The translations under genes and the position numbers were made by a program. 64,000 nt of DNA from Oscillatoria sp. FACHB-1407 (GTDB lineage: Bacteria > Cyanobacteriota > Cyanobacteriia > Elainellales > Elainellaceae): positions 62,001 to 126,000 of the forward strand of contig NZ_JACJSA010000003.1 in assembly GCF_014697545.1 (NCBI RefSeq). The letters are read 5' to 3'. A model generated the notes under the pieces. The model did not search any database. It saw nothing but the letters and a program-made list of their open reading frames with translations, and was not told the origin of the DNA. Positions 1 to 64,000 of the stretch are shown here, one piece after another; position 1 is the stretch's first letter; every line of letters starts with the position of its first letter.

Positions 1-15
1 CGTAAACTGGATCTC

Positions 16-1761
16 ATGACCTCCAGAATTCAAACCCTACCCACTGAGGTAGTTCACCTCATGGCGGCGGGAGAAGTGATTGACTCGCTTGCCGCTGTCG
101 TACGCGAATTAGCCGAAAATGCGATCGATGCAGGGGCAACCCGGATTCACGTTGCTCTGTGGTTGCCCCAATGGCGGGTGCGAGTGGCAGACAACGGCAG
201 TGGCATCAGCCTGGATGATTTAAAGCAGGCAGCCACCCCCCACAGCACCAGCAAGATCCACAACAGCGATGACCTGTGGCAGATTAACAGCCTCGGTTTT
301 CGTGGAGAAGCGTTGCATAGTCTGGCTCAACTGGCTCAGCTCGAGATTTGTAGTCGCTCTATGCAGTCGCCTGAGGGGTGGCGGGTCGTCTATGATGCGC
401 AGGGTGACCCGTTGACTGTAGATGTCGTGGCGATCGCCCCTGGTACAGTCGTCACGGCGGCTGACCTGTTTGGGAACTGGCTCCCCCGTCGAGAAAATCT
501 TCCCAACGCCACACAACAACTACGGGCAGTCCAGGCCGTCATTCAACACATGGCACTGTGCCATCCCCACATTACCTGGCAGGTGGAGCAGGACGATCGC
601 CCCTGGTTCTCTATCTGGGCAAGCCCTTCTCCCCAGCAAATCCTGCCCCAACTCCTCCGCGATCTCCAGCCCCCCGACCTCCAGGAACTCCTGATTCCCC
701 TACCGGAGCTGATCCCCTCAACAGAGGCACTTAACCCAACAGACGCGATGAATAGTGTCTCCCCTCCCTCCTCCCTCTACCTGCTCATCGGACTGCCCGA
801 TCGCTGCCATCGCCATCGTCCTGACTGGGTTAAAGTTGCCATCAATGGGCGAGTGGTCAAAACTCCTGAACTGGAGCAGGCAATTCTAGGGGCTTTTCGC
901 CGTACGCTGCCGCGCGATCGCCACCCAATTTGTTTTCTGCACCTACAAATTCCGCCTGACCAGATCGATTGGAATCGTCATCCCGCCAAGACAGAAATCT
1001 ATTTGCAAGCGGTGGAACACTGGCAGGAGCGGGTCAGAGAGGCGATCGCCCAGACGATGCAACTCAACGGCAGCTTACCTGAAGCGACCCACGCTCAACG
1101 GTTGGGGCAATTGCTCAAAGTGGCAGAAGCGCAGGGAGCCTACCATCACAGCCGCTCCCTGCAATCGCTTACACCTGAAGCGGTGGAGGACGATCCGGTA
1201 AACCACCCACCACAATCGCCCAGTGCTCTTCGAGCGATCGCCCAGGTTCACAATATGTATATCCTGGCGGAGCACCCCAACGGCGTCTGGTTAGTGGAGC
1301 AACACATCGCCCATGAACGGGTGCTCTATGAACAATTGCGCGATCGCTGGACCCTCGTTCCGCTCGATCCACCCATTATTCTTCCGCAACTCTCACCCGC
1401 TCAAATCGAACAACTTCAACGGTTAGAGTTAAGCGTGGATTGCTTTGGCAATGACCTGTGGGCAGTCCGCACCGCTCCAGAACCGCTAGCCCAACGCCCT
1501 GATTGTGCTGATGCCCTGCTCGAACTGAGTCTGGGCGGTAACCTCGATACGGCCCTCGTTGCTACTGCCTGCCGCACTGCCATTCGCAATGGCACACCGC
1601 TGACCCTGACAGAGATGCAAACCCTACTCGACCAGTGGCAACAAACCCAGATGCCCCGCACCTGTCCCCATGGCCGTCCGATTTGTCTGCAACTTGAGGA
1701 ATCGAGCCTTTCCCGCTTCTTTCGGCGACATTGGGTCATTGGCAAAAGCCATGGCATCTAG
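16..1761 (+). CDS. mutL: DNA mismatch repair protein MutL
   Basis: MutL is the ATP-driven matchmaker of mismatch repair, linking MutS to strand incision. The GHKL ATPase domain is at the N-terminus: ELAENAIDAGA near residue 33, ADNGSGI, STSKI and GFRGEAL are all visible. A short linker leads to a C-terminal dimerisation/endonuclease domain ending with CPHGRPICLQL. The usual endonuclease signature DQHAxxE reads EQHIAHE at residues 428-434, so the leading Asp is Glu and the Ala is Ile. At 581 aa it is slightly short for the family. It is followed by a dispersed repeat and a convergent gene. Confidence 0.96.
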   Translation: MTSRIQTLPTEVVHLMAAGEVIDSLAAVVRELAENAIDAGATRIHVALWLPQWRVRVADNGSGISLDDLKQAATPHSTSKIHNSDDLWQINSLGFRGEALHSLAQLAQLEICSRSMQSPEGWRVVYDAQGDPLTVDVVAIAPGTVVTAADLFGNWLPRRENLPNATQQLRAVQAVIQHMALCHPHITWQVEQDDRPWFSIWASPSPQQILPQLLRDLQPPDLQELLIPLPELIPSTEALNPTDAMNSVSPPSSLYLLIGLPDRCHRHRPDWVKVAINGRVVKTPELEQAILGAFRRTLPRDRHPICFLHLQIPPDQIDWNRHPAKTEIYLQAVEHWQERVREAIAQTMQLNGSLPEATHAQRLGQLLKVAEAQGAYHHSRSLQSLTPEAVEDDPVNHPPQSPSALRAIAQVHNMYILAEHPNGVWLVEQHIAHERVLYEQLRDRWTLVPLDPPIILPQLSPAQIEQLQRLELSVDCFGNDLWAVRTAPEPLAQRPDCADALLELSLGGNLDTALVATACRTAIRNGTPLTLTEMQTLLDQWQQTQMPRTCPHGRPICLQLEESSLSRFFRRHWVIGKSHGI

Positions 1762-1767
1762 CCGCTT

Positions 1768-1930
1768 ACGTCGGTTCGGGTTAAGCCCCTAACGAATCAA
1801 TTGGTGGTTATCAGAACCAAGTCCGCCGTCACGGACTACAGAAAGTCAAGAGTTTGCCAAACCGACGCAGGTCGGTTTTGCTCCCATAGCGGCGGTTTCA
1901 ACCGCCAAGATTCTTATCTCGAACTCAAGT
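1768..1930 (+). repeat. Four-hairpin dispersed element, copy A
   Basis: First of four copies of a ~150-bp intergenic repeat (others at 12241, 30388 and 56298). It holds successive imperfect palindromes: a degenerate GCGAAT..ATTCGC module, AGTCCG..CGGACT, AACCGAC-GCAG-GTCGGTT, and GGCGGTT-TC-AACCGCC. It lies between the convergent ends of mutL and the next gene and stops at that gene's stop codon. It could act as a bidirectional terminator, but no T-run is present. Confidence 0.85.
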
Positions 1931-2542
1931 TTATTTACAGGACAACGAACCAAACACCTGCTCCGCGATCGCCTGTGCTTCATCCCCAGATGTCGTAAGC
2001 GTGACAAACAGTAGGTTTTGATTGTGTTGTATAGCCGTTTGATAGGTCAGAGTCGGGATAGTGCTAGTCATCGTGCTCTGCTCTCCCTCAACTACTGTCA
2101 CCGTCACCGCTTGTCCACACAACTGCTTGGTTTCGGTGCGGCTAGCCAGAATGCTAATATTTTGACCACTTTGGTTCTCAAAGCTCTCTCTAAACGAGCT
2201 TTGGAATGAGTCCTGAAACTCATTTGCGTTGCTGGGCACTTTACCCAACATCAGCGTCACCTCCCCAGGATTGCTCGCACTGCCCACACCAACAAAGGTC
2301 ATACCGCTAAATTCCATGGACATAAACCCTTCAGATCCGCCTGGAATGTCGTAACCCATGATGCTCTGAGCCGTTTGCTCTGCCTGTTGTGGGTCAGCAG
2401 ACATATTGAGAAATCGCTGGACAAAGAAGGCTAAGCCAATGCTTCCAAGAATGAATAGGAGAAATAAGCCACCGCAACCAATTCCAATCCACTTGAAGAC
2501 GTTGAGGGATTTTTGCGGTTGAGGAACTTGAGGAGTATCCAT
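1931..2542 (-). CDS. Conserved hypothetical, single-span membrane-anchored protein
   Basis: A 203-aa protein that I do not recognise as a named family. Residues ~16-42 (FKWIGIGCGGLFLLFILGSI and following) form one transmembrane segment. This leaves a short Pro-rich cytoplasmic N-terminus and a ~160-residue outer domain with two cysteines, near residue 140 and at the C-terminus, which could form a disulphide. The start is supported by a GGAAGAAG Shine-Dalgarno just upstream on the minus strand. It is downstream of murF on the same strand with ~100 bp between them, so co-transcription is possible. Confidence 0.8.
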   Translation of the reverse strand: MDTPQVPQPQKSLNVFKWIGIGCGGLFLLFILGSIGLAFFVQRFLNMSADPQQAEQTAQSIMGYDIPGGSEGFMSMEFSGMTFVGVGSASNPGEVTLMLGKVPSNANEFQDSFQSSFRESFENQSGQNISILASRTETKQLCGQAVTVTVVEGEQSTMTSTIPTLTYQTAIQHNQNLLFVTLTTSGDEAQAIAEQVFGSLSCK

Positions 2543-2644
2543 ATCTTCTTCCTTAAGGTGGATGTAGAAGGTCGCTCAAGCCTAACTGATCTAACCCCAG
2601 CCTGTAGAAAAAAGTTATGGTTTTTGATGTCGCTCTCCTCTGCA

Positions 2645-4012
2645 TTAACTGGATTGTTGTATCCACGTTTCCCGAACGCGATCAACCACCTGATCCAACC
2701 CAACTGCCCGTGAAGCTTTTAACAAGACGCGATCGCCCGGTTTGATCAAACTCAGTAATCTTTCCACAACTTCATCGTGACTTGACAATTGCTCTGTAGG
2801 GGTCGGATTGGCACCCTTTGCCATGGCTTGACTCTCCTCCTCATCCGCCAAAATCAGCAGATGATCAAGATTCAGGTCACGCACGGCTACCCCTACCTGA
2901 TGATGAAATTCGGGCGATCGCTCCCCCAGTTCTTTCATCGTCCCCAACACGGCAATCCGTCGGCGACCTGATGTTTGGGATAGCAGGTGCAACGATGCCA
3001 GCATGGATTCCAGGCCAGCGTTATACGTTTCATCGAGAAGCACGACATCTTGCGGCAAGTCGTATCGGCGGGCTCGTCCTTTCGGTAATTCCACGGTGAC
3101 CCCTTTCATTAAAGGCGACCAATCGATACCCAAGACGTTGGCAACCGTTAACGCTGCTAGATAATTCAAAGCATTGTGGCGTCCCGGTAAAGGCAATGGA
3201 AAGGTCATCCCTTCCACAACGAGGGTTTGAGGATCGAGCAATTGTCCGTGAATGTCTCCCCCTTCCAGTCCATAGGTCAGAGTTTTACCCTGCCATACCT
3301 GTGCTGCTGTTGCCGTTAAGCGAGCATTGTCATGGTTCAACACGGCAACTCCGGTCACTGGCATCTCGGCTAAAAGCTCACATTTAGCGGTAGCGATCGC
3401 CTGCTCTGATCCCAACCGACCAATATGGGCTGTCCCTACGTTGGTAATGACAGCGATGTCAGGACGCGCAATCTGGCTCAACAACGCGATTTCCCCCAGC
3501 CCTCGCATTCCCATCTCAATCACGGCATAGTCGTGATTCTCGCTCAGGTCGAGTAGCGTTTTGGGTACCCCAATCTCATTGTTAAAGTTTCCGTACGTTT
3601 TAAAGACGGTGCCTTGAGTGGCTAAAACCGCTGCAATCAGCTCTTTAGTGGTGGTTTTGCCGACTGACCCTGTGACCGCAATTAAAGGAATTGTAAAGCG
3701 GTTGCGCCACCAGTGGGCGATCGCCTGATACGCTACCAGAGTATCTTTTACAACCAGTAGCGGTAGGGCTTCTGCACCAGAGACGACGTGATCGACAACC
3801 GCAGTGATCGCTCCTTGTTCAATTGCCTGTTGCACAAAGGTATGCCCATCAAAGGTTTCACCCCGCAATGCCAGAAACACTTCCCCCGCTTGCAACGCTC
3901 GGCTATCCGTGGTGATCCGGGCTGCAATCGTCATTTGATCACGCGATAAATAATTCAGGGGTGTGGCTTGGAGAATCTCAACCAGTTGAGCCGGGGAAAC
4001 GTGACAGGTCAT
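2645..4012 (-). CDS. murF: UDP-N-acetylmuramoyl-tripeptide--D-alanyl-D-alanine ligase MurF
   Basis: MurF is the cytoplasmic ligase that adds D-Ala-D-Ala to the UDP-MurNAc-tripeptide, the last soluble step of peptidoglycan precursor synthesis. The Mur-ligase ATP loop VTGSVGKTTT lies at residues 113-122. It is followed by the YGNFNNEIGVP substrate region, the central-domain EMGMRG and GTAHIGRLGS motifs, and DETYNAG in the C-terminal domain. At 455 aa it is of normal length. No good Shine-Dalgarno is visible upstream of the ATG. The upstream 440 bp carry no other gene. Confidence 0.97.
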   Translation of the reverse strand: MTCHVSPAQLVEILQATPLNYLSRDQMTIAARITTDSRALQAGEVFLALRGETFDGHTFVQQAIEQGAITAVVDHVVSGAEALPLLVVKDTLVAYQAIAHWWRNRFTIPLIAVTGSVGKTTTKELIAAVLATQGTVFKTYGNFNNEIGVPKTLLDLSENHDYAVIEMGMRGLGEIALLSQIARPDIAVITNVGTAHIGRLGSEQAIATAKCELLAEMPVTGVAVLNHDNARLTATAAQVWQGKTLTYGLEGGDIHGQLLDPQTLVVEGMTFPLPLPGRHNALNYLAALTVANVLGIDWSPLMKGVTVELPKGRARRYDLPQDVVLLDETYNAGLESMLASLHLLSQTSGRRRIAVLGTMKELGERSPEFHHQVGVAVRDLNLDHLLILADEEESQAMAKGANPTPTEQLSSHDEVVERLLSLIKPGDRVLLKASRAVGLDQVVDRVRETWIQQSS

Positions 4013-4453
4013 GTAATCGAATCATGAATTGATTAGGTAATCATACCCTTGGTATTCGTTCTTCGATGCCTTTAAATCAAGAAGATGAACTTTAGAACAA
4101 GAGTACGCACAGTATCGTATTGCCCTAATTTAAATCACATATAGTGATAGTAAATCTACTGAGAAACTATCAGTAAAACGACCTGATTTGAATGACCTAT
4201 TTTGAGTGCAGCTACTCTTTTTCTTCATCAAAGCTTCATACGTATGGTGACTTGAATCACAGTATCCATTAACTAAATTTAAGTACCATCAAATACGTTA
4301 TGAAGTAGAGACATTAGCGCGATTAAATAACCAATCCATCCGACCTAACTGAAGTTGGATGGCTCGTGTAGTGACTCTTCTAACCAGGTCTTGGCGGTAG
4401 CTAAATTTGGCATAGTAGAGTGACCTTTGAAATAGTCAGAGGAGCGCCTGTTT
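4013..4453. other. Intergenic, no gene seen (divergent promoter region)
   Basis: AT-rich DNA between the divergent murF and the next gene. I see no ORF with coding character, no strong hairpin and none of the dispersed repeats that fill most other gaps. Promoters for both flanking genes must lie here, but I cannot place them confidently. Confidence 0.6.
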
Positions 4454-5728
4454 GTGGTGACTAGCTGGACAAGTCGAGGTAACAGACAAATCAGTGCTGA
4501 TGAGCAGAGGCTTTATGACCATTTCCTCTATTGGGTAGACATTGAGTCTCCAGGTGAATTGGTCGATCGGTTCCATGCCTTATTTATTGACGGTGCTCGA
4601 TATCCCGATTCGGAAATTGTCGCCGCTCTCGACAAAGTTGTTTCCTCCAAGCTTGCTGCTGAAGAATTCCGCTACGTTCTAAACCGCTGTTGCCACATTC
4701 TCATCAACCGTTGGCAGGCGCGATCGCAATCTCAAATGGCGATCCCTGAGCTAATCAACCTGTTTGAAGCCACGCCCACCTCTTCGGTTAGCGTTCACCG
4801 CTCCCGTACGGTTCGTCGGTTGCGCGAGTTGGTCAAGCTTTTCACCGAAACAGAGCAATATTTGACGCTGTATCGGTTGGCTCAAGTCTTAAATGAAGCG
4901 GCGGAAGCCAATGCTGGTAATCGTCCGTTAGGAACGTTAATTCGCCGCTACCCTTATCTCTATGAGCACTGTCTGATCAGTGATGACAGCTCTCAGGAGC
5001 ATCAGCAAACGATCCGCCAGATTCAAGCCAATATTCAACGCCAGTTTGAAATCGATCTGTCTCAATACATCACCTATCAGGTTCGTCGGGCACAACTGGC
5101 TGCCAGACCTTCTGCCCCAACGCCTCGCATCATCCAACCCATCGCAAATCCAACTCTGCTAGGTGATCAGGAACTCGGTAGAGCCATCAAGCATTACGTT
5201 GGCAAAGTGCATAACGGCAGAAGTCACAAGGATGTTGCTCACAGCTTCTTAGCCCACAGTGGTCAGGCGGTTTCCTATAAAACCTTTAAGGACGACCTGT
5301 ATCAATACATCACAGCCGCTGTTGATCCTGAATATGGCAAACGCCAGTTCAACAATCAGCTCTACAATCAGTTACAAGCGATCTTTCCTGAAAGCAATTC
5401 AAAAAAACTGAATGATTTCTTGATGGTTCGGACATGCAGCCAACTGCTCAATTTCCTGGTGGCTGACACCCCCAATCGTCCTAATCATTTCGTTTTCATT
5501 GATCTGATTACCAATCTTGGTCCCATCCTGACGACCAGTATTTTGCTTAAGATTATTCTTATTTGCCGCAAGGTTAAGCCCTGCTTAGAGCGGCGATTGT
5601 CTATCCTGTTTGGGCATTACGAATCTTACAACCGTGATGCAGTACAGTGGCTGATTAGCCTTTTAGAAAATGTCAACGTAGCCCTGAGTACTCATTTTGG
5701 GGCGATCGATTTGTCTTTCATTCGATAA
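4454..5728 (+). CDS. Conserved cyanobacterial protein of unknown function
   Basis: A 424-aa, largely alpha-helical soluble protein with no signal peptide and no membrane segment. Translation starts at tandem GTG codons (4454 and 4457), with AGAGGAG about nine bases upstream. Visible blocks are DHFLYWVDIESPGELVDRF, a Cys pair in LNRCCHILINRW, and a C-terminal helical half. The overall look is of a long-conserved cyanobacterial family, but I cannot attach a function. It stands alone between murF (divergent) and rpsU. Confidence 0.85.
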   Translation: MVTSWTSRGNRQISADEQRLYDHFLYWVDIESPGELVDRFHALFIDGARYPDSEIVAALDKVVSSKLAAEEFRYVLNRCCHILINRWQARSQSQMAIPELINLFEATPTSSVSVHRSRTVRRLRELVKLFTETEQYLTLYRLAQVLNEAAEANAGNRPLGTLIRRYPYLYEHCLISDDSSQEHQQTIRQIQANIQRQFEIDLSQYITYQVRRAQLAARPSAPTPRIIQPIANPTLLGDQELGRAIKHYVGKVHNGRSHKDVAHSFLAHSGQAVSYKTFKDDLYQYITAAVDPEYGKRQFNNQLYNQLQAIFPESNSKKLNDFLMVRTCSQLLNFLVADTPNRPNHFVFIDLITNLGPILTTSILLKIILICRKVKPCLERRLSILFGHYESYNRDAVQWLISLLENVNVALSTHFGAIDLSFIR

Positions 5729-5983
5729 TTTCATCACTGGTTCGCTGAGATTAATCGTTAGTTGTAGTTAATCTCTGGTTGAGAGTCACTGATAGCGAAT
5801 GAATGGCAAAAGGGTAGAATCTCATTGCCTGATGCTTCCGTTTTTTACAGCCTCCAACACCTCACAAGAAAGTTGGACAATTCTAAGTCAACAGGTATGG
5901 ATAGAGTGGTTTGTTGTTGATTAATATAAAGATCGAGTGTTTGTTGTTTAATTGACATCCGTACTAGTAAAGGAGAAGAACGC

Positions 5984-6163
5984 ATGACCCAAGTGGTCTT
6001 AGGTGAAAACGAAGGAATTGAGTCCGCTCTACGACGATTTAAGCGTCAAGTTTCTAAGGCAGGCATCTTGGCAGATGTAAAAAGCCATCGCCATTTTGAG
6101 ACTCCCCTAGAAAAGCGCAAGCGTAAGGCAGTCATGGCACGCCGTAAGCGTCGCTTCCGCTAA
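5984..6163 (+). CDS. rpsU: 30S ribosomal protein S21
   Basis: A 59-aa basic protein of the small ribosomal subunit. The sequence starts [20 protein letters not shown] and ends in the Arg/Lys tail [12 protein letters not shown] typical of S21. The ATG is preceded by AAGGAGAAG, an excellent ribosome binding site. The 255 bp upstream are gene-free and should hold its promoter. Thirteen bases after the stop a strong GC-rich hairpin begins. Confidence 0.95.
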
Positions 6164-6175
6164 GAAATTCATCCG

Positions 6176-6211
6176 CGAGGGAGCTGATTGATGATCCATA
6201 TGCCTCCCTCG
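6176..6211 (+). terminator. rpsU: Hairpin after rpsU (terminator or attenuator)
   Basis: The 8-bp perfect stem CGAGGGAG/CTCCCTCG (6176-6183 with 6204-6211) encloses a 20-base loop and is followed by a U-containing but not U-rich stretch (TGATCTTATCTTT). It ends the rpsU transcript or attenuates read-through into the GTPase gene. Its last base is the G of that gene's first possible GTG start. Confidence 0.55.
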
Positions 6212-7689
6212 TGATCTTATCTTTCCCCGAACGTGTGACCTATTCAGAGCAACCTGATCTAGACAGAGAACTGGAAGAAACCGTCCATAGCTTCCATGAG
6301 ATTCAGTCAGAGCTGCATTATCAACAGGCGCAAGAGGCTTTACAGCAGCTTGTCGCAAAGTTAAACCTGACCCCCAGAGAGCGGGCAGGTTTGGAGCCAG
6401 AAATTTACAGTTTGCAGTCCATGCTAGAGCGATTAGAACAGCAGATTGTTCAAATTGCCGTCTTTGGCATGGTTGGTCGAGGCAAGTCATCCCTTCTAAA
6501 CGCGCTGTTAGGGCAGGCGGTGTTTGAGACGGGACCCACTCATGGTGTCACTCAAACCATTCAGCGGGCAGACTGGAGCCTGAAGCGAGAACCGATTGCA
6601 GGCAGCGATCATGACCTCCTGCGGGTGTCGTTGCATGGGCTGGGGCGATCGCACATTGAGCTAATTGATACCCCTGGCATTGATGAGGTGGATGGGGAAG
6701 CCCGTGAACGACTGGCACGCCAATTGGCAAAACAAGCAGATTTGATTCTGTTTGTCATTGCTGGTGATATGACGAAGGTTGAGTTCGATGCTCTATCAGA
6801 ACTCAGACGATTTAGTAAGCCGATCCTGCTGGTCTTTAATAAGATTGACCAATATCCCAATGCCGATCGCCTGGCGATCTACCACAAGATTCGCGATGAG
6901 CGGGTGCGAGAGTTGCTCTCCCCGGATGAAATTGTCATGGCGGCAGCTTCTCCCCTGGTAGCACAGGCGGTGCGTCGCCCTGACGGTAAGATGATTGCCC
7001 AATTGAGTCAGGGTGCGCCTCAGGTTGATGAGTTAAAGCTCAAGATTCTAAATATCCTGCATCGAGAGGGCAAATCGCTTGTAGCACTTAACACGATGCT
7101 CTACGCGGATGATGTGAATGAGCAAGTGATGCAGCGTAAACGAGAGATTCGCGAGCGGTCAGCCAATCAGGTGATCTGGAATGGGGTCATGACGAAGGCA
7201 GTGGCGATCGCCCTGAACCCGATTACTGTTGTTGATCTGGTCAGTGGTGCTGTGATCGATATTGCTTTGATTCTCACGTTATCCAGGCTTTATGGCATTG
7301 CTATGACTCAGCAGGGGGCATTGTCCCTGTTGCAAAAAATCGCGTTAAGTATGGGTGGCATTACAGCAACGGAGTTGATTACCAATTTGGGATTAAGTTC
7401 GCTCAAAACGGTGTTGGGACTGTCAACTCCGGCTACAGGGGGGATTACCCTGGCTCCTTACATAACGGTGGCATTAACGCAGGCAGGCGTGGCAGGGGTG
7501 TCTTCCTACGCGATTGGGCAAATCACAAAAGAATATTTGGTGAATGGAGCGTCTTGGGGACCCGATGGACCCAAGGCAGTGATTCATCGCATTTTGACTT
7601 CCTTGGACGAAGCCTCAATTCTCAATCGTATTAAAGATGAACTGAGAGCCAAACTGGACATGGGTAGCCGATTGCGTGAGGATGGCTAA
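6211..7689 (+). CDS. Dynamin/Era-like membrane GTPase with C-terminal DUF697-type domain
   Basis: Up to 492 aa. The G1 motif GMVGRGKS is near residue 89, G3 is DTPGIDEVDG, and G4 is NKID. After the GTPase domain there is a helical region and a hydrophobic C-terminal half (AIALNPITVVDLVSGAVIDIALILTLS and a Gly/Ala-rich stretch). This resembles DUF697-containing GTPases that sit at membranes. The 6211 GTG lies inside a hairpin and has no Shine-Dalgarno, so the true start may be GTG 6235 or later. The role is unknown; membrane remodelling or stress response is possible. Confidence 0.85.
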   Translation: MILSFPERVTYSEQPDLDRELEETVHSFHEIQSELHYQQAQEALQQLVAKLNLTPRERAGLEPEIYSLQSMLERLEQQIVQIAVFGMVGRGKSSLLNALLGQAVFETGPTHGVTQTIQRADWSLKREPIAGSDHDLLRVSLHGLGRSHIELIDTPGIDEVDGEARERLARQLAKQADLILFVIAGDMTKVEFDALSELRRFSKPILLVFNKIDQYPNADRLAIYHKIRDERVRELLSPDEIVMAAASPLVAQAVRRPDGKMIAQLSQGAPQVDELKLKILNILHREGKSLVALNTMLYADDVNEQVMQRKREIRERSANQVIWNGVMTKAVAIALNPITVVDLVSGAVIDIALILTLSRLYGIAMTQQGALSLLQKIALSMGGITATELITNLGLSSLKTVLGLSTPATGGITLAPYITVALTQAGVAGVSSYAIGQITKEYLVNGASWGPDGPKAVIHRILTSLDEASILNRIKDELRAKLDMGSRLREDG

Positions 7690-7888
7690 AACAGTCCTGC
7701 TCTTGAGAAATTTATTTGAAATAGTTATCAATGTAACCCTCAATGATCGATTTTTGAGTGACAACGGTATGCTGATGAGGGGTCGCTTAAACCAATTCGC
7801 GCGATCGCACATCGTGCCCACGACAGAAATCACCTGAAGTTGTTATCGTAGGTTCTAACGCTTTCATGCCCCTCATCGCTGAAGCAGC

Positions 7889-9766
7889 ATGGTGACTAAA
7901 GACTCAAAACTTCGTAATTCTAGCAAACTCGTCAACCTCGTCAAGATTGACGCTTGGCTCGCAGCCTTTACTAGACGAGGAAACGTCAAGGTTGATAACC
8001 TCAACAACCCAACCTCCTTGAATGCCACAGGTTCCTGGCGACGAGTTGCCCAGTGGACGGGGGTTACCCTTGCCGCCTGTGTCGTCGGTGTGGCTGAACG
8101 GGCGATCGCCCAAAGTGCGCCTGAGCCTGTCATTGATGTCGGTATCGTGCAGCGATTTGGCGACGAAGCCGATGATCAGTTGACATTGCAACCCTTGGGT
8201 GGCGATCGCTTGACGTTGCAATTCAAAACCGGAGAGCAGACCCAAACGGTCACAACGACAGGGACAGTCAAACTGGAAGTGACGATGCAACCCCTGCCCC
8301 AACCTCAAGCCGTGGAACGGGTGGTGTTAAGCACCCATCGCAGCTTTGAGAGTGCCGAAGATAGTGCCAATCAGTGGCGCGCACAAGGGATTGAAGTGGA
8401 AATTGCCCAACCCCGACAGTGGCAGGTATGGGCAAAACGGGATACCTATCACAGCCCATTGTTGCGACGGTTGTTGCTGCAAAACCTGCGAGCACAGGGG
8501 TCAGACAATGCCTCTCAAAATGCGTTTATCGATAGCCAGGTTCAACAACGAGTCCCTAAAGCGACATTTACGGTCAATGGTTATCGCTATCAACGTGACA
8601 ATTTGCAAATTGCGACAGCAAACAGTCGAGTCTATGTCGGCGAAAGCAATACCAACCGCGATCGCCGCTTGTATGGTGGCAGATTGCACCTCCAGCCCAA
8701 CGCCTATGGGACGTATACGCTGGTGAATCGAGTCCCGATTGAAACGTACCTGCGCGGAGTCGTTCCCCATGAAATCGGACTGGGTGCTCCCTCAACGACG
8801 ATCGAGGCACAAGCAATTCTGGCACGGACATATGCGCTGAGAAACCTGCGTCGCTTTGCTATCGACAACTATCAACTCTGTGCTGACACTCAATGCCAGG
8901 TTTATCGAGGCTTGACGGGAGCCGCCGCCGAGAGTGATCGGGCGATCGCTGCGACTCGTGGGTTGGTGTTGACCTATGAGAATGAACTAGTTGATGCCCT
9001 CTATTCTTCGACAACAGGTGGAGTGACAGCCCCCTTCAGCGATGTGTGGAATGGTCCCAATCGCCCTTATCTAAGGGCAGTGGTTGACTCCGTGCAGAAC
9101 GTTTGGAATTTACAGCAATTGCCCCTGTCCAACGAACAGAATTTTCGGGCTTTCATTAACCGCAAAGACGGGTTTAACGAAAATGGCTGGGATATGTTCC
9201 GGTGGCAGGTCGAGAGTAACCTGATTGAAATCGAAACTGACCTGCGTGAATATCTGCGGAATCGGCAAAATCCGTTGGCTAACTTCACCCGCATCGAAAG
9301 TCTGGAGGTCGTAGAGCGATCTGCGGCAGGACGAGTGCTTAAAATGGCAGTCCAGACGGATCGAGGGCTGATCGAACTGCAAAAAGACGAGATTATGCGG
9401 GCTCTCTATGCCCCTAACAGCACCCTTTTCTACATTGAGCCAGTGTATGAAACGGTAACTCTGCCTGAAGCGCAACCCCCACAGGCGATCGCGGCATCCC
9501 CGAAACCTGAAGTTGGTACGGCTCCTAAGACAGACATTCCCCCTGCTCAAACGGCTCAAATCAACCCATCACAGCGATTAAAGGGCTATGTCTTTGTTGG
9601 GGGTGGTTTAGGGCATGGTGTGGGCATGAGCCAAACGGGAGCCTATAACCTGGGCGATCTCAGATGGTCGGCTGCTCGTATCCTCAGCTTCTATTACCCA
9701 GGAACTCAGGTACAACCTCTGAATGCAGACACCGTTTATTGGCGCGAGCCAGAAGTCGAAGAATAA
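7889..9766 (+). CDS. SpoIID/LytB-domain protein (amidase enhancer-like)
   Basis: A 625-aa protein. SpoIID-family domains bind glycan and activate or act as lytic transglycosylases on peptidoglycan. The hallmark region is VNRVPIETYLRGVVPHEIG, followed by AQAILARTYALRN, DTQCQVYRG and YSSTTGG, with a C-terminal GGGLGHGVGMSQTGAYNL signature. A hydrophobic segment at residues ~52-75 ending in AIAQSA looks like a signal peptide. This makes the 50-residue extension before it suspicious; a later start (TTG near residue 44) is possible. An SPOR-like stretch precedes the SpoIID domain. Confidence 0.9.
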   Translation: MVTKDSKLRNSSKLVNLVKIDAWLAAFTRRGNVKVDNLNNPTSLNATGSWRRVAQWTGVTLAACVVGVAERAIAQSAPEPVIDVGIVQRFGDEADDQLTLQPLGGDRLTLQFKTGEQTQTVTTTGTVKLEVTMQPLPQPQAVERVVLSTHRSFESAEDSANQWRAQGIEVEIAQPRQWQVWAKRDTYHSPLLRRLLLQNLRAQGSDNASQNAFIDSQVQQRVPKATFTVNGYRYQRDNLQIATANSRVYVGESNTNRDRRLYGGRLHLQPNAYGTYTLVNRVPIETYLRGVVPHEIGLGAPSTTIEAQAILARTYALRNLRRFAIDNYQLCADTQCQVYRGLTGAAAESDRAIAATRGLVLTYENELVDALYSSTTGGVTAPFSDVWNGPNRPYLRAVVDSVQNVWNLQQLPLSNEQNFRAFINRKDGFNENGWDMFRWQVESNLIEIETDLREYLRNRQNPLANFTRIESLEVVERSAAGRVLKMAVQTDRGLIELQKDEIMRALYAPNSTLFYIEPVYETVTLPEAQPPQAIAASPKPEVGTAPKTDIPPAQTAQINPSQRLKGYVFVGGGLGHGVGMSQTGAYNLGDLRWSAARILSFYYPGTQVQPLNADTVYWREPEVEE

Positions 9767-9783
9767 GAAGGTGAAGAGTTAGC

Positions 9784-9956
9784 GTCAATGGTCAATGGCT
9801 AGTGGTCAATGGTCAATGGCTAGTGGTTAATGGTCAATGGCTAGTGGTCAATGGCTAGTGGTCAATGGTCAATGGTCAATGGCTAGTAGTCAATGGTCAA
9901 TGGCTAGTAGTCAATGGTCAATGGTCAATGGCTAGTGGTTAATGGTCAATGGTGAC
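9784..9956 (+). repeat. Heptad tandem array (GTCAATG class)
   Basis: About 24 contiguous 7-bp units in one phase, drawn from GTCAATG, GCTAGTG, GCTAGTA and GTTAATG. This is like the short tandemly repeated repetitive (STRR) heptamers known in cyanobacteria. Length-variable slippage is the likely origin. It lies between the 3' ends of two convergent genes. Confidence 0.95.
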
Positions 9957-9971
9957 TGATGACAGCTAACA

Positions 9972-10013
9972 AATTAAAAAACAACAAGGCAGGAACACGA
10001 TCGCGTCCTGCCT
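9972..10013 (-). terminator. petF: Rho-independent terminator of the ferredoxin gene
   Basis: On the minus strand an 8-bp stem AGGCAGGA/TCCTGCCT (9987-9994 with 10006-10013) is followed by TTGTTGTTTTTT. The loop contains a GCGATCG core. It lies ~50 bp past the ferredoxin stop codon. Confidence 0.85.
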
Positions 10014-10065
10014 CACCTTCTTATATAAGGCAAACCCAAAATGGGGATGCCAGACAAACTTAAAC

Positions 10066-11004
<939 letters not shown>

Positions 11005-12009
11005 ATGCCCAATCAAGCGACTGCTTACAATGTTGTATTTCCCCTACGAGTGGGGTTGGTGGGCACAGGGTACGCCGCCAAAACAAGAGTCGAGACGTTA
11101 AAAACTGATGCGCGATCGCACCTGATTGCTGTAGCAGGTCACAGTCGCACTCGTGCTGCTGAATTTGGCAAAACCCATGACATTCAAGCGTTTGACTCAT
11201 GGGAGGCGTTGGTGCGCGACTCGGATATCGACCTGGTGTTTATCTCCACGATCAACCGCGATCACGGTGCGATCGCACGAGCCGCCCTAACCGCTAAAAA
11301 ACATGTGGTGATTGAATATCCTTTGGCGTTAGATCTGGCAGAGGCAGAGGAATTGCTGGTTCTGGCAAACGAGAACAATTGCTTTTTGCATGTCGAACAT
11401 ATTGAACTCTTGAGCGGCATTCACCAGGCGATCGTCGATCACCTGCTCAGCATTGGTACACCTTTTTATGTGCGATCGAGCAATATCAATCCACAACGCC
11501 CTGCACCGCAGAAGTGGACTTATCAAGCAGAGTTATTTGGCTTTCCATTAGTTGGGGCTGTCTCCCGTATTCACCGTCTGACTAATCTATTTGGACAGGT
11601 CGTGACCGTGAGTTGTCAGTCACGTTACTGGAAACCAGATGAGGCTTCAGATGCTTACACCTCGTGTTTGTGTACGGCTCAACTACGCTTTGCCAGTGGA
11701 CTCATTGCTGAAGTGATTTACGGGAAGGGAGAAGCACTATGGCAGGGCGATCGCAGCCTCATCATTCAGGGTGAGAAGGGAGCGATTCTGATGGATGGAG
11801 AAGAGGGAACCTTGATTTTGGGCGATGAAACACAATCGTTAGAAGTCGGGAGCCGACGCGGCTTATTTGCTAGAGACACACTTACGGTGTTGGATCATCT
11901 AGAAAAAGGCACCCCCCTCTATGTCTCACCCAGCGATAGTTTGTATGCATTGCGAGTTGCTGATGCAGCCCGACAATCAGCAGAAACCGGAGAAACGGTG
12001 AAGGTATAG
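11005..12009 (+). CDS. bvdR: Biliverdin reductase (Gfo/Idh/MocA fold)
   Basis: A 334-aa NAD(P)H-dependent reductase converting biliverdin IX-alpha to bilirubin; it affects phycobiliprotein assembly. The Rossmann motif VGLVGTGYAA is at the N-terminus. It is followed by ATINxxHGAIAxAAL-like (STINRDHGAIARAAL), the family motif HVEHIELLSGIHQAI, and a C-terminal GSRRGLFxxDTxxVLD block. These blocks match what I remember of the Synechocystis enzyme closely, far better than a generic sugar dehydrogenase. It appears monocistronic. Confidence 0.9.
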   Translation: MPNQATAYNVVFPLRVGLVGTGYAAKTRVETLKTDARSHLIAVAGHSRTRAAEFGKTHDIQAFDSWEALVRDSDIDLVFISTINRDHGAIARAALTAKKHVVIEYPLALDLAEAEELLVLANENNCFLHVEHIELLSGIHQAIVDHLLSIGTPFYVRSSNINPQRPAPQKWTYQAELFGFPLVGAVSRIHRLTNLFGQVVTVSCQSRYWKPDEASDAYTSCLCTAQLRFASGLIAEVIYGKGEALWQGDRSLIIQGEKGAILMDGEEGTLILGDETQSLEVGSRRGLFARDTLTVLDHLEKGTPLYVSPSDSLYALRVADAARQSAETGETVKV

Positions 12010-12240
12010 CGACTGTCTTGACAGTTGCTGTAGTCGTAGCCACATTCGGTGGGGCGGAGGTGAGTCAGGAAGCTCCCCAGCATCAGGGTTTGACCCATTG
12101 CCTCTGCCTTAAGCTTCTTAACCAAAGCTATAGCAACCAAGGGATTGGTTAGGACGGGGTGCAGGGGTGGAACCCCTGGCTGAGGGTGCAGCCCCAGACT
12201 CCTTGTATTAAGTATTAACTGTCTAGACAGCTATATAAAT
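12010..12240. other. Intergenic hairpin-rich stretch after bvdR
   Basis: ACTGTC-TT-GACAGT (12012-12025) directly follows the bvdR stop and may help end transcription. A GC-rich nested hairpin region at about 12156-12200 combines the blocks GGGGTGCAGGGG, AACCCC and GTGCAGCCCC. No gene is seen. Confidence 0.5.
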
Positions 12241-12384
12241 ACCTGGCGAATGAATTCGCGGTTATGGGAGCCAAGTCCACCTGCGCGAACTACGGACAAT
12301 CAAGGTATGCCGAACCGACGCAGGTCGGTTTTGCTCTTGTAGCTGCGGTTTTAACCGCCAAGATCCCGATCCCAAACTCAAGTT
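12241..12384 (+). repeat. Four-hairpin dispersed element, copy B
   Basis: Second copy of the element at 1768. Modules are GCGAA-TGAA-TTCGC, an imperfect AGTCC..GAACT, the perfect AACCGAC-GCAG-GTCGGTT, and GCGGTT-TT-AACCGC. It ends just inside or at the 3' end of the next minus-strand gene. Confidence 0.88.
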
Positions 12385-12761
12385 AAGCTAACGTTTGAGT
12401 TAGCGTGATCCAACGCTGTGTCAGAGGGTTCGTTGACGCGACGGGAATACCACCATTCCTTAAGCGATAGGGGCAATTTTACCCAGTAGAGCGTCATGAC
12501 AAGCGGTTCCCCAGGGTGGTGTTGCTCCAGAATCTGGACGGAATAGGATGGAGAATTTTTAGACGACAAATCGACGACGAATCGTTTACCAATTCGCCGC
12601 CAACTTGGTTCTTTGCCACGCCACTCTAATCGGCAACAGGGCCAGGGCAATTCTTCTCGATCAAATAAGCGACAACAGGGACCAATCACTCGATAAGTGA
12701 AATGTCCACCGGGGCTTGAAAAAGTATCTCCAAACTGGAGTGGATGCTGAGGTAACTTCAA
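12378..12761 (-). CDS. Hypothetical protein
   Basis: A 127-aa protein with no family that I recognise. It has Cys-rich points (GPCCRLF and WPCCRLEW), is rich in Trp and Arg, and has no membrane segment. Its base composition is similar to neighbouring genes and it is alone on its strand between repeats. The C-terminal end meets repeat copy B, so the last residues may be repeat-derived. It may bind a metal through the paired cysteines, but this is speculation. Confidence 0.6.
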   Translation of the reverse strand: MKLPQHPLQFGDTFSSPGGHFTYRVIGPCCRLFDREELPWPCCRLEWRGKEPSWRRIGKRFVVDLSSKNSPSYSVQILEQHHPGEPLVMTLYWVKLPLSLKEWWYSRRVNEPSDTALDHANSNVSLT

Positions 12762-12888
12762 GCTAAGACTGCATCAAGATAACTTTACGGATTGGCAATG
12801 CGAAACAGTTTTTCTTCTGGGGCGATCGCCAATCGGCCTTGACCCATCGCCGGATCAACCAGCATTAATGACACTTGTCAATTGACAC

Positions 12889-13191
12889 TTACCAGCTTGA
12901 CTTAACAACACCCGGTAACAACCCCTGGTGAGCCATTTCACGGATAACGTGACGAGATAGCCCGAAATCGCGGTAAACCCCTCTGGGGCGACCTGTCAAC
13001 CAGCAACGATTGCGGTGACGAGTGCGAGCACTGTTACGAGGTAGCTGTTGAATTTGCCGATGAATTTCAAGCTTTTCTTGCTGAGAAGTCGCGCTTGCAA
13101 ATTGCTCTTTTAACTCTGCTCGTTTTGCAGAATACTTCTCCATTAATCGTTCGCGCTTCTTCTCGCGCTCAATCATGCTCTTCTTTGCCAT
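12889..13191 (-). CDS. rpsN: 30S ribosomal protein S14
   Basis: The 100-aa form used by cyanobacteria and plastids. It starts [16 protein letters not shown] and contains the conserved C-terminal block [20 protein letters not shown]. It lacks the zinc-finger cysteines of the short S14 form. An upstream in-frame extension to 13275 exists but does not look ribosomal, so I chose the ATG at 13191. It is downstream of nth on the same strand, part of a serS...rpsN minus-strand block. Confidence 0.96.
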
Positions 13192-13278
13192 GAACCTGGG
13201 ATAACTCCGGAAAAAATCAAGACAGCATTCTCTATAGTAACTAACTTTTGAGCCAATGACCAAAGCAACGGTCACAGG

Positions 13279-13974
13279 CTAGGGCAATGTCACGACCGGG
13301 GTTGGTGGAGGTGTCACCTTTGCCATATTCACTGAGGGACACAAATCTGCCAGTAAACACCGCTCACAGGCAGGGTTACGCGCCATGCACACGGCCCGAC
13401 CATGATAGATCAGGCGAATTGACCAGTTTTCCCAATCGGGCTGAGGCAAAAGCTCGATCAAGTCTCGTTCAATGCGCACCGGATCATCGTGCTCAGTTAG
13501 ACCCAGACGGTTGCTCAACCGCTTGACGTGAGTATCAACGGTAACTCCGGCGTTAATGCCGTAGGCATGTGCCAACACAACATTGGCAGTTTTACGGGCG
13601 ACTCCGGGCAGTTTCAACAACTCCTCCATGAGTTTGGGCACTTCCCCGCCGTACTCTGTCACAATCATGCGACAGGCAGCCTGGATATTTTTGGCTTTAT
13701 TTCGGTAGAAACCCGTCGATCGCACCAGAGTTTCGATTTCCGATAGCTCTGCACTGGCGAGTGCAGCGGCATCAGGGAACCGCCGGAATAGCTCTGGGGT
13801 TACCATATTGACGCGCTCATCGGTGCATTGAGCCGAGAGAATGGTTGCCACCAGCAGTTGCACTGGAGTTTCGTAATTGAGGGAACAGGTGGCATCGGGA
13901 TAGAGCCGCTTGAGCCGCACCAGAATCTCCAGTGCGCGATGTTTTTTGGCAGCTAGCTTTCGAGAAATACCCAC
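13279..13974 (-). CDS. nth: Endonuclease III
   Basis: A 231-aa bifunctional base-excision-repair DNA glycosylase/AP lyase for oxidised pyrimidines. The helix-hairpin-helix is LLKLPGVARKTANVVLAHA, with the catalytic Lys in ARKTAN and the catalytic Asp in TVDTHVKRLSNRLG. The [4Fe-4S] ligands are spaced C-x6-C-x2-C-x5-C in CMARNPACERCLLADLC near the C-terminus. It is separated from rseP by only ~17 bases and is probably co-transcribed. Confidence 0.96.
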   Translation of the reverse strand: MGISRKLAAKKHRALEILVRLKRLYPDATCSLNYETPVQLLVATILSAQCTDERVNMVTPELFRRFPDAAALASAELSEIETLVRSTGFYRNKAKNIQAACRMIVTEYGGEVPKLMEELLKLPGVARKTANVVLAHAYGINAGVTVDTHVKRLSNRLGLTEHDDPVRIERDLIELLPQPDWENWSIRLIYHGRAVCMARNPACERCLLADLCPSVNMAKVTPPPTPVVTLP

Positions 13975-13991
13975 AGTTTTAAGCCAGAGAT

Positions 13992-15083
13992 TTAGCGGTG
14001 GAAGATTTCGAGTTGAGCGGTATCACGAACGATCAGGAAGATTCCCAAGCCTAAGAGCAATACTAAGCCCGTTTGCATGACATTTTCTTGCAGGCGATCG
14101 GGCAGGGGTTTGCCGCGCAACGCCTCAATTAACAGGAACAGCAGTTGCCCACCATCGAGAGCAGGCAAAGGCAAAATGTTAATGATAGCGAGGTTGATGC
14201 TAATGATGGCGGTATAGGGGAAGAGGCTGAAGGGGTCGGAGGTGACTAACCCTGCGCCCTGTTCCACAATTTTGACGGGACCTGCGACTTGACCTGCCAC
14301 CTGTGAGAAGTTGGTGATTAGCATGACAAAGCCCTGTACCGTCCGGGTGAACATGTTTTGGAACATGTCAGCCGCTAATCCGAAGACTTCAAAAATCCCG
14401 TTGGGGCGACGGAACTGGAGTTTGCCATTGGGTTGCAGTTGAACGCCGATGCGGGGGGTGCCACTGGCATCAGGGATTGGGGTAACGATGAGATCCAGTT
14501 GGCGATCGCCCCGTTGCACTGTCAAATCAATCGGTTCGTTGGGGCTGCTCTTGATCGTGTCCATCAGCGTCGTCACTGCCCCTTCAGAGGCTCCCAGGGA
14601 TTGCCCATCCACTGCCAAAATGATGTCTCCGACGCGAATTCCGGCTTGAGCCGCTGGCGACTCTTGCGAAATGACCTCTGGAATCAGTACTCCAGGTTGA
14701 TAGTTAACCCCATTGGGCACGCCAACCGCTGTAAATTGAGCGACATAGACTAAGTAAGCGAACACCAAATTAGCAATCACACCCGCGCTAATGACGATCG
14801 CCCGATCGAGGACAGGTCGATTTTTTAACAAATTGGGATCGTTTGGAGGAATTTCACTATCGGGGTCATCGTCTGGAAATCCAACAAAACCACCCAGTGG
14901 GATTGCTCTCAATGCGTATTCGGTTTGCGGACCCTGATATTTCCACAGGGTAGGACCAAACCCAATAGAGAACCGATTCACATGAATTCCTTGAAGACGG
15001 GCTGCAAAAAAGTGCCCCATCTCGTGTACCACAATCAAAATAGCGAGAGCTGCGATTGTTGCTAAGGTCGCCGCTAAAGTCAT
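13992..15083 (-). CDS. rseP: RseP-type site-2 zinc metalloprotease
   Basis: A 363-aa intramembrane protease of the M50 family that cleaves membrane-bound regulators. The zinc motif HEMGH is at residues 20-24, within the first transmembrane helix. A PDZ domain lies around residues 115-205 (SPAAQAGIRVGDIILAVDG). The third-ligand motif LDGGQ is at D310 in a later helix, and a last transmembrane segment ends the protein. Gene context (serS, M23 peptidase, nth) suggests a housekeeping role. Confidence 0.95.
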   Translation of the reverse strand: MTLAATLATIAALAILIVVHEMGHFFAARLQGIHVNRFSIGFGPTLWKYQGPQTEYALRAIPLGGFVGFPDDDPDSEIPPNDPNLLKNRPVLDRAIVISAGVIANLVFAYLVYVAQFTAVGVPNGVNYQPGVLIPEVISQESPAAQAGIRVGDIILAVDGQSLGASEGAVTTLMDTIKSSPNEPIDLTVQRGDRQLDLIVTPIPDASGTPRIGVQLQPNGKLQFRRPNGIFEVFGLAADMFQNMFTRTVQGFVMLITNFSQVAGQVAGPVKIVEQGAGLVTSDPFSLFPYTAIISINLAIINILPLPALDGGQLLFLLIEALRGKPLPDRLQENVMQTGLVLLLGLGIFLIVRDTAQLEIFHR

Positions 15084-15238
15084 AAGCCCGGAACATTGCT
15101 CAATTTATGTTCCTACTATTCTAAGGTGCATTTTCTCCAGACAGCCTGAACAATAGGGAAGGTTTTGTTGCAACGGGTGGGGGCAAAGACATGGTGAGCT
15201 ACAACTCTACCCCTTCAACTCTCTACCTTTCAACCTGA

Positions 15239-16597
15239 TTATCGATTTGCAATGACTGCATCCTGGGGAATCATGGGATCGATCGCCACCCATCCCGTTT
15301 GGGTGGGAGTATGAATTTCAAAGTGCAGGTGAGGTCCGGTAGAGTTGCCCGTGCTACCGACCCAACCAATAACCTGACCTTGCTGAATGTTGGTGCCGGG
15401 TTCTACAGCGATATTGGAGAGGTGAGCATAGAGTGTGCGTTGGCTGGGATCGCTGTGTTCCAGGACAACCGTTAAGCCATAACCGTCCATAAACTCGGCG
15501 GTGACAACTTGACCTGACAGGGCGGCTAAAACGGGAGTGCCATAGGGTGCGCCAAAATCAACGCCATGATGAAAGCGGCGATCGCCAGTGATCGGGTGAA
15601 TGCGCCAACCAAACCGGGAAGTAATTTCAGCCACGATTGCCAGGGGATAGGTCATCGTTTGAAAGGCCTGCATCAGTAGGGGCTGATAGCTGATATTGGT
15701 CATAACTGGAGTCACAGCCTTACATTTGCTGATGTTTCGCTGCACTCGATATTGCTGAGCCCGTTCCACCAGGCTATACAGCATGTCGGGATACTGCCCT
15801 CTCAGGTTTAGGGTTGGTGTTGCGATCTGGTCAACTTCGGCAGTCTTACAAACCTGTGGACGGGTTGATCCGAGTTGCCGTAAATATTCTGCTGGAATTT
15901 GATCTTGAATATTGAGGGGAGGCTCAGCGGAAACAGCAGAACCATCCGAAATTCCAGCAGTTTCGGAAGGAGGTGCTGCCAAAACGTCTGCCTCTATGGC
16001 ATCAATTTCGGTCAGAAGTGCCGCTTGAGATTCCGCAGGCAGGGCGGGATTTTGGGCAGTTCGACGGGCTTGGGCAAAGTCGCCAACGTGAGCATAGTAC
16101 AGGGCAGATTTAGTCAGGTTTTCCCGCAGACGAGCTTCCCGCTCTGGTCGGTCTTGTTCAACCAGGCGAGCAAGCCGCTCACTGACACTTAACCGTTGCG
16201 CTGTTGGATTCTCAGGGACCGGAGAGGTTTCAACCGGGCTTTCAGGAATTGCCGTTTCAACCGAGGGAGTTTGAGAGGGGTTCACTGCTGCATCTAGGTC
16301 AGCCGTCTCTGTGGGGGATGGTTGCTCTTCCGCTGCCGGGATGGGAGTCGAAGGTTGCTCAACGGAAGGATTGGGTTGAGAGAACTCTTGAGTGGCGATC
16401 GCTTCTGGAGCCGCAACACCGGATTGCGCAGGAACGGGTGTTATGTCTGCCTCAGGAGCGGCATCGGGAGCCTCTGCGGGATTGGAAGGAGCAGATTCAG
16501 GATTGGCGATCGCCATCGGGGCGAGATAGTCGAGAGCAATCGAACTCAGGGCAGCTGTCATTAAAAGCTGTCCGGCAGGCTTGAGCGCACGCTTCAT
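15239..16597 (-). CDS. Secreted M23 (LytM) peptidoglycan endopeptidase
   Basis: A 452-aa protein with an N-terminal signal peptide (residues 1 to ~32, ending AIANPES). A ~100-residue Pro/Glu/Ala-rich linker and a helical region follow. The C-terminal LytM domain has zinc ligands H344 and D347 in HHGVDFG and H425 in HLHFE, and a GWRIHPITGDRRFH entry. It should cut peptide cross-links in the cell wall or activate amidases. Its position beside serS and rseP suggests constitutive expression. Confidence 0.93.
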   Translation of the reverse strand: MKRALKPAGQLLMTAALSSIALDYLAPMAIANPESAPSNPAEAPDAAPEADITPVPAQSGVAAPEAIATQEFSQPNPSVEQPSTPIPAAEEQPSPTETADLDAAVNPSQTPSVETAIPESPVETSPVPENPTAQRLSVSERLARLVEQDRPEREARLRENLTKSALYYAHVGDFAQARRTAQNPALPAESQAALLTEIDAIEADVLAAPPSETAGISDGSAVSAEPPLNIQDQIPAEYLRQLGSTRPQVCKTAEVDQIATPTLNLRGQYPDMLYSLVERAQQYRVQRNISKCKAVTPVMTNISYQPLLMQAFQTMTYPLAIVAEITSRFGWRIHPITGDRRFHHGVDFGAPYGTPVLAALSGQVVTAEFMDGYGLTVVLEHSDPSQRTLYAHLSNIAVEPGTNIQQGQVIGWVGSTGNSTGPHLHFEIHTPTQTGWVAIDPMIPQDAVIANR

Positions 16598-16693
16598 AGG
16601 AGGTCGGAGCTTATGTGGGAAATCAGCAAACAGGGTGTCTCCGACACATTACGAATGCCATGCATCCCCATCCGGATAGAGTTGTGGGAAAGG

Positions 16694-17974
16694 CTACAGC
16701 ACGTCGCGTTTGAGATAGGGTTGTAGCACCGTGGGAATCCGGACGGTGCCATCGGGTTGCTGATAGTTCTCCAAAATGGCTGACATCGTCCGCCCGATCG
16801 CCAGACCAGATCCATTTAACGTATGCACCAGTTGAGTGCCCTTTTTACCTGCTTCTTTGAAGCGAGTGTTACCCCGTCGGGCTTGAAAGTCGAGGCAGTT
16901 GGAGCAACTGGAGATCTCGCGATACTTTCCGGCGGAGGGCAACCACACCTCCAGGTCATAGGTCTTGGTGGCAGAGAAACCCAAATCGCCCGTACACAAC
17001 TCAATCACACGATAGGGCAACTGGAGTGCTTGCAAAATGCCTTCCGCACTTTGGGTCAAGGTTTCTAGTTCTGCCATTGAGGTGTCGGGATGGACAAACT
17101 TAAACATCTCGACTTTGTTGAATTGATGCAGACGGATCAAGCCGCGAGTGTCTCGCCCATAACTGCCTGCCTCGCGTCGAAAACAGGGTGTATAGGCGCA
17201 GTAGTAGAGGGGTAGCTCTTCAGCCGCAAGGATTTCATCCCGATGAAAACTGTTGATGGGGACTTCAGCGGTGGGAGTCAACCACAGGTCATCGTTTTTG
17301 CACTGAAAGCTCTCCTCAGCAAATTTGGGTAACTGACCTGAGGCTGTGAGAGATGCGGTGTTAACCAGAATCGGTGGCAAGACTTCGGTGTAACCCGCTT
17401 GAGTGTGTTGATCGAGCATGAATTGAATTAATGCCCGCTCTAACGCTGCACCTGCTCCGATCAATGTGACAAAGCGGCTCTGAGCAACTTTAACCGATCG
17501 CTCAAAGTTAAGGATGCCGAGCTTTTCGCCAATCTCCCAATGGGGCAGAATGTCTGGGTTTTGAGGGATATATTCGTCGCCCCAGCGTCTCACCTCGACG
17601 TTCTCGTCTTCGCTCTTGCCGATGGGTGTAGACTCGCTGGGGAGGTTGGGAATCGTCAGCAACATCGCCTCAATTTGTGCCTTCAATTCCTTCTCTTGAG
17701 GCTCTAACTCACTCAATGTTGCTTTGATCTGGTTGCCCTCATCCCGCAGTGCCTGAATCTCAGGATCTTGAGGATTTGCGCCTGATTTCATCTTTTGCCC
17801 CACCAGCTTGCCGATCTCGTTGCTGCGGGCTTGCAATTGCGATCGCTCTACCTCCAGCGATCGCTGTTGTTGATCCAGATCTAAAATCGGCTTCAAATCA
17901 TACCCACCCCCTCGCAAATTCAACCGTTCTTGAACCTGCTCTGGGTTTTCGCGGATCAGTTTGAGATCAAGCAC
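16694..17974 (-). CDS. serS: Seryl-tRNA synthetase
   Basis: A 426-aa class II synthetase. The N-terminal long antiparallel coiled coil (residues ~25-100) binds the tRNA variable arm. Motif 2 is [20 protein letters not shown] and motif 3 is [14 protein letters not shown]. Length is typical. It is first in the minus-strand block serS-M23-rseP-nth-rpsN, with 96 bases before the M23 gene. Confidence 0.97.
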
Positions 17975-18051
17975 AACACGTCCTCAGTTGCTCAGTTACC
18001 ATCTATTCTGCCAACTGATCAAGATAACATCTTGCGGGGAGGAGGTGACGA

Positions 18052-18150
18052 GGAAAGGATAAAGTCTAAAGGATAAAGGATAAGAAAGAAGAGGAAAGAG
18101 AGAAGAAAGAAAAACGCAAAGGCTAAAGGATGAAGGATCAGAGAAAAGAG
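18052..18150. repeat. Purine-rich heptad array (AAGGATA/AAGGCTA class)
   Basis: Degenerate 7-bp-period repeats upstream of serS, built from units such as GGATAAA, GTCTAAA and AAGGATG, with GAAAGAA-type variants. The same class recurs at 22042, 30305 and 36112. No gene is seen in the remaining 17975-18352 stretch. Confidence 0.8.
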
Positions 18151-18240
18151 ACAGTGGATTAGAGCTTGAACGAAGCGTTAACAAGCTATCTATAGCGATC
18201 GCCAAAACCATTAGGACATGCATTGGAGTCCTGCTGCGAG

Positions 18241-18260
18241 AGACGCGATTAATCGCGTCT
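18241..18260. repeat. Perfect 20-bp palindrome AGACGCGATTAATCGCGTCT
   Basis: A perfect inverted repeat. The same 20-mer occurs at 46095-46114 and a one-base variant at 51249-51268. It is a dispersed palindromic repeat, possibly a protein-binding site or a transposase-mobilised REP-like sequence. Confidence 0.9.
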
Positions 18261-18352
18261 GTCCTGTTGAGTGCCTTGTCTTAACTGGGGTGACTACGGC
18301 TATATTTTGTTCGGCCTTTATCCTTATAACCTTTAGCCCTCATACTTTGTTC

Positions 18353-18517
18353 TTACACCAAATGCCATTTGCAGACGAGCTTGTTGTCAATGATTTCCCA
18401 TTTTGCGGTCAATCCAGTGCGGTTGGGTTGCGTGTTGAGGGGATAGGCAATGCGCTCAACGACCGGGTTCTGCATCAAAGTGTGGGAGGGGCGATCGCTG
18501 TGGTTGATAGATTTCAT
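18353..18517 (-). CDS. Small conserved-looking protein, 54 aa
   Basis: A short ORF on the minus strand starting MKSINHSDRP and ending TAKWEIIDNKLVCKWHLV. The C-terminal half has the amphipathic, Trp-rich pattern of a folded beta-hairpin protein rather than random translation. AAAGG lies upstream at a longer than ideal spacing. It overlaps a plus-strand ORF (18218-18556) that looks spurious. Function unknown. Confidence 0.55.
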   Translation of the reverse strand: MKSINHSDRPSHTLMQNPVVERIAYPLNTQPNRTGLTAKWEIIDNKLVCKWHLV

Positions 18518-18647
18518 GGGAGTAACCTTTGGGCTTATGAGGTCACAACTGTTTAAGTTGCATACCTATTACCCCAAGGTTGACGATTGGTATTCCCAGC
18601 TACTCCTCGTGTTCTCTGTCGAGAATGGTGGTGACGCTTATCACTGA

Positions 18648-20882
18648 CTAAGGAACGTTGACGGGAATCAGCGCATTTTCAGGGATGTGACCCACAAAGC
18701 GTCCCTCCTCCGCTAACATTACGACCAAACGCAACGACCAATCAGGACCAATGCCGTAGAGATCGGCCCAGGGAATCGCCACCTCCAGACACAACTCAAA
18801 GCACACCTGAGCTTTGTGCACCAGGGTCTTCCATTGGAAGTGTTCTCCTGCTTCCTGGAACCACACATCCTGATTCAACAGATTGATCCCCAGATGATGA
18901 TGGAATAGATAGTTCATGGGGGCTTCGTCAGGCAGATCGGCGATCGGGGCAGGGCTGTTGTGCATGGTGCGATCGGGATAGAACCACAACAGGTGCAGTT
19001 CTGGTGGAAAGTCGATTCCCGGTCGTGATCCCGCTTTGAAGTCTACGCGCAGATACAGATTCAAGTGATCGACACCATACCAGATGCGTTGAATCACGCT
19101 GCTCTGGTGCATCGTTCCGCGTGCGCCACCGATTTCAATGCGTCCGGCTTTGTCCCAATCTTGCTCATCACCACGACCATCAATCACCGGATGGATAAAG
19201 CTCTGCGGCTGATGATCTCCGCGTTCCGCGTGCTCCTCAACAGGACGACGCACATCTGCCGGGACAGGTTCATTCAACGCTACATAGAGTGCGGTGAGGT
19301 GTTCCCGAAACAGTTGATCAAACATGGCATCCTGGTTGGAGGAGTGCCCCTCACCAAACCACCAGAACCAGTCCGAGCCTTCAGCGGCATACAACGCCTC
19401 CCAGGCTTCAGGGTTGTTTTCCTCGGTTGCTTCGGGATGATTTGCCAGAACCTGACGGGCTTGGGTGAGCAGATCCCAGGCGCGGTTTTTGGCGGGGTCG
19501 CCAATCCACGTAGTGAAACTGCCATCCACCCAGGAGCCACTGTGCAACTGATTGGCAGGTAGCGTAGCCGTTGGTGGGAACTGCTCAACGAATTCTGAGA
19601 CGGTTACTAAGCGAATGTCGGGATGTGCGCTGAACCGCTCATAGAGATTTTCTAAGAAGGGCTTACCGTCGAGGGAATAGTATTCCCAGCAGTTTTCGCC
19701 ATCCAGAGCGATCGTCACGAGCCAGGGTTGTTCTAAAGCGGTGGTTTCCTCGGTTTGGTGGGACTTAAGGGTGTGGGCGATCGCCTCTAAGTGCCCAATC
19801 AGATCTTGAGCCGCCTTGGCTGGCTCCATCGCACCATAGGTAAACCCGATCAAATCTGACAAACGGTGATCACGGAAGACGATCGCCAGATCCCCGTGGG
19901 GTGTTTCGAGTCGATAGGGGCGATAGAGCAACTCTGGCTCTAACACGTTACCTTGCCCATCCCGATGAAAGAAGTGTTTAATCGTCCAACCCAAAACCGC
20001 TTCGTCGGAGCACAGCCAGTTAAAGCCCTGTTCAGCGACATACGGCAAGATCGTCGGACTCACGGATTGCTCTGAGGGCCATAAGCCACGTGGCTCCCGT
20101 CCAAACCGCTCCTGATACATCTGCTTGGCTTTTTTCAAGTGGCGAGGAATGTCTTCTGCCCACATAAAACGCGCTTGAGGTAGAGCCATCTGGGGTACTG
20201 CCACTCGACCCGCATTGGTGTCAGCCAGTAGGGGCAAAATCGGGTGGGTGTAAGGGGTAGTTGTCACCTCCAGTTGGCCTGCATCCTGCATTTTGCGGTG
20301 TTGCGGAATAATACGACCAAGGATCTCGCGTTGCTTAGAAAAAATCCGTTGGCGATCGCTCAGGGTAAAGCCCCGATCTTGCTTAAGCCATTGAGCAATC
20401 TCTGGATCATCCCAAAATAGGGGATCGATCCACGACAGGTTATGCCATGCCAGCAGATCACTGTAGTCTTGATCTGTCCAGTGGGTTAAGCACCACTGTT
20501 GTCCCTTGTCCTGGCGTTGATAATACAACTCGGCGTAGCGAGGATGGGGATCAACCAGCGTGCGATGATTGCCATCGAAGAAATGTTGAACTGCAAATTC
20601 TTTTTGCTCCAGGGTCAGGTGCTCTGTAGCGGTTAAAGCGACTGAAAGATAAGGGTCGATCGCCGTTCCAGCGACATAATCCTCAATTTGGAGAATCAGC
20701 GAGGGCACCAGGTTTACGGTCTGGTGCAACTTGGGATATTGCTCTAACAACAGCACCAAATCTAGATAATCTTTTGTGCCATGCAGGCGCACCCAGGGAA
20801 GGCGATATTGACGGGCAGTGCGGCTTAAATAGAGCGGTTGGTGCTGGTGCCAAATAAACGCAACGTAAAGGGGATGGGACAT
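18648..20882 (-). CDS. GH57 family glycoside hydrolase (alpha-amylase/4-alpha-glucanotransferase-like)
   Basis: A 744-aa cytoplasmic enzyme predicted to act on alpha-glucans such as glycogen. Motif 1 of GH57 is WHQHQPLY at the N-terminus, GLWPSEQSVS matches the conserved region before the nucleophile, and TIALDGENCWEYY is the family motif 4-like segment. The last ~200 residues form an extra beta-rich domain, possibly carbohydrate-binding. The precise substrate cannot be told from sequence. Confidence 0.9.
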   Translation of the reverse strand: MSHPLYVAFIWHQHQPLYLSRTARQYRLPWVRLHGTKDYLDLVLLLEQYPKLHQTVNLVPSLILQIEDYVAGTAIDPYLSVALTATEHLTLEQKEFAVQHFFDGNHRTLVDPHPRYAELYYQRQDKGQQWCLTHWTDQDYSDLLAWHNLSWIDPLFWDDPEIAQWLKQDRGFTLSDRQRIFSKQREILGRIIPQHRKMQDAGQLEVTTTPYTHPILPLLADTNAGRVAVPQMALPQARFMWAEDIPRHLKKAKQMYQERFGREPRGLWPSEQSVSPTILPYVAEQGFNWLCSDEAVLGWTIKHFFHRDGQGNVLEPELLYRPYRLETPHGDLAIVFRDHRLSDLIGFTYGAMEPAKAAQDLIGHLEAIAHTLKSHQTEETTALEQPWLVTIALDGENCWEYYSLDGKPFLENLYERFSAHPDIRLVTVSEFVEQFPPTATLPANQLHSGSWVDGSFTTWIGDPAKNRAWDLLTQARQVLANHPEATEENNPEAWEALYAAEGSDWFWWFGEGHSSNQDAMFDQLFREHLTALYVALNEPVPADVRRPVEEHAERGDHQPQSFIHPVIDGRGDEQDWDKAGRIEIGGARGTMHQSSVIQRIWYGVDHLNLYLRVDFKAGSRPGIDFPPELHLLWFYPDRTMHNSPAPIADLPDEAPMNYLFHHHLGINLLNQDVWFQEAGEHFQWKTLVHKAQVCFELCLEVAIPWADLYGIGPDWSLRLVVMLAEEGRFVGHIPENALIPVNVP

Positions 20883-20951
20883 AACGTTGAGGAAGCAACC
20901 TGTTGAATTTGCCCAAACGGGCGGTTAAGCAAGCAAAACTTAACCAGCCTT

Positions 20952-20988
20952 AAAAATAAACAGGGAAACCTGAAAAGGGTTCCCTGTT
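20952..20988 (-). terminator. Rho-independent terminator of the nfu gene
   Basis: Minus-strand stem of about 11 bp (20959-20970 with 20977-20988, one mismatch), six-base loop, then TATTTTTAAGG. It lies ~50 bases after the nfu stop and before the GH57 start. Confidence 0.8.
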
Positions 20989-21036
20989 CAAATCCACTAA
21001 CAGTGTAAAGGCAAAATGTGTGTCAGCAGAGCTTGC

Positions 21037-21276
21037 TTAAAAAACTTGCTCAACTTCAGCAATTTCAGGAATCGTTTCGCGCAGCTTGCGCTCAATTCCC
21101 ATTTTTAGTGTCATAGCTGAACTGGGGCAGGAACCACAAGCCCCTTGTAGCCGTAGTTTGACAATCGGACCATCCAACTCTACGAGTTCTACGTTGCCAC
21201 CATCTGACATGAGGTAGGGGCGCAACTCGTCTAGCACCTTTTCAACGTTGTCAGTTGTAAGTTCCATCGTTTGCAT
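21037..21276 (-). CDS. Nfu-type Fe-S cluster scaffold (NifU C-terminal domain)
   Basis: A 79-aa stand-alone NifU C-terminal domain, the CnfU type of cyanobacteria and plastids that builds and delivers [2Fe-2S]/[4Fe-4S] clusters, including to photosystem I and ferredoxin. The cluster-binding CxxC is in [11 protein letters not shown], after the family motif [19 protein letters not shown]. It has its own terminator, so it is likely monocistronic. Confidence 0.93.
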
Positions 21277-21346
21277 AATTCACCTTGCGATCGATCGCGA
21301 TACCTTACATTGTAACGGTTTACCAAAAGTAATTAGAGACAAATAC

Positions 21347-21997
21347 CTAAACTACAGCAGGTTGCAGCAGGGTGACATTAGAAAACGTGAATTCGGTGGT
21401 GATTTGCTTATCCCCTTCGATCGCCTGAATCACCCGTTGCGTCAGGATGTAGTAGTTATCAACCTGTTCGTAATTATCTTCAAACTCACTCTCGCCTTTG
21501 AGTTCACCCGTTTTGACATCGTGATAGACCGAGTGATAGCGATGTGACAGGTAGCCTTCACTGGTGTGGTGAGTGCCGAAAGTATTAATTGTGACGACGA
21601 TGCCGTGGATGTGGCGGTGAACCAGGCAAACTTCGTTATTGCGAACCTTGTAGCGATCGCCCTCGGCTTTGCCCCCCATGAGGATTTCTACCGCGCCCGT
21701 CTCATCAGTCTCACCATAGGTAAACGTATTTTTGCCGTGAGTCTCTTCAAAGCTTCTGCGAATGCGGTGAATGGCAATCTCTCGCACCTGTTCTAAAATC
21801 GATTGCTTCACCTGCTCGTCATCAATCTCAGAGACTTCGGCACTGAGGTTTTCAGTGACTCGAACTTTTGCTGTATGAGTTTCATTGCCCTGGCGTACCG
21901 TTACATCGGCAGTGTAACCTGGAAAGTTTTTGTCCCAGGTGTAGCGATTTTCATAAGCTGCCCGAAACAGTTCGCGGGCTTCTAATTGTTCAGTCAT
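21347..21997 (-). CDS. DUF3386 family protein
   Basis: A 216-aa cyanobacterial protein matching what I know as DUF3386. It starts MTEQLEARELFRAAYENRYTW and has a His-rich block, LVHRHIHG...GTHHTSEGYLSHRYHS. The ATG at 21997 is chosen over one 21 bases upstream because AGAGGAC sits just before it. It has no signal peptide and is beta-rich. The histidines suggest metal or haem contact, but the function is unknown. Confidence 0.82.
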   Translation of the reverse strand: MTEQLEARELFRAAYENRYTWDKNFPGYTADVTVRQGNETHTAKVRVTENLSAEVSEIDDEQVKQSILEQVREIAIHRIRRSFEETHGKNTFTYGETDETGAVEILMGGKAEGDRYKVRNNEVCLVHRHIHGIVVTINTFGTHHTSEGYLSHRYHSVYHDVKTGELKGESEFEDNYEQVDNYYILTQRVIQAIEGDKQITTEFTFSNVTLLQPAVV

Positions 21998-22041
21998 GGA
22001 TTGTCCTCTTATATTCAACTTCTAGTTTAGTGAGATGGCGG

Positions 22042-22140
22042 GGGAATGGCAGAAGAGAGAAAAAAGAAGAAAGAAGAGAGAAAAAGTTGAAGGATAAAGG
22101 CTTAAGGATGAAGGATAAAAAGGGGGTCAAGGTCATTTCT
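22042..22140. repeat. Purine-rich heptad array between two minus-strand genes
   Basis: Units related to AAGGATA and AAGGATG and GAAGAAA-type variants, with 7-bp periodicity. It then passes into a CTCCCTA-type stretch that forms the 3' end of the upstream LpxB-like gene. Confidence 0.75.
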
Positions 22141-23523
22141 CTACTCCCTGCTCCCTACTCTCCACTCCCTTGTCAGTTGTTGACAAACAATCTCCGCTAA
22201 CTTCGTAGCGGCTCCCGCTTCTCCCCGCACAGCCCGCAAGCGATCGCGAATCTGATCTAACTCTTCGGGGTGTTCCAACCAATTCAGGGCAATATCCGCC
22301 ACTTGTTGGGGCTTGAGGATGCCGACTAACTCTGGCACGATCGCCTCCTGCGCCCAGATGTTAGGCCACGCCAATAGTCGAGGCTTACGGAGAAACCACC
22401 AGTTAATCGCACTGGCAAAGGCTGAACCGACTCCCGGCAGGTTTGCCAGTAATCCCGGTAAGCCATCCCAGGCTCGCATCGCATCTGCCTGTTGCATCGG
22501 AATCATGACAATCATTGGTATAGCCAGCGATCCGAGTTCGGCGGTGTTTGCTCCAACCGTCGTCAGGCAGAACCGACACTGAGACAGGACAGGGTAAGCG
22601 GGAAACGCTGTCCACAGATCAACCCTCAATCCCCCACTCGTTTTGAGATAGGGAGTCTCAGGATGAGATACCAGTTCAGCCGTAACCCCATCAAAAGCGG
22701 CAATGAGGGGATTATGGTGTGGGTCAGCAAATCGAGCCAGTTCCGTGAGGGTCAGTGTGGGTGCGACCGGGATAACAAACCGCGTGTCTGGATGAGCAGC
22801 ATGAATGCGTTGGGCGATCGCCAACGATAGCGGCAATCCCTGAGCGAGTTTGGCAGGTTTAGAGCCGGGGAGTAGACCGATGAGGGAGGGAGAGGGTGTT
22901 GGGGTGTTGGGGTGTTGGGGTGTGAGGGTGTGAGGGTGATTGGGTGTTGGGGTAATGGAGTACTCCCCTACTCTCCCACTCTCCGACTCTCCCACTCCCC
23001 TACTCTCCCACTCCCCTACTCTCCCACTCCCCACGTCTGCCATCAGATCGCCCACGACGGTGAACTTATGGACATATCGAGCCGGGGCACGATCGATTAA
23101 GTCCGGTTTCATCACGCCAAAGTGGTCGATCCAGCGATGCCAACGGGTATCCCATTCGCCATAGGTGACAGTGCGATAGCCCAATCGTTTACCGATGAGA
23201 ACGGTGTAAAACTGATCTCCCCCCAGAAACAAGACAACTCCGCGATCGCGCCAATCCCAGTTGCCAGCCGTTTTGCCCCACAGCAGAAACGAAAAGAAGT
23301 GCTCGGCAGATTGAATGCGATCGAGTTCAGGATAGGTTTGGGCGATCGCCACCTCTTTGCCGCTGGCGTTGGGACAGGGAGACAAGATCAGAGAGAGGCG
23401 AACCAGGGCGCGATGATTCCCTAACGTTTCTCGGAGTGCCTTGACGACAGGGCGTACCCAGGTGGTCACTTCTCCTGGGCCATTGGAGAGGATGACGATG
23501 TCAATCGGTGGAGATAAATTCAC
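22141..23523 (-). CDS. Lipid-A-disaccharide synthase-related protein with repeat-encoded insert
   Basis: A 460-aa cyanobacterial relative of LpxB (GT-B glycosyltransferase fold). ILSNGPGEVTTWVRPVVKAL opens the first domain, FLGGDQFYTVLIGKRLGYRTV follows, and LIGLLPGSKPAKL and TVGANTAELGSLAIPMIVMI mark the second. Residues ~164-212 are a low-complexity stretch (GRVGEWESRGVGESES, then TPTPNHPHTLTPQHPNTPTP) encoded by 7- and 8-bp tandem repeats. They interrupt VGDLM-GLLPGSK, which would normally be nearly contiguous. The last eight residues (EWRVGSRE) also read out of repeat DNA. Confidence 0.85.
   Translation of the reverse strand: MNLSPPIDIVILSNGPGEVTTWVRPVVKALRETLGNHRALVRLSLILSPCPNASGKEVAIAQTYPELDRIQSAEHFFSFLLWGKTAGNWDWRDRGVVLFLGGDQFYTVLIGKRLGYRTVTYGEWDTRWHRWIDHFGVMKPDLIDRAPARYVHKFTVVGDLMADVGSGRVGEWESRGVGESESGRVGEYSITPTPNHPHTLTPQHPNTPTPSPSLIGLLPGSKPAKLAQGLPLSLAIAQRIHAAHPDTRFVIPVAPTLTLTELARFADPHHNPLIAAFDGVTAELVSHPETPYLKTSGGLRVDLWTAFPAYPVLSQCRFCLTTVGANTAELGSLAIPMIVMIPMQQADAMRAWDGLPGLLANLPGVGSAFASAINWWFLRKPRLLAWPNIWAQEAIVPELVGILKPQQVADIALNWLEHPEELDQIRDRLRAVRGEAGAATKLAEIVCQQLTREWRVGSRE
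22888..23034 (-). repeat. In-frame tandem repeats inside the LpxB-like gene
   Basis: Two adjoining arrays: on the minus strand GGGAGTG/GGAGAGT-type heptads, then octads of ACCCTCAC and ACCCCAAC. They are the same kinds that fill intergenic gaps here, but they stay in frame across 49 codons. Confidence 0.85.
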
Positions 23524-23605
23524 TTCAGTTATGCACTCCTTCTGCCGTTTAATTCAATTTTCAGATATTCTCTTAACGTCACGACCTACAGCGGGGTAAA
23601 GTCCA

Positions 23606-24088
23606 ATGTCTGATTTCATTTCTGCTGCCCAAACAGGGGATGTTGCTAGCTTAACGGCGTTACTCGACCATGGAACTTCGGTGAATAGCCGGACAGAGGA
23701 AGGGGTTACCCCCCTGAGCATTGCGGCAGAAGCGGGACATTGGGATGTCGTCCAACTGTTGCTCGATCGCGGAGCCGATGTCAACGCCAGCGATAATGAG
23801 GGCTGGACAGCCTTGATGGGGGCGGCGGCGGCAGGGCATTCCTCTATTGTGGAACTGTTGTTAGCCAAGGGGGCAGATGTCAATGCCAGAACTCAGTTTG
23901 GATTGACGGTGCTGATGAGTGCCGCTGCACAAGGACAGGTAGACGTAGTACAGCTTTTGTTGACGAACGGAGCTCACTTGGGCGATCGCGACAATAACAA
24001 TTGGACTGCCCTGATCTGGGCAGCGGAAGGGGGGCATCAAGCCGTGGTTGACCTGTTGAAGCAAGCCCGCGCTCAGACAGCAGGATAA
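23606..24088 (+). CDS. Ankyrin-repeat protein
   Basis: A 160-aa soluble protein made almost wholly of about four ankyrin repeats. The repeated pattern is G(W/L)TALMxAAxxGHxxxVELLLxxGADVNA, with several clean consensus units at residues 29-155. It offers a protein-protein binding surface; the partner is unknown. The gene is 45 bases before the membrane glycosyltransferase on the same strand and may be co-transcribed. Confidence 0.92.
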   Translation: MSDFISAAQTGDVASLTALLDHGTSVNSRTEEGVTPLSIAAEAGHWDVVQLLLDRGADVNASDNEGWTALMGAAAAGHSSIVELLLAKGADVNARTQFGLTVLMSAAAQGQVDVVQLLLTNGAHLGDRDNNNWTALIWAAEGGHQAVVDLLKQARAQTAG

Positions 24089-24132
24089 CAACCACACGCA
24101 GCATAGCAACCATAAGCAGGACAGCAGCCACC

Positions 24133-25749
24133 ATGCGGAAAATCAGTCACGCATCCAGCCCAAGAGTCCGTTTTAACCGATTTCGGTCTATCTGCCTTGC
24201 ACTTTTGTTGCTGGGAATTGTGTTTCGCTTTGTCAATTTAGACTACAAAGTCTATTGGCACGATGAAGCCTATACCTCGATGGAAATCACAGCCCACACG
24301 CGCTCTGAGGTCGTGGCTGAGCGGTTTAACGGTGAACAAGCAACCCCAGAAGAACTTCTGGTCTATCAGCAACTCGACCCCAATCGCACCTTAGCTGAGA
24401 TGATCACAGCGATCGGGCGAGAAGATGTGCAACATCCACCGCTTTACTACATCCTCAGCCGCTTTTGGGTGCAATTGTGGAATAGTACCTCGCCGCTCGT
24501 CACCCGCAGCATCTCTGCCCTACTTAGCCTGTTAATTTTTCCGCTGATCTACTGGGTGTGTCTTGAATTGTTTGAATCCCCACTCACCGGATGGATCGCC
24601 GTTGCGCTGGTTGCGGTGTCTCCGTTTCATCTGCTCTACGCTCAAGAGGCGAGAGAGTATAGCTTTTGGGGTGCCACCATCCTCTTGAGTAGTGTGGCGT
24701 TGTTACGGGCGATGCGAGCCTCAAACGGAGGCAACTGGGCGTTCTATGCGGTGTCTTTGGCGATCGCCTTCTATACCTTTATGTTTTCCGGGCTAGTCGC
24801 GATCGGGCATGGAATTTATGTGTTGTTGAATGAAAAGATTGACGCGCTCTCGATCACCGGATTTCGCTTCAGTAGACGGGCGATCGCTTATCTCGTTGCA
24901 TCTGTCCTTGCCGTGATTGCCTTTGCCCCCTGGCTTTATTTTTTGGTCGTTCACTTTGAAAACTTAAAGGCAACAACGGAGTGGGCAACGATTTCACTGC
25001 CCCATCTCACATTGTTCAAACTGTGGGTAGTGAACTTTAGCCGAGTGTTGATTGATTTCGACTTCAATCCCTTGCTCGAATATGATTTCTGGGCATATCT
25101 TTTGATGATCCCCATCTTGTTGTTAGAAATCTATGCCGTTTTCTTTGTTTGCCGTCAAACGCCAAAGCGAGTTTGGCTGTTCATTTTGACACTCATTGGA
25201 GCAACCGCTTTAGGATTACTGTTGCCAGATTTACTGTTAGGGGGACAACGCTCCGGCACCACTCGTTATCTCATTCCCAGCTATCTAGGCATCCAGTTAT
25301 CAATGGCTTATTTGTTAGCTCGGTGCCTGGAAGCAAAGACATTTTCGCGTCGTCAATTTTGGCAAGTGATGGCGATCGTCCTATCTGCGATCGCGATCGT
25401 CTCTTGTACTTTTAGTGCAGTTTCAAACACCTGGTGGAACAAAGTTGTGAGTTATCACAATGCTGAAATTGCAGACATTATTAACAACAGCGATCGTCCT
25501 GTTTTAGTTACGGATGCGTTTGGCTATAACCCGGTGAATGCGATCGCCTTGAGTTATCTATTAGAGCCAGAAACCCCATTGTTTTTACTGCCAGAAGTTG
25601 GTAAGTCACTCACTATTCCAGACTTGTCAGACTCTTTTACAGATGTTTTTTTGTTGAATATGCCTGACTTTTTTAGAACACCACTTGAAGAGAAGTACAA
25701 CGGCAGAACGGTACAAGTTGTTGGTGATTTGTGGAGATTAGAACGATAG
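24133..25749 (+). CDS. GT39/ArnT-like membrane glycosyltransferase
   Basis: A 538-aa polytopic membrane protein. After a first helix (residues ~17-35), the luminal/periplasmic loop carries YWHDEAYTS, the acidic motif of GT-C enzymes. PPLYYILSRFWVQLW follows, with about ten more hydrophobic helices. The family moves sugars from polyprenyl-phosphate donors to lipids or proteins; donor and acceptor are not deducible. It lies directly after the ankyrin gene. Confidence 0.88.
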   Translation: MRKISHASSPRVRFNRFRSICLALLLLGIVFRFVNLDYKVYWHDEAYTSMEITAHTRSEVVAERFNGEQATPEELLVYQQLDPNRTLAEMITAIGREDVQHPPLYYILSRFWVQLWNSTSPLVTRSISALLSLLIFPLIYWVCLELFESPLTGWIAVALVAVSPFHLLYAQEAREYSFWGATILLSSVALLRAMRASNGGNWAFYAVSLAIAFYTFMFSGLVAIGHGIYVLLNEKIDALSITGFRFSRRAIAYLVASVLAVIAFAPWLYFLVVHFENLKATTEWATISLPHLTLFKLWVVNFSRVLIDFDFNPLLEYDFWAYLLMIPILLLEIYAVFFVCRQTPKRVWLFILTLIGATALGLLLPDLLLGGQRSGTTRYLIPSYLGIQLSMAYLLARCLEAKTFSRRQFWQVMAIVLSAIAIVSCTFSAVSNTWWNKVVSYHNAEIADIINNSDRPVLVTDAFGYNPVNAIALSYLLEPETPLFLLPEVGKSLTIPDLSDSFTDVFLLNMPDFFRTPLEEKYNGRTVQVVGDLWRLER

Positions 25750-26324
25750 GAGAAGAGGGAGTAGGGAATGGGGAATGGGGAGTAGGGAGTAGGGAGTGGG
25801 AAATGGGAGAAAAGTGCCAGATGCCCCAAGTAGGATGTGTTGTGCAGAGTACAGACAATACCCGTCTTGGCACAACATTCTGGATATCCCTCAAAGTTCA
25901 TTAAGACGTTCACCAAATTAGGATGAAAATCCCTTATTCTCCTTTACTCAAAACTCCAGATGCACCTTGCGATCGCTAATAGCATCCCACTGGCCTGAGT
26001 CTTTATTCCCTCCCCACTCCCTATTCCCTACTCCCCACTTCCTTTTTTATCTTTTGTAAAGTGCTCACTCACTTTTTTGTCAAGAAATGTAAAAAAATAT
26101 CTCAGTTTTTTTATCATTTTGTATCAGATATGGAGTGGATCTCGCTTCTGTCAAGGGTTTTCTGGTACAACCACTCATGTAACACTATTTTAGGGGCGGG
26201 TGATGAACCCCACTTTGACCTCCGTGTGAAGTGCGATCGATTCCTTAGCTGATCGACCCACCAAGAGAACACTACATAACATACTCGTTAGTCGCTAATA
26301 GCGTTTTGAGAGGAGCACACCTGA
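25750..26324. other. Gap upstream of chlH with two inverted heptad arrays
   Basis: The array at 25757-25806 has units GGGAATG, GGGAGTA and GGGAGTG. The array at 26007-26041 is the complementary type (CTCCCCA, CTCCCTA and CTACTCC), so the two could pair around ~200 bases. The remaining 280 bp before chlH are AT-rich and should contain its promoter and a long leader. AGAGGAG at 26310-26316 is the chlH ribosome binding site. Confidence 0.7.
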
Positions 26325-29300
26325 ATGTTTACCCACGTCAAGCCTGCCGTCAGACATATCGTGCCTGATGACCTCCAGGGGCGAGCACTGATCAAGGTGG
26401 TCTATGTCGTGCTTGAGCCGCAATATCAAAGCGCATTATCCGCAGCGGTTCGTACCATCAACCAGACCAACCCCAACCTGGCGATCGAAATTAGCGGCTA
26501 TCTTCTTGAAGAACTTCGTAGCTCCGAAAACTACGAGGCATTCCAGCAGGATGTTGCTCAAGCAAACGTTTTTATCGGTTCCTTAATTTTTATCGAAGAC
26601 CTGGCAGAAAAGGTTGTTGCAGCGGTTGAACCCCACCGCGATCGCCTGGATGTTGCAGTCGTCTTCCCCTCTATGCCTCAGGTGATGCGTCTGAACAAAA
26701 TGGGCACCTTCTCGATGGCACAACTGGGTCAATCCAAGAGTGCGATCGCCCAGTTCATGCGGAAGCGCAAGGAGAAATCCGGCTCAGGCTTTCAGGATGG
26801 CATGTTGAAGTTGCTGCAAACCCTGCCCAAAGTGCTGAAATATCTGCCGATGGATAAAGCACAGGATGCTCGCAACTTCATGCTCAGCTTCCAGTACTGG
26901 TTAGGCGGTTCCGCAGAGAACCTGGAAAACTTCCTGCTGATGCTGGCGGACAAGTACATCACGCCCGATAAAACCAACGGCAGCGTGCAATACCGGGAGC
27001 CTGTCACCTACCCCGACATGGGCATCTGGCACCCATTAGCCCCCCAGATGTTTGAGGATTTGAAGGAATACCTCAACTGGCACACTTCGCGCAAAGACAT
27101 CTCTCAGGATTTGAAAGATCCCCTCGCACCCACCGTTGGTCTAGTGCTGCAACGGACGCACCTGGTGACGGGTGACGATGCTCACTATGTGGCAATGGTG
27201 CAGGAATTGGAGTGCATGGGCGCACGGGTCATCCCCGTGTTTGCAGGTGGTCTGGACTTCTCGAAGCCGGTGGATGCCTACTTCTACGATCCCATCCTCA
27301 AGGGCGAAGTGCCAATTGTAGATGTTGTGATCTCGCTGACCGGATTTGCGCTGGTGGGGGGTCCCGCTCGTCAAGATCATCCCAAGGCGATCGAGGCGTT
27401 GAAGCGGTTAAACCGTCCCTACATGGTGGCTCTGCCCCTGGTCTTCCAAACAACGGAGGAATGGCAGGACAGCGATCTCGGTCTGCACCCGATTCAGGTG
27501 GCACTCCAGATTGCGTTACCCGAATTGGATGGGGCGATCGAACCGATCATCCTCTCTGGACGCGATGGCGCAACTGGGAAGGCGATCGCTCTACAAGACC
27601 GGATCGAAGCGGTGGCTCAACGGGCACTCAAGTGGGCAAATCTGCGCCGCAAGCCCAAGCTCGAAAAGCGTGTGGCGATCACGGTGTTCAGCTTCCCACC
27701 TGACAAGGGCAACGTCGGGACGGCTGCCTACCTGGATGTGTTTGGCTCCATCTTTGAGGTAATGCAAGCTCTCAAGCGCAATGGCTACGAAGTAGAAGAC
27801 CTGCCCGACTCGGCAGAAGAACTGATGCAAGCAGTGATTCACGATGCTCAGGCGCAATACAGCAGCCCTGAACTCAACATCGCCTACCGCATGTCGGTGC
27901 AGGAATACGAGGAGCTAACCCCTTACCACAAGCGGTTAGAAGACTCCTGGGGACCCGCTCCGGGGCATCTCAACACCGACGGGCAAAACCTGCTGGTGTA
28001 TGGCAAATCCTTCGGCAATGTGTTTATCGGAGTTCAGCCCACCTTTGGCTATGAAGGCGACCCGATGCGGTTGTTATTCTCCCGCTCGGCTAGCCCGCAT
28101 CACGGTTTTGCAGCGTACTACACTTACCTGGAGCACCTGTGGAAAGCGGATGCCGTCCTCCACTTCGGCACCCACGGTTCACTGGAGTTCATGCCCGGTA
28201 AGCAGATGGGGATGTCGGGCGACTGCTACCCCGATAACCTGATCGGTACAATTCCCAACCTCTACTACTACGCGGCAAACAACCCCTCGGAAGCAACGAT
28301 CGCCAAGCGACGCAGCTACGCCGAAACCATCAGCTACCTCACGCCTCCTGCTGAAAACGCTGGGTTGTATAAGGGGCTGAAGGAACTGAGCGAACTGATC
28401 GCCTCCTATCAAACTCTCAAGGACACGGGACGCGGTGTGCCCATTGTCAACGCCGTGATCGAGAAGTGCCGTCTGGTCAACCTCGACAAAGACATTGAGT
28501 TGCCTGAACAGGATGCCACTGAACTAGATGCAGAGCAACGCGACACCCTGATCGGCAAGGTCTACATCAAACTGATGGAGATTGAGTCTCGTCTGTTGCC
28601 CTGTGGCTTGCACGTCATCGGCAAACCACCCTCAGCTGAGGAAGCGATCGCCACGTTGGTCAACATTGCCAGCATCGATCGCCCTGAAGAGGAGATCATG
28701 GGCTTGCCTCGCATCATTGCCAATAGCGTCGGACGCGATATTGATGACGTGTTCAAAGACAGCGATCGCGGTGTGTTGGAAGACGTACAACTGCTCTATG
28801 ACATCACCCAGGCAACCCGCAAAGCGGTGGCAGCGATGGTGAAGGAGCAGATCGATGCCGAGGGACGAGTCTCACTTGTCTCAAAACTCAACTTCTTCAA
28901 CATGGGGCGCAAAGAACCCTGGATTGAGGCATTGCAGGAGGCAGGCTATCCCAAGGTTGACCCAGAAGCGTTGAAGCCGCTGTTCGACTACCTGGAGTTC
29001 TGTCTCAAGCAAGTGTGTGCCGACAATGAGTTGGGCGCACTGCTCAAGGCGTTAGAAGGCGAATACATTCTGCCCGGTCCCGGTGGTGATCCCATCCGCA
29101 ACCCCGATGTATTGCCCACAGGCAAGAACATTCACGCGCTTGATCCGCAGTCGATCCCCACAACAGCGGCCGTGCAATCGGCACAAATCGTGGTCGATCG
29201 CCTCTTAGCCCGTCAACAAGCCGAAAATGGCGGTGCCTATCCCGAAACGATCGCCTTCGTTCTCTGGGGCACTGACAACATCAAGACTTATGGCGAATCA

Positions 29301-30308
29301 CTGGCTCAGGTGATGTTGCTGGTGGGTGTGCGTCCGTTGCCCGACTCGTTGGGACGGGTCAACAAGCTAGAACTGATCCCCCTAGAGGAATTGGGACGCC
29401 CCCGCATCGACGTGGTGGTGAACTGCTCCGGGGTGTTCCGCGATCTGTTTATCAACCAGATGGCACTGCTCGATCGCGCCATTAAGATGGCAGCGGAAGC
29501 TGACGAGCCGTTAGAGATGAACTTCGTCCGCAAGCACGCCATGAAGCAAGCGGAAGACATGGGCATCAGCCTGCGTCAGGCCGCCACTCGCGTTTTCTCC
29601 AATGCATCCGGTTCCTACTCCTCTAACGTCAATCTGGCGGTTGAGAATAGCACCTGGGAAAGCGAAGCGGAGTTGCAGGACATGTACCTCGCTCGTAAAT
29701 CCTTTGCGTTTAACTCCGACAATCCCGGCGTGATGGATGAGTCGCGTCAAATCTTTGAGACGACCCTCAAAACCGTAGATGTGACCTTCCAAAACCTTGA
29801 CTCCTCGGAGATCTCGCTGACGGACGTATCGCACTACTTTGACTCTGACCCAACCAAAGTCGTGTCAACCCTGCGCGGTGACGGCAAAACCCCTGCTGCT
29901 TATATTGCCGACTCCACCACTGCAAATGCTCAGGTGCGATCGCTCTCTGAAACCGTCCGCCTGGATGCCCGAACCAAGCTACTGAATCCCAAGTGGTATG
30001 AGGGCATGTTGTCCCACGGCTATGAAGGCGTGCGGGAACTCTCGAAGCGACTGGTCAACACGATGGGTTGGTCAGCCACCGCTGGAGCGGTTGACAACTG
30101 GGTGTACGAGGATGTCAACACCACCTTCATCCACGATGAAGAGATGCGGAAACGCCTGCTCAACCTCAACCCCCACTCCTTCCGTAAGATTGTGGGGACG
30201 TTGCTAGAGGTCAACGGTCGCGGCTACTGGGAAACCAGCGAAAACAACCTGCAACTCTTGCGTGAGTTGTATCAGGAAGTGGAAGACCGGATCGAAGGAA
30301 TTGAGTAA
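26325..30308 (+). CDS. chlH: Magnesium chelatase subunit H
   Basis: A 1327-aa porphyrin-binding catalytic subunit of Mg-chelatase, inserting Mg2+ into protoporphyrin IX with ChlI, ChlD and the activator GUN4. This is the branch point to chlorophyll. The CobN/BchH signature [20 protein letters not shown] lies near residue 612, and the family-wide [13 protein letters not shown] near residue 1030. Length matches the cyanobacterial enzyme. Transcription probably stops in the repeats that follow. The chlI and chlD genes are not in the window. Confidence 0.97.
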
Positions 30309-30383
30309 GGAAGGCTAAAGGATGAAGGATAAGGGATAAAAGCTGAAGGCTAAAGGCTAAAGGATGAAGGCTAAAGGCTAAAA
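30305..30383. repeat. Heptad array directly after chlH
   Basis: Uninterrupted 7-bp units AAGGCTA, AAGGATG and AAGGATA begin at the chlH stop codon and run to repeat copy C. Confidence 0.9.
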
Positions 30384-30387
30384 GAAC

Positions 30388-30550
30388 CTGAGTTCGGGAT
30401 AAGGATCTTGGCGGTTAAAACTGCCGCTACAAGAGCAAAACTGACCTGCGTCGGTTCGGCAAACCTTGATTTTCTGTAGCCTGCGCAGGCGGACTTCGCT
30501 CCCATAGCCGTGAATTGATTCGCCAGGTGTTTAACCCGAATTGACGTTAA
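30388..30550 (-). repeat. Four-hairpin dispersed element, copy C
   Basis: Same element as at 1768 and 12241, in the opposite orientation. The GTCGGTT stem has one C-to-T change (AACTGAC on the plus strand) that still gives a U-G pair in RNA, and the second module holds a perfect GCCTGCGCAGGC. Confidence 0.88.
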
Positions 30551-30668
30551 AAGAAGGATGAAGGGTGGATTTATATTCATCTTTCATCCTTTCTCGTTTT
30601 TTCATCATTGATCCTCGCTTCGGTGCGGAGGCGATCGCGACTGAGGTTATCCGAATTGTTATACCGAT

Positions 30669-30783
30669 CAGGACTTACGCAGTTAGATCCCCCCAACCCC
30701 CTTAGAAGGGGGCTTCCGGAATTCCCCCTTTTTAAGGGGGGCTAGGGGGGATCGAAGTTTTAGACCTCAAGTGCGTAAGTCCT
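30669..30783. mobile_element. MITE with terminal inverted repeats and target duplication
   Basis: Terminal repeats AGGACTTACGCA (30670-30681) and TGCGTAAGTCCT (30772-30783) are perfect 12-mers. The direct repeat ACCGAT flanks the unit at 30663-30668 and 30784-30789, so this is a 115-bp insertion with a 6-bp target duplication. The interior is a nested palindrome of C6/G6 and CCCCCTT/AAGGGGG. There is no coding capacity; it must use a transposase supplied elsewhere. Confidence 0.85.
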
Positions 30784-30817
30784 ACCGATTTAATGTTTGA
30801 TTGTGGCAGATCCCTGG

Positions 30818-30840
30818 GTAGGGGCGTTTCGCGAAAGCTC
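30818..30840. repeat. Short palindromic repeat GTAGGGGCGTTTCGCGAAA
   Basis: Imperfect inverted repeat; a related copy lies at 59475-59502 (GTAGGGGCATTTCGCGAAAC and beyond). Dispersed intergenic repeat just ahead of the methyltransferase gene. Confidence 0.65.
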
Positions 30841-30970
30841 TTACGGAATCATGTGCAGCAAAGCCAATTCAAATGGGTATTAGCAACGCTAAAGAAGGTT
30901 GGCGATCGCCAGTCCTCCTGGGTTAGACTTGCTGCGTCACTCCAGCCAAGTCCCATTTCTAAAGGCTCCA

Positions 30971-32665
30971 ATGCCAATTTTTTTAGCTAGTCTTAAACGT
31001 GGCGGTTATCTTGATGCGATCGCCATGACCCTCTGTTTGGCGGGTTCCCGCAAACTCACCGCAAACGATGACTATGCCCAAAAGGGGTGGGGTGTGTTTG
31101 CACCAAACCTGTCAATCTACGGGTTTGATGTGGATGCTGACGCCTGCGATGCTGCCAACTATGGGCTAGAAAACCGCTACGTCAACTGGCGTGAAAGCCA
31201 CGTTCCTCTGGCTCTGGGCAAAACTTCTGAGGATGCACTGCTCCACGTCACGCAGCATCCCATGTTTAGCTCGTTCTATCCGCCCAATGAACCCTACCTT
31301 AACCGCTTTGACAAGCTAGATGCGGCGCGGCTTGACTTCACGCTGGATGTCGAAACCGTCACACTCGACCAGTTTTGCCAGCAGGAGGGGATTGCGCCTG
31401 TTGATTTCCTTCAGGTGAGTGTGCAGGGGGCAGAACTTCAAGTGTTGGAAGGTGCCAGGGAACTGCTGCAAAATGAGGTTCTTGCCGTCCAGGTTGATGC
31501 CCAGTTTTCACCGCTTTACTTGGGGCAAGCCTTGTTTGCTGACGTCGATGCTTATCTACGCAGGGTTGGGTTTACGTTTTTTGACCTGGCGGCAACCCGG
31601 TGCCCCAGAGTCGATGCCCCGATTCTCTCAAATATGCGTCCGGGGCAGATTTTGTGGGGGGATGCGTTGTACTTGCGGGATGTATTGCAAATGCCCGATC
31701 GCCCTCCTGCTCCAGAGCAGGTCTTTAAGTTAGCCTGCATTGCGGATGTGTTGGAGTTGCCTGACTACGCCTCAGAGTTGCTGGTTTATCTGACGCTCAA
31801 CTATGGCAGCGATCGCCGTTACAACATGGCTGATGTGATGGTCGAAAGTCTGGCTCAATTTCCACATTTGGCGAACTTTGGACTCGCCAAAGTGCCTATC
31901 GTGGCTAAGATTCAAGAGTATGTGACCCGGCAAGATTTACTCACAACTGCCGCTACGTCTGCCCCCGTTGAGTTGTCTCAAACCCCCCAGGAGAGCTTTC
32001 ACAACGAACACTATCAACGCCACAACCAACGCCGCTTAGAGCATCTCGCCAGTCTCCGATTAGACCTGACGGGCAAAACTGTGTTGGAGGTGGGAGCCGG
32101 AATAGGCGATCACACTGGATTCTTTGTCGATCGAGGTTGCCGCATTGTCAGCACCGAGGGTAGACCAGAGAATCTCGACGTTTTGCGATCGCGCTATCCC
32201 GATATCATGGTGCGGCAACTCGACATGGATGCTCCTGACCCGACACTGACGGATATGTTTGAGATTGTCTATTGCTATGGGTTGCTATATCACCTGGAAT
32301 ATCCTGCTGAGGCGATCGCCTATCTGTCTGGCCGTTGCAGCGATCTATTGTTGTTAGAAACCTGTGTCTCATTTGGGGACGAGGATGTGACTTACCCCTT
32401 TCAAGAGCCAGAAGATGACCCGTCCCAGGCGATGCATGGATTTGGATGTCGACCCACCCGCCTCTGGATTCGCAATACCCTGGCTCGACATTTTGAGTAT
32501 GTCTATCTGCCCATCACTCAACCCAACCATCCAGAGTTTTTAATTGATTGGGCGACTCCTCCACGACCAGGGGCAATTACTCGTGCGGTGTTTATTGCCT
32601 CTCGGCAACCGATCGATAACCCCTTACTGGTGACAGACATTCCCGCCCGGCAGCAACGCCACTAA
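30971..32665 (+). CDS. Fused FkbM-family and class I SAM methyltransferase
   Basis: 564 aa from the ATG at 30971. A TTG at 30899 would add 24 residues, but they read out of intergenic DNA. The first half is FkbM-like: GFDVDADACDAANY, then VTLDQFCQQEGIAPVDFLQVSVQGAELQVLEGA. The second half starts with VLEVGAGIGDHTGFFVDRG, a SAM-binding motif I, and continues with YCYGLLYHL as motif IV-like. The two could act in order on a glycan or lipid substrate. It is alone on its strand, with no known substrate. Confidence 0.82.
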   Translation: MPIFLASLKRGGYLDAIAMTLCLAGSRKLTANDDYAQKGWGVFAPNLSIYGFDVDADACDAANYGLENRYVNWRESHVPLALGKTSEDALLHVTQHPMFSSFYPPNEPYLNRFDKLDAARLDFTLDVETVTLDQFCQQEGIAPVDFLQVSVQGAELQVLEGARELLQNEVLAVQVDAQFSPLYLGQALFADVDAYLRRVGFTFFDLAATRCPRVDAPILSNMRPGQILWGDALYLRDVLQMPDRPPAPEQVFKLACIADVLELPDYASELLVYLTLNYGSDRRYNMADVMVESLAQFPHLANFGLAKVPIVAKIQEYVTRQDLLTTAATSAPVELSQTPQESFHNEHYQRHNQRRLEHLASLRLDLTGKTVLEVGAGIGDHTGFFVDRGCRIVSTEGRPENLDVLRSRYPDIMVRQLDMDAPDPTLTDMFEIVYCYGLLYHLEYPAEAIAYLSGRCSDLLLLETCVSFGDEDVTYPFQEPEDDPSQAMHGFGCRPTRLWIRNTLARHFEYVYLPITQPNHPEFLIDWATPPRPGAITRAVFIASRQPIDNPLLVTDIPARQQRH

Positions 32666-32812
32666 TGACCCGGGGCGATCGCTCCGTAAGAATCATTCTC
32701 ATCTGTTTCAGAGCAGTTAGATTACAGTAGAAGGATTGAGACGTGTAAGACCAATTGCCTCTTACGCGCTCCACAATTTTCCATTTGCTAACTCTTTCAG
32801 CTCTGATCCATC

Positions 32813-35593
32813 ATGTCTCCTCTGTTGAAGTTGCGCCCCGTGTTGCTCGTGGGTTTATTTCTCAGCTTTTTACTGGGTGTTGTGCTCCTCTCCCCTCACA
32901 AGCCAACGATTGCCCTCTCTGCTAACCCACCGGCCACTGAGTTATCGGTCACACAAGGTACCCAAAAGACCGTCCTCAGCAATGGCTTGACCGTGTTGAC
33001 CAAAGAGATTCACACGGCTCCTGTCGTGAGTGTGCAGATCTGGTATCGCGTGGGGTCGCGGAATGAACCCGCCGGACAAAACGGCATCTCTCACCAGCTA
33101 GAGCACTTGATGTTTAAGGGCACGAGCGATCGCCCCCTTCAGTTTGGGCGGTTGTTTAGTGCGCTGGGGAGTCAGTCCAACGCCTTCACCAGCTATGACG
33201 AAACCGCTTACTTCGGCACGGTCGAAAAGGAAAGGCTAGAGGCACTGCTGACGCTAGAAGCCGACCGCATGACCGGAGCGACCATTGAGGAAAGCCAGCT
33301 TACCAGTGAAAAACGAGTGGTGATCTCAGAGTTGCAAGGCTACGAAAACAGCCCTCGCTATCGGTTGGATCGGGCGGTGATGCGGACGGCATTTCCCGAT
33401 CGCCCCTATGGGTTGCCCGTCGGGGGAACGCGAGCCGATGTAGAAAACTTTACCCTGGAGCAGGTTCGGAGCTACTACCAGCGATATTACACACCTGAAA
33501 ATGCAGTGTTGGTGGTGACAGGTGACTTTAGCACCGAACCAACTCTGCAAAAGATTCGCGACATTTTTGAGCCTATTCCCAAACGCTCCCCGATCGCCTT
33601 ACCTGAGGCGACCCCGACCCGGAGAAGCACCGCTCCTGCCAACCGTCCGCCAGTGGTGTTGCGCGAACCGGGCAGTGCGGCGATCGCTCACATGGTTTTT
33701 CCGCTGCCGGATATTTTGCACCCCGATGTGCCTGCCATCGATTTGATGGATATGGTGCTGACGGGGGGACGCAGTTCTCGGCTCTATCAGGCATTGGTGG
33801 AGTCAGGGTTAGCCAGTTCCATCGGGGCTTATCCTGTGGAGATGATTGAACCGGGATGGTATGAAATCTCGGCAACGGCGGCTCCCGGTCAAGAATTGAC
33901 GGAAATTGAGCAAGTGATTCAGCGATCGCTGGCGGATCTGCAACAACACCTCGTCACAACAGACGAGTTGGAGCGGGCAAAGACCCAGTTGCGGGCGATG
34001 TTTATTATGAGCAACCAGGACGTCACCAGTCAGGCAATGCAACTGGCATACAACCAGACCATTACAGGTGACTACCAATTTAGCGATCGCTACCTGGCAG
34101 CTCTCGATCAGGTCTCACCACAAGACATTCAGCGGGTTGCCCGTACCTATCTTGACCCTGCAAAATGCACCATCGGTTTCTTTGAGCCAACCTTACCCGA
34201 TGGACAACCGGGAGCCTCTAGCGGTGATGGCGGACGGGCTGTAGAAAACTTTAGTGCGGGACCTCCGGTCGATCCTACTGAAGTGGCGCGTTACCTGCCC
34301 CCCATCACCTCCAGCACTGACACGACTCCCCAACCGCTGCCTGAAAAGGTGACGTTGTCGAACGGACTGCGAGTATTGCTGCTACCTGATTCCAGCACTC
34401 CAGCGATTAACCTGAGCGGATGGGTGCAAGCGGGAACCGTGTTAGATGTGAACTATCAACCGGGGACGGCTAGCCTGACGGCGACTAACCTGATGAACGG
34501 AACGCAGAGCAAGACGGCATTAGAGATTGCCCAAACTCTGGAAGACGAAGGAGCCCATGTATCCTTTGAGGCGACGCGAGAAGGGGTCAGCATTGAGGCA
34601 AGTGCTCTGTCTAGTAGCTTGCCTACCGTGATGGAAACGCTAGCGGATGTGTTGCAGCGTGCGTCGTTTCCGGCAGATCAACTGGAGTTGAGCCGTCAGC
34701 AAGCTCTGGTGCGTTTGCGCTTAGAGTTAGACGATCCACAGCAGTTGGGTTGGCGCATCTTCCGACAATCGGTTTATCCTGCAAATCATCCTTTCCACAG
34801 CTTCCCCACCGAGGAGAGCTTGGCGGGCATCACAACCGCAGACATTCAACGGTTCTATCAGGAGAATTATCGCCCCGACTCCACTGTGCTGGCACTGGTA
34901 GGCAACTTTGACCCTGCTGCCGTTCGCGACTTGCTGGAACAACACTTTAGTAGCTGGCAAGCGCAGGGCAGACGGGCAGTGTTGCGATTCCCCTCGGTGT
35001 CGTTGCCGCGATCGCAAACTCGCCTCAGTCAGGTCATGCCTGGAAAGGCAGAAGCCGTTACTTACATGGGCTACAACGGGATTTCACGACGCGACCCCCG
35101 ATTTTATGCGGCGATCGTGATGAACCAGATTTTGGGTGGTGATACCCTTGCCAGTCGATTAGGGACAGAAATTCGCGATCGCCAGGGCTTGACCTATGGC
35201 ATCTACAGCTATTTTGTGGCTGGGGTGAATGCAGGTCCCTTCTCGATCTCGATGCAGACAGCTCCCACAGATGCCAATCGGGCGATCGACAATACGGTGG
35301 CATTGTTGCAACAACTCAGGGAGCAGGGTATTACGGCTGAAGAGTTGAGTGCGGCACAGCGATCGATTACCAACAGTTACCCAGTGGATCTAGCTAGTCC
35401 CAGCAGTATTGCCTCTGAAATCTTGATGAATGAGGTGTATGGTTTGAGTCAGGATGAGATCCGCCAGTTCCCCAGCCGGATTAAGGCGGTGACTTTGGAA
35501 CAGGTGCAACAGGTGATTCGCGATCTGATTCATCCTGATAATCTGGTTATTGTGACCGCTGGACCCGGAGAAACCACTTCCGCTAGCCAATAG
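32813..35593 (+). CDS. Tandem M16 (pitrilysin-type) zinc peptidase
   Basis: A 926-aa protein with an N-terminal hydrophobic anchor or signal (residues ~7-30), so it probably acts in the periplasm. The first half is active: HQLEH at 94-98 is the inverted zinc motif, with a Glu of VVISE near 173 as third ligand. The second half, from residue ~510 on, repeats the fold without HxxEH and gives the chamber's other wall (ITDRQGLTYGIYSYF-like end). Fusing both halves in one chain is typical. It lies ten bases before the next gene. Confidence 0.94.
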   Translation: MSPLLKLRPVLLVGLFLSFLLGVVLLSPHKPTIALSANPPATELSVTQGTQKTVLSNGLTVLTKEIHTAPVVSVQIWYRVGSRNEPAGQNGISHQLEHLMFKGTSDRPLQFGRLFSALGSQSNAFTSYDETAYFGTVEKERLEALLTLEADRMTGATIEESQLTSEKRVVISELQGYENSPRYRLDRAVMRTAFPDRPYGLPVGGTRADVENFTLEQVRSYYQRYYTPENAVLVVTGDFSTEPTLQKIRDIFEPIPKRSPIALPEATPTRRSTAPANRPPVVLREPGSAAIAHMVFPLPDILHPDVPAIDLMDMVLTGGRSSRLYQALVESGLASSIGAYPVEMIEPGWYEISATAAPGQELTEIEQVIQRSLADLQQHLVTTDELERAKTQLRAMFIMSNQDVTSQAMQLAYNQTITGDYQFSDRYLAALDQVSPQDIQRVARTYLDPAKCTIGFFEPTLPDGQPGASSGDGGRAVENFSAGPPVDPTEVARYLPPITSSTDTTPQPLPEKVTLSNGLRVLLLPDSSTPAINLSGWVQAGTVLDVNYQPGTASLTATNLMNGTQSKTALEIAQTLEDEGAHVSFEATREGVSIEASALSSSLPTVMETLADVLQRASFPADQLELSRQQALVRLRLELDDPQQLGWRIFRQSVYPANHPFHSFPTEESLAGITTADIQRFYQENYRPDSTVLALVGNFDPAAVRDLLEQHFSSWQAQGRRAVLRFPSVSLPRSQTRLSQVMPGKAEAVTYMGYNGISRRDPRFYAAIVMNQILGGDTLASRLGTEIRDRQGLTYGIYSYFVAGVNAGPFSISMQTAPTDANRAIDNTVALLQQLREQGITAEELSAAQRSITNSYPVDLASPSSIASEILMNEVYGLSQDEIRQFPSRIKAVTLEQVQQVIRDLIHPDNLVIVTAGPGETTSASQ

Positions 35594-35602
35594 ACATCGA
35601 AA

Positions 35603-36115
35603 ATGGCACGAGTGAAACCCATGGGTGTGGTGAATTCCACTGATTCTGAACAAATTCAATACGCGATTCACCCGCCCAGTGCCTATGTTTTGTCGCACCT
35701 GGGGCAGTTGCTGCCGGATTGGTCAGTGACGGCATCCTCCATGCTGCTGGTGTTGCAGCGTAGCCCGTGTGCCTTGTTTGACCGTACCCCCCAAACCGAA
35801 GCCAACAAAAACCGCCTGCGAACGCAGTTTCTCGAACTGGGGCTTCACTTTGCCGCGATTCTGCGAGATAGGGGCTATGCGGCTGAGGTGTTTGACCCCA
35901 AAACGGGGTTGCCGATGCTGTCGTCCCCAGGGGCGTTGGTATTGGATGATGTGGCGATCGCTCGTGCTGTCCTGGGCTACGCCACTCTAAATCATGGAAA
36001 CTGCTCTATCTTGCTGCACCCCACCTGGGGCAGTGCGGTCTATCCTTCAACGCTAATTTCCTCCGCACCCTGCTATGTGTTAGCGGAGATCGTCAATCGT
36101 AGTGTAGGGAAGTAG
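35603..36115 (+). CDS. MMADHC-like (cobalamin-trafficking type D) protein
   Basis: A 170-aa soluble protein. The core RSPCALFDRTPQTEANKNRLR, FDPKTGLPMLSSPGALVLDD and HPTWGSAVYPSTLISSAP resembles what cyanobacterial databases call a methylmalonic aciduria and homocystinuria type D protein, related to human MMADHC. That protein forms a Co-S-Cys complex with cob(II)alamin; the Cys in RSPCALF is a candidate. The naming rests on memory. It follows the M16 gene closely and may share its transcript. Confidence 0.6.
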   Translation: MARVKPMGVVNSTDSEQIQYAIHPPSAYVLSHLGQLLPDWSVTASSMLLVLQRSPCALFDRTPQTEANKNRLRTQFLELGLHFAAILRDRGYAAEVFDPKTGLPMLSSPGALVLDDVAIARAVLGYATLNHGNCSILLHPTWGSAVYPSTLISSAPCYVLAEIVNRSVGK

Positions 36116-36422
36116 AGAAAAAAGAAGAGGGAAGAGGGAAAAAGAAGAGGGAAGAAGGATAAAGGCTGAAGGATAAAGGATAAAAGGAAACCGTGCAGAG
36201 TGCCACAGGGGCATGGATGCAAGATTAGAGAGGTTGAGCGATAACAATTGGGCTATGTCAATTAACGTGGGTTAGAGCGAAGACAGGATGGGGCTTTACA
36301 CAAAGTTCTAAACCCATTCCAGCATCACACACTGACTCGTAGCATTCTCTCTTCACTCTTCATTTTTCGCTTTTCATTCTTCACTCTTCACTCTTCACTC
36401 TTCGTTTTTCCTTCTTCCTTCT
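36116..36422. repeat. Gap with two heptad arrays flanking unique DNA
   Basis: 36116-36185 holds GAAGAGG/AAGGATA-type units. 36340-36422 holds CTTCACT/CTTCATT-type units and runs up to the dnaX stop codon on the minus strand. About 150 bp of unremarkable DNA lie between. No gene is seen. Confidence 0.8.
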
Positions 36423-38414
36423 TCAAAACGGTACGTCATCATCTGGATCACCTCCAACATCAAGTGATTCTGGCGATGGGCTGCCAGTCTCACTGGTGCT
36501 GCTTCCACTGTCGAGACTGACGATTTGCCCGTTAAACATTTGGGCAAAGCTCTTTGCGGCTTTGGCGACATCATCTTCGTCCTGCCATGCAACGGGATGG
36601 GCTGGAGGGATCTCCAGGGAAGCAGGGGGAGGTGGAGAAGGGGAGGCAGCGGCAGGTGGGGAAGGGGAAGGCGATGAAGCAGGGGGGGAGGTAGGAGGAG
36701 GTGGACTGGAGTCAGGATAGCTGGGTGGGGGAGGCGATTTGACAATTGGCTTTGATGATTCTGGTTGTTGCGGTTTTGCCGGAGCCGCTTCGGGTTGTGC
36801 CTCGATCGTTCCCGCTGCCATCACGGCCAGAGCAACCTTAATTTTGCGATCGAGCACCTTTTGAAATGCTTCTTCGACATCGGGCAATTTGCTCTGGGCA
36901 ATCTTAAACAGATTTTGACTGCTGATGCCGATTTCGGCTTGATGTTCTTTCAGCGCGAGTAACCGCCCGTGATCCTTTAGCAGAGCTTTGCTGAGGGGAT
37001 GCAGATGCTCAATAATCTGCTGCCAGATGCGCTGTAAGTCCGGCGAGGGAGTCGCAACAGGAATGGTTGCAACAGGTTCAGAGGGCTGAGGAGCGGGAAT
37101 CTCTTCCTCGGCTTCTTCGACAGGAGTATCGATCTCAGGTGCTTTGCCATTGGAAGTCGTTGGTTCTGGTTGAGAGGGTTCAGCGATCGCCGGAGCAGAC
37201 TGACGTGGACTGGGGGCAGGAGCAGGGGTGGGCTGTGTTGGGCTGACGGGAGTCTGTCGAGTAGAGGCAGGAGATTGGGGTAGAGTGCGGATTGGTGTTC
37301 CTGACTCTGGGGCAGTGGTGGCGATCGCCGACGGCAACAATCCCATCAACGTGACTTCCAACCACAATCGGGGTTGGCTGGTGTTTTTGATCTGGGCTTC
37401 ACTGGTGCGGAGGTGCTTTTGCCCTGCGAGAATCCAGGTGATATCGACCGATTGCACAAAGGCACACATCTTTGCCCAGGTGGAGTCGGTGATGGCCACT
37501 AAATCCTGGCGATCGCTTGCGGTTTTGGCAATCAGCAGATCTCGGTAAAAGCTGGCGAGGTTTTGCAGCACGATCAGTGGCTCCCGTCCCCGATCCATCA
37601 GATGACGAGTCTTGTCCAACACGGCACTGGGCGCATCCTGGGCGATCGCCATGGTCAATTCCAACAATTCTCGCTCTGGCACCGCCCCCACCAGATCCCA
37701 CACTCGTTCAACGGTGATCTCGCCTTCTAACAGGCTCAGTTGATCCAGCAAACTCTCGGCATCCCGCAATCCTCCCTGCGCGATTTGCGCCACCAGTTGA
37801 ATCGCCTCATCCGCAATGTCGATCGCTTCTTTTTGAGCGATCATACTCAGGTGCTGCACCATATCTTCCAGGTCGATGCGCCGAAAGTCAAACCGCTGAC
37901 AGCGCGAAATAATGGTGGGCAATACTTTTTGTGGATCGGTGGTAGCCAGAACAAACACGACGCGATCGGGCGGTTCCTCCAGCGTTTTGAGCAAGGCATT
38001 GAACGCGGCGGTGCTCAACATATGGCATTCGTCCACCACATACACTTTGTAGCGACACTGGACTGGGGCAAACTGCGATCGCTCAATCAGTTCTCGAATG
38101 TTATCAACCCCCGTGTTACTGGCAGCGTCTATCTCAATCACATCCAGCGCAGCACCACTGGCGATCATCCGGCAGACCTCGCAGACTCCACAGGGTTGTG
38201 CTGTGGGAACATCACTGCTCTGGCAATTGAGAGACTTAGCAAAAATTCGCGCACTGGAGGTTTTGCCCGTGCCACGTGCCCCTGTAAACAAATAGGCAGG
38301 GGCAATCCGTTGCTGTTGCAGGGCATTGGTCAGGGTTTGGGCGATCGCCCCCTGTCCCACCAGTTCAGCAAAGGTTTGAGGACGATATTTGTGATGAAGC
38401 GGTTCGTACGGCAT
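36423..38414 (-). CDS. dnaX: DNA polymerase III gamma/tau subunit
   Basis: A 663-aa AAA+ clamp-loader subunit of the replisome. Walker A is GARGTGKT at residues 45-52. The zinc module has C64 then C75, C78 and C81 in CGVCEVC, and VYVVDECHML is Walker B. The start MPYEPLHHKYRP at 38414 has AGGAG upstream and removes a non-homologous 38-residue extension. The C-terminal third is Pro/Ser-rich. No intein is present. Confidence 0.95.
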   Translation of the reverse strand: MPYEPLHHKYRPQTFAELVGQGAIAQTLTNALQQQRIAPAYLFTGARGTGKTSSARIFAKSLNCQSSDVPTAQPCGVCEVCRMIASGAALDVIEIDAASNTGVDNIRELIERSQFAPVQCRYKVYVVDECHMLSTAAFNALLKTLEEPPDRVVFVLATTDPQKVLPTIISRCQRFDFRRIDLEDMVQHLSMIAQKEAIDIADEAIQLVAQIAQGGLRDAESLLDQLSLLEGEITVERVWDLVGAVPERELLELTMAIAQDAPSAVLDKTRHLMDRGREPLIVLQNLASFYRDLLIAKTASDRQDLVAITDSTWAKMCAFVQSVDITWILAGQKHLRTSEAQIKNTSQPRLWLEVTLMGLLPSAIATTAPESGTPIRTLPQSPASTRQTPVSPTQPTPAPAPSPRQSAPAIAEPSQPEPTTSNGKAPEIDTPVEEAEEEIPAPQPSEPVATIPVATPSPDLQRIWQQIIEHLHPLSKALLKDHGRLLALKEHQAEIGISSQNLFKIAQSKLPDVEEAFQKVLDRKIKVALAVMAAGTIEAQPEAAPAKPQQPESSKPIVKSPPPPSYPDSSPPPPTSPPASSPSPSPPAAASPSPPPPASLEIPPAHPVAWQDEDDVAKAAKSFAQMFNGQIVSLDSGSSTSETGSPSPESLDVGGDPDDDVPF

Positions 38415-38516
38415 GGCTTTACTCCTATCCTCTAGGGTAAGCGATCGCCAGCAAGGATCTGTCCCACGGCAGAACAAACCCCTGTGATTTTTTAGTGTCG
38501 ATACAATAGAGTGATG

Positions 38517-38820
38517 AAGAATGGTCAATGGTTAATGGTCAGTGGTCAATGGTCAATGGTCAATGGTTAATGGTCAGTGGCTTCGCCGTGAGCTTAGTCG
38601 AACGGTCAATGGTCAGTGGTCAATGGTCAGTGGTCAATAGTCAGGGGTTGATGGTAGAAACGATTAACCATTGACAATTGACGATTAACGCTCTTCACAA
38701 CTAACGGTTGATGCTAAAAACGATTGACAATTAACAATTGACAATTGACGCTCCCCATAACTAACGGTTGATGGTAGAAACGATTAACCATTGACAATTG
38801 ACAATTGACGATGCTCATGG
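38517..38820. repeat. Composite heptad array with ~76-bp higher-order repeat
   Basis: The first part (38523-38650) is GTCAATG, GTTAATG and GTCAGTG units. The second is about three copies of a ~76-bp block built from AACGGTTGATG, GAAACGATTAACC and runs of ATTGACA. The two halves are in opposite orientation. No gene is seen in the 38415-38865 gap. Confidence 0.9.
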
Positions 38821-38865
38821 TTAGACACCCTTCCACTCCTCTACTCACTCCCCCTGCTTCTGCTT

Positions 38866-39603
38866 ATGGACAGCCTGAACGACCTGAAAATCCAAGCGTT
38901 TTCACTGGCGCAGCTTGTATTAGATACGCTGTTGCCGGATGATTTGGAGCAGGCGATTCATCAGATAGGACGCACGGTAACGGAGGAGGAGGCGCAGGCA
39001 GTCACATCGATTCAAAACCTGGTGGAGCATCATGGGTGTCTTCGCAAGCCCTATGAAGTGGTCTACGGCGATCTGCAAGACCATCGTCAACGCTTACAGC
39101 AGGTCAACTTCAACGTTCAAGAAATTAGCCGTTCAGTTGCACCTCCCTGGAAACCAGTTGCCGCCTCACTGCTGTTGGCAGACAATCCCCGTGAAACGGC
39201 TCGACTCGTGACTAAAAAAGTGATTGCTCAGGTCGATTTCCGGGAGGCTCTGAATGGGCTGCATACCTTCTGGTCAACGTTGATGCGGTTAGTGCAGGAT
39301 TTAGAGTTTCAAGAAGCGGCTGTTTTGCGATCGCTAATCCGCCATCCGATGACAGTCGAAGACATGAGCCATACGCTAGGTTGGCCCGTGGAACATATTC
39401 AGGCGATCGTGGCTTCACTCTGGGCAGCAGGGGCGATCGACGTGACCAGGGGGCATCTGTTACACCGCCTGTTTCCGGTGAGTAAGCCGGAGTCTGAGGT
39501 TAAGAAGGAACTTGACCTAGGCGACTATTTCACCATCACAATGAGAGGGCACTTTCGTTTGCGTCCTTTAGTTAAACCTGCGGAGCCTCAAGGGGTAATT
39601 TGA
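38866..39603 (+). CDS. Hypothetical protein with winged-helix-like C-terminal domain
   Basis: A 245-aa protein that I cannot assign to a family. The first two thirds are helical. Residues ~150-200 (AAVLRSLIRHPMTVEDMSHT and following) look like a winged helix-turn-helix. It is the first gene of a plus-strand run and its TGA overlaps the ATG of the next gene (TGATG), so the two are translationally coupled. Confidence 0.7.
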   Translation: MDSLNDLKIQAFSLAQLVLDTLLPDDLEQAIHQIGRTVTEEEAQAVTSIQNLVEHHGCLRKPYEVVYGDLQDHRQRLQQVNFNVQEISRSVAPPWKPVAASLLLADNPRETARLVTKKVIAQVDFREALNGLHTFWSTLMRLVQDLEFQEAAVLRSLIRHPMTVEDMSHTLGWPVEHIQAIVASLWAAGAIDVTRGHLLHRLFPVSKPESEVKKELDLGDYFTITMRGHFRLRPLVKPAEPQGVI

Positions 39604-40310
39604 TGACGTGGCTCATCGATTGGCTTCCCTGGATTGCTGTTGCTATCATTCCAGGACTGGTAAATACGGTCGTTGCCTTTAACGAACTCAACGAGCGTTG
39701 TAAAGAACTTCCTTTTTTTGAACCCTACAAAATTCCGGGGGTGTGGCTGTGGGCTCTGATCGAGTTCTCGCTGCCCGTTGGCATCTTTCTCATTCGAGCC
39801 TCTCTACTCACGCAACCTGCGATCGATGGGTGGCTCATATTTGATGCTGTTTTGGTCTACGGCATCGGTTTCACCGCTCTGCTCAACGCCAAGATCAAAC
39901 TCGGCTCTGGTTTCTATGACATCAAGTCGCTCTACGATGCGCTGGTCGGCGTCGCCTACGGCATGATCGAAAACAACCAGAAACGCCGCGCCGCTGCCTT
40001 CTGGACAGATGTTGAAACCGCACTGGGCAGTCTGCCCGACTTCACTGCTGGGCTGACCTATCTCGCCAACTACTTTGCGATCGAAGTCAGGAATCCTCAA
40101 CCGGAAAAGAACTACGAACGACGACTGGCAGATGCTGCCACGATTACGGTGCGATCGGAGCAGACTAAAGCGGTGCGATCGCTCCTGATGGATGTGAATC
40201 GACGCGACCTGATCGATGTGTTGCAGCGGTTTGGTTGCCCCAATGACTTGCTGCAAACCTATTTTCCGCGCCGCTATGCCCGTTTTGTAAAGAGTAAGGG
40301 GAAGGGTTGA
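39603..40310 (+). CDS. Hypothetical membrane protein
   Basis: A 235-aa protein with N-terminal membrane helices (residues ~8-27, 46-66 and 75-95) and a soluble C-terminal ~140 residues. No family recognised. The ATG at 39603 overlaps the upstream stop; a TTG one codon earlier is also possible. Coupling with the winged-helix-like protein suggests the two work together. The next gene begins 134 bases on, past a strong palindrome. Confidence 0.7.
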   Translation: MTWLIDWLPWIAVAIIPGLVNTVVAFNELNERCKELPFFEPYKIPGVWLWALIEFSLPVGIFLIRASLLTQPAIDGWLIFDAVLVYGIGFTALLNAKIKLGSGFYDIKSLYDALVGVAYGMIENNQKRRAAAFWTDVETALGSLPDFTAGLTYLANYFAIEVRNPQPEKNYERRLADAATITVRSEQTKAVRSLLMDVNRRDLIDVLQRFGCPNDLLQTYFPRRYARFVKSKGKG

Positions 40311-40318
40311 GGGTGCTT

Positions 40319-40351
40319 AGATCTCCAACTTCTTCAAGAAGTTGGAGATCT
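40319..40351. repeat. 33-bp palindrome before the TCAD1 gene
   Basis: A perfect 16-bp arm AGATCTCCAACTTCTT pairs with AAGAAGTTGGAGATCT around one central base. It is followed by GAAAC rather than a T-run, so it is more likely a dispersed palindromic repeat or protein target than a terminator. It may weakly separate the genes either side. Confidence 0.85.
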
Positions 40352-40444
40352 GAAACTCCTGTTTAGAACCATAGGCGATCGCCCGTAGTGACACACTTAA
40401 ATCTTTCAGCGACAATTTTATAGAGAAGTGTTTGGGAACCAACG

Positions 40445-40795
40445 ATGCCAGATGACTACATTGTGATCGTGACGGAGGAAGCAGACGAAATCTCTGTTCC
40501 CGTCGAAGGGCAACGCGGATGGGGTGAAGAGGTTCGCAAACGCATCTCCAGTCTGAAGGAAGTCCGGTTGCCTGTTGCTCAACTAGAGCAAAACATGAGT
40601 CAGTTTTTGCGCCTGATCGGTCGCTTGTTCAAACAGGTGGATCAAGAAATTGGGTCAGAATCGGGGATGAAGCTGGATGAGGTGGAGCTTTCGGTGGAGA
40701 TCAGCGGCGAAGGAGAGGTTAAATTAGTGGCAGGCGGAAAAGCCGCTGGAAAAGGTGCGATTAAGCTGAAGTTTACCCGATCCGATAAGCAGTAA
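40445..40795 (+). CDS. Trypsin-co-occurring domain 1 (TCAD1, CU044_2847-type) protein
   Basis: A 116-aa single-domain protein. The C-terminal signature LDEVELSVEISGEGEVKLVA followed by a Gly/Lys-rich strand and IKLKFTR matches TCAD1. That domain is known from small proteins encoded beside trypsin-like, caspase and NTPase conflict effectors. The stop TAA abuts the caspase ATG, so the two are co-transcribed and probably function as a pair: TCAD1 as effector-associated regulator. Confidence 0.75.
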   Translation: MPDDYIVIVTEEADEISVPVEGQRGWGEEVRKRISSLKEVRLPVAQLEQNMSQFLRLIGRLFKQVDQEIGSESGMKLDEVELSVEISGEGEVKLVAGGKAAGKGAIKLKFTRSDKQ

Positions 40796-42337
40796 ATGGC
40801 AAGCAATTGGGCGATCGTCATTGGCATTAATCAGTATCGATTTCTGCAACCGCTAAAATACGCCAAGCGGGATGCCGAAGCGATCAGTGCTTTTCTCGCT
40901 CAGGAAGCCAAATTCGATCGCGTCTATTTGTTTACCGATGACTCGCCTGCCATTGGCGGCAAGCCAACAGAGCCGTTTCGGGCAAACTTGCTGCGCGTGT
41001 TGCGCCAGATCTTTGCAGCACCGTTCATGCAGGATGGTGATAACTTCTGGTTTTTCTTTAGTGGGCATGGCATTCCCCACAATGGGCAAGATTACCTCAT
41101 GCCTTTGGATGGCGACCCCGAAGACATTGAAAACACAGGCATTTCGACAAACACGATTACGAATTACCTGCGGAGTTGCGGCGCAGATAACGCGGTGATG
41201 ATTTTGGATGCCTGTCGCAGTGGTGGTAAGAAAGCTGGCGAAGGCGTTGGCAGACAAACAGAGTCAGAAGCCCGACAGACCGGGGTGATCAGTCTCTTTT
41301 CGTGCAGTCCTGATCAGTATTCCTATGAACTGGAGGCGATCGCCCAGGGAGCCTTTACCCATGCCCTGTTAGAAGGATTGGGTATTCGCGGTCGGTGTGC
41401 CACAGTCGAGCGACTAAACCAATATCTGGAGCATCGCGTACCGGAACTGGTCAGTCAACACTTGGGACGAGTGCGGCAGACCCCCTACACCATTGCCGAA
41501 CCGCTCAACCGCGCTCACCTGATCTTGATGCCCCAGCACGCCAGCCTGACAGATATTGCCACGCTGAAAAATGATGCCTACCGTGCCCAAGTTAATCAAA
41601 ACTGGGATTTAGCCCAACAACTGTGGATTCGAGTTTTGGCGGCAGCTTCAGGTCGAGATATGGACGCGATCGAAGCATTGCAAAGGATAGCGGTTGCGAA
41701 AGCCAGTGGCACAATCCCGATTCAGTCTCAACCCCAACCAATAAAATCCCCTGCTCAACCTAAATCGTCCTCACTCACTCCTCCACCTCCGGCACCTCCT
41801 TTAGAGATCCCCCCGCCTCCGGCACCCCCCTTATCAAGGGGGGTTGGGGGGGATCTGTTCGACATTCCCCTGGAATCAGAGAAGGGGATTGACTACACCC
41901 GATTACGCGACCTGCTAAAGGCAGGGGAATGGAAAAAGGCAGACCATGAAACCTATCTGCGAATGCTGGAAGCCGTTGGGCGAAAAGGAGGAGACTGGAT
42001 TCGGGCTGAGGAACTGCTGAATTTCCCCTGCAAAGACCTGAAGACGATCGATCGCCTCTGGGTGCATTACAGCAACGGACATTTTGGCTTTAGCGTGCAG
42101 AAAAAGATTTATGTTGAATGCGGCGCGAAACTGGATGGCAAATATCCGGGTGATAAGATTTGGTATAAGTTTTGCGATCGCGTCGGCTGGCGCAAGGACA
42201 ACCGCTACGTGAACTACTCCGACCTCAAATTCAATCCTTCAATTTCTCTCATGGGAGAATTACCGGGTTGTGGGGGGTGGTTGGGTGTTGGGGTTTGGTG
42301 GTTTGTGGATTCTCTTCTCTCGCACAGAGACTTGTAA
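40796..42337 (+). CDS. Caspase-like peptidase fused to a GUN4 tetrapyrrole-binding domain
   Basis: A 513-aa protein. Residues 1-~245 form a caspase (C14) domain with catalytic His91 in FFFSGHG and Cys140 in ILDACRSGG. A helical stretch and a Pro-rich linker (~316-354) follow. Residues ~365-500 are a GUN4 domain (DYTRLRDLLKAGEWKKAD, then FPCKDLKTIDRLWVHYSNGH). GUN4 binds protoporphyrin and Mg-protoporphyrin, and caspase-like proteins can drive cell death. A plausible reading is porphyrin-gated proteolysis. No signal peptide. Confidence 0.9.
   Translation: MASNWAIVIGINQYRFLQPLKYAKRDAEAISAFLAQEAKFDRVYLFTDDSPAIGGKPTEPFRANLLRVLRQIFAAPFMQDGDNFWFFFSGHGIPHNGQDYLMPLDGDPEDIENTGISTNTITNYLRSCGADNAVMILDACRSGGKKAGEGVGRQTESEARQTGVISLFSCSPDQYSYELEAIAQGAFTHALLEGLGIRGRCATVERLNQYLEHRVPELVSQHLGRVRQTPYTIAEPLNRAHLILMPQHASLTDIATLKNDAYRAQVNQNWDLAQQLWIRVLAAASGRDMDAIEALQRIAVAKASGTIPIQSQPQPIKSPAQPKSSSLTPPPPAPPLEIPPPPAPPLSRGVGGDLFDIPLESEKGIDYTRLRDLLKAGEWKKADHETYLRMLEAVGRKGGDWIRAEELLNFPCKDLKTIDRLWVHYSNGHFGFSVQKKIYVECGAKLDGKYPGDKIWYKFCDRVGWRKDNRYVNYSDLKFNPSISLMGELPGCGGWLGVGVWWFVDSLLSHRDL
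41805..41856 (+). repeat. C/G-run inverted repeat inside the caspase-GUN4 linker
   Basis: Perfect 10-bp arms AGATCCCCCC and GGGGGGATCT enclose an inner CCCCCCTT/AAGGGGGG pair. The same nested pattern occurs in the MITE at 30669 and the repeat at 55507. It is translated in frame as PPPPAPPLSRGVGG, so part of this linker is repeat-derived. Confidence 0.88.
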
Positions 42338-42440
42338 ACTGTAGCAGATAAAGGCTCCAGTTCGATCCAAACGTTTTATTTCAGAGCCTCTCCACACGGA
42401 AGAAGTGGTGTTTCGAGGATCTGTTACCTGGCACCGATGC

Positions 42441-43208
42441 TCACGGAATTTCAAACTGAATTCCGGCAATTTTGGGATCAAAACAATTTGCCAGCACAAA
42501 TTTCTTTGCTACCTGACGAATTTCTTCTGCCGGGGCTTCCCACTCGTTCCACAGCGATTGCTGCCCTGGGCTGGTTTTCTTTTTGATCTGGCTCTTGGCT
42601 TTAATCTCTGCCAAAAGCTTGCTTCCCCAATGACTTTTCTTCTCTGGCTTAGGTTGCGGTTTGTACTTCTTGCAAAACTTGCGATATGCCGCCGCGCAGA
42701 TGTCTAGCGTCGTTCCCAACGCCAAAAATGCCGGATGCCATTGGGTAATGCCATCATCCGTTAATCGCTCATAACTGCCATAGTTGCTGAAGTCATAGAA
42801 CCAGCCCTGCTGCATATTGGCAGCTTTGGGATTGCCGTGGATATAGCGCAGGGTGTTTAAGGCTCGACGTTTGTCGCTGATGGGGAACCCAGTGCTGTGA
42901 TATCGCTTTTCCCAAAAGTGTCCGGTGCGGTTCAACATGCGGTTAAAACACATAGCTGTAAACCAGTTCAGCCAATGCATAACTCTGGGCAAATCGTTTG
43001 GTTTGTTGGGTTCCATCAGATAATGCACATGGTTGCTCATGATACACAAGGCATACAGTTTGAACTCAAATTTGTCCTGACATCGCTTGAGGGCGTAGAG
43101 CAAGATTTCTCTACACTCCAGCCGAATCAGGCGAAATTCACGGTTATTGCAGCGCATAGTGATGTGATAGCAATACTCAGCTTTAAGATTGCGGCAGTGA
43201 TACGCCAT
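42441..43208 (-). CDS. REP-associated tyrosine transposase-like (RAYT/Y1) protein
   Basis: A 255-aa HUH endonuclease of the Y1 transposase type. The HUH motif is H60-V-H62 in MSNHVHYLM and the likely catalytic Tyr is Y122 in LRYIHGNPKAA. The C-terminal ~90 residues are basic (Lys-rich). RAYTs cut and join single-stranded palindromic repeats and often occur singly, as here, with no second ORF or inverted ends. Nearby dispersed palindromes are candidate substrates, not shown. Confidence 0.85.
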   Translation of the reverse strand: MAYHCRNLKAEYCYHITMRCNNREFRLIRLECREILLYALKRCQDKFEFKLYALCIMSNHVHYLMEPNKPNDLPRVMHWLNWFTAMCFNRMLNRTGHFWEKRYHSTGFPISDKRRALNTLRYIHGNPKAANMQQGWFYDFSNYGSYERLTDDGITQWHPAFLALGTTLDICAAAYRKFCKKYKPQPKPEKKSHWGSKLLAEIKAKSQIKKKTSPGQQSLWNEWEAPAEEIRQVAKKFVLANCFDPKIAGIQFEIP

Positions 43209-43319
43209 AGCAAGATACGGATAACAAGTCAGATCTCACCTTCTAAACAAAACTTAAGGTTAGGAGAAGCGTTTAAGTGATGAGCGATATGCTAAGGGTA
43301 TGCCATCCAAGGAAGTGTC

Positions 43320-43556
43320 ATGACTATCAAAATCATTGATATTGCTGATGCTCAAAATCAGTTAGCAGACCTCATTGCTCAGGTTGCAACCGGGGTTGAA
43401 ATTATTTTGACCCATCAGCAGATTCCGCAGGCACGGCTATTGCCAATTCATCCAGCCTCTACTCGCCGTACCCCAGGACTGCATCGGGGCAAAATCACCA
43501 TGAGTCCAGACTTCGATGCTCCCCTGCCCGATCAATTCTGGACGGGTGAACCGTGA
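43320..43556 (+). CDS. Phd/YefM-type antitoxin
   Basis: A 78-aa protein. MTIKIIDIADAQNQLADLIA and VEIILTHQQIPQARLLPI match the Phd/YefM DNA-binding fold that neutralises PIN toxins and represses its own operon. The ATG has AAGGAAG upstream. Its TGA overlaps the GTG of the PIN gene (GTGA). Confidence 0.82.
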   Translation: MTIKIIDIADAQNQLADLIAQVATGVEIILTHQQIPQARLLPIHPASTRRTPGLHRGKITMSPDFDAPLPDQFWTGEP

Positions 43557-43939
43557 AACTTCTCCTAGACACCCATGCCTTTGTCTGGTGGGATAGTAAT
43601 CCAGAGCAACTATCAAATACTGCTCTCAATTTGCTTGCTGACTCTACCAATGAACTATTGTTGAGTGTTGCCAGTATTTGGGAAATTCAAGTCAAGCGTC
43701 AGTTGGGAAAACTCAGCTTGCAATCATCCCTTTCTGAAATTTTGACTGCACAGCAAACAACAAATGCTCTCTCTATCTTGCCAATTAACGTAGAGCATGT
43801 TTTGACACTCGACCAACTACCAGCGATCCACAAAGATCCCTTCGATCGCATTTTAATTGCTCAAGCGATCTACGAAGATGCAGTGCTTGTCAGTACTGAT
43901 TCAGTGTTCGCGTCCTATCCCGTTCAAACGATTTGGTAA
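43553..43939 (+). CDS. PIN-domain toxin
   Basis: A 128-aa PIN ribonuclease toxin of the VapC-like COG3744 type. Acidic residues expected at the metal site are D6 (LLLDTHAF), E44 (SIWEI), D98 (KDPFDRI) and D116 (VSTD). The gene starts with GTG overlapping the antitoxin stop, so it is translated with it. Its target RNA is unknown. Confidence 0.88.
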   Translation: MKLLLDTHAFVWWDSNPEQLSNTALNLLADSTNELLLSVASIWEIQVKRQLGKLSLQSSLSEILTAQQTTNALSILPINVEHVLTLDQLPAIHKDPFDRILIAQAIYEDAVLVSTDSVFASYPVQTIW

Positions 43940-44028
43940 CTCAGGTTCGCTTGATCGTCTACGATCCAGAAGAGGAGGTGATCACCCAATGGCAGAAGGA
44001 AGATCAGTATCGGCAATTCGTCCAACGC

Positions 44029-44334
44029 CTACTTTGCCTCCAACCGAATCTCCTGCAAAATCTTAGAGACTTCCTCCTCTGAATGGTGATATCGTGCCAG
44101 CACTTTTGCAGTCGAATCCATAACCTGACTAGCAAACAATTGACTCAAATCCTGACGTAGGCATTTGCCAATATAGAACTTAAGCAACGCTTCTAACGGC
44201 ATCTCGCGTTGCTCTGCTACCTTTTTGAGTGACTCCAGCGTGTCTTTAGGAATTTGCAGCGCAACCGTTTCAGACTCTCTTGGATGAACTATTAATTCCA
44301 AATCTTCCCCAAAGTCCAAATCATCATTGTTCAT
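44029..44334 (-). CDS. Orphan antitoxin-like protein (RHH type)
   Basis: A 101-aa protein. VALQIPKDTLESLKKVAEQR and MPLEALLKFYIGKCLRQDL resemble a ribbon-helix-helix/BrnA-like antitoxin. No toxin partner follows it; a ParDE pair lies just upstream on the same strand, about 20 bases away. It may be a solitary antitoxin or serve a lost partner. Confidence 0.65.
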   Translation of the reverse strand: MNNDDLDFGEDLELIVHPRESETVALQIPKDTLESLKKVAEQREMPLEALLKFYIGKCLRQDLSQLFASQVMDSTAKVLARYHHSEEEVSKILQEIRLEAK

Positions 44335-44354
44335 ATAGCCTCCACTTCAGTGAA

Positions 44355-44675
44355 CTAACTCCCTCCCTTTAAAAGGCTGTTGATGTCTTGTGCGGCATAC
44401 AAAATTCGCACAATTTCTACAGCATCATCACGATCGCAATAGAAAATAAGGTATTTTTTGAAATTTTTGACTGCCCATTTGCGTAAGCCCTGCAAACGCG
44501 GGTTAGTAGACGGATATGAACTACCGATACCTGGCATTCTCGCTATTTGAGCGATCGTTAATCTTGCAGAATCAAAAAAGCGTAAGGCTGTCTCAACATC
44601 ATTTTCTGAAATATACGCGAAGTGATCATCAAGATCTTGACTTGCTCTGGGGGTGATAATAATCCGCTTGGTCAT
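44355..44675 (-). CDS. RelE/ParE-family toxin
   Basis: A 106-aa protein. ITPRASQDLDDHFAYIS at the N-terminus and LRKWAVKNFKKYLIFYCDRDD at the C-terminus are the standard ParE/RelE layout. It overlaps the ParD-like gene by four bases. Target could be gyrase (ParE) or ribosomal mRNA (RelE). Confidence 0.9.
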   Translation of the reverse strand: MTKRIIITPRASQDLDDHFAYISENDVETALRFFDSARLTIAQIARMPGIGSSYPSTNPRLQGLRKWAVKNFKKYLIFYCDRDDAVEIVRILYAAQDINSLLKGGS

Positions 44676-44926
44676 GTATCTGACTGATGAACTTGCTCAA
44701 CGAGTTGATCCCGCTTCTGAGTCCACCAGTCATCTGTCACCTCAACTGGCTCTCCACTATCCAACCCCTCTAATAACAGCGATTCAATCTGCTCTTGTTG
44801 AGCAATGCGTTCCTGCTCTCGCAAAATCAAATGATAAATATACTCATTGACCGTGCTGAAACCAGCCGCCGTTGCCTGTTCTTCTACAAACGCTAAAATT
44901 TGGTCTGGCAGTGTCACGTTTAGCAT
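44672..44926 (-). CDS. ParD-like antitoxin
   Basis: An 84-aa protein. It starts with an RHH DNA-binding domain, MLNVTLPDQILAFVEEQ, and has an acidic, Trp-containing C-terminus (EVTDDWWTQKRDQLVEQ) that should grip the toxin. It is promoter-proximal in a two-gene operon with the ParE-like toxin and overlaps it by four bases. Confidence 0.9.
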   Translation of the reverse strand: MLNVTLPDQILAFVEEQATAAGFSTVNEYIYHLILREQERIAQQEQIESLLLEGLDSGEPVEVTDDWWTQKRDQLVEQVHQSDT

Positions 44927-45051
44927 TGAAGCTCAACCCCAAAACCTAAGCTATCTGCGTTTAGCATAACTAAAAGATTTGTAGGTTCAAATCGGGTATG
45001 CCGCGCAAATCAGAGTAGGCTTAAAGATTCTCACGTAAGATTGGATAGTTC

Positions 45052-45690
45052 ATGTTGAAAGTTAGCATTGAGGACGCGGCAAAAGACCTGCGATCGCTCC
45101 TGGAGCGCGTCTCAAGTGGTGAAGCAATCATCCTGATGAATCAGGATAAAGAAGTGGCTCACCTCATCCCTCCTCCAGAGCGTCATCCAGCCAGTTCTGA
45201 AGCGGTTGAACCACCTGGAGCAGGCAGCAACACCCCTCGCCGGATTCAAAGCATCTACACTGATGGAGCCTGCTCTGGCAACCCCGGACGGGGAGGATGG
45301 GGCACGGTAGTCTACTTCACCGATGGCACGGTACATGAGATGGGAGGAGCCGACTCGCAAACGACCAACAACCGCATGGAGATGCAAGCCGCGATCGCCG
45401 CTCTCCAGTTCTACAAGGAGTCGGGGCAACCGGAACCGATCACCCTCTACACCGACAGCGAATATGTGATGAAGGGCGCGACACAGTGGATTCAAGGTTG
45501 GAAGAAAAAAGGCTGGAAGACGGCGGCAGGTAAGGCAGTCTTGAATCAGGACTTGTGGGAGGAGATCGATCGCCTCAACTCGAAGCAAGTCACCTGGAAA
45601 TATGTGCGGGGACACAGCGGCAACGTGGGCAATGAGCGGTGTGATGCGATCGCCCGGAGCTTTTCAATGGGTAAGCCTGTATTGAATTGA
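45052..45690 (+). CDS. RNase HI with an N-terminal Phd-like antitoxin domain
   Basis: A 212-aa protein. The C-terminal ~145 residues are a complete RNase HI (hydrolyses RNA in RNA-DNA hybrids), with D71, E110, D135, H188 and D198 all present in YTDGACSGNPG, NNRMEM, YTDSEYV and GHSG...CDAIA. Residues 1-~45 (MLKVSIEDAAKDLRSLLERV and EAIILMNQDKEVAHLIPP) resemble a Phd/YefM antitoxin. The single ORF has no frameshift between them. It lies at the end of a toxin-antitoxin cluster. Confidence 0.88.
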   Translation: MLKVSIEDAAKDLRSLLERVSSGEAIILMNQDKEVAHLIPPPERHPASSEAVEPPGAGSNTPRRIQSIYTDGACSGNPGRGGWGTVVYFTDGTVHEMGGADSQTTNNRMEMQAAIAALQFYKESGQPEPITLYTDSEYVMKGATQWIQGWKKKGWKTAAGKAVLNQDLWEEIDRLNSKQVTWKYVRGHSGNVGNERCDAIARSFSMGKPVLN

Positions 45691-45771
45691 TGCACACAGT
45701 ACCGCTGACCTGAGAGCAAGGCGATACAATCCTGGTGTAGGTGTGCTCAAGCCTTTAGCCAGGTGTTCGCG

Positions 45772-46056
45772 ATGGTTGATTCAGCGACTCCCGCCCCCTC
45801 AATTGATGCGTCCGACAATTTACCGCGTGAAGTGCGAGTGGCTCAGCTTCGCAACACGGTAGACATGCTGCATATGGCAGATGAGATTGCCAATCGTGGC
45901 TATTTGATCACCAGTTCAGAGTTGGCGGATTTGATGGATGTCAACGCCAGTGCGGTGACCAGTCGAGGAGATAACTGGGTCTGGCGGAATTGGGTTGTTT
46001 CGCGGGTGCGGCGAGAGGGGAACCAGATTCTCTGGCAGTTAGAGCGGGTTGATTAG
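45772..46056 (+). CDS. Conserved hypothetical, wHTH-like
   Basis: 94 aa from ATG 45772, with GTG 45763 possible. RGYLITSSELADLMDVNASA (cut here at 20) and WVWRNWVVSRVRREG look like a helix-turn-helix followed by a wing. I read it as a small cyanobacterial DNA-binding-like protein of unknown role. It lies ~80 bases after RNase HI, on the same strand. Confidence 0.7.
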   Translation: MVDSATPAPSIDASDNLPREVRVAQLRNTVDMLHMADEIANRGYLITSSELADLMDVNASAVTSRGDNWVWRNWVVSRVRREGNQILWQLERVD

Positions 46057-46094
46057 AGGGAGAGGGAGTGGGGAATGGGGAGTAGGGAGTGGAG

Positions 46095-46114
46095 AGACGC
46101 GATTAATCGCGTCT
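46095..46114. repeat. Perfect 20-bp palindrome, second copy
   Basis: Identical AGACGCGATTAATCGCGTCT as at 18241, next to a short GGGGAGT/GGGGAAT-type heptad stretch (46056-46092). Confidence 0.9.
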
Positions 46115-46172
46115 TTACAGGCATAGCGTCTTTACAATAGAAAAAGAGGTATTTTCGAGTGGCGCGATCGCT

Positions 46173-46949
46173 ATGTATTTGACCTGGTTAGACAGCAACT
46201 CCTGGCTAATTGAGATGGGGAATAAGCGGATTTTGCTTGACCCCTGGTTGGTTGGAAATCTGGTGTTTGGCAATATGCCGTGGCTGTTTCAGGGAATGCG
46301 ATCGCAACCTCGCCCCATTCCAGAGGTGATCGATCTGATTTTGTTGTCGCAGGGGTTGGAGGATCATGCCCATCCAGACACCTTAAAGCAACTGGATCGC
46401 TCCATTCCAGTCGTAGCCTCACCCAATGCGGCAAAGGTAGTGCAGGAGTTGGGGTATAGCCAGATTACCAGCTTGGCGCATGGAGAATCCTACATGCTGA
46501 CCGATAGCGTCACGATTCAGGCATTTCCCGGTTCGCCGATTGGTCCCTTTTTGACAGAGAATGCTTACCTGCTGCGAGAAGCCAGTAGTGGACAGACGCT
46601 CTACTACGAACCTCACGGCTATCACGCCGAGGCAGTTCGGGCGATCGCCCCGGTCGATGTAGTGATCACACCAATGGTCAGTTTGGAAGTTCCTCTCTTA
46701 GGCGCAATCATTCAGGGACACAAAACCGCTTTGCAGGTGGCGCAGTGGTTGCGACCCCAGGTGATGTTACCCACCGCAGCAGGTGGTGATATTTCCTTCA
46801 CCGGATTTCTAAATAGTGTTCTGCGCGGCTCGGGCAGTATTGCAGACTTGCGGACGCAATTGGCGGAGAATGGATTAACAACGCAGGTGATCGAGCCAAA
46901 ACCGGGCGATCGCCTGGAGATTTCTCTGGAGAACCGCGTGTCGGTGTAA
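46173..46949 (+). CDS. Metallo-beta-lactamase-fold protein with degenerate metal site
   Basis: A 258-aa protein. The N-terminal NSWLIEMGNKRILLDPWL is the MBL-fold opening. The expected HxHxDH metal motif reads QGLEDH in LLSQGLEDHAHPDT, so two histidines are missing and normal two-zinc chemistry is unlikely. I remember similar loss in plant and cyanobacterial relatives. Role unknown. The small membrane protein starts ten bases after its stop. Confidence 0.8.
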   Translation: MYLTWLDSNSWLIEMGNKRILLDPWLVGNLVFGNMPWLFQGMRSQPRPIPEVIDLILLSQGLEDHAHPDTLKQLDRSIPVVASPNAAKVVQELGYSQITSLAHGESYMLTDSVTIQAFPGSPIGPFLTENAYLLREASSGQTLYYEPHGYHAEAVRAIAPVDVVITPMVSLEVPLLGAIIQGHKTALQVAQWLRPQVMLPTAAGGDISFTGFLNSVLRGSGSIADLRTQLAENGLTTQVIEPKPGDRLEISLENRVSV

Positions 46950-46958
46950 TGGATCTGT

Positions 46959-47078
46959 ATGGAAAATACTGCCTGGATGGATTGGATTTTGGGTGGAGTG
47001 GCGATCGCTGTTCTGCTAGGAGGATTGTTTTTGCTGTTTAGCGGTGTCAACTCCATGAATCGCAGTCAGAGGAAATGA
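46959..47078 (+). CDS. Small single-span membrane protein, 39 aa
   Basis: MENTAWMDWILGGVAIAVLL begins the protein, with one hydrophobic helix (residues ~9-29) and a short basic tail NSMNRSQRK. Size and form resemble small photosystem or cytochrome subunits, but I could not match it to Psb, Psa, Pet or Ndh proteins. It directly follows the MBL-fold gene, so they may be one transcript. Confidence 0.55.
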   Translation: MENTAWMDWILGGVAIAVLLGGLFLLFSGVNSMNRSQRK

Positions 47079-47094
47079 AAGGATAAAATGGGTG

Positions 47095-47335
47095 AGTCAG
47101 TAGTCAATGGTCAATAGTCAGTGGTCAATGGTCAGTAGCAGCAATCAACCATTGACGATTGACAATTGACAATTGACCGGGGTCAATAGCAGTAACCAAC
47201 CATTAACGATTGACAATTGACAATTGACAATTAACGATTAACAGTTGACCGAAGCTAATCGGCAGTGGTCAGCTATCAACCATTGACAATTGACAATTGA
47301 CCACTAACCCTTCACCCTTCACCCTCTATCCCTTC
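47095..47335. repeat. Heptad array (GTCAATG/ATTGACA classes, both orientations)
   Basis: GTCAATG, GTCAGTG and GTCAATA units open the array. The rest is built on ATTGACA, ATTGACG and ATTAACG runs in opposite orientation. It fills the gap between convergent genes. Confidence 0.9.
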
Positions 47336-47337
47336 TC

Positions 47338-48804
47338 CTATTGCTGCTCTGACACGTCTAGCCAGACCTCATCTGTCCCATGATGAGCGGTTTTGACCCA
47401 CTTCAACTGCTTCGGACGGATGGAGAGGCGAGCCGACATCGAGATAATCACCGGGAACCAGTGAAGCATATAGAATGTACCGCGCACTGCTTCAAAGAAC
47501 AAAGTCCAGGGAGATTGGGAATGCTGGGTTTGAGCCTGTGTTGCTTGCCCCAATCGCATTCTCTTCAAGCCAATCATCATGCCCAACACGGTCATGGTCA
47601 GCGTCAGACTGGTCATGGGTGCAAAAATGGGCATCGTGTTACGGGCGATCGCCATCATCATGTCGGGTAACGCCGCTGTGGGCATGATGTATTGCAGCAA
47701 CCAGAAGATAAACAGATCAACCGTTTTGCGAGTACCCAACCGATTTCGAGCCAGCAACCGCCAGTAGTCGAGATATCGCTGATAGCCACCTTCTGCCCAA
47801 CGATTGCGCTGGTGCCACAAGCCCACGGCACGGGTGACTCCCTCCTCAATCACAGGTGGAAACATGAGGAAGTCAATATCCCAGTGATCAAGATGGAGGC
47901 GCACCGTCAGGTCGAGGTCGTCAGTGATGGTTTCTTCATTCCAACCACCACAGCTAGCCAGTGCCACACGACGAACAAACTGCCCGTTGCCACGTAGTTC
48001 ACCGATGCCACCCAGGGCAATGCGTTGTTGCTGGAAGTAGCTGTCTATTGCCATTTCAGCAACCTGCCCTTGAATCCAGAAGTTTTTGGCATCAGGATGA
48101 GTTGCCAGTTGTGCCTGGGCGATCGCCTTCCGCACCTGCACGGCACCAACTTCTTGTCGCTCAAACAGAGGCAACACCCGACGCAGCAGGTCTTGGGGTA
48201 CCTGAGCATCGGCGTCAAACACGCCCAGGATTTCGCCTCTGGCACGAGTCCACACGTCGTTCAGTGCGCCCGACTTTCCTCCGCCCGCATCTGGGGCACG
48301 ATGCACCACCCGCAATTGCTCATAGTCTTTTGCCAACCGATCGAGCAACACTCCAGTGCGATCGCTGCTGTTGTCGTTGATCACCCACAGTTCATAGCGG
48401 CTAGCAGGATAGTCTAAACTACACAGAGTTTTGACCAGCGAGGGAATCACTGCTTCTTCATTTTTCGCTGCAACTAGCAACGAAACAAAGGGTAATTTTT
48501 CAGGATCTTGTTCGGTTAAGGGTTGAGGTACGGGTAAAGATCGGGTCATCAACATCCGCAGCAGGTGAATGCCGATGAACGTCGTCACACACAACACAAA
48601 CCAGGAACCCCAGGATACTAAATGTAGGGCAATTGTACTGCTCCAAATAACGGTCAACGCCAGAGCCGCTTTGCGTCTGCGTCCCCCTAATCCCCGGTAA
48701 TAGTGAGTATTAATATCATCAATCTCAGATAAGTCTGAGGTGAGCGCGCTAATCGGCTCCAGTTCGTTATAGGAATCGCTATCGTACCAAGTACTTCCCG
48801 GCAT
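47338..48804 (-). CDS. Membrane GT2 glycosyltransferase (cellulose synthase-like)
   Basis: A 488-aa processive-type beta-glycosyltransferase. Transmembrane helices lie at residues ~45-85. The catalytic region has LLVAAKNEE, NDNSSDR (UDP-sugar Asp), FDADA, TDDLDL, and the QxxRW-like QRNRWAEGG. Three further C-terminal helices follow. This class makes beta-glucans, hyaluronan or poly-GlcNAc; the product cannot be deduced. Monocistronic. Confidence 0.88.
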   Translation of the reverse strand: MPGSTWYDSDSYNELEPISALTSDLSEIDDINTHYYRGLGGRRRKAALALTVIWSSTIALHLVSWGSWFVLCVTTFIGIHLLRMLMTRSLPVPQPLTEQDPEKLPFVSLLVAAKNEEAVIPSLVKTLCSLDYPASRYELWVINDNSSDRTGVLLDRLAKDYEQLRVVHRAPDAGGGKSGALNDVWTRARGEILGVFDADAQVPQDLLRRVLPLFERQEVGAVQVRKAIAQAQLATHPDAKNFWIQGQVAEMAIDSYFQQQRIALGGIGELRGNGQFVRRVALASCGGWNEETITDDLDLTVRLHLDHWDIDFLMFPPVIEEGVTRAVGLWHQRNRWAEGGYQRYLDYWRLLARNRLGTRKTVDLFIFWLLQYIMPTAALPDMMMAIARNTMPIFAPMTSLTLTMTVLGMMIGLKRMRLGQATQAQTQHSQSPWTLFFEAVRGTFYMLHWFPVIISMSARLSIRPKQLKWVKTAHHGTDEVWLDVSEQQ

Positions 48805-48989
48805 AAATCACCTAGTTGAATCACACGAGGCTGTCCACATCCCACAAACACCAGAAGCGAGGCTGTTGCACCTCGCCTACCCACGCATGCTTTCGAGGAC
48901 TACACAGCTTAGTTTGTGCATTCCCAGCAGTAGTGTATCAATTATTAAGCGATTTAAAAAACTTTGAGGTTTTGCAAATGACCGATCGC

Positions 48990-49874
48990 CTATCGATTAA
49001 AACGGGGGTCTAACCCATCTCGCAGTCCGTCACCGAGCAGGTTAAACGCCAGCACCATCAGTGTGATTACCAATCCCGGAAAGACAATTGTCCACGGAGA
49101 AGAGAGGGAATAACCTCCGGTAAAGGAATCTGACAACATGGTTCCTAGTTCCGGGGTGGGGGGTTGGGCACCCAAACCGAGAAAGCCCAGACCTGCCGCT
49201 TCTAACGTTGCTGTACCAATCGAGAGGGTCGCCTGCACGACCAGGGGTGCCAGACTCGCAGGCAGAATGTGCAAAAAGATAATGCGGCTGGGGGTCGCTC
49301 CAAAGGCTCGTACGGTCTGGACAAAATCTTGTTCGCGCAGGGTCAACACCATGCTGCGGGTAAGGCGAATAAAGATAGGAATTTGCACAATGCCCACTGC
49401 AATCATCACCCCGGTCAGACTGGGACCCACGACCGTGACAACGGCGATCGCCAGCAAAATCGACGGAAACGACAGTAAAATATCCGTGAACCAGCCAATC
49501 AGCGTCTCCACCCATCCACGAAAATATCCGGCGACCAACCCCAGCAGCGTACCGATTACCAACCCTAACCCCACCGAAAAGACGCTAACCAGTAGCGAAA
49601 TCCGAATGCCGTACCACACCAGCGTCAGCATATCTCGCCCTAGCCCATCGGTGCCAAACCAGTGCTCTACACTGGGTCCAACCAAACGGGAGGTGTAATC
49701 CCTTGCAGTAGCTGGGTCAAAGGGATTGAGCACCGGAGCCAAAATTGCCAACGCCATCAACGCCACGGTGAGAAACAGCCCAACCTTACCAGAGAGCGAT
49801 CGCAATACACGCTTCCAGGCTTTGTTGAAGGACGATTGAGGAGCAGCTTTAACGGGAGGGGAGAGGGTTTCCAT
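48990..49874 (-). CDS. Peptide ABC transporter permease (DppC type)
   Basis: A 294-aa inner-membrane permease with ~6 helices. The EAA loop is RAFGATPSRIIFLHILPASL, and the usual C-terminal GLGFLGLGAQPPTPELG and FNLLGDGLRDGLDPR are present. It pairs with the DppB-like permease upstream, 312 bases away across a heptad array. With the binding protein (minus strand) and the ATPase (divergent, plus strand) the full importer is present. Confidence 0.92.
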   Translation of the reverse strand: METLSPPVKAAPQSSFNKAWKRVLRSLSGKVGLFLTVALMALAILAPVLNPFDPATARDYTSRLVGPSVEHWFGTDGLGRDMLTLVWYGIRISLLVSVFSVGLGLVIGTLLGLVAGYFRGWVETLIGWFTDILLSFPSILLAIAVVTVVGPSLTGVMIAVGIVQIPIFIRLTRSMVLTLREQDFVQTVRAFGATPSRIIFLHILPASLAPLVVQATLSIGTATLEAAGLGFLGLGAQPPTPELGTMLSDSFTGGYSLSSPWTIVFPGLVITLMVLAFNLLGDGLRDGLDPRFNR

Positions 49875-49882
49875 CTAAGAAA

Positions 49883-50187
49883 GAAGAATGAAAAAAGAAG
49901 AGAGAAAAAGGAGAAATGGGGAGTAGGGAGTGGGGAATAGGGAGCAGCACACTTATCTACCGATTTACTCAGTACTATCAACTACTGACTATTGACCATT
50001 AACCACTGACCATGGGCTACTAACTATTGACCACTGACCACTGACTATTGACCACTGACTATTGACCATTGACCACTGACCATTGGCTACTAACTATTGA
50101 CCACCGACCACTGACTATTGACCACTGACTATTGACTATTGACCACTGACCACTGACTATTGACTATTGACTATTGACTCCTAAACC
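49883..50187. repeat. Heptad array between the two permease genes
   Basis: A short GGGGAGT-type stretch (49917-49945) is followed by a long run of CACTGAC, TATTGAC and CATTGAC units (~49975-50175). This is the reverse complement class of the 9784 array. It separates two operon genes that usually abut. Confidence 0.92.
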
Positions 50188-51198
50188 CTACTTGTATTGA
50201 ATCCTCGGATCGAGAAAGGCATAGGAGATATCTGTCAGCAAATTCAGCAACACGAAGACGATCGCCACAAACACGACACCGCCCTGCACAACTGGATAGT
50301 CTCGCGCCAAGATGCCCTCATAAATCCAGGAGCCGATACCGGGCCATGAGAAGATGGTCTCCGTCAAAATCGCGCCCCCCAGCAACGTGCCAAACTGCAA
50401 CCCGATAATCGTGATAACGGGCAACAGCGCATTCTTTAGAGCGTGTTTTGAGATCACCCACCGTTCTAATAAACCTTTAGCCCTTGCCGTGCGGATGTAG
50501 TCTTGAGACAACACCTCCAACATGGCACTGCGAGTAATGCGAGCCACGATCGCCAGGGGAATAGTTCCCAGCGTCAGGGCAGGCAAGATTAGATGGGACA
50601 GGGCATTGGCAAAAATGGGCAGGTTAAATTGCAATAACGAATCCAGCAAATAAAACCCAGTGATGACATTAAAGTTAAATCCCTCGTTAATGCCCAGGCG
50701 GCCACTGGGGGGCAACCACCGCAAATTCACCGCAAACAGATAAATCAGTAGCAAGCCCAGCCAATACACGGGCATCGACACCCCAATCAGAGAACCGCTC
50801 ATCGCGAGATTATCGACCCAGCCATTTTTACGAACCGCTGCCAGGATACCTGCGGGAACTCCCACAATTACGGCAAATAGCATGGCGGCAACCGATAACT
50901 CAAAGGTGGCGGGCCAACGGATGCGAATTTCCTCAACGATCGGGATGCCCGTAATAATGCTGCGTCCCAAGTCGAGGTGAAGTATCTGATTGAGAAACGC
51001 CAGATATTGCAAGGGTAGGGGTTTGTTTAAACCCAAATTTTCCCGAATGATTTCGATTTGCTCTGGAGTTGCCCGTTCACCTCCCAGCACTACGGCTGGA
51101 TCACCAGGAATCAGGTGCAAAAACAAAAAGACAAGTAGGGTAATGCCCAGCAATACGGGAATTAAGCCGAAAATGCGCCTGAGGATATAACGCAGCAT
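50188..51198 (-). CDS. Peptide ABC transporter permease (DppB type)
   Basis: A 336-aa permease. The N-terminal MLRYILRRIFGLIPVLLGIT signature and the EAA loop RTARAKGLLERWVISKHALK are typical. It is upstream of the DppC-like gene and downstream of the binding protein, all on the minus strand. Substrates of such systems are peptides, nickel or oligosaccharides; which one is unknown. Confidence 0.92.
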   Translation of the reverse strand: MLRYILRRIFGLIPVLLGITLLVFLFLHLIPGDPAVVLGGERATPEQIEIIRENLGLNKPLPLQYLAFLNQILHLDLGRSIITGIPIVEEIRIRWPATFELSVAAMLFAVIVGVPAGILAAVRKNGWVDNLAMSGSLIGVSMPVYWLGLLLIYLFAVNLRWLPPSGRLGINEGFNFNVITGFYLLDSLLQFNLPIFANALSHLILPALTLGTIPLAIVARITRSAMLEVLSQDYIRTARAKGLLERWVISKHALKNALLPVITIIGLQFGTLLGGAILTETIFSWPGIGSWIYEGILARDYPVVQGGVVFVAIVFVLLNLLTDISYAFLDPRIQYK

Positions 51199-51507
51199 GG
51201 AGGAAAGGGGGAGTGGGGAATAGGGAATGGGGAATGGGAAATGGGGAGAGACGCAATTAATCGCGTCTGTACTGAGCGGGTAATCGCGTCTGTACTGAGC
51301 GGGTAATCGCGTCTGTACTGAGCGGGTAATCGCGTCTGTATGGGTAATCGTGTTTGTACGAGAGAGATAGGTTAAGGCAGTAGGGGAGCGAAGGAGTAGG
51401 GAGATGGGTAGAGGAGTGGAGGAGTGAGAGGGTGGATAAACTCATCCTGTTTTCCCCCTATCCCTCTATCTCATGACTTCTCTACCCCTTCACTCCTTGA
51501 CTTGTTG
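51199..51507. repeat. Repeat cluster between permease and binding-protein genes
   Basis: 51249-51268 is a one-base variant of the 20-bp palindrome (AGACGCAATTAATCGCGTCT). Its right half then seeds a ~23-bp tandem unit (TCGCGTCTGTACTGAGCGGG plus TAA), repeated three to four times to ~51352. GGGGAAT and CTCTACC-type heptads flank it. No gene is seen. Confidence 0.9.
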
Positions 51508-53169
51508 CTAGGTTTTCTCAACCTGCTCAAAGGACTCAGAACCGAGAGGGCTTGGCTCCCAGCCATTGATGTTGCTACGTGCTGCATTCAGTGGTTGAGA
51601 GTGGACGATGGGAATCCGCAATGCCTGCTCAAACAGGATTTTATCGACTTCGGCATAGAGGGGAATGCGCTCAGCCTCATCGCCTACCTTACGAGCATCA
51701 TTGAGCAACTGGAAGACTTTGCTATCTTGCCAACTACCGATGTCTCTAGTTGCACCAGGTCCAAAGTGCGCGTAGTAGAAGTTATCGGGGTCGCCATAGT
51801 CGCCTGTCCAGCCCAACATAAAGGCTTGATAGCCGGGTTCCTTGTTGCGATCGTCCAGGTAAGCTGCCCAGTCTTTGGTGTTGAGCTTGACTCGAATGCC
51901 GATCGCACTCAAATCAGCTGCAAAGGCTTCAGCGATTGGTTTGGGGGTTGGGAAGTAGGGGCGAGATACGGGCATGTACCACAATTCCAGATCAAAGCCG
52001 TTGGGATAGCCAGCATCGGCTAACATCTGCTTAGCCTGTTCGGGGTTGTATTCGTAGTCGCCTAAGTCCTTGGCGCGGAAGTCTGCCAACGATTCGGGAA
52101 TAAAGTGACTATCCACTTTTCCTAACTCACCCCAAAAGGCTTGAACGATCTCTGGGCGGTTAATCGCTTTGGCGATCGCCTGACGCACTTCGACCTTTGA
52201 CAGCGGCTCGTAACTGGTGTTGAGTCCCAGATAGCCCACGTTAAACGAGGGACGATAAACCGTTGCCAGGTTGGTGTCGCTCTTTAACTCGTTCAATTGG
52301 TCGGGTGCCAAATCAATTGTGAAATCAATGCTACCCGATCGCAGTTCTGCTACCCGAGCAGCGGGTTCTGAGATAAAGCGAAAGACTAACTGCTCTTCTT
52401 TGGGTAAGCCCTGCTCCCAGTAATTAGGGTTCTTTTGGAGAACGATGCGATCGCCCGAAATCCACTCTTGCAGCACATAGGGACCTGTCCCTACAGCAAC
52501 GGAACCAGAGATCCCATAATCGGTTCCGGCTTCCTGAATGGCGGTTGGGCTGGCGATGCCAAAATAACCTGAGGAAATCGCCGCTGGAAACGCGGCAAAC
52601 GGTTCGTTGAAGACAAATTCTACCGTGTAGTCATCTACAACGTTGACTGCACTCAACGCCGAAGCTTCGTCACCCTTATACCCGCCAAACAAGCTCTGCC
52701 AAACCGTGTAGGTGCGACCTGCATTGCGATAGCCTTCAGGGTGGTTAGGATCCCACCAGCGTTCTACGTTGTATTTCACTGCTTCTGCATTGAAGTCAGT
52801 GCCATCGTGGAACTGGACCCCTTCTCGCAGCTTAAACGTCCAGGTTCTGCCATCTTCAGAGGCAGTCCATTCGGTTGCCAAACTGGGCACTAAATCAGTG
52901 CTACCAGGGGCGTTGTCAATCAAGCGGTTGTAAATTTGTTGCTGAGCATAGATTGAGTTGCCATCCTCAATGTTTCCAGGCTCCAAGTTGGCAGGTTGCC
53001 CTCCCAAACCAAAGACCAGAGCTGTTTGGTCGCCTGCTGCCGCAGGACTCCCAGTTGGAGAACTGGCGTTATCCGTTGCAGGAGGAGCACCACAGTTGGT
53101 TAGAACGACAGTCATTGCAGCGACCAGCACTAGCAATGCGGTTCGCCACCGTTTTAATTGCCTGAGCAT
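51508..53169 (-). CDS. Peptide-type ABC solute-binding lipoprotein (SBP family 5)
   Basis: A 553-aa lipoprotein. The signal and lipobox end at VVLTNC, making Cys26 the lipidated residue, followed by a Thr/Ser/Pro-rich spacer. The family-5 pattern LATEWTASEDGRTWTFKLRE and FHDGTDFNAEAV follows. It delivers peptides or nickel-type ligands to the DppBC permeases downstream. It diverges from the ATPase gene, so the 412-bp gap should carry both promoters. Confidence 0.93.
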   Translation of the reverse strand: MLRQLKRWRTALLVLVAAMTVVLTNCGAPPATDNASSPTGSPAAAGDQTALVFGLGGQPANLEPGNIEDGNSIYAQQQIYNRLIDNAPGSTDLVPSLATEWTASEDGRTWTFKLREGVQFHDGTDFNAEAVKYNVERWWDPNHPEGYRNAGRTYTVWQSLFGGYKGDEASALSAVNVVDDYTVEFVFNEPFAAFPAAISSGYFGIASPTAIQEAGTDYGISGSVAVGTGPYVLQEWISGDRIVLQKNPNYWEQGLPKEEQLVFRFISEPAARVAELRSGSIDFTIDLAPDQLNELKSDTNLATVYRPSFNVGYLGLNTSYEPLSKVEVRQAIAKAINRPEIVQAFWGELGKVDSHFIPESLADFRAKDLGDYEYNPEQAKQMLADAGYPNGFDLELWYMPVSRPYFPTPKPIAEAFAADLSAIGIRVKLNTKDWAAYLDDRNKEPGYQAFMLGWTGDYGDPDNFYYAHFGPGATRDIGSWQDSKVFQLLNDARKVGDEAERIPLYAEVDKILFEQALRIPIVHSQPLNAARSNINGWEPSPLGSESFEQVEKT

Positions 53170-53581
53170 ACCTAAATTCTTTCCTTAAAATGGAGACTGC
53201 AATTAGGAGTGATGTAGCATTCCTGATTTATTTGCGGGGTTTTTATGAGTATGAATACTACTTTTTCGATAGCAGCATTCACAACTCTACTAAGAATTGC
53301 TATATCAGTTGATTGAGATTAGATACTGATTCTTTGAAAACAAAATCAGTGCTATTTGTGCATGATAATAAAATTATTCTCCGATTAGCTTTCCTTAATA
53401 ATTTCTATTGGAATCTCTCCCCAAAGCTAATAATGGTAGTAGGTTTAAAGCTGTTTTAGAAAATATGAATCTAAAGACAAAATTAACTTTAGTTGCTAAT
53501 TATTGCATTCTTCTTTGTTAAGAAACTGTCACGATCAAGATTGCTACGGATAAAAAATATCACTGGTTTCAAATTTTTGTT
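53170..53581. other. AT-rich divergent promoter region, no gene
   Basis: 412 bp of very AT-rich DNA between the binding-protein gene (minus) and the ATPase gene (plus). There are no repeat arrays here. Divergent promoters for the split importer must lie within it. Confidence 0.6.
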
Positions 53582-55393
53582 ATGCGTCATTCCATTCTAG
53601 AAGTTTGTAATTTATCGGTTGATTTTCGGACTGAACATGAGATTGTTCGGGCGGTTAAAGAAATTTCATTTGATTTGTTAGCCGGGGAAACATTAGCGAT
53701 CGTCGGTGAATCTGGCTCCGGAAAGTCGGTCACTTCTCTCGCCATGATGGGGTTGTTGCCAAACTCAGCCATCACCCAAGGAGAAATTCTATTTCGCCGT
53801 TCTCCAGGCTCCGAGCCAGCGGTGAACCTGCTGAGTCTGCCAGCAGATGAGCGGCGCAGTTATCGGGGTGGCGTGATCTCGATGATCTTTCAGGAGCCGA
53901 TGACCTCTCTGAACCCCGTTCTGACCTGCGGTTCTCAGGTGATGGAAGCCATTTTGTTGCACAGTGAAGTGTCGCGAGACGAGGCGTATAAACGAGCGGT
54001 TGATCTGTTTCGTGAGGTCAAGCTGCCCGACCCTGAAGGCATGATGAATCGCTATCCACACCAATTGTCGGGTGGGCAGATTCAGCGGGTGATGATTGCC
54101 ATGGCGTTGAGTGGCAATCCTGCTATTTTGATTGCGGACGAGCCGACCACGGCACTGGATGTGACGATTCAGGCAACGATTTTGGAGTTGCTCAAGGAAA
54201 TTCGCGATCGCCGCCAGATGGCAATTCTGTTCATCACGCATGACATGGGTGTAGTGTCAGAGATTGCCGATCGCGTGGTCGTTATGTATCGCGGCAAAAT
54301 TGTCGAAATTGCCCCCGTTTACGACTTGTTTGCCAATCCACAACACGCCTACACCAAAGGATTGCTCTCCTGTCGCCCTACCCCTCAGCAATCGCTCAAC
54401 CGTCTGCCGACCGTGACCGACTTCATGCAGGTCACCACCAATGCGGCGGGCGAAACGGAGGTTAATCCTCAACCTGTGAATTTGGTAGAAAACAATCCTC
54501 GCTTTGCCCCTGTCTCCATTGAGGAGCGGGAATTGCACTCACGGCAACTGTTGCAACAACAACCGTTACTCTCAGTTCGTCAACTGACTAAAGCCTTTCC
54601 CATTCGTCGGGGGTTGTGGGGGCGAAGCTCTGAGATTCGGGCGGTGGATGATGTCAGCTTTGATGTTTACCCCGGTGAAACCTTGGGCTTGGTCGGTGAA
54701 TCAGGCTGCGGCAAGTCAACCCTGAGCCGATTGCTGTTGCGTCTGATTGAGCCAACATCGGGTCAGGTTATGTTTGATGGCAAATCGGTGTTGCAGATGG
54801 ACGCGGCACAGATGCGGCGATTGCGGCGGGAGATGCAGATTGTCTTCCAAAACCCCTTTGGCTCCATGGATGCCCGCCAGAGTATTGGTTCTGCCCTGGT
54901 GGAACCAATGGTGATTCACCGTATTGGTGGATCTTCGGAAGAACGGCGACAACGGGCGATCGCGCTGTTAGAACGGGTGGGCTTGAGTGCCAATGCAATG
55001 GAGCGGATGCCGCATGAGTTTTCGGGTGGACAGCGGCAACGGATCTGCATTGCTCGTACATTAGCGTGTCAACCGCGATTTATCATCTGTGATGAATCCG
55101 TCTCTGCCCTTGATGTCTCCGTTCAAGCGCAAGTGCTGAACCTGCTCAAAGATCTGCAAGCAGACTTTGGCTTGACCTACATTTTTATCTCTCACGACTT
55201 GAGCGTAGTGAAGTTTGTCAGCGATCGCATCATGGTAATGAATCGAGGTCGCATCGAGGAGATCGACACGGCGGAATCGGTTTATAACCGTCCGCAAAAA
55301 GACTACACCCGGCAACTGATTCAAGCCATCCCCAATGCCACCCTGGATGACATTCAAGAGCGGCAATCCCATCGTTTGATATATGCGGATTAG
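53582..55393 (+). CDS. Fused DppD-DppF peptide ABC transporter ATPase
   Basis: 603 aa with two ABC domains in one chain. The first has Walker A GESGSGKS (42-49), signature LSGGQIQR and Walker [13 protein letters not shown]. The second has GESGCGKS (~371), FSGGQRQR and [12 protein letters not shown]. Each is followed by an oligopeptide-type C-terminal extension. It powers the DppB/C permeases and SBP encoded on the opposite strand. Fusing D and F is common in cyanobacteria. Confidence 0.94.
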
Positions 55394-55783
55394 GTAAGGC
55401 GTGGGGTAGAAGGTAAGAGGGGCAATTGTTAATCGTCAATTGTCACTTGTTAATCGTCAATTGTTCCTAGCATCAACTCGGTAGTGTTTCAGATCTGTTG
55501 CTACTAACCCCCGGCTGTCGCCGTCCCCCTTACCAAGGGGAACTACAGGGGGTCTTACAGAGGTTATTAACAGGTTTGGAACACCACCCTACTGACTATT
55601 GACTACTGACTACTGACCACTGACCACTGACTACTGACTACTGACCACTGACTACTGACCATTGACTACTGACTACTGACTACTGACCATTGACTACTGA
55701 CTATTGACCATTGACTACTGACTACTGACCACTGACTACTGACCCCTGACCCTTAACCCCTTACCCCTGTTAGCCATCAACGA
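55394..55783. repeat. Repeat-filled gap: heptads, C/G-run inverted repeat, heptads
   Basis: ~55421-55470 has AATTGTT, AATCGTC and AATTGTC heptads. 55507-55553 is a nested inverted repeat (ACCCCC..GGGGGT around CCCCTT/AAGGGG), related to the MITE interior. ~55590-55745 is a CACTGAC, TACTGAC and CATTGAC array. No gene is seen. Confidence 0.9.
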
Positions 55784-56167
55784 ATGACTACTCGCCTTAG
55801 AACCCCAAAAATTCCCTGGAAACTCTGGCTAGGAATTGCGATCGCCTCATTGCTTCTCTTGCTGACGTTCTTGCAATCACCTGCCCCTGCCCAATCCGTC
55901 ACCAACCTGACGGCTCGCATTACCCGTCTAGAGTCTGAAAATAGTGGGTTGCGATCGCGGGTGAGCCGATTGGAGTCACAGTTATCACGAGTTGGCAATG
56001 CCGTTGGAGTGCGAGTCCCCCAACCCCCGGCAGAGCAAGGACCCGTTCGCGGGGAATTATCCTCTGATCCGATGTTTGACCGCTTAGCCACACTGGCGAT
56101 CGAACAGCGAGAGCGAATGGATCGGTTGGAGGCACGATTGAGTGCGTTAGAGGCGGGACGGGAATAA
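55784..56167 (+). CDS. Hypothetical coiled-coil protein with N-terminal membrane anchor or signal
   Basis: A 127-aa protein. Residues ~14-34 (LGIAIASLLLLLTFLQSPAP) are hydrophobic and end near AQS, like a signal peptide. Residues ~43-68 (ITRLESENSGLRSRVSRLES) and the last ~30 (RERMDRLEARLSALEAG) are heptad-patterned coiled coils. It probably oligomerises in the periplasm or at the membrane. No family recognised. Confidence 0.72.
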   Translation: MTTRLRTPKIPWKLWLGIAIASLLLLLTFLQSPAPAQSVTNLTARITRLESENSGLRSRVSRLESQLSRVGNAVGVRVPQPPAEQGPVRGELSSDPMFDRLATLAIEQRERMDRLEARLSALEAGRE

Positions 56168-56297
56168 GGAAGAGAGAAGATAGAAGAAAGAAAAAAGAAG
56201 GGAGAAAAACTTACAGATCTTGCTTCCAAAAGGGAGCTTGGAAATGGAGTGACGAAGGCTCTGCCTCCTAGATCAACCCATTAGATGAAGCTCCGCA

Positions 56298-56453
56298 GTT
56301 TTGGCGGTTGAAACCGCAGCTACAAGAGCAAAACCGACCTACGTCGGGTCGGCAAACCCTTAATCTTTCAGAGTCCGCGTCGGCGGACTTGGCTCAAATA
56401 GCTGCGAATTCATTCGCCAGATTCTTAAGCCGAATTGACGTTTGATTAGCTCC
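56298..56453 (-). repeat. Four-hairpin dispersed element, copy D
   Basis: Fourth copy, same orientation as copy C. The AGTCCGC-GTCG-GCGGACT and GCGAAT..ATTCGC modules are perfect, and GCGGTT-GA-AACCGC is intact, while the AACCGAC module is slightly degenerate. The rest of 56168-56624 holds a purine heptad stretch, AT-rich DNA and the response-regulator promoter region. Confidence 0.88.
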
Positions 56454-56624
56454 TGGCTTCATTGAATTCCTTAATTGTTTCTCCTCCTTTAGCCCTTATC
56501 CCTCATCCGTCGTACGCTATCTTTTCTGGTACGCAGTAATCTTAATACCAGGAATCCGTACACCAGACCTGATTCCAAATTAGTTAGATTGGAGAAAAAT
56601 ACCCAAAAATAAGGGGAAGATGTA

Positions 56625-57317
56625 ATGGCAGGGCAATTGTTACTCGTCGATGATGAACCCGGTTTGCGGCAAGCCGTACAAGCCTATTTAGAAGACAGCG
56701 GCTTCACGGTTCATGTCGCCAGCAACGCCCATGACGGTTGGAATTTGCTGCAAAAAACCTCACCCGATCTGGTCATCTCGGACATCATGATGCCGCAAGT
56801 GGATGGCTACCAATTTCTCAAGCAATTACGGGACGACCCGCGATATCAGTCGTTGCCTGTCATCTTTTTAACGGCACGGGGTATGACCTCCGATCGCATC
56901 CAGGGGTACAAGTCTGGTTGCGATGCCTATCTTTCAAAGCCATTCGACCCCGATGAGTTGGTCGCGATCGTCGAGAGTCTGCTAGAGCGGCGATCGGCAG
57001 TGACCAAGCCCATTACGGATGGTGAAACCCCTGATATTGCTGACATGGCGCGGCAGATTGCCGAAATTCGTGGAATTTTGATGCAGCGTGGAGCGATCGC
57101 CCCAACCCCAGCCCCGATTCAACTCGACCTGACTCCGCGTGAGCAGAGCGTTTTGAAGCTGGTCGCAGAAGGGCTGATGAATAAGGAAATTGCTCGTCGG
57201 CTCGAAACCAGCGTCCGCAACGTCGAGAAGTACGTCAGCCGTTTATTCAGCAAAACAGGCACCAACAGCCGCACTGAGCTAGTGCGCTACGCCCTGGAAC
57301 ACGGTTTAACGCAATAA
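56625..57317 (+). CDS. Response regulator, REC plus LuxR-type HTH
   Basis: A 230-aa NarL/FixJ-type DNA-binding regulator. The receiver domain has D9/D10, phospho-acceptor D53 (VISDIMMPQVDGYQF), T83 and K105. The C-terminal LuxR HTH is TPREQSVLKLVAEGLMNKEI and continues RNVEKYVSRLF. A close resemblance to cyanobacterial/plastid Ycf29 is remembered but not tested. GGGGAAG precedes the ATG. No partner kinase is adjacent. Confidence 0.9.
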   Translation: MAGQLLLVDDEPGLRQAVQAYLEDSGFTVHVASNAHDGWNLLQKTSPDLVISDIMMPQVDGYQFLKQLRDDPRYQSLPVIFLTARGMTSDRIQGYKSGCDAYLSKPFDPDELVAIVESLLERRSAVTKPITDGETPDIADMARQIAEIRGILMQRGAIAPTPAPIQLDLTPREQSVLKLVAEGLMNKEIARRLETSVRNVEKYVSRLFSKTGTNSRTELVRYALEHGLTQ

Positions 57318-57360
57318 AATTCAATACTTTTTGCAACAGGGATGGCAGAAGGCGATCGTT

Positions 57361-57396
57361 TTGAGTACACTTTTGAGCAACTTGTACTCAATTTTT
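57361..57396 (+). terminator. Rho-independent terminator of the response regulator
   Basis: A 9-bp perfect stem TTGAGTACA/TGTACTCAA, 13-base loop and TTTTT, about 45 bases after the stop. AT-rich stem but otherwise canonical. Confidence 0.8.
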
Positions 57397-57452
57397 GCCG
57401 TCTGTTCTGACTAATTCGCTTGCGATCGCCATCCTTCGTTGTTACTATCCCC

Positions 57453-58241
57453 ATGAAATTCCATCGCCTCCTTGCTCTTACTCTGTTAACCACGATTGGT
57501 TTGACAACTCCAGCCCTGGCTGAAGATTTGGAGCGGGTCTATCAACTCACCTCAACTCGTGAGTGTCCCGCCTGTGATTTGAGTCGCGCTAGTTTTGTCC
57601 TGTCGGATTTATCAGAAACGAACCTGGCAGGAGCAAACCTCGCTGAAGCCAATCTCAATCGCACCAATCTGACAAACGCAAACCTGGCAGGAGCAAACCT
57701 TTCGAGAGCGATTTTGTTTAACGCCAATTTGACTGGAGCAGATCTGCGGGGGGCAGACCTGCGGGGGGCAGACCTGCGCGAGGCATACCTGACCGGAGCT
57801 AACCTGGATGGAGCCTTATTGGATGGAGCAAACCTGTTGGGAGCGGTAGGCTTGCCACAGACGATCGCTACCCCAGAGCAGATGTATGTTTGGGGTTTAG
57901 CGGAATATCAACGCGAAAACTTTAGAGGGGCAATTAATTATTACAATCAGGCACTTAATGCAAAACCTGACTTTGCCCATGCTCTCTTGGCGCGAGGTGT
58001 CTCGCGATTTCGGATGCGGGACTTCAACGGCGCACTGCAAGATGCCAGAAGTGCTGAACAGCTTTATTTAACCCAGAGCAACCCAGAGGGACACCAAATC
58101 TCAGGTCAATTTATTGCCGGAATCGAAGCTCTGCAAGAAGCCCAGGCACAAGGCGATCGCCGCGCATCAGGTGCAGGGGGCGGAAACTTTATGAACTTCC
58201 TGGGTTCAATTACAGGTCTATTGTTCCGATTCTTGTTTTAG
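57453..58241 (+). CDS. Secreted pentapeptide-repeat plus TPR protein
   Basis: 262 aa from ATG 57453; an in-frame TTG at 57420 is rejected because the signal peptide begins at MKFHRLLALTLL. After cleavage near ALAED, residues ~45-130 are A(N/D)LxxAxL pentapeptide repeats forming a right-handed beta-helix. TPR-like helices follow (YQRENFRGAINYYNQALNAK). A C-terminal hydrophobic stretch ends GSITGLLFRFLF. Function unknown, perhaps a periplasmic scaffold. Confidence 0.88.
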   Translation: MKFHRLLALTLLTTIGLTTPALAEDLERVYQLTSTRECPACDLSRASFVLSDLSETNLAGANLAEANLNRTNLTNANLAGANLSRAILFNANLTGADLRGADLRGADLREAYLTGANLDGALLDGANLLGAVGLPQTIATPEQMYVWGLAEYQRENFRGAINYYNQALNAKPDFAHALLARGVSRFRMRDFNGALQDARSAEQLYLTQSNPEGHQISGQFIAGIEALQEAQAQGDRRASGAGGGNFMNFLGSITGLLFRFLF

Positions 58242-58390
58242 GACTGAGGGTTGAGGACTGAGGACTGAGTCAGATAAATCCTTAATGGTCATGGTTGATA
58301 GTGATGAGGGGTGGGAATTGGGTCTATCTCTACTCCCCATCCACCATCCACGTATCTACCCCTTCCTGCCCGTTCTTTTTCTCTTATCCT

Positions 58391-59308
58391 TCATCCTTTA
58401 TCCCTTATCTCTACTCCCTTCCTCCCCCGAATGCTCTGCCAATAGATGCCCCCCACGATCGCCAGGAACAGCACATAATCGATCGCCTGGGCTAAATAGA
58501 GCGTCTGAGTGTAGCCAAAAAAGGCTTTGAGAATTACCCCCGGGAACTGGCGATCGGGCAAGATGCCGCTGAGATTCCACACCTGCGGTCCTAAAATGCA
58601 AGATCCAGTTGAGTTGGGACAGATGTTAGCCCACGCAGGCTCGACTTGAGCCAGTAGGTGAATCGCGCTGTCAAAATGGCGCAATGCCGAGACGACTAAC
58701 CCGGACACAATCAGCAGTAGCAACACTCCCATGACCTGAAAGAATCGACGGAGGTTGATTTTGACGCCCAGTTGGAACAGGGCAATGCCAATCCCGACGG
58801 CACCGACCAATCCGGCGATCGCTCCGGCTACGGGCAACCACCCCGACTGAAACTGAGCCGCGATAAATAGCACCGTCTCAAACCCTTCACGCAGAACGGC
58901 GATCGCGATTAGCCCAAATACGCCCCATCCCGCCCCATCTCCTTTGAGAGCACCCGTTACGGCTTCCTCAACGCCAGCTTTGAGGGCACGAGCTTGCTGT
59001 GTCATCCAGATCAGCATCCAGCTTAGGAGGGCGATCGCGGCAACACTAAACCCACCTTCAAACAACTGTTTGACAACAGGCGCATACTGCTGACTCGCGT
59101 CTTCGAGCCATCGCATCAACAGCAGGAAGATCACCCCAACTAACACACTGGCTCCCACCCCAACGCCAATGCCGCTATAAACCCAGGGATTCAAGCGGCG
59201 TTGCCCAGCTTTTTGCAGATATGCCAACACAATTCCCACGACCAGAGCCGCTTCGACCCCTTCACGCAGGGTAATGACAAAGGTTGGAAAAGCTGCCGCA
59301 ATGTCCAT
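58391..59308 (-). CDS. FTR1-family iron permease
   Basis: A 305-aa polytopic membrane protein. Two iron-binding REGxE motifs are visible: REGVE at residues ~16-20 and REGFE near 154. It imports iron, usually with a partner oxidase; no partner gene is adjacent. The last ~10 codons (RKGVEIRDKG) and the stop are in heptad-repeat-like DNA, so the original 3' end may have been replaced. The upstream gap (330 bp) also carries a GTAGGGG palindrome. Confidence 0.92.
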   Translation of the reverse strand: MDIAAAFPTFVITLREGVEAALVVGIVLAYLQKAGQRRLNPWVYSGIGVGVGASVLVGVIFLLLMRWLEDASQQYAPVVKQLFEGGFSVAAIALLSWMLIWMTQQARALKAGVEEAVTGALKGDGAGWGVFGLIAIAVLREGFETVLFIAAQFQSGWLPVAGAIAGLVGAVGIGIALFQLGVKINLRRFFQVMGVLLLLIVSGLVVSALRHFDSAIHLLAQVEPAWANICPNSTGSCILGPQVWNLSGILPDRQFPGVILKAFFGYTQTLYLAQAIDYVLFLAIVGGIYWQSIRGRKGVEIRDKG

Positions 59309-59638
59309 AGGGGTTCAATTTACGATTCTTAAACGCTTGCTTAAACTTATGGTAGCGACTCCAGGCAACGATTTCAGGAATGGCTCGACAAACTCAGCAG
59401 GCAATCTTGCAGCAAAAATGAGCCGAACCTCACGAGTGGTTGTGAGAGCGATCGCTGATCCAAATCTTGAATTTGTAGGGGCATTTCGCGAAACGCCTGT
59501 ACAGCAGTGGTCAGGTTTTGAGAATATTTGCATTCAGTAACACCCATTAGCATTCAACTGTAGTCACAGTTGCTGTGTGAAAGCGTTATCCATGCCACGA
59601 TGGAATGCTATCTAACGTCAATAACTGTGACCGAATCA
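59309..59638. other. Gap between FTR1 and NMT1-like genes with palindromic repeat
   Basis: A dispersed repeat lies at 59475-59502, related to that at 30818. The remaining DNA shows no ORF of coding character. A Fur box would be expected near the iron permease, but I cannot identify one. No TPP riboswitch is visible. Confidence 0.6.
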
Positions 59639-60679
59639 ATGTCTATTTCCCGTCGATCGTTACTCAAATTTTCTGGATTTCTGGGCGGTGCAGCCCTTGC
59701 CACAGGTTTAGGAGCCTTCAAAACTCCCCTCGCTCAAGCTCAAACTGCCCCTCCAAATCCAACGCTGATCATGCAACTGGACTGGGTTTTTAATGTGCAA
59801 TTTGCGGGGTTGCTCCTGGCAGATCACCTGGGGCTTTATACGGCTAAAGGGGTCAACGTTGTGATCAAACCCTGGGAATCCAACGTTGTTGTGCCTGAAG
59901 TGGTAGCAGCCAACCCACTTACCATTGGCTGTGCTGAGCAGAATTTGATTTTAGAGGCACAGGCACAGGGAGTGCCACTCAAGGCGATCGCCACGATGTT
60001 TCAAGCCTCTCCCTATGCTCTAATGACCATGCCCGACAGTGGCATCACCACGCTAGAAGGGTTAGTGGGCAAGCGGGTCGGCATCCACGTCGATGGGGTC
60101 AAGATCATGGAACTGATCAAAGGCGTCAGCAATTTAGCAGCCGATGCAATTGAGGTGGTTGAGATCCCCTATGAAAACAAGCTCGATCGCTTGATTAGCG
60201 GTGAATTTGACGCAATTCAGTGTTATGCCGTCGATGAGCCTGTCGGCTTTGCCCGTCGCGTGGGGCAAGCTCCTCTGCTTATCCCTGTTGACGAATATGG
60301 CTATCGTGCTTATGCTCAGGTTTTCTTTGCAACCGATGCGCTGCTCCAGCAATATCCCACGCAAGTCGAAGCCTTTTTAGCGGCTAGCTTTGAGGGATGG
60401 CAGATGGCTCTGGCAGACATTCCCGGAACGGCGCGTTTGATTGCTGAGAAGTACGCTGCACCTAACAGCAAGTACACCGATGTCGAATATCAAACTCAAT
60501 CTCTGCGTCTGGTGGGCGAATACATTATGCGAGGGATCGACCCCGCGCAAATCGGTCAAATTGAGCCAGATCGGTGGATGGAAACGGCGGATTTGATGGT
60601 GCAATACGACATCATCGGCACTCGCCCCGATCCTCAAGATTCGCTGAATTTAAGTTTGTGGGGTACCGCCAGCACTTAA
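59639..60679 (+). CDS. NMT1/THI5-like ABC solute-binding protein, Tat-exported
   Basis: 346 aa from the ATG at 59639 (upstream extension rejected). The N-terminus MSISRRSLLKFSGFLGGAAL is a twin-arginine signal ending near PLAQAQ. The mature part starts LIMQLDWVFNVQFAGLLLAD, typical of THI5/NMT1 binding proteins for thiamine pyrimidines or related substrates. Which substrate is unknown, and no permease or ATPase is adjacent, so it works with genes elsewhere. Confidence 0.88.
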   Translation: MSISRRSLLKFSGFLGGAALATGLGAFKTPLAQAQTAPPNPTLIMQLDWVFNVQFAGLLLADHLGLYTAKGVNVVIKPWESNVVVPEVVAANPLTIGCAEQNLILEAQAQGVPLKAIATMFQASPYALMTMPDSGITTLEGLVGKRVGIHVDGVKIMELIKGVSNLAADAIEVVEIPYENKLDRLISGEFDAIQCYAVDEPVGFARRVGQAPLLIPVDEYGYRAYAQVFFATDALLQQYPTQVEAFLAASFEGWQMALADIPGTARLIAEKYAAPNSKYTDVEYQTQSLRLVGEYIMRGIDPAQIGQIEPDRWMETADLMVQYDIIGTRPDPQDSLNLSLWGTAST

Positions 60680-60748
60680 AGCGATCGCGATCGGCTGAAG
60701 CCCGACATTAACGTGGAATATTTTTACGACTTTCACGTTTAATCTTGC

Positions 60749-60779
60749 TTGACATTAGCACGGAATAAACTGTTACAAT
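60749..60779 (+). promoter_or_regulatory. Probable sigma-70-type promoter of tRNA-Gln
   Basis: TTGACA (60749-60754) and TACAAT (60774-60779) with a 19-base spacer, ~18 bases before the tRNA. The spacer is longer than ideal, so the assignment is moderate. Confidence 0.55.
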
Positions 60780-60796
60780 GTTATAGCTTCAGTCGA

Positions 60797-60868
60797 TGGG
60801 GTGTCGCCAAGCGGTAAGGCAGCGGGTTTTGGTCCCGCCATTCCTAGGTTCGAATCCTAGCACCCCAG
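60797..60868 (+). tRNA. tRNA-Gln (anticodon UUG)
   Basis: 72 bases. The acceptor stem TGGGGTG/CACCCCA is perfect with discriminator G at 60868. The D loop has AGCGGTAA, the anticodon arm GCGGG-TTTTGGT-CCCGC carries TTG, and TTCGAAT forms the T loop. CCA is not encoded. The sequence is very close to E. coli tRNA-Gln. Confidence 0.97.
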
Positions 60869-60897
60869 TTCTAAATCGATGAGAATTTCGTCATTTT

Positions 60898-63351
60898 CTA
60901 CAGTCCTGACTCAATAGGAGTCAGTGTCACTGGAATTTGTCGATTGAGTTCTTGTTCCAGTCGATAGGCTTGATAGTCGTAAAGCAGTAGCTCCATCTTC
61001 CCCGGCAAGTTATCCATAAATGATCGCGCCTGTTCTAGACTGCAACCAGAAATATTTGCCAGGTCGTTGCCAATTGAGAGTAAAAAACTCTGGTTGAGGG
61101 GCTTTTGGGCTTCCAGTTGCCAGCGACGGGGTGGCATCATGTCGCCACGCTCGATGCACCGTAAGCCGTTGATGGAAGCCAAAACGATGAAGCGATCGCC
61201 CACCTGAAGTCGTCGATGTTCAGAGGGCATGAGATGATCAAACACATCCCCTTCGATTCGGGCTTCGCGCTGGTGAAAGATTGGTACGACGCCATAACCA
61301 TATGCCACCTGTGAGATCAGTTTACCGGAGAGCGTATCGTCCGCTGAGACGCGATATTCCGTTACCAGAATGGTCTGTTCGTTGAGTCGAAACAGTCCCA
61401 AAATATTTTCTCCAAAAGCGGCTCCGGCAAATGCTTCGGCTGCCAGTCCGTATGCCGCCAGAATCTTAGCATCGGGGAGTAAGTCGATCAGATTATCGCT
61501 AAAGCGTTGACCATAGCTGCGAACGACTAACTCAATGGTGCGGTTGAGCTTGTTGGCATTCTCTCGCGCCATCAATGCCATTTCTAAATTGAGCATCTGG
61601 TCATCCGTCACTAGAATCAGGCTCTTTGCTGTTGCCAAGTTAACCTTGTCTAACTCGGCGATCGGATCACCGATAAACATCGGGATGTCATCCGGCAGAT
61701 TAAGTGGATCGCGTTGCTCGGTAATGGCAACTACAGGCTGCTTAAACTCCCGCAACAGCGTGGCGACCCGTTGCCCCACACGCCCCATCCCGACGATCAC
61801 CACATGGTTTTGCTTGGGAATCGGAGGACGTTTTTGCAAAAACTCAAAGCGTGAACTGAGCAAATTATCGGCGACTAGACTGACAACCCCCAGAACGAAC
61901 AGCAAACTAATCAGGGTGATGAGCAAACTCACCAGTTGCACCCACCAGGGAACCGCATCATTTGCCAGTCCGCCGAACACATCTCCGTAACCTCCCAGGA
62001 GCAAAATTACAACGGTGGAAACGGCTTTTTGCCATGTCATGCCTGGGAGCGTGACCTTCAGCAAAATGGTGCCGATCGCCCCTAGTAGCAGTGCAATCAG
62101 CAATCCCAATGCCACTAACCGCCGAATTTGGCTTGCTTTAATCCACTGCCATGCTTGAGCAAAACGGCGTTTTATGCCACCACTGGAGAGGTCTTGGAGT
62201 TGCTTCCAGAGATGCTGAAACTGGCTCTCGTCCGGCTCTTCAGGGGAGTTGGAGTGAGTGTTGGTTGTGTTTTCGACGATTTCAACGTAGGCGATCGTAT
62301 CTCCGGCTTGCACTCGCGTATCGGGTTGCCATTGATAAAAAGCCCGTCGGGTTAGGGGAGTGGCAGATTCACTGGCGGCACGATAGCTGAGGAGACGATA
62401 GCTCTTTTTGTTGAGCATCATGGCGGGAAACCCATCAAAGCGATAATCTCGTGGCTCTACTTGTTGTTCAACCACTTGTAGCCGACAATCGCCAATGTTA
62501 AAAAAGCCGAGAATATCTGCCTGTAAGCCTGCCAGAGCAAAAGCGTTTGCGGGTAGTTCGGTCGGTTCAAAAGCGACAAAGTTACCCAACTGGTGTTTGA
62601 GTAACTGATTCAAACTTTGCCGTGAGGAGCGAACCACCAGACGGATGTTGGGATTGAGCCGTCGAGCCGCGATCGCCGCTTCGATATTGTCGTTTTCGTT
62701 GTTTGTCACCAACAAAATCGCTCGACAGTCCTGAATTCCTGCCTTCAGCAACACTTCATCGTTGCGGCAGTCTCCAATAATCAGGTCGTCTGCCAATAAA
62801 CTCGTTAAATTTTCAACTTCCCAGTCTTGAGGTTGTACCCGGTCGATCGCCCGAATGTGAACGTCAAACTCGCGCAGGGCAAATTTCTTTAAGTTCAACA
62901 GGCAATATTGCCCCAAACTGCCTAAACCGCAAATCAAGAATCGGTCAATCTGTTTACTTTCGGCAGGTTCACTGGCTTCTGTGGGTGGCGGTTCTGGTGG
63001 AGCAAGCAATTCTTCAGTGGATGGCTCCGCCGCAGGAGAGGGGGTTGTCTCTAGCAGATCTGCCAAATCAAGGGGATAGCTCCATAAAGGAACCGGATTG
63101 CCCAACGCATACCCAAACAGATTGATGGTGCGAATCGATTGTGGGTCGAGGGCGCGTACATACCGACTTAACAACTCGATCAAATAGCGACGATCTAACG
63201 GTTGGTCGGTGTAAAAGCCCACACTGAGACGACTGCCCTCGCGATCGACACTGACATTCACCCCCTCCGATTGCAACTGCTGGTTGAGCCAGGTCGCGAT
63301 CGCTTGGGGATTGCCCAGTCTTGCTAATTCCAGTACGTCGGGTTGCCTCAT
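60898..63351 (-). CDS. Potassium channel with two TrkA-N/RCK regions
   Basis: 817 aa. The first ~95 residues are an extra domain seen in other cyanobacterial proteins. A first RCK NAD-binding domain begins RFLICGLGSLGQYCL (~137). Two membrane helices (~411-432 and 469-495) flank a pore segment with GGYGD at 453-457, the K+ selectivity filter. A second RCK begins HVVIVGMGRVGQRVA (~516). The layout is CASTOR/POLLUX-like. It likely mediates K+ flux under nucleotide or redox control. Confidence 0.9.
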   Translation of the reverse strand: MRQPDVLELARLGNPQAIATWLNQQLQSEGVNVSVDREGSRLSVGFYTDQPLDRRYLIELLSRYVRALDPQSIRTINLFGYALGNPVPLWSYPLDLADLLETTPSPAAEPSTEELLAPPEPPPTEASEPAESKQIDRFLICGLGSLGQYCLLNLKKFALREFDVHIRAIDRVQPQDWEVENLTSLLADDLIIGDCRNDEVLLKAGIQDCRAILLVTNNENDNIEAAIAARRLNPNIRLVVRSSRQSLNQLLKHQLGNFVAFEPTELPANAFALAGLQADILGFFNIGDCRLQVVEQQVEPRDYRFDGFPAMMLNKKSYRLLSYRAASESATPLTRRAFYQWQPDTRVQAGDTIAYVEIVENTTNTHSNSPEEPDESQFQHLWKQLQDLSSGGIKRRFAQAWQWIKASQIRRLVALGLLIALLLGAIGTILLKVTLPGMTWQKAVSTVVILLLGGYGDVFGGLANDAVPWWVQLVSLLITLISLLFVLGVVSLVADNLLSSRFEFLQKRPPIPKQNHVVIVGMGRVGQRVATLLREFKQPVVAITEQRDPLNLPDDIPMFIGDPIAELDKVNLATAKSLILVTDDQMLNLEMALMARENANKLNRTIELVVRSYGQRFSDNLIDLLPDAKILAAYGLAAEAFAGAAFGENILGLFRLNEQTILVTEYRVSADDTLSGKLISQVAYGYGVVPIFHQREARIEGDVFDHLMPSEHRRLQVGDRFIVLASINGLRCIERGDMMPPRRWQLEAQKPLNQSFLLSIGNDLANISGCSLEQARSFMDNLPGKMELLLYDYQAYRLEQELNRQIPVTLTPIESGL

Positions 63352-63407
63352 GGTGGCAGGAGGTGGGGTTCAGACTAGTACAGTAAAAAATAAGTTTTGA
63401 AAGGGGT

Positions 63408-63445
63408 GAAGGGGTGAAACCCCTTCTTGGGGGCGAAGCCCCCAA
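63408..63445. repeat. Two adjacent hairpins between minus-strand genes
   Basis: GAAGGGGTGAAACCCCTTC (63408-63426) and TTGGGGGCGAAGCCCCCAA (63427-63445). On the minus strand they are followed by a T-containing stretch, so they may terminate the solute-binding gene as well as being a dispersed repeat. Confidence 0.75.
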
Positions 63446-63479
63446 ACCCCCTACATTGAAGAACTTTGTGTTCGCAACA

Positions 63480-64000
63480 CTAGGATGCGCGTTGCCACAG
63501 GCGAATCACTTCTGTCAGCGTATCGCGATCGGGGATTGGCGTAACTCCCGGTGGGTCGATCCGTGCGCCGGGAATGTTTTGGCTCCAGGGGCTACCAGGG
63601 ACAGATCGCAGAGACGTGGAGCCATCCACCGGACGAAACCCGTACTGGACAAACACTGCCTGCTGTTCCGGTTGGGCTAAAAAGTCAAGAAAGCGGCGAG
63701 CCGCATCCGCCGTGCCACTATCTACGTTGCGACGGACGATCGCTCCTGTAGAGACGGTTTCAACGGTGGGGTCAATGTAATAGATCTGATAGGGTTGGCT
63801 CTGGGTTGTCGAGGATTGTTGCCAGCGATGGAGAGCAATGCTTTCATAGACGATCGCCACATCCGCATCGTTGGGGCCGCGTGTGATGAATTCTTGCAGC
63901 AACACGTCGGTCGAACGGGGAGGTTGATAGACCGATCGCTTCACTAACCCAAACAGAGAGGCGATCGCCGGATCATTATTCAAATTACCAGGACTGAGCG
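63480..64000 (-). CDS. Extracellular solute-binding protein, partial (5' end outside window)
   Basis: The reading frame is open to the last base of the window on the minus strand, so this is the C-terminal ~173 residues. VAIVYESIALHRWQ and DAARRFLDFLAQPEQQAVFV are the usual C-terminal lobe of molybdate/sulphate-type periplasmic binding proteins. The N-terminus and ligand are unknown. Confidence 0.8.
   Translation of the reverse strand, partial: LSPGNLNNDPAIASLFGLVKRSVYQPPRSTDVLLQEFITRGPNDADVAIVYESIALHRWQQSSTTQSQPYQIYYIDPTVETVSTGAIVRRNVDSGTADAARRFLDFLAQPEQQAVFVQYGFRPVDGSTSLRSVPGSPWSQNIPGARIDPPGVTPIPDRDTLTEVIRLWQRAS

Follow-up and report, generated by a model that had tools for sequence, protein, structure and literature searches.

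The window, by which we mean the whole 64,000-nucleotide stretch of DNA analysed here, covers C3:62001-126000 of a genome of 8.13 Mb in 66 contigs (G000), and the relatives with which it has been compared are named cyanobacteria. It contains a gene for a predicted LpxB-like protein in which repeat DNA occupies the linker between two domains and is read in frame (Table 1). Matches to this protein were found in 57 of the 60 genomes searched, its own genome counted, and in all 50 of those with a completeness of 90% or more and a contamination of 5% or less, which agrees with the original prediction that a kind of repeat dispersed in the genome has entered a core-type gene in frame.

Table 1. Features of the LpxB-like gene and of its repeat DNA (window positions)
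Feature	Position	Strand	Basis
LpxB-like predicted GT-B-fold protein, 460 aa	22141-23523	-	ORF, GTG start
Interdomain linker, 153 nt, 51 codons	22879-23031	-	Alignment of the two flanking domains
Repeat insert as originally predicted	22888-23034	-	Sequence and repeat arrays
First coding-strand arm: four copies of a G-rich 16-bp unit, GGGAGTGGGAGAGTAG, with two substitutions	22962-23034	-	Period 16, 92% matches
Second coding-strand arm: C-rich octamers, ACACCCCA/ACACCCTC type	22892-22953	-	Periods 8 and 32
C-terminal tail and stop codon of the LpxB-like gene, derived from repeats	22141-22170	-	Sequence

The window protein itself matched no Pfam family in the family search and gave a weak match to TIGR03492, below the curated threshold (19.8 bits, cut-off 219.2). 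In alignment A1, 38 of the 46 members matched PF02684 (LpxB), 41 matched TIGR03492 and 33 matched TIGR00215 at E<=0.01, and a profile of all 46 matched E. coli LpxB (5w8s) with an E-value of 1.3e-6 in the profile search. The AlphaFold2 model of the window protein has a mean pLDDT of 87.9 and a pTM of 0.85. The first four matches of its fold search against the PDB included a UDP-GlcNAc 2-epimerase (1v4v_B, E 8.8e-10) and LpxB (5w8x, E 3.3e-9), with moderate TM-scores per query of 0.49 and 0.36, respectively; both enzymes are of the GT-B class. The fold and profile searches agree with the two Rossmann-like domains of the GT-B fold. From these profiles and the predicted model we call the protein LpxB-like; its identity as LpxB itself and a role in lipid A disaccharide synthesis are not claimed. 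Comparison of the window gene with five relatives gave dN values of 0.12-0.28 against dS values of 1.5-4.1, which are saturated, and the flanking domains are under purifying selection. The low dN/dS of these domains suggests that the gene may be functional.

The coding strand around the linker reads VGDLMADV-GSGRVGEWESRGVGESESGRVGEYSITPTPNHPHTLTPQHPNTPTPSPSLI-GLLPGSK, with 54 residues between VGDLM and GLLPGSK, and the linker alignment places the insert in frame within the LpxB-like ORF. Tandem Repeats Finder reported the two arms of Table 1 as arrays with periods of 8, 16 and 32 inside the 460-codon ORF, and the self-similarity of the linker at period 8 is 60.5 as compared to a maximum of 11 among 200 codon shuffles, so that the presence of in-frame repeat DNA in this gene, as first proposed, is borne out. 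The consensus unit computed for the window blends the two unlike arms. The proposed length of 49 residues, encoded by 147 nt (49 codons), describes the repeat core reasonably well. The flanking motifs had also been supposed to lie normally close together and this part did not hold, since a linker of 14-68 codons with a median of 21 is present in 109 orthologues and is hence natural in the family; the excess of the window linker over the family median is about 30 residues. In the AlphaFold2 model, residues 176-207, placed between the helix 169-175 and the strand 214-218, are the sole segment of three or more residues with a pLDDT below 50, and the window linker is accordingly modelled as a putative disordered hinge between the two domains. 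The last nine codons of the gene (REWRVGSRE) and its stop codon form a second repeat piece. An array was likewise seen at the 3' end of the LpxB-like gene of L100. The 16-bp unit contains TAG, which is replaced by TCG in the third copy, where TAG would be in frame. This replacement was considered as proof of selection after the insertion and was rejected, because other copies of the repeat (L112, L116 and others) also have GTCGG variants within or next to them; it is thus a condition of survival and not a proof of selection.

A BLAST search with the 153-nt window linker against its own genome gave at least 34 matches at E<=1e-3, itself included, and since 40 of the 81 candidates were scored, the 33 other places are a lower bound. 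All 33 lie outside the window, and among the matches listed none spans the whole insert, the longest covering 103 of the 153 nt. Loci were made from 29 of these places, and 19 of them score 15 or more at period 7 or 8. The earlier statement that 7- and 8-bp repeats from intergenic DNA encode the insert can thus be kept in part: dispersed repeat DNA does encode it, with at least 33 related places in the genome, and its units are of 8 and 16 bp and not of 7 bp. The other arrays in the window belong mostly to 7-bp families, unlike the units of the insert.

Several other repeats of the window genome were also observed. Long arrays of the AATGGTC/ATTGACA/CTACTGA heptamer families are present in the window at 38520-38810, 47095-47301, 49981-50179 and 55589-55751, and the entry of such arrays into a gene would depend on orientation, as they have stop triplets on at least one strand. 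In 787 kb of the window genome the palindromic word ACGCGATTAATCGCGT was counted 11 times, twice in the window (51258-51359), and it also lies next to arrays in L120, L128 and L139; a 23-bp tandem with 100% matches at 51258-51340 contains TAATCGCGTCT. An ORF at 57420-58241 encodes pentapeptide-like repeats from 15-bp repeats, which is an ordinary amino-acid repeat in contrast to the 7/8-bp arrays. Foldback as a general origin of the arrays was also tried and rejected: under a strict criterion, a reverse-complement 10-mer within 150 bp was found at 4 of the 49 arrays in the same 787 kb, as compared to 47 of 980 random places.

The family-wide comparison included 110 loci, 30 from the genome search and the best 80 of 261 relatives, so the orthologue sample is the better-scoring part of the relatives. 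Linkers could be cut from 109 of these loci (L020 is without its first half), of which 101 are distinct. The lengths of all 109 linkers are multiples of three nucleotides, and none of the 101 distinct linkers contains a stop. The linkers are filled differently in different lineages, with SALSTQH repeats in L036, AEEQRSRG repeats in L045, ITNYQLP in L057, KIQNPKSK in L038 and GQGGQGGQ in L107. Array-bearing loci from named strains include L044 (Scytonema tolypothrichoides VB-61278), L061 (Nostoc sp. FACHB-280) and L104 (Nostoc parmelioides FACHB-3921). The same insert in distant genera, which would have pointed to an ancestral sequence, was not found among these orthologues; other genera have different inserts or short linkers at this position. 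The insertion is not a single event; it is a recurrent pattern at one hinge that has a pre-existing natural linker.

Tandem self-similarity of 15 or more was found in 34 of the 101 distinct linkers, with a period of 7 nt in 21 of them, 8 in eight, 9 in three, and a single linker each at 14 and 15. In the DNA, a period of 7 or 8 nt is unlike the product of amino-acid repetition. Only one of 1,728 equal-length segments taken as controls from the folded domains of the same genes scored as high, and this segment (L049:3793-3904) is a second in-frame insert of ACTCAGC heptamers in a loop of the second domain, outside the linker. In a codon-shuffle test 45 of the 101 linkers stand out, and the other 56 may represent either repeats that have decayed or normal protein sequence. 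In L031-L110, ORFs of 150 aa or more were further surveyed for arrays of period 7 or 8 scoring 20 or more. Outside the linker three were found, two in the target gene and one in 269 other ORFs (292 kb), as compared to 38 arrays in the non-ORF DNA (163 kb, with ORFs shorter than 150 aa counted as part of it). From these array counts, the LpxB-like hinge acts like intergenic DNA within a gene.

The number of separate events has been estimated on a tree of 100 genes, made with the linker left out, in which 48 of the 97 inner branches are open, so that all counts of change are rough. The presence of an array requires at least 20 changes on this tree. Among the 33 linkers that have a 7/8-nt array, 24 exact units were counted, and the exact unit requires at least 25 changes; the figure of 24 overstates the variety, since half of the units lie within one mismatch of another. 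Grouping by single linkage, with chaining, in any rotation or on either strand, leaves 12 groups if one mismatch is tolerated and 7 if two are, and the changes among the 32 carriers are then at least 17 and 7, respectively. Some units are common to relatives (ACTCCCC is present in six linkers), so part of the pattern is inheritance. These observations bear on the possibility that all lineages inherited one ancestral repeat linker, which then diversified where it stood through slippage and unit drift, with no repeated landings. The merging of many heptamers into a few groups is in its favour, and so are two pairs of sister loci that share junctions and unit type and have been altered in place. 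L036 and L061 differ by 63 nt, or nine heptamers, and L044 and L088 by a single gap of 24 nt, or three octamers, in an octamer array that reads GAGCAGGG in one and GAGCTGGG in the other. Inheritance and change in place may hence hold inside small clades. As an account of the whole family it is unlikely, as linkers without arrays and of short length are found across the whole tree, arrays of five different periods occur, and the heptamer array of L080 contains a segment that is not made of heptamers. The domains of L044 and L109 are close (dS 0.16 and 0.14, dN 0.038 and 0.013), and despite this their linkers have little in common past the first residues, which speaks for a fast turnover of the linker between constrained flanks. 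The closest relative of the window gene in the tree is 74% identical, and the insertion in the window is for this reason without an empty-site comparison.

Entire dispersed elements within two of the linkers contradict purely ancestral inheritance for both. Five linkers other than that of the window were each searched in the host genome and seven more genomes at E<=1e-3, with all counts as lower bounds because no more than 40 candidates were scored, and the host genome gave, self included, at least 44 matches for L036, 51 for L040, 91 for L004, 43 for L045 and 79 for L025, where for L004 and L025 overlapping matches on both strands were counted twice. The host genome held the most matches for four of the five, and the exception is L004, for which the window genome was higher (184). 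The linker of L025 (L025:1309-1512) contains in frame a dispersed palindrome of about 155 bp. Its host has 39 further near-full copies at 88-93% identity, which match on both strands, and weaker matches are present in the window genome (36). In the linker of L040, stretches of 81-84 bp match four other places at 98-100% identity, and the place with the 100% match lies at a contig end. Judged by these copies, the linkers of L025 and L040 look like landings of dispersed repeats and not like the result of slippage alone.

The reading frame puts a simple condition on such DNA. The total length of a linker has to be divisible by three, as it is in all 109. As the unit length is not a multiple of three, a pure array leaves either every frame of a strand open or none of them, and 21 of the 49 arrays in 787 kb of the window genome have all three frames open on at least one strand. 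In the linkers, 31 of 33 units contain no stop when read on the coding strand, and in 10 of the 31 the opposite strand does contain one; the two exceptions, L037 and L083, are short low-scoring arrays whose linkers are still open. The RNA of the linkers has also been considered, as the arrays might be retained for a function, either as a folded or G-rich mRNA that slows the ribosome between the domains or as a spacer of required length. In comparison to 40 codon shuffles, a fold z of -2 or lower was found for 21 of the 101 linkers and for 13 of the 30 with at least 28 codons, the window included; no linker reached 2 or more. An earlier run on 15 hand-picked linkers gave nine that were more stable than their shuffles. 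Together with the presence of arrays in about a third of the linkers and the formation of quadruplexes in vitro that the available part of PMC4692102 describes for such G-rich heptamers, these values speak for a function. It is nevertheless improbable that function explains the arrays, because the median z is only -0.18 across the 101 linkers, many linkers are just 14-20 codons long and have no array, the units vary from G-rich to C-rich or AT-rich, and no conserved length or structure was seen among the linkers. The inverted repeats of landed elements, such as the palindrome of L025, can give an equal excess of folding without any function, and a role at the RNA level remains compatible with the same excess.

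A trivial origin, in which the arrays come from errors of assembly or sequencing or the gene is decaying, has also to be weighed, since repeats disrupt assemblies: the gene is split between two contigs in G010, one half on each, and in L012 the reading frame is broken further along the gene. This is a very remote prospect, as an array-bearing linker is also present in a single-contig genome (G002, L002), every linker measured is divisible by three, and the flanks are under purifying selection.

The reading that we consider highly probable is that a disordered, length-tolerant hinge absorbs repeats of the genome, which grow and shrink there as selection holds the frame. In the window, almost the whole of the hinge would consist of dispersed repeats. 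The repeats are observed to be dispersed, and by some route of movement they would land in many places. Landings in folded domains would mostly be lost and those in the LpxB-like hinge kept, as the length and the sequence of the hinge are probably little constrained. A unit that is not a multiple of three would cycle through all frames, and in its stop-free orientation it could be read through. The arrays would then expand or contract by slippage or recombination, and only net changes in multiples of 3 nt would survive, so that a surviving step would amount to three units (21 or 24 nt). The hinge would turn over fast, and the frame of the gene would be kept by selection on its flanking domains. 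The inserted peptide would presumably be neutral in such a process, and the protein is presumably produced.

The LpxB-like hinge was also considered as an absolutely unique site and this was rejected, as linkers of LarC-like proteins also hold 7/8-nt arrays. In a survey of 500 ORFs (599 kb) of the window genome, arrays were found in five, the strongest being that of the LpxB-like target. Two others lie in the linkers of a LarC-like nickel-insertion protein (PF01969) and of a CheA-like protein, and the remaining two (C1:20596 and C1:91927) lie in reading frames that look doubtful as genes. Among 30 loci of the LarC-like linker, 7/8-nt arrays scoring 15 or more are present in three (L181, which is the window genome's own, L183 and L203), and in L202 such an array lies in another loop of the protein. 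All 30 of these linkers are multiples of three, and the other LarC-like repeats, with periods divisible by three, may be amino-acid repeats.

At L148:1849-3390 (G000:C3:141849-143390) the LarC-like protein has an in-frame heptamer array, GEERREKKEERRE, in its linker, and its relatives have highly variable linkers and a second variable loop, which is His-rich. At L173:92-2482 (G000:C1:120092-122482) a CheA-like histidine kinase with Hpt, HATPase and CheW domains has an array of octamers, PLSPPSPLPLHPSTPPPSQSP, in the linker that follows its Hpt domain.

Repeats read in frame in bacterial genes are already known, and their recurrence at one cyanobacterial hinge is the larger finding here. The systems compared below are described as in the available parts of the papers cited. 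Small dispersed repeats within genes, translated in frame, are established in Rickettsia as RPE (Ogata et al. 2000, 2002, via PMC10969869). In that source RPE are families of about 150 bp in many unrelated genes of one genus, unlike the present case of one hinge in one gene with differing repeats, mostly 7/8-bp arrays, in many genera. The window insert is not an RPE-type palindrome with many full-length copies and its foldback is modest (z -2.7 and -2.8), whereas the palindrome of L025 comes near to RPE in kind. STRR hairpins are known between cyanobacterial genes (PMC2670836), as heptanucleotide arrays of filamentous cyanobacteria, and are reported inside the RNase P RNA gene (Vioque 1997). 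The window insert shares with STRR the many dispersed copies in the genome, and differs from them in its 8/16-bp units and periods of 8, 16 and 32; the STRR-like period of 7 is that of 21 of the 34 high-scoring orthologue linkers. The accounts available place STRR between genes and in RNA.

In Nostoc PCC 7120, 68% of the GGGGA(C/T)T repeats are intergenic, which leaves roughly one in three touching an ORF (Rehm et al. 2015, PMC4692102). The legend to Fig. 2 of that paper, the one place in its available text where lpxB is named, marks it among 'repeat associated genes'. Whether the repeats lie inside or beside lpxB is left unstated there, and the main text, as far as available, speaks of neither a linker nor an in-frame position; the mark may be an earlier sighting of the same phenomenon. 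The TAACTGA heptamers have stops in all frames in one orientation and are open in the other, and it has been suggested that heptamer insertion might be tolerated between the subunits of modular proteins (MacGregor 2015, PMC4679880). Most of the in-ORF cases in that account, unlike ours, lie at protein ends or in short hypothetical proteins, and its available part does not describe a recurrent linker. RU-1 to RU-3 (ERIC and relatives) are likewise intergenic repeats fused in frame to ORFs, and differ in being enterobacterial elements of 127, 168 and 103 bp (Delihas 2007, PMC2759123). A search of titles and abstracts gave no published account of one linker colonised recurrently by differing repeats, on which Elhai 2008, Vioque 1997 and Ogata 2002 may say more.

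Taken more widely, the hinges between domains of cyanobacterial proteins could serve throughout much of the phylum as permanent points of entry for dispersed repeats, and the repeats of a genome would then write the peptides of its linkers, with the LpxB-like protein as the clearest case and the LarC-like and CheA-like proteins as further ones. We hold this generalisation tentatively, at a little under an even chance. If it is true, repeat DNA would be a regular and fast source of new disordered protein and not an accident. The hinge suggests a route from repetitive DNA to protein without breakage of the gene. It is a natural replicated experiment, with one site in about a hundred lineages filled by different repeats and always in frame, and it allows the repeat tolerance of a protein, the speed of linker turnover and the question of whether coding arrays grow in three-unit steps to be addressed by measurement. 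It is also a warning to annotators and structural biologists that a cyanobacterial linker may be genome repeat and not conserved protein sequence.
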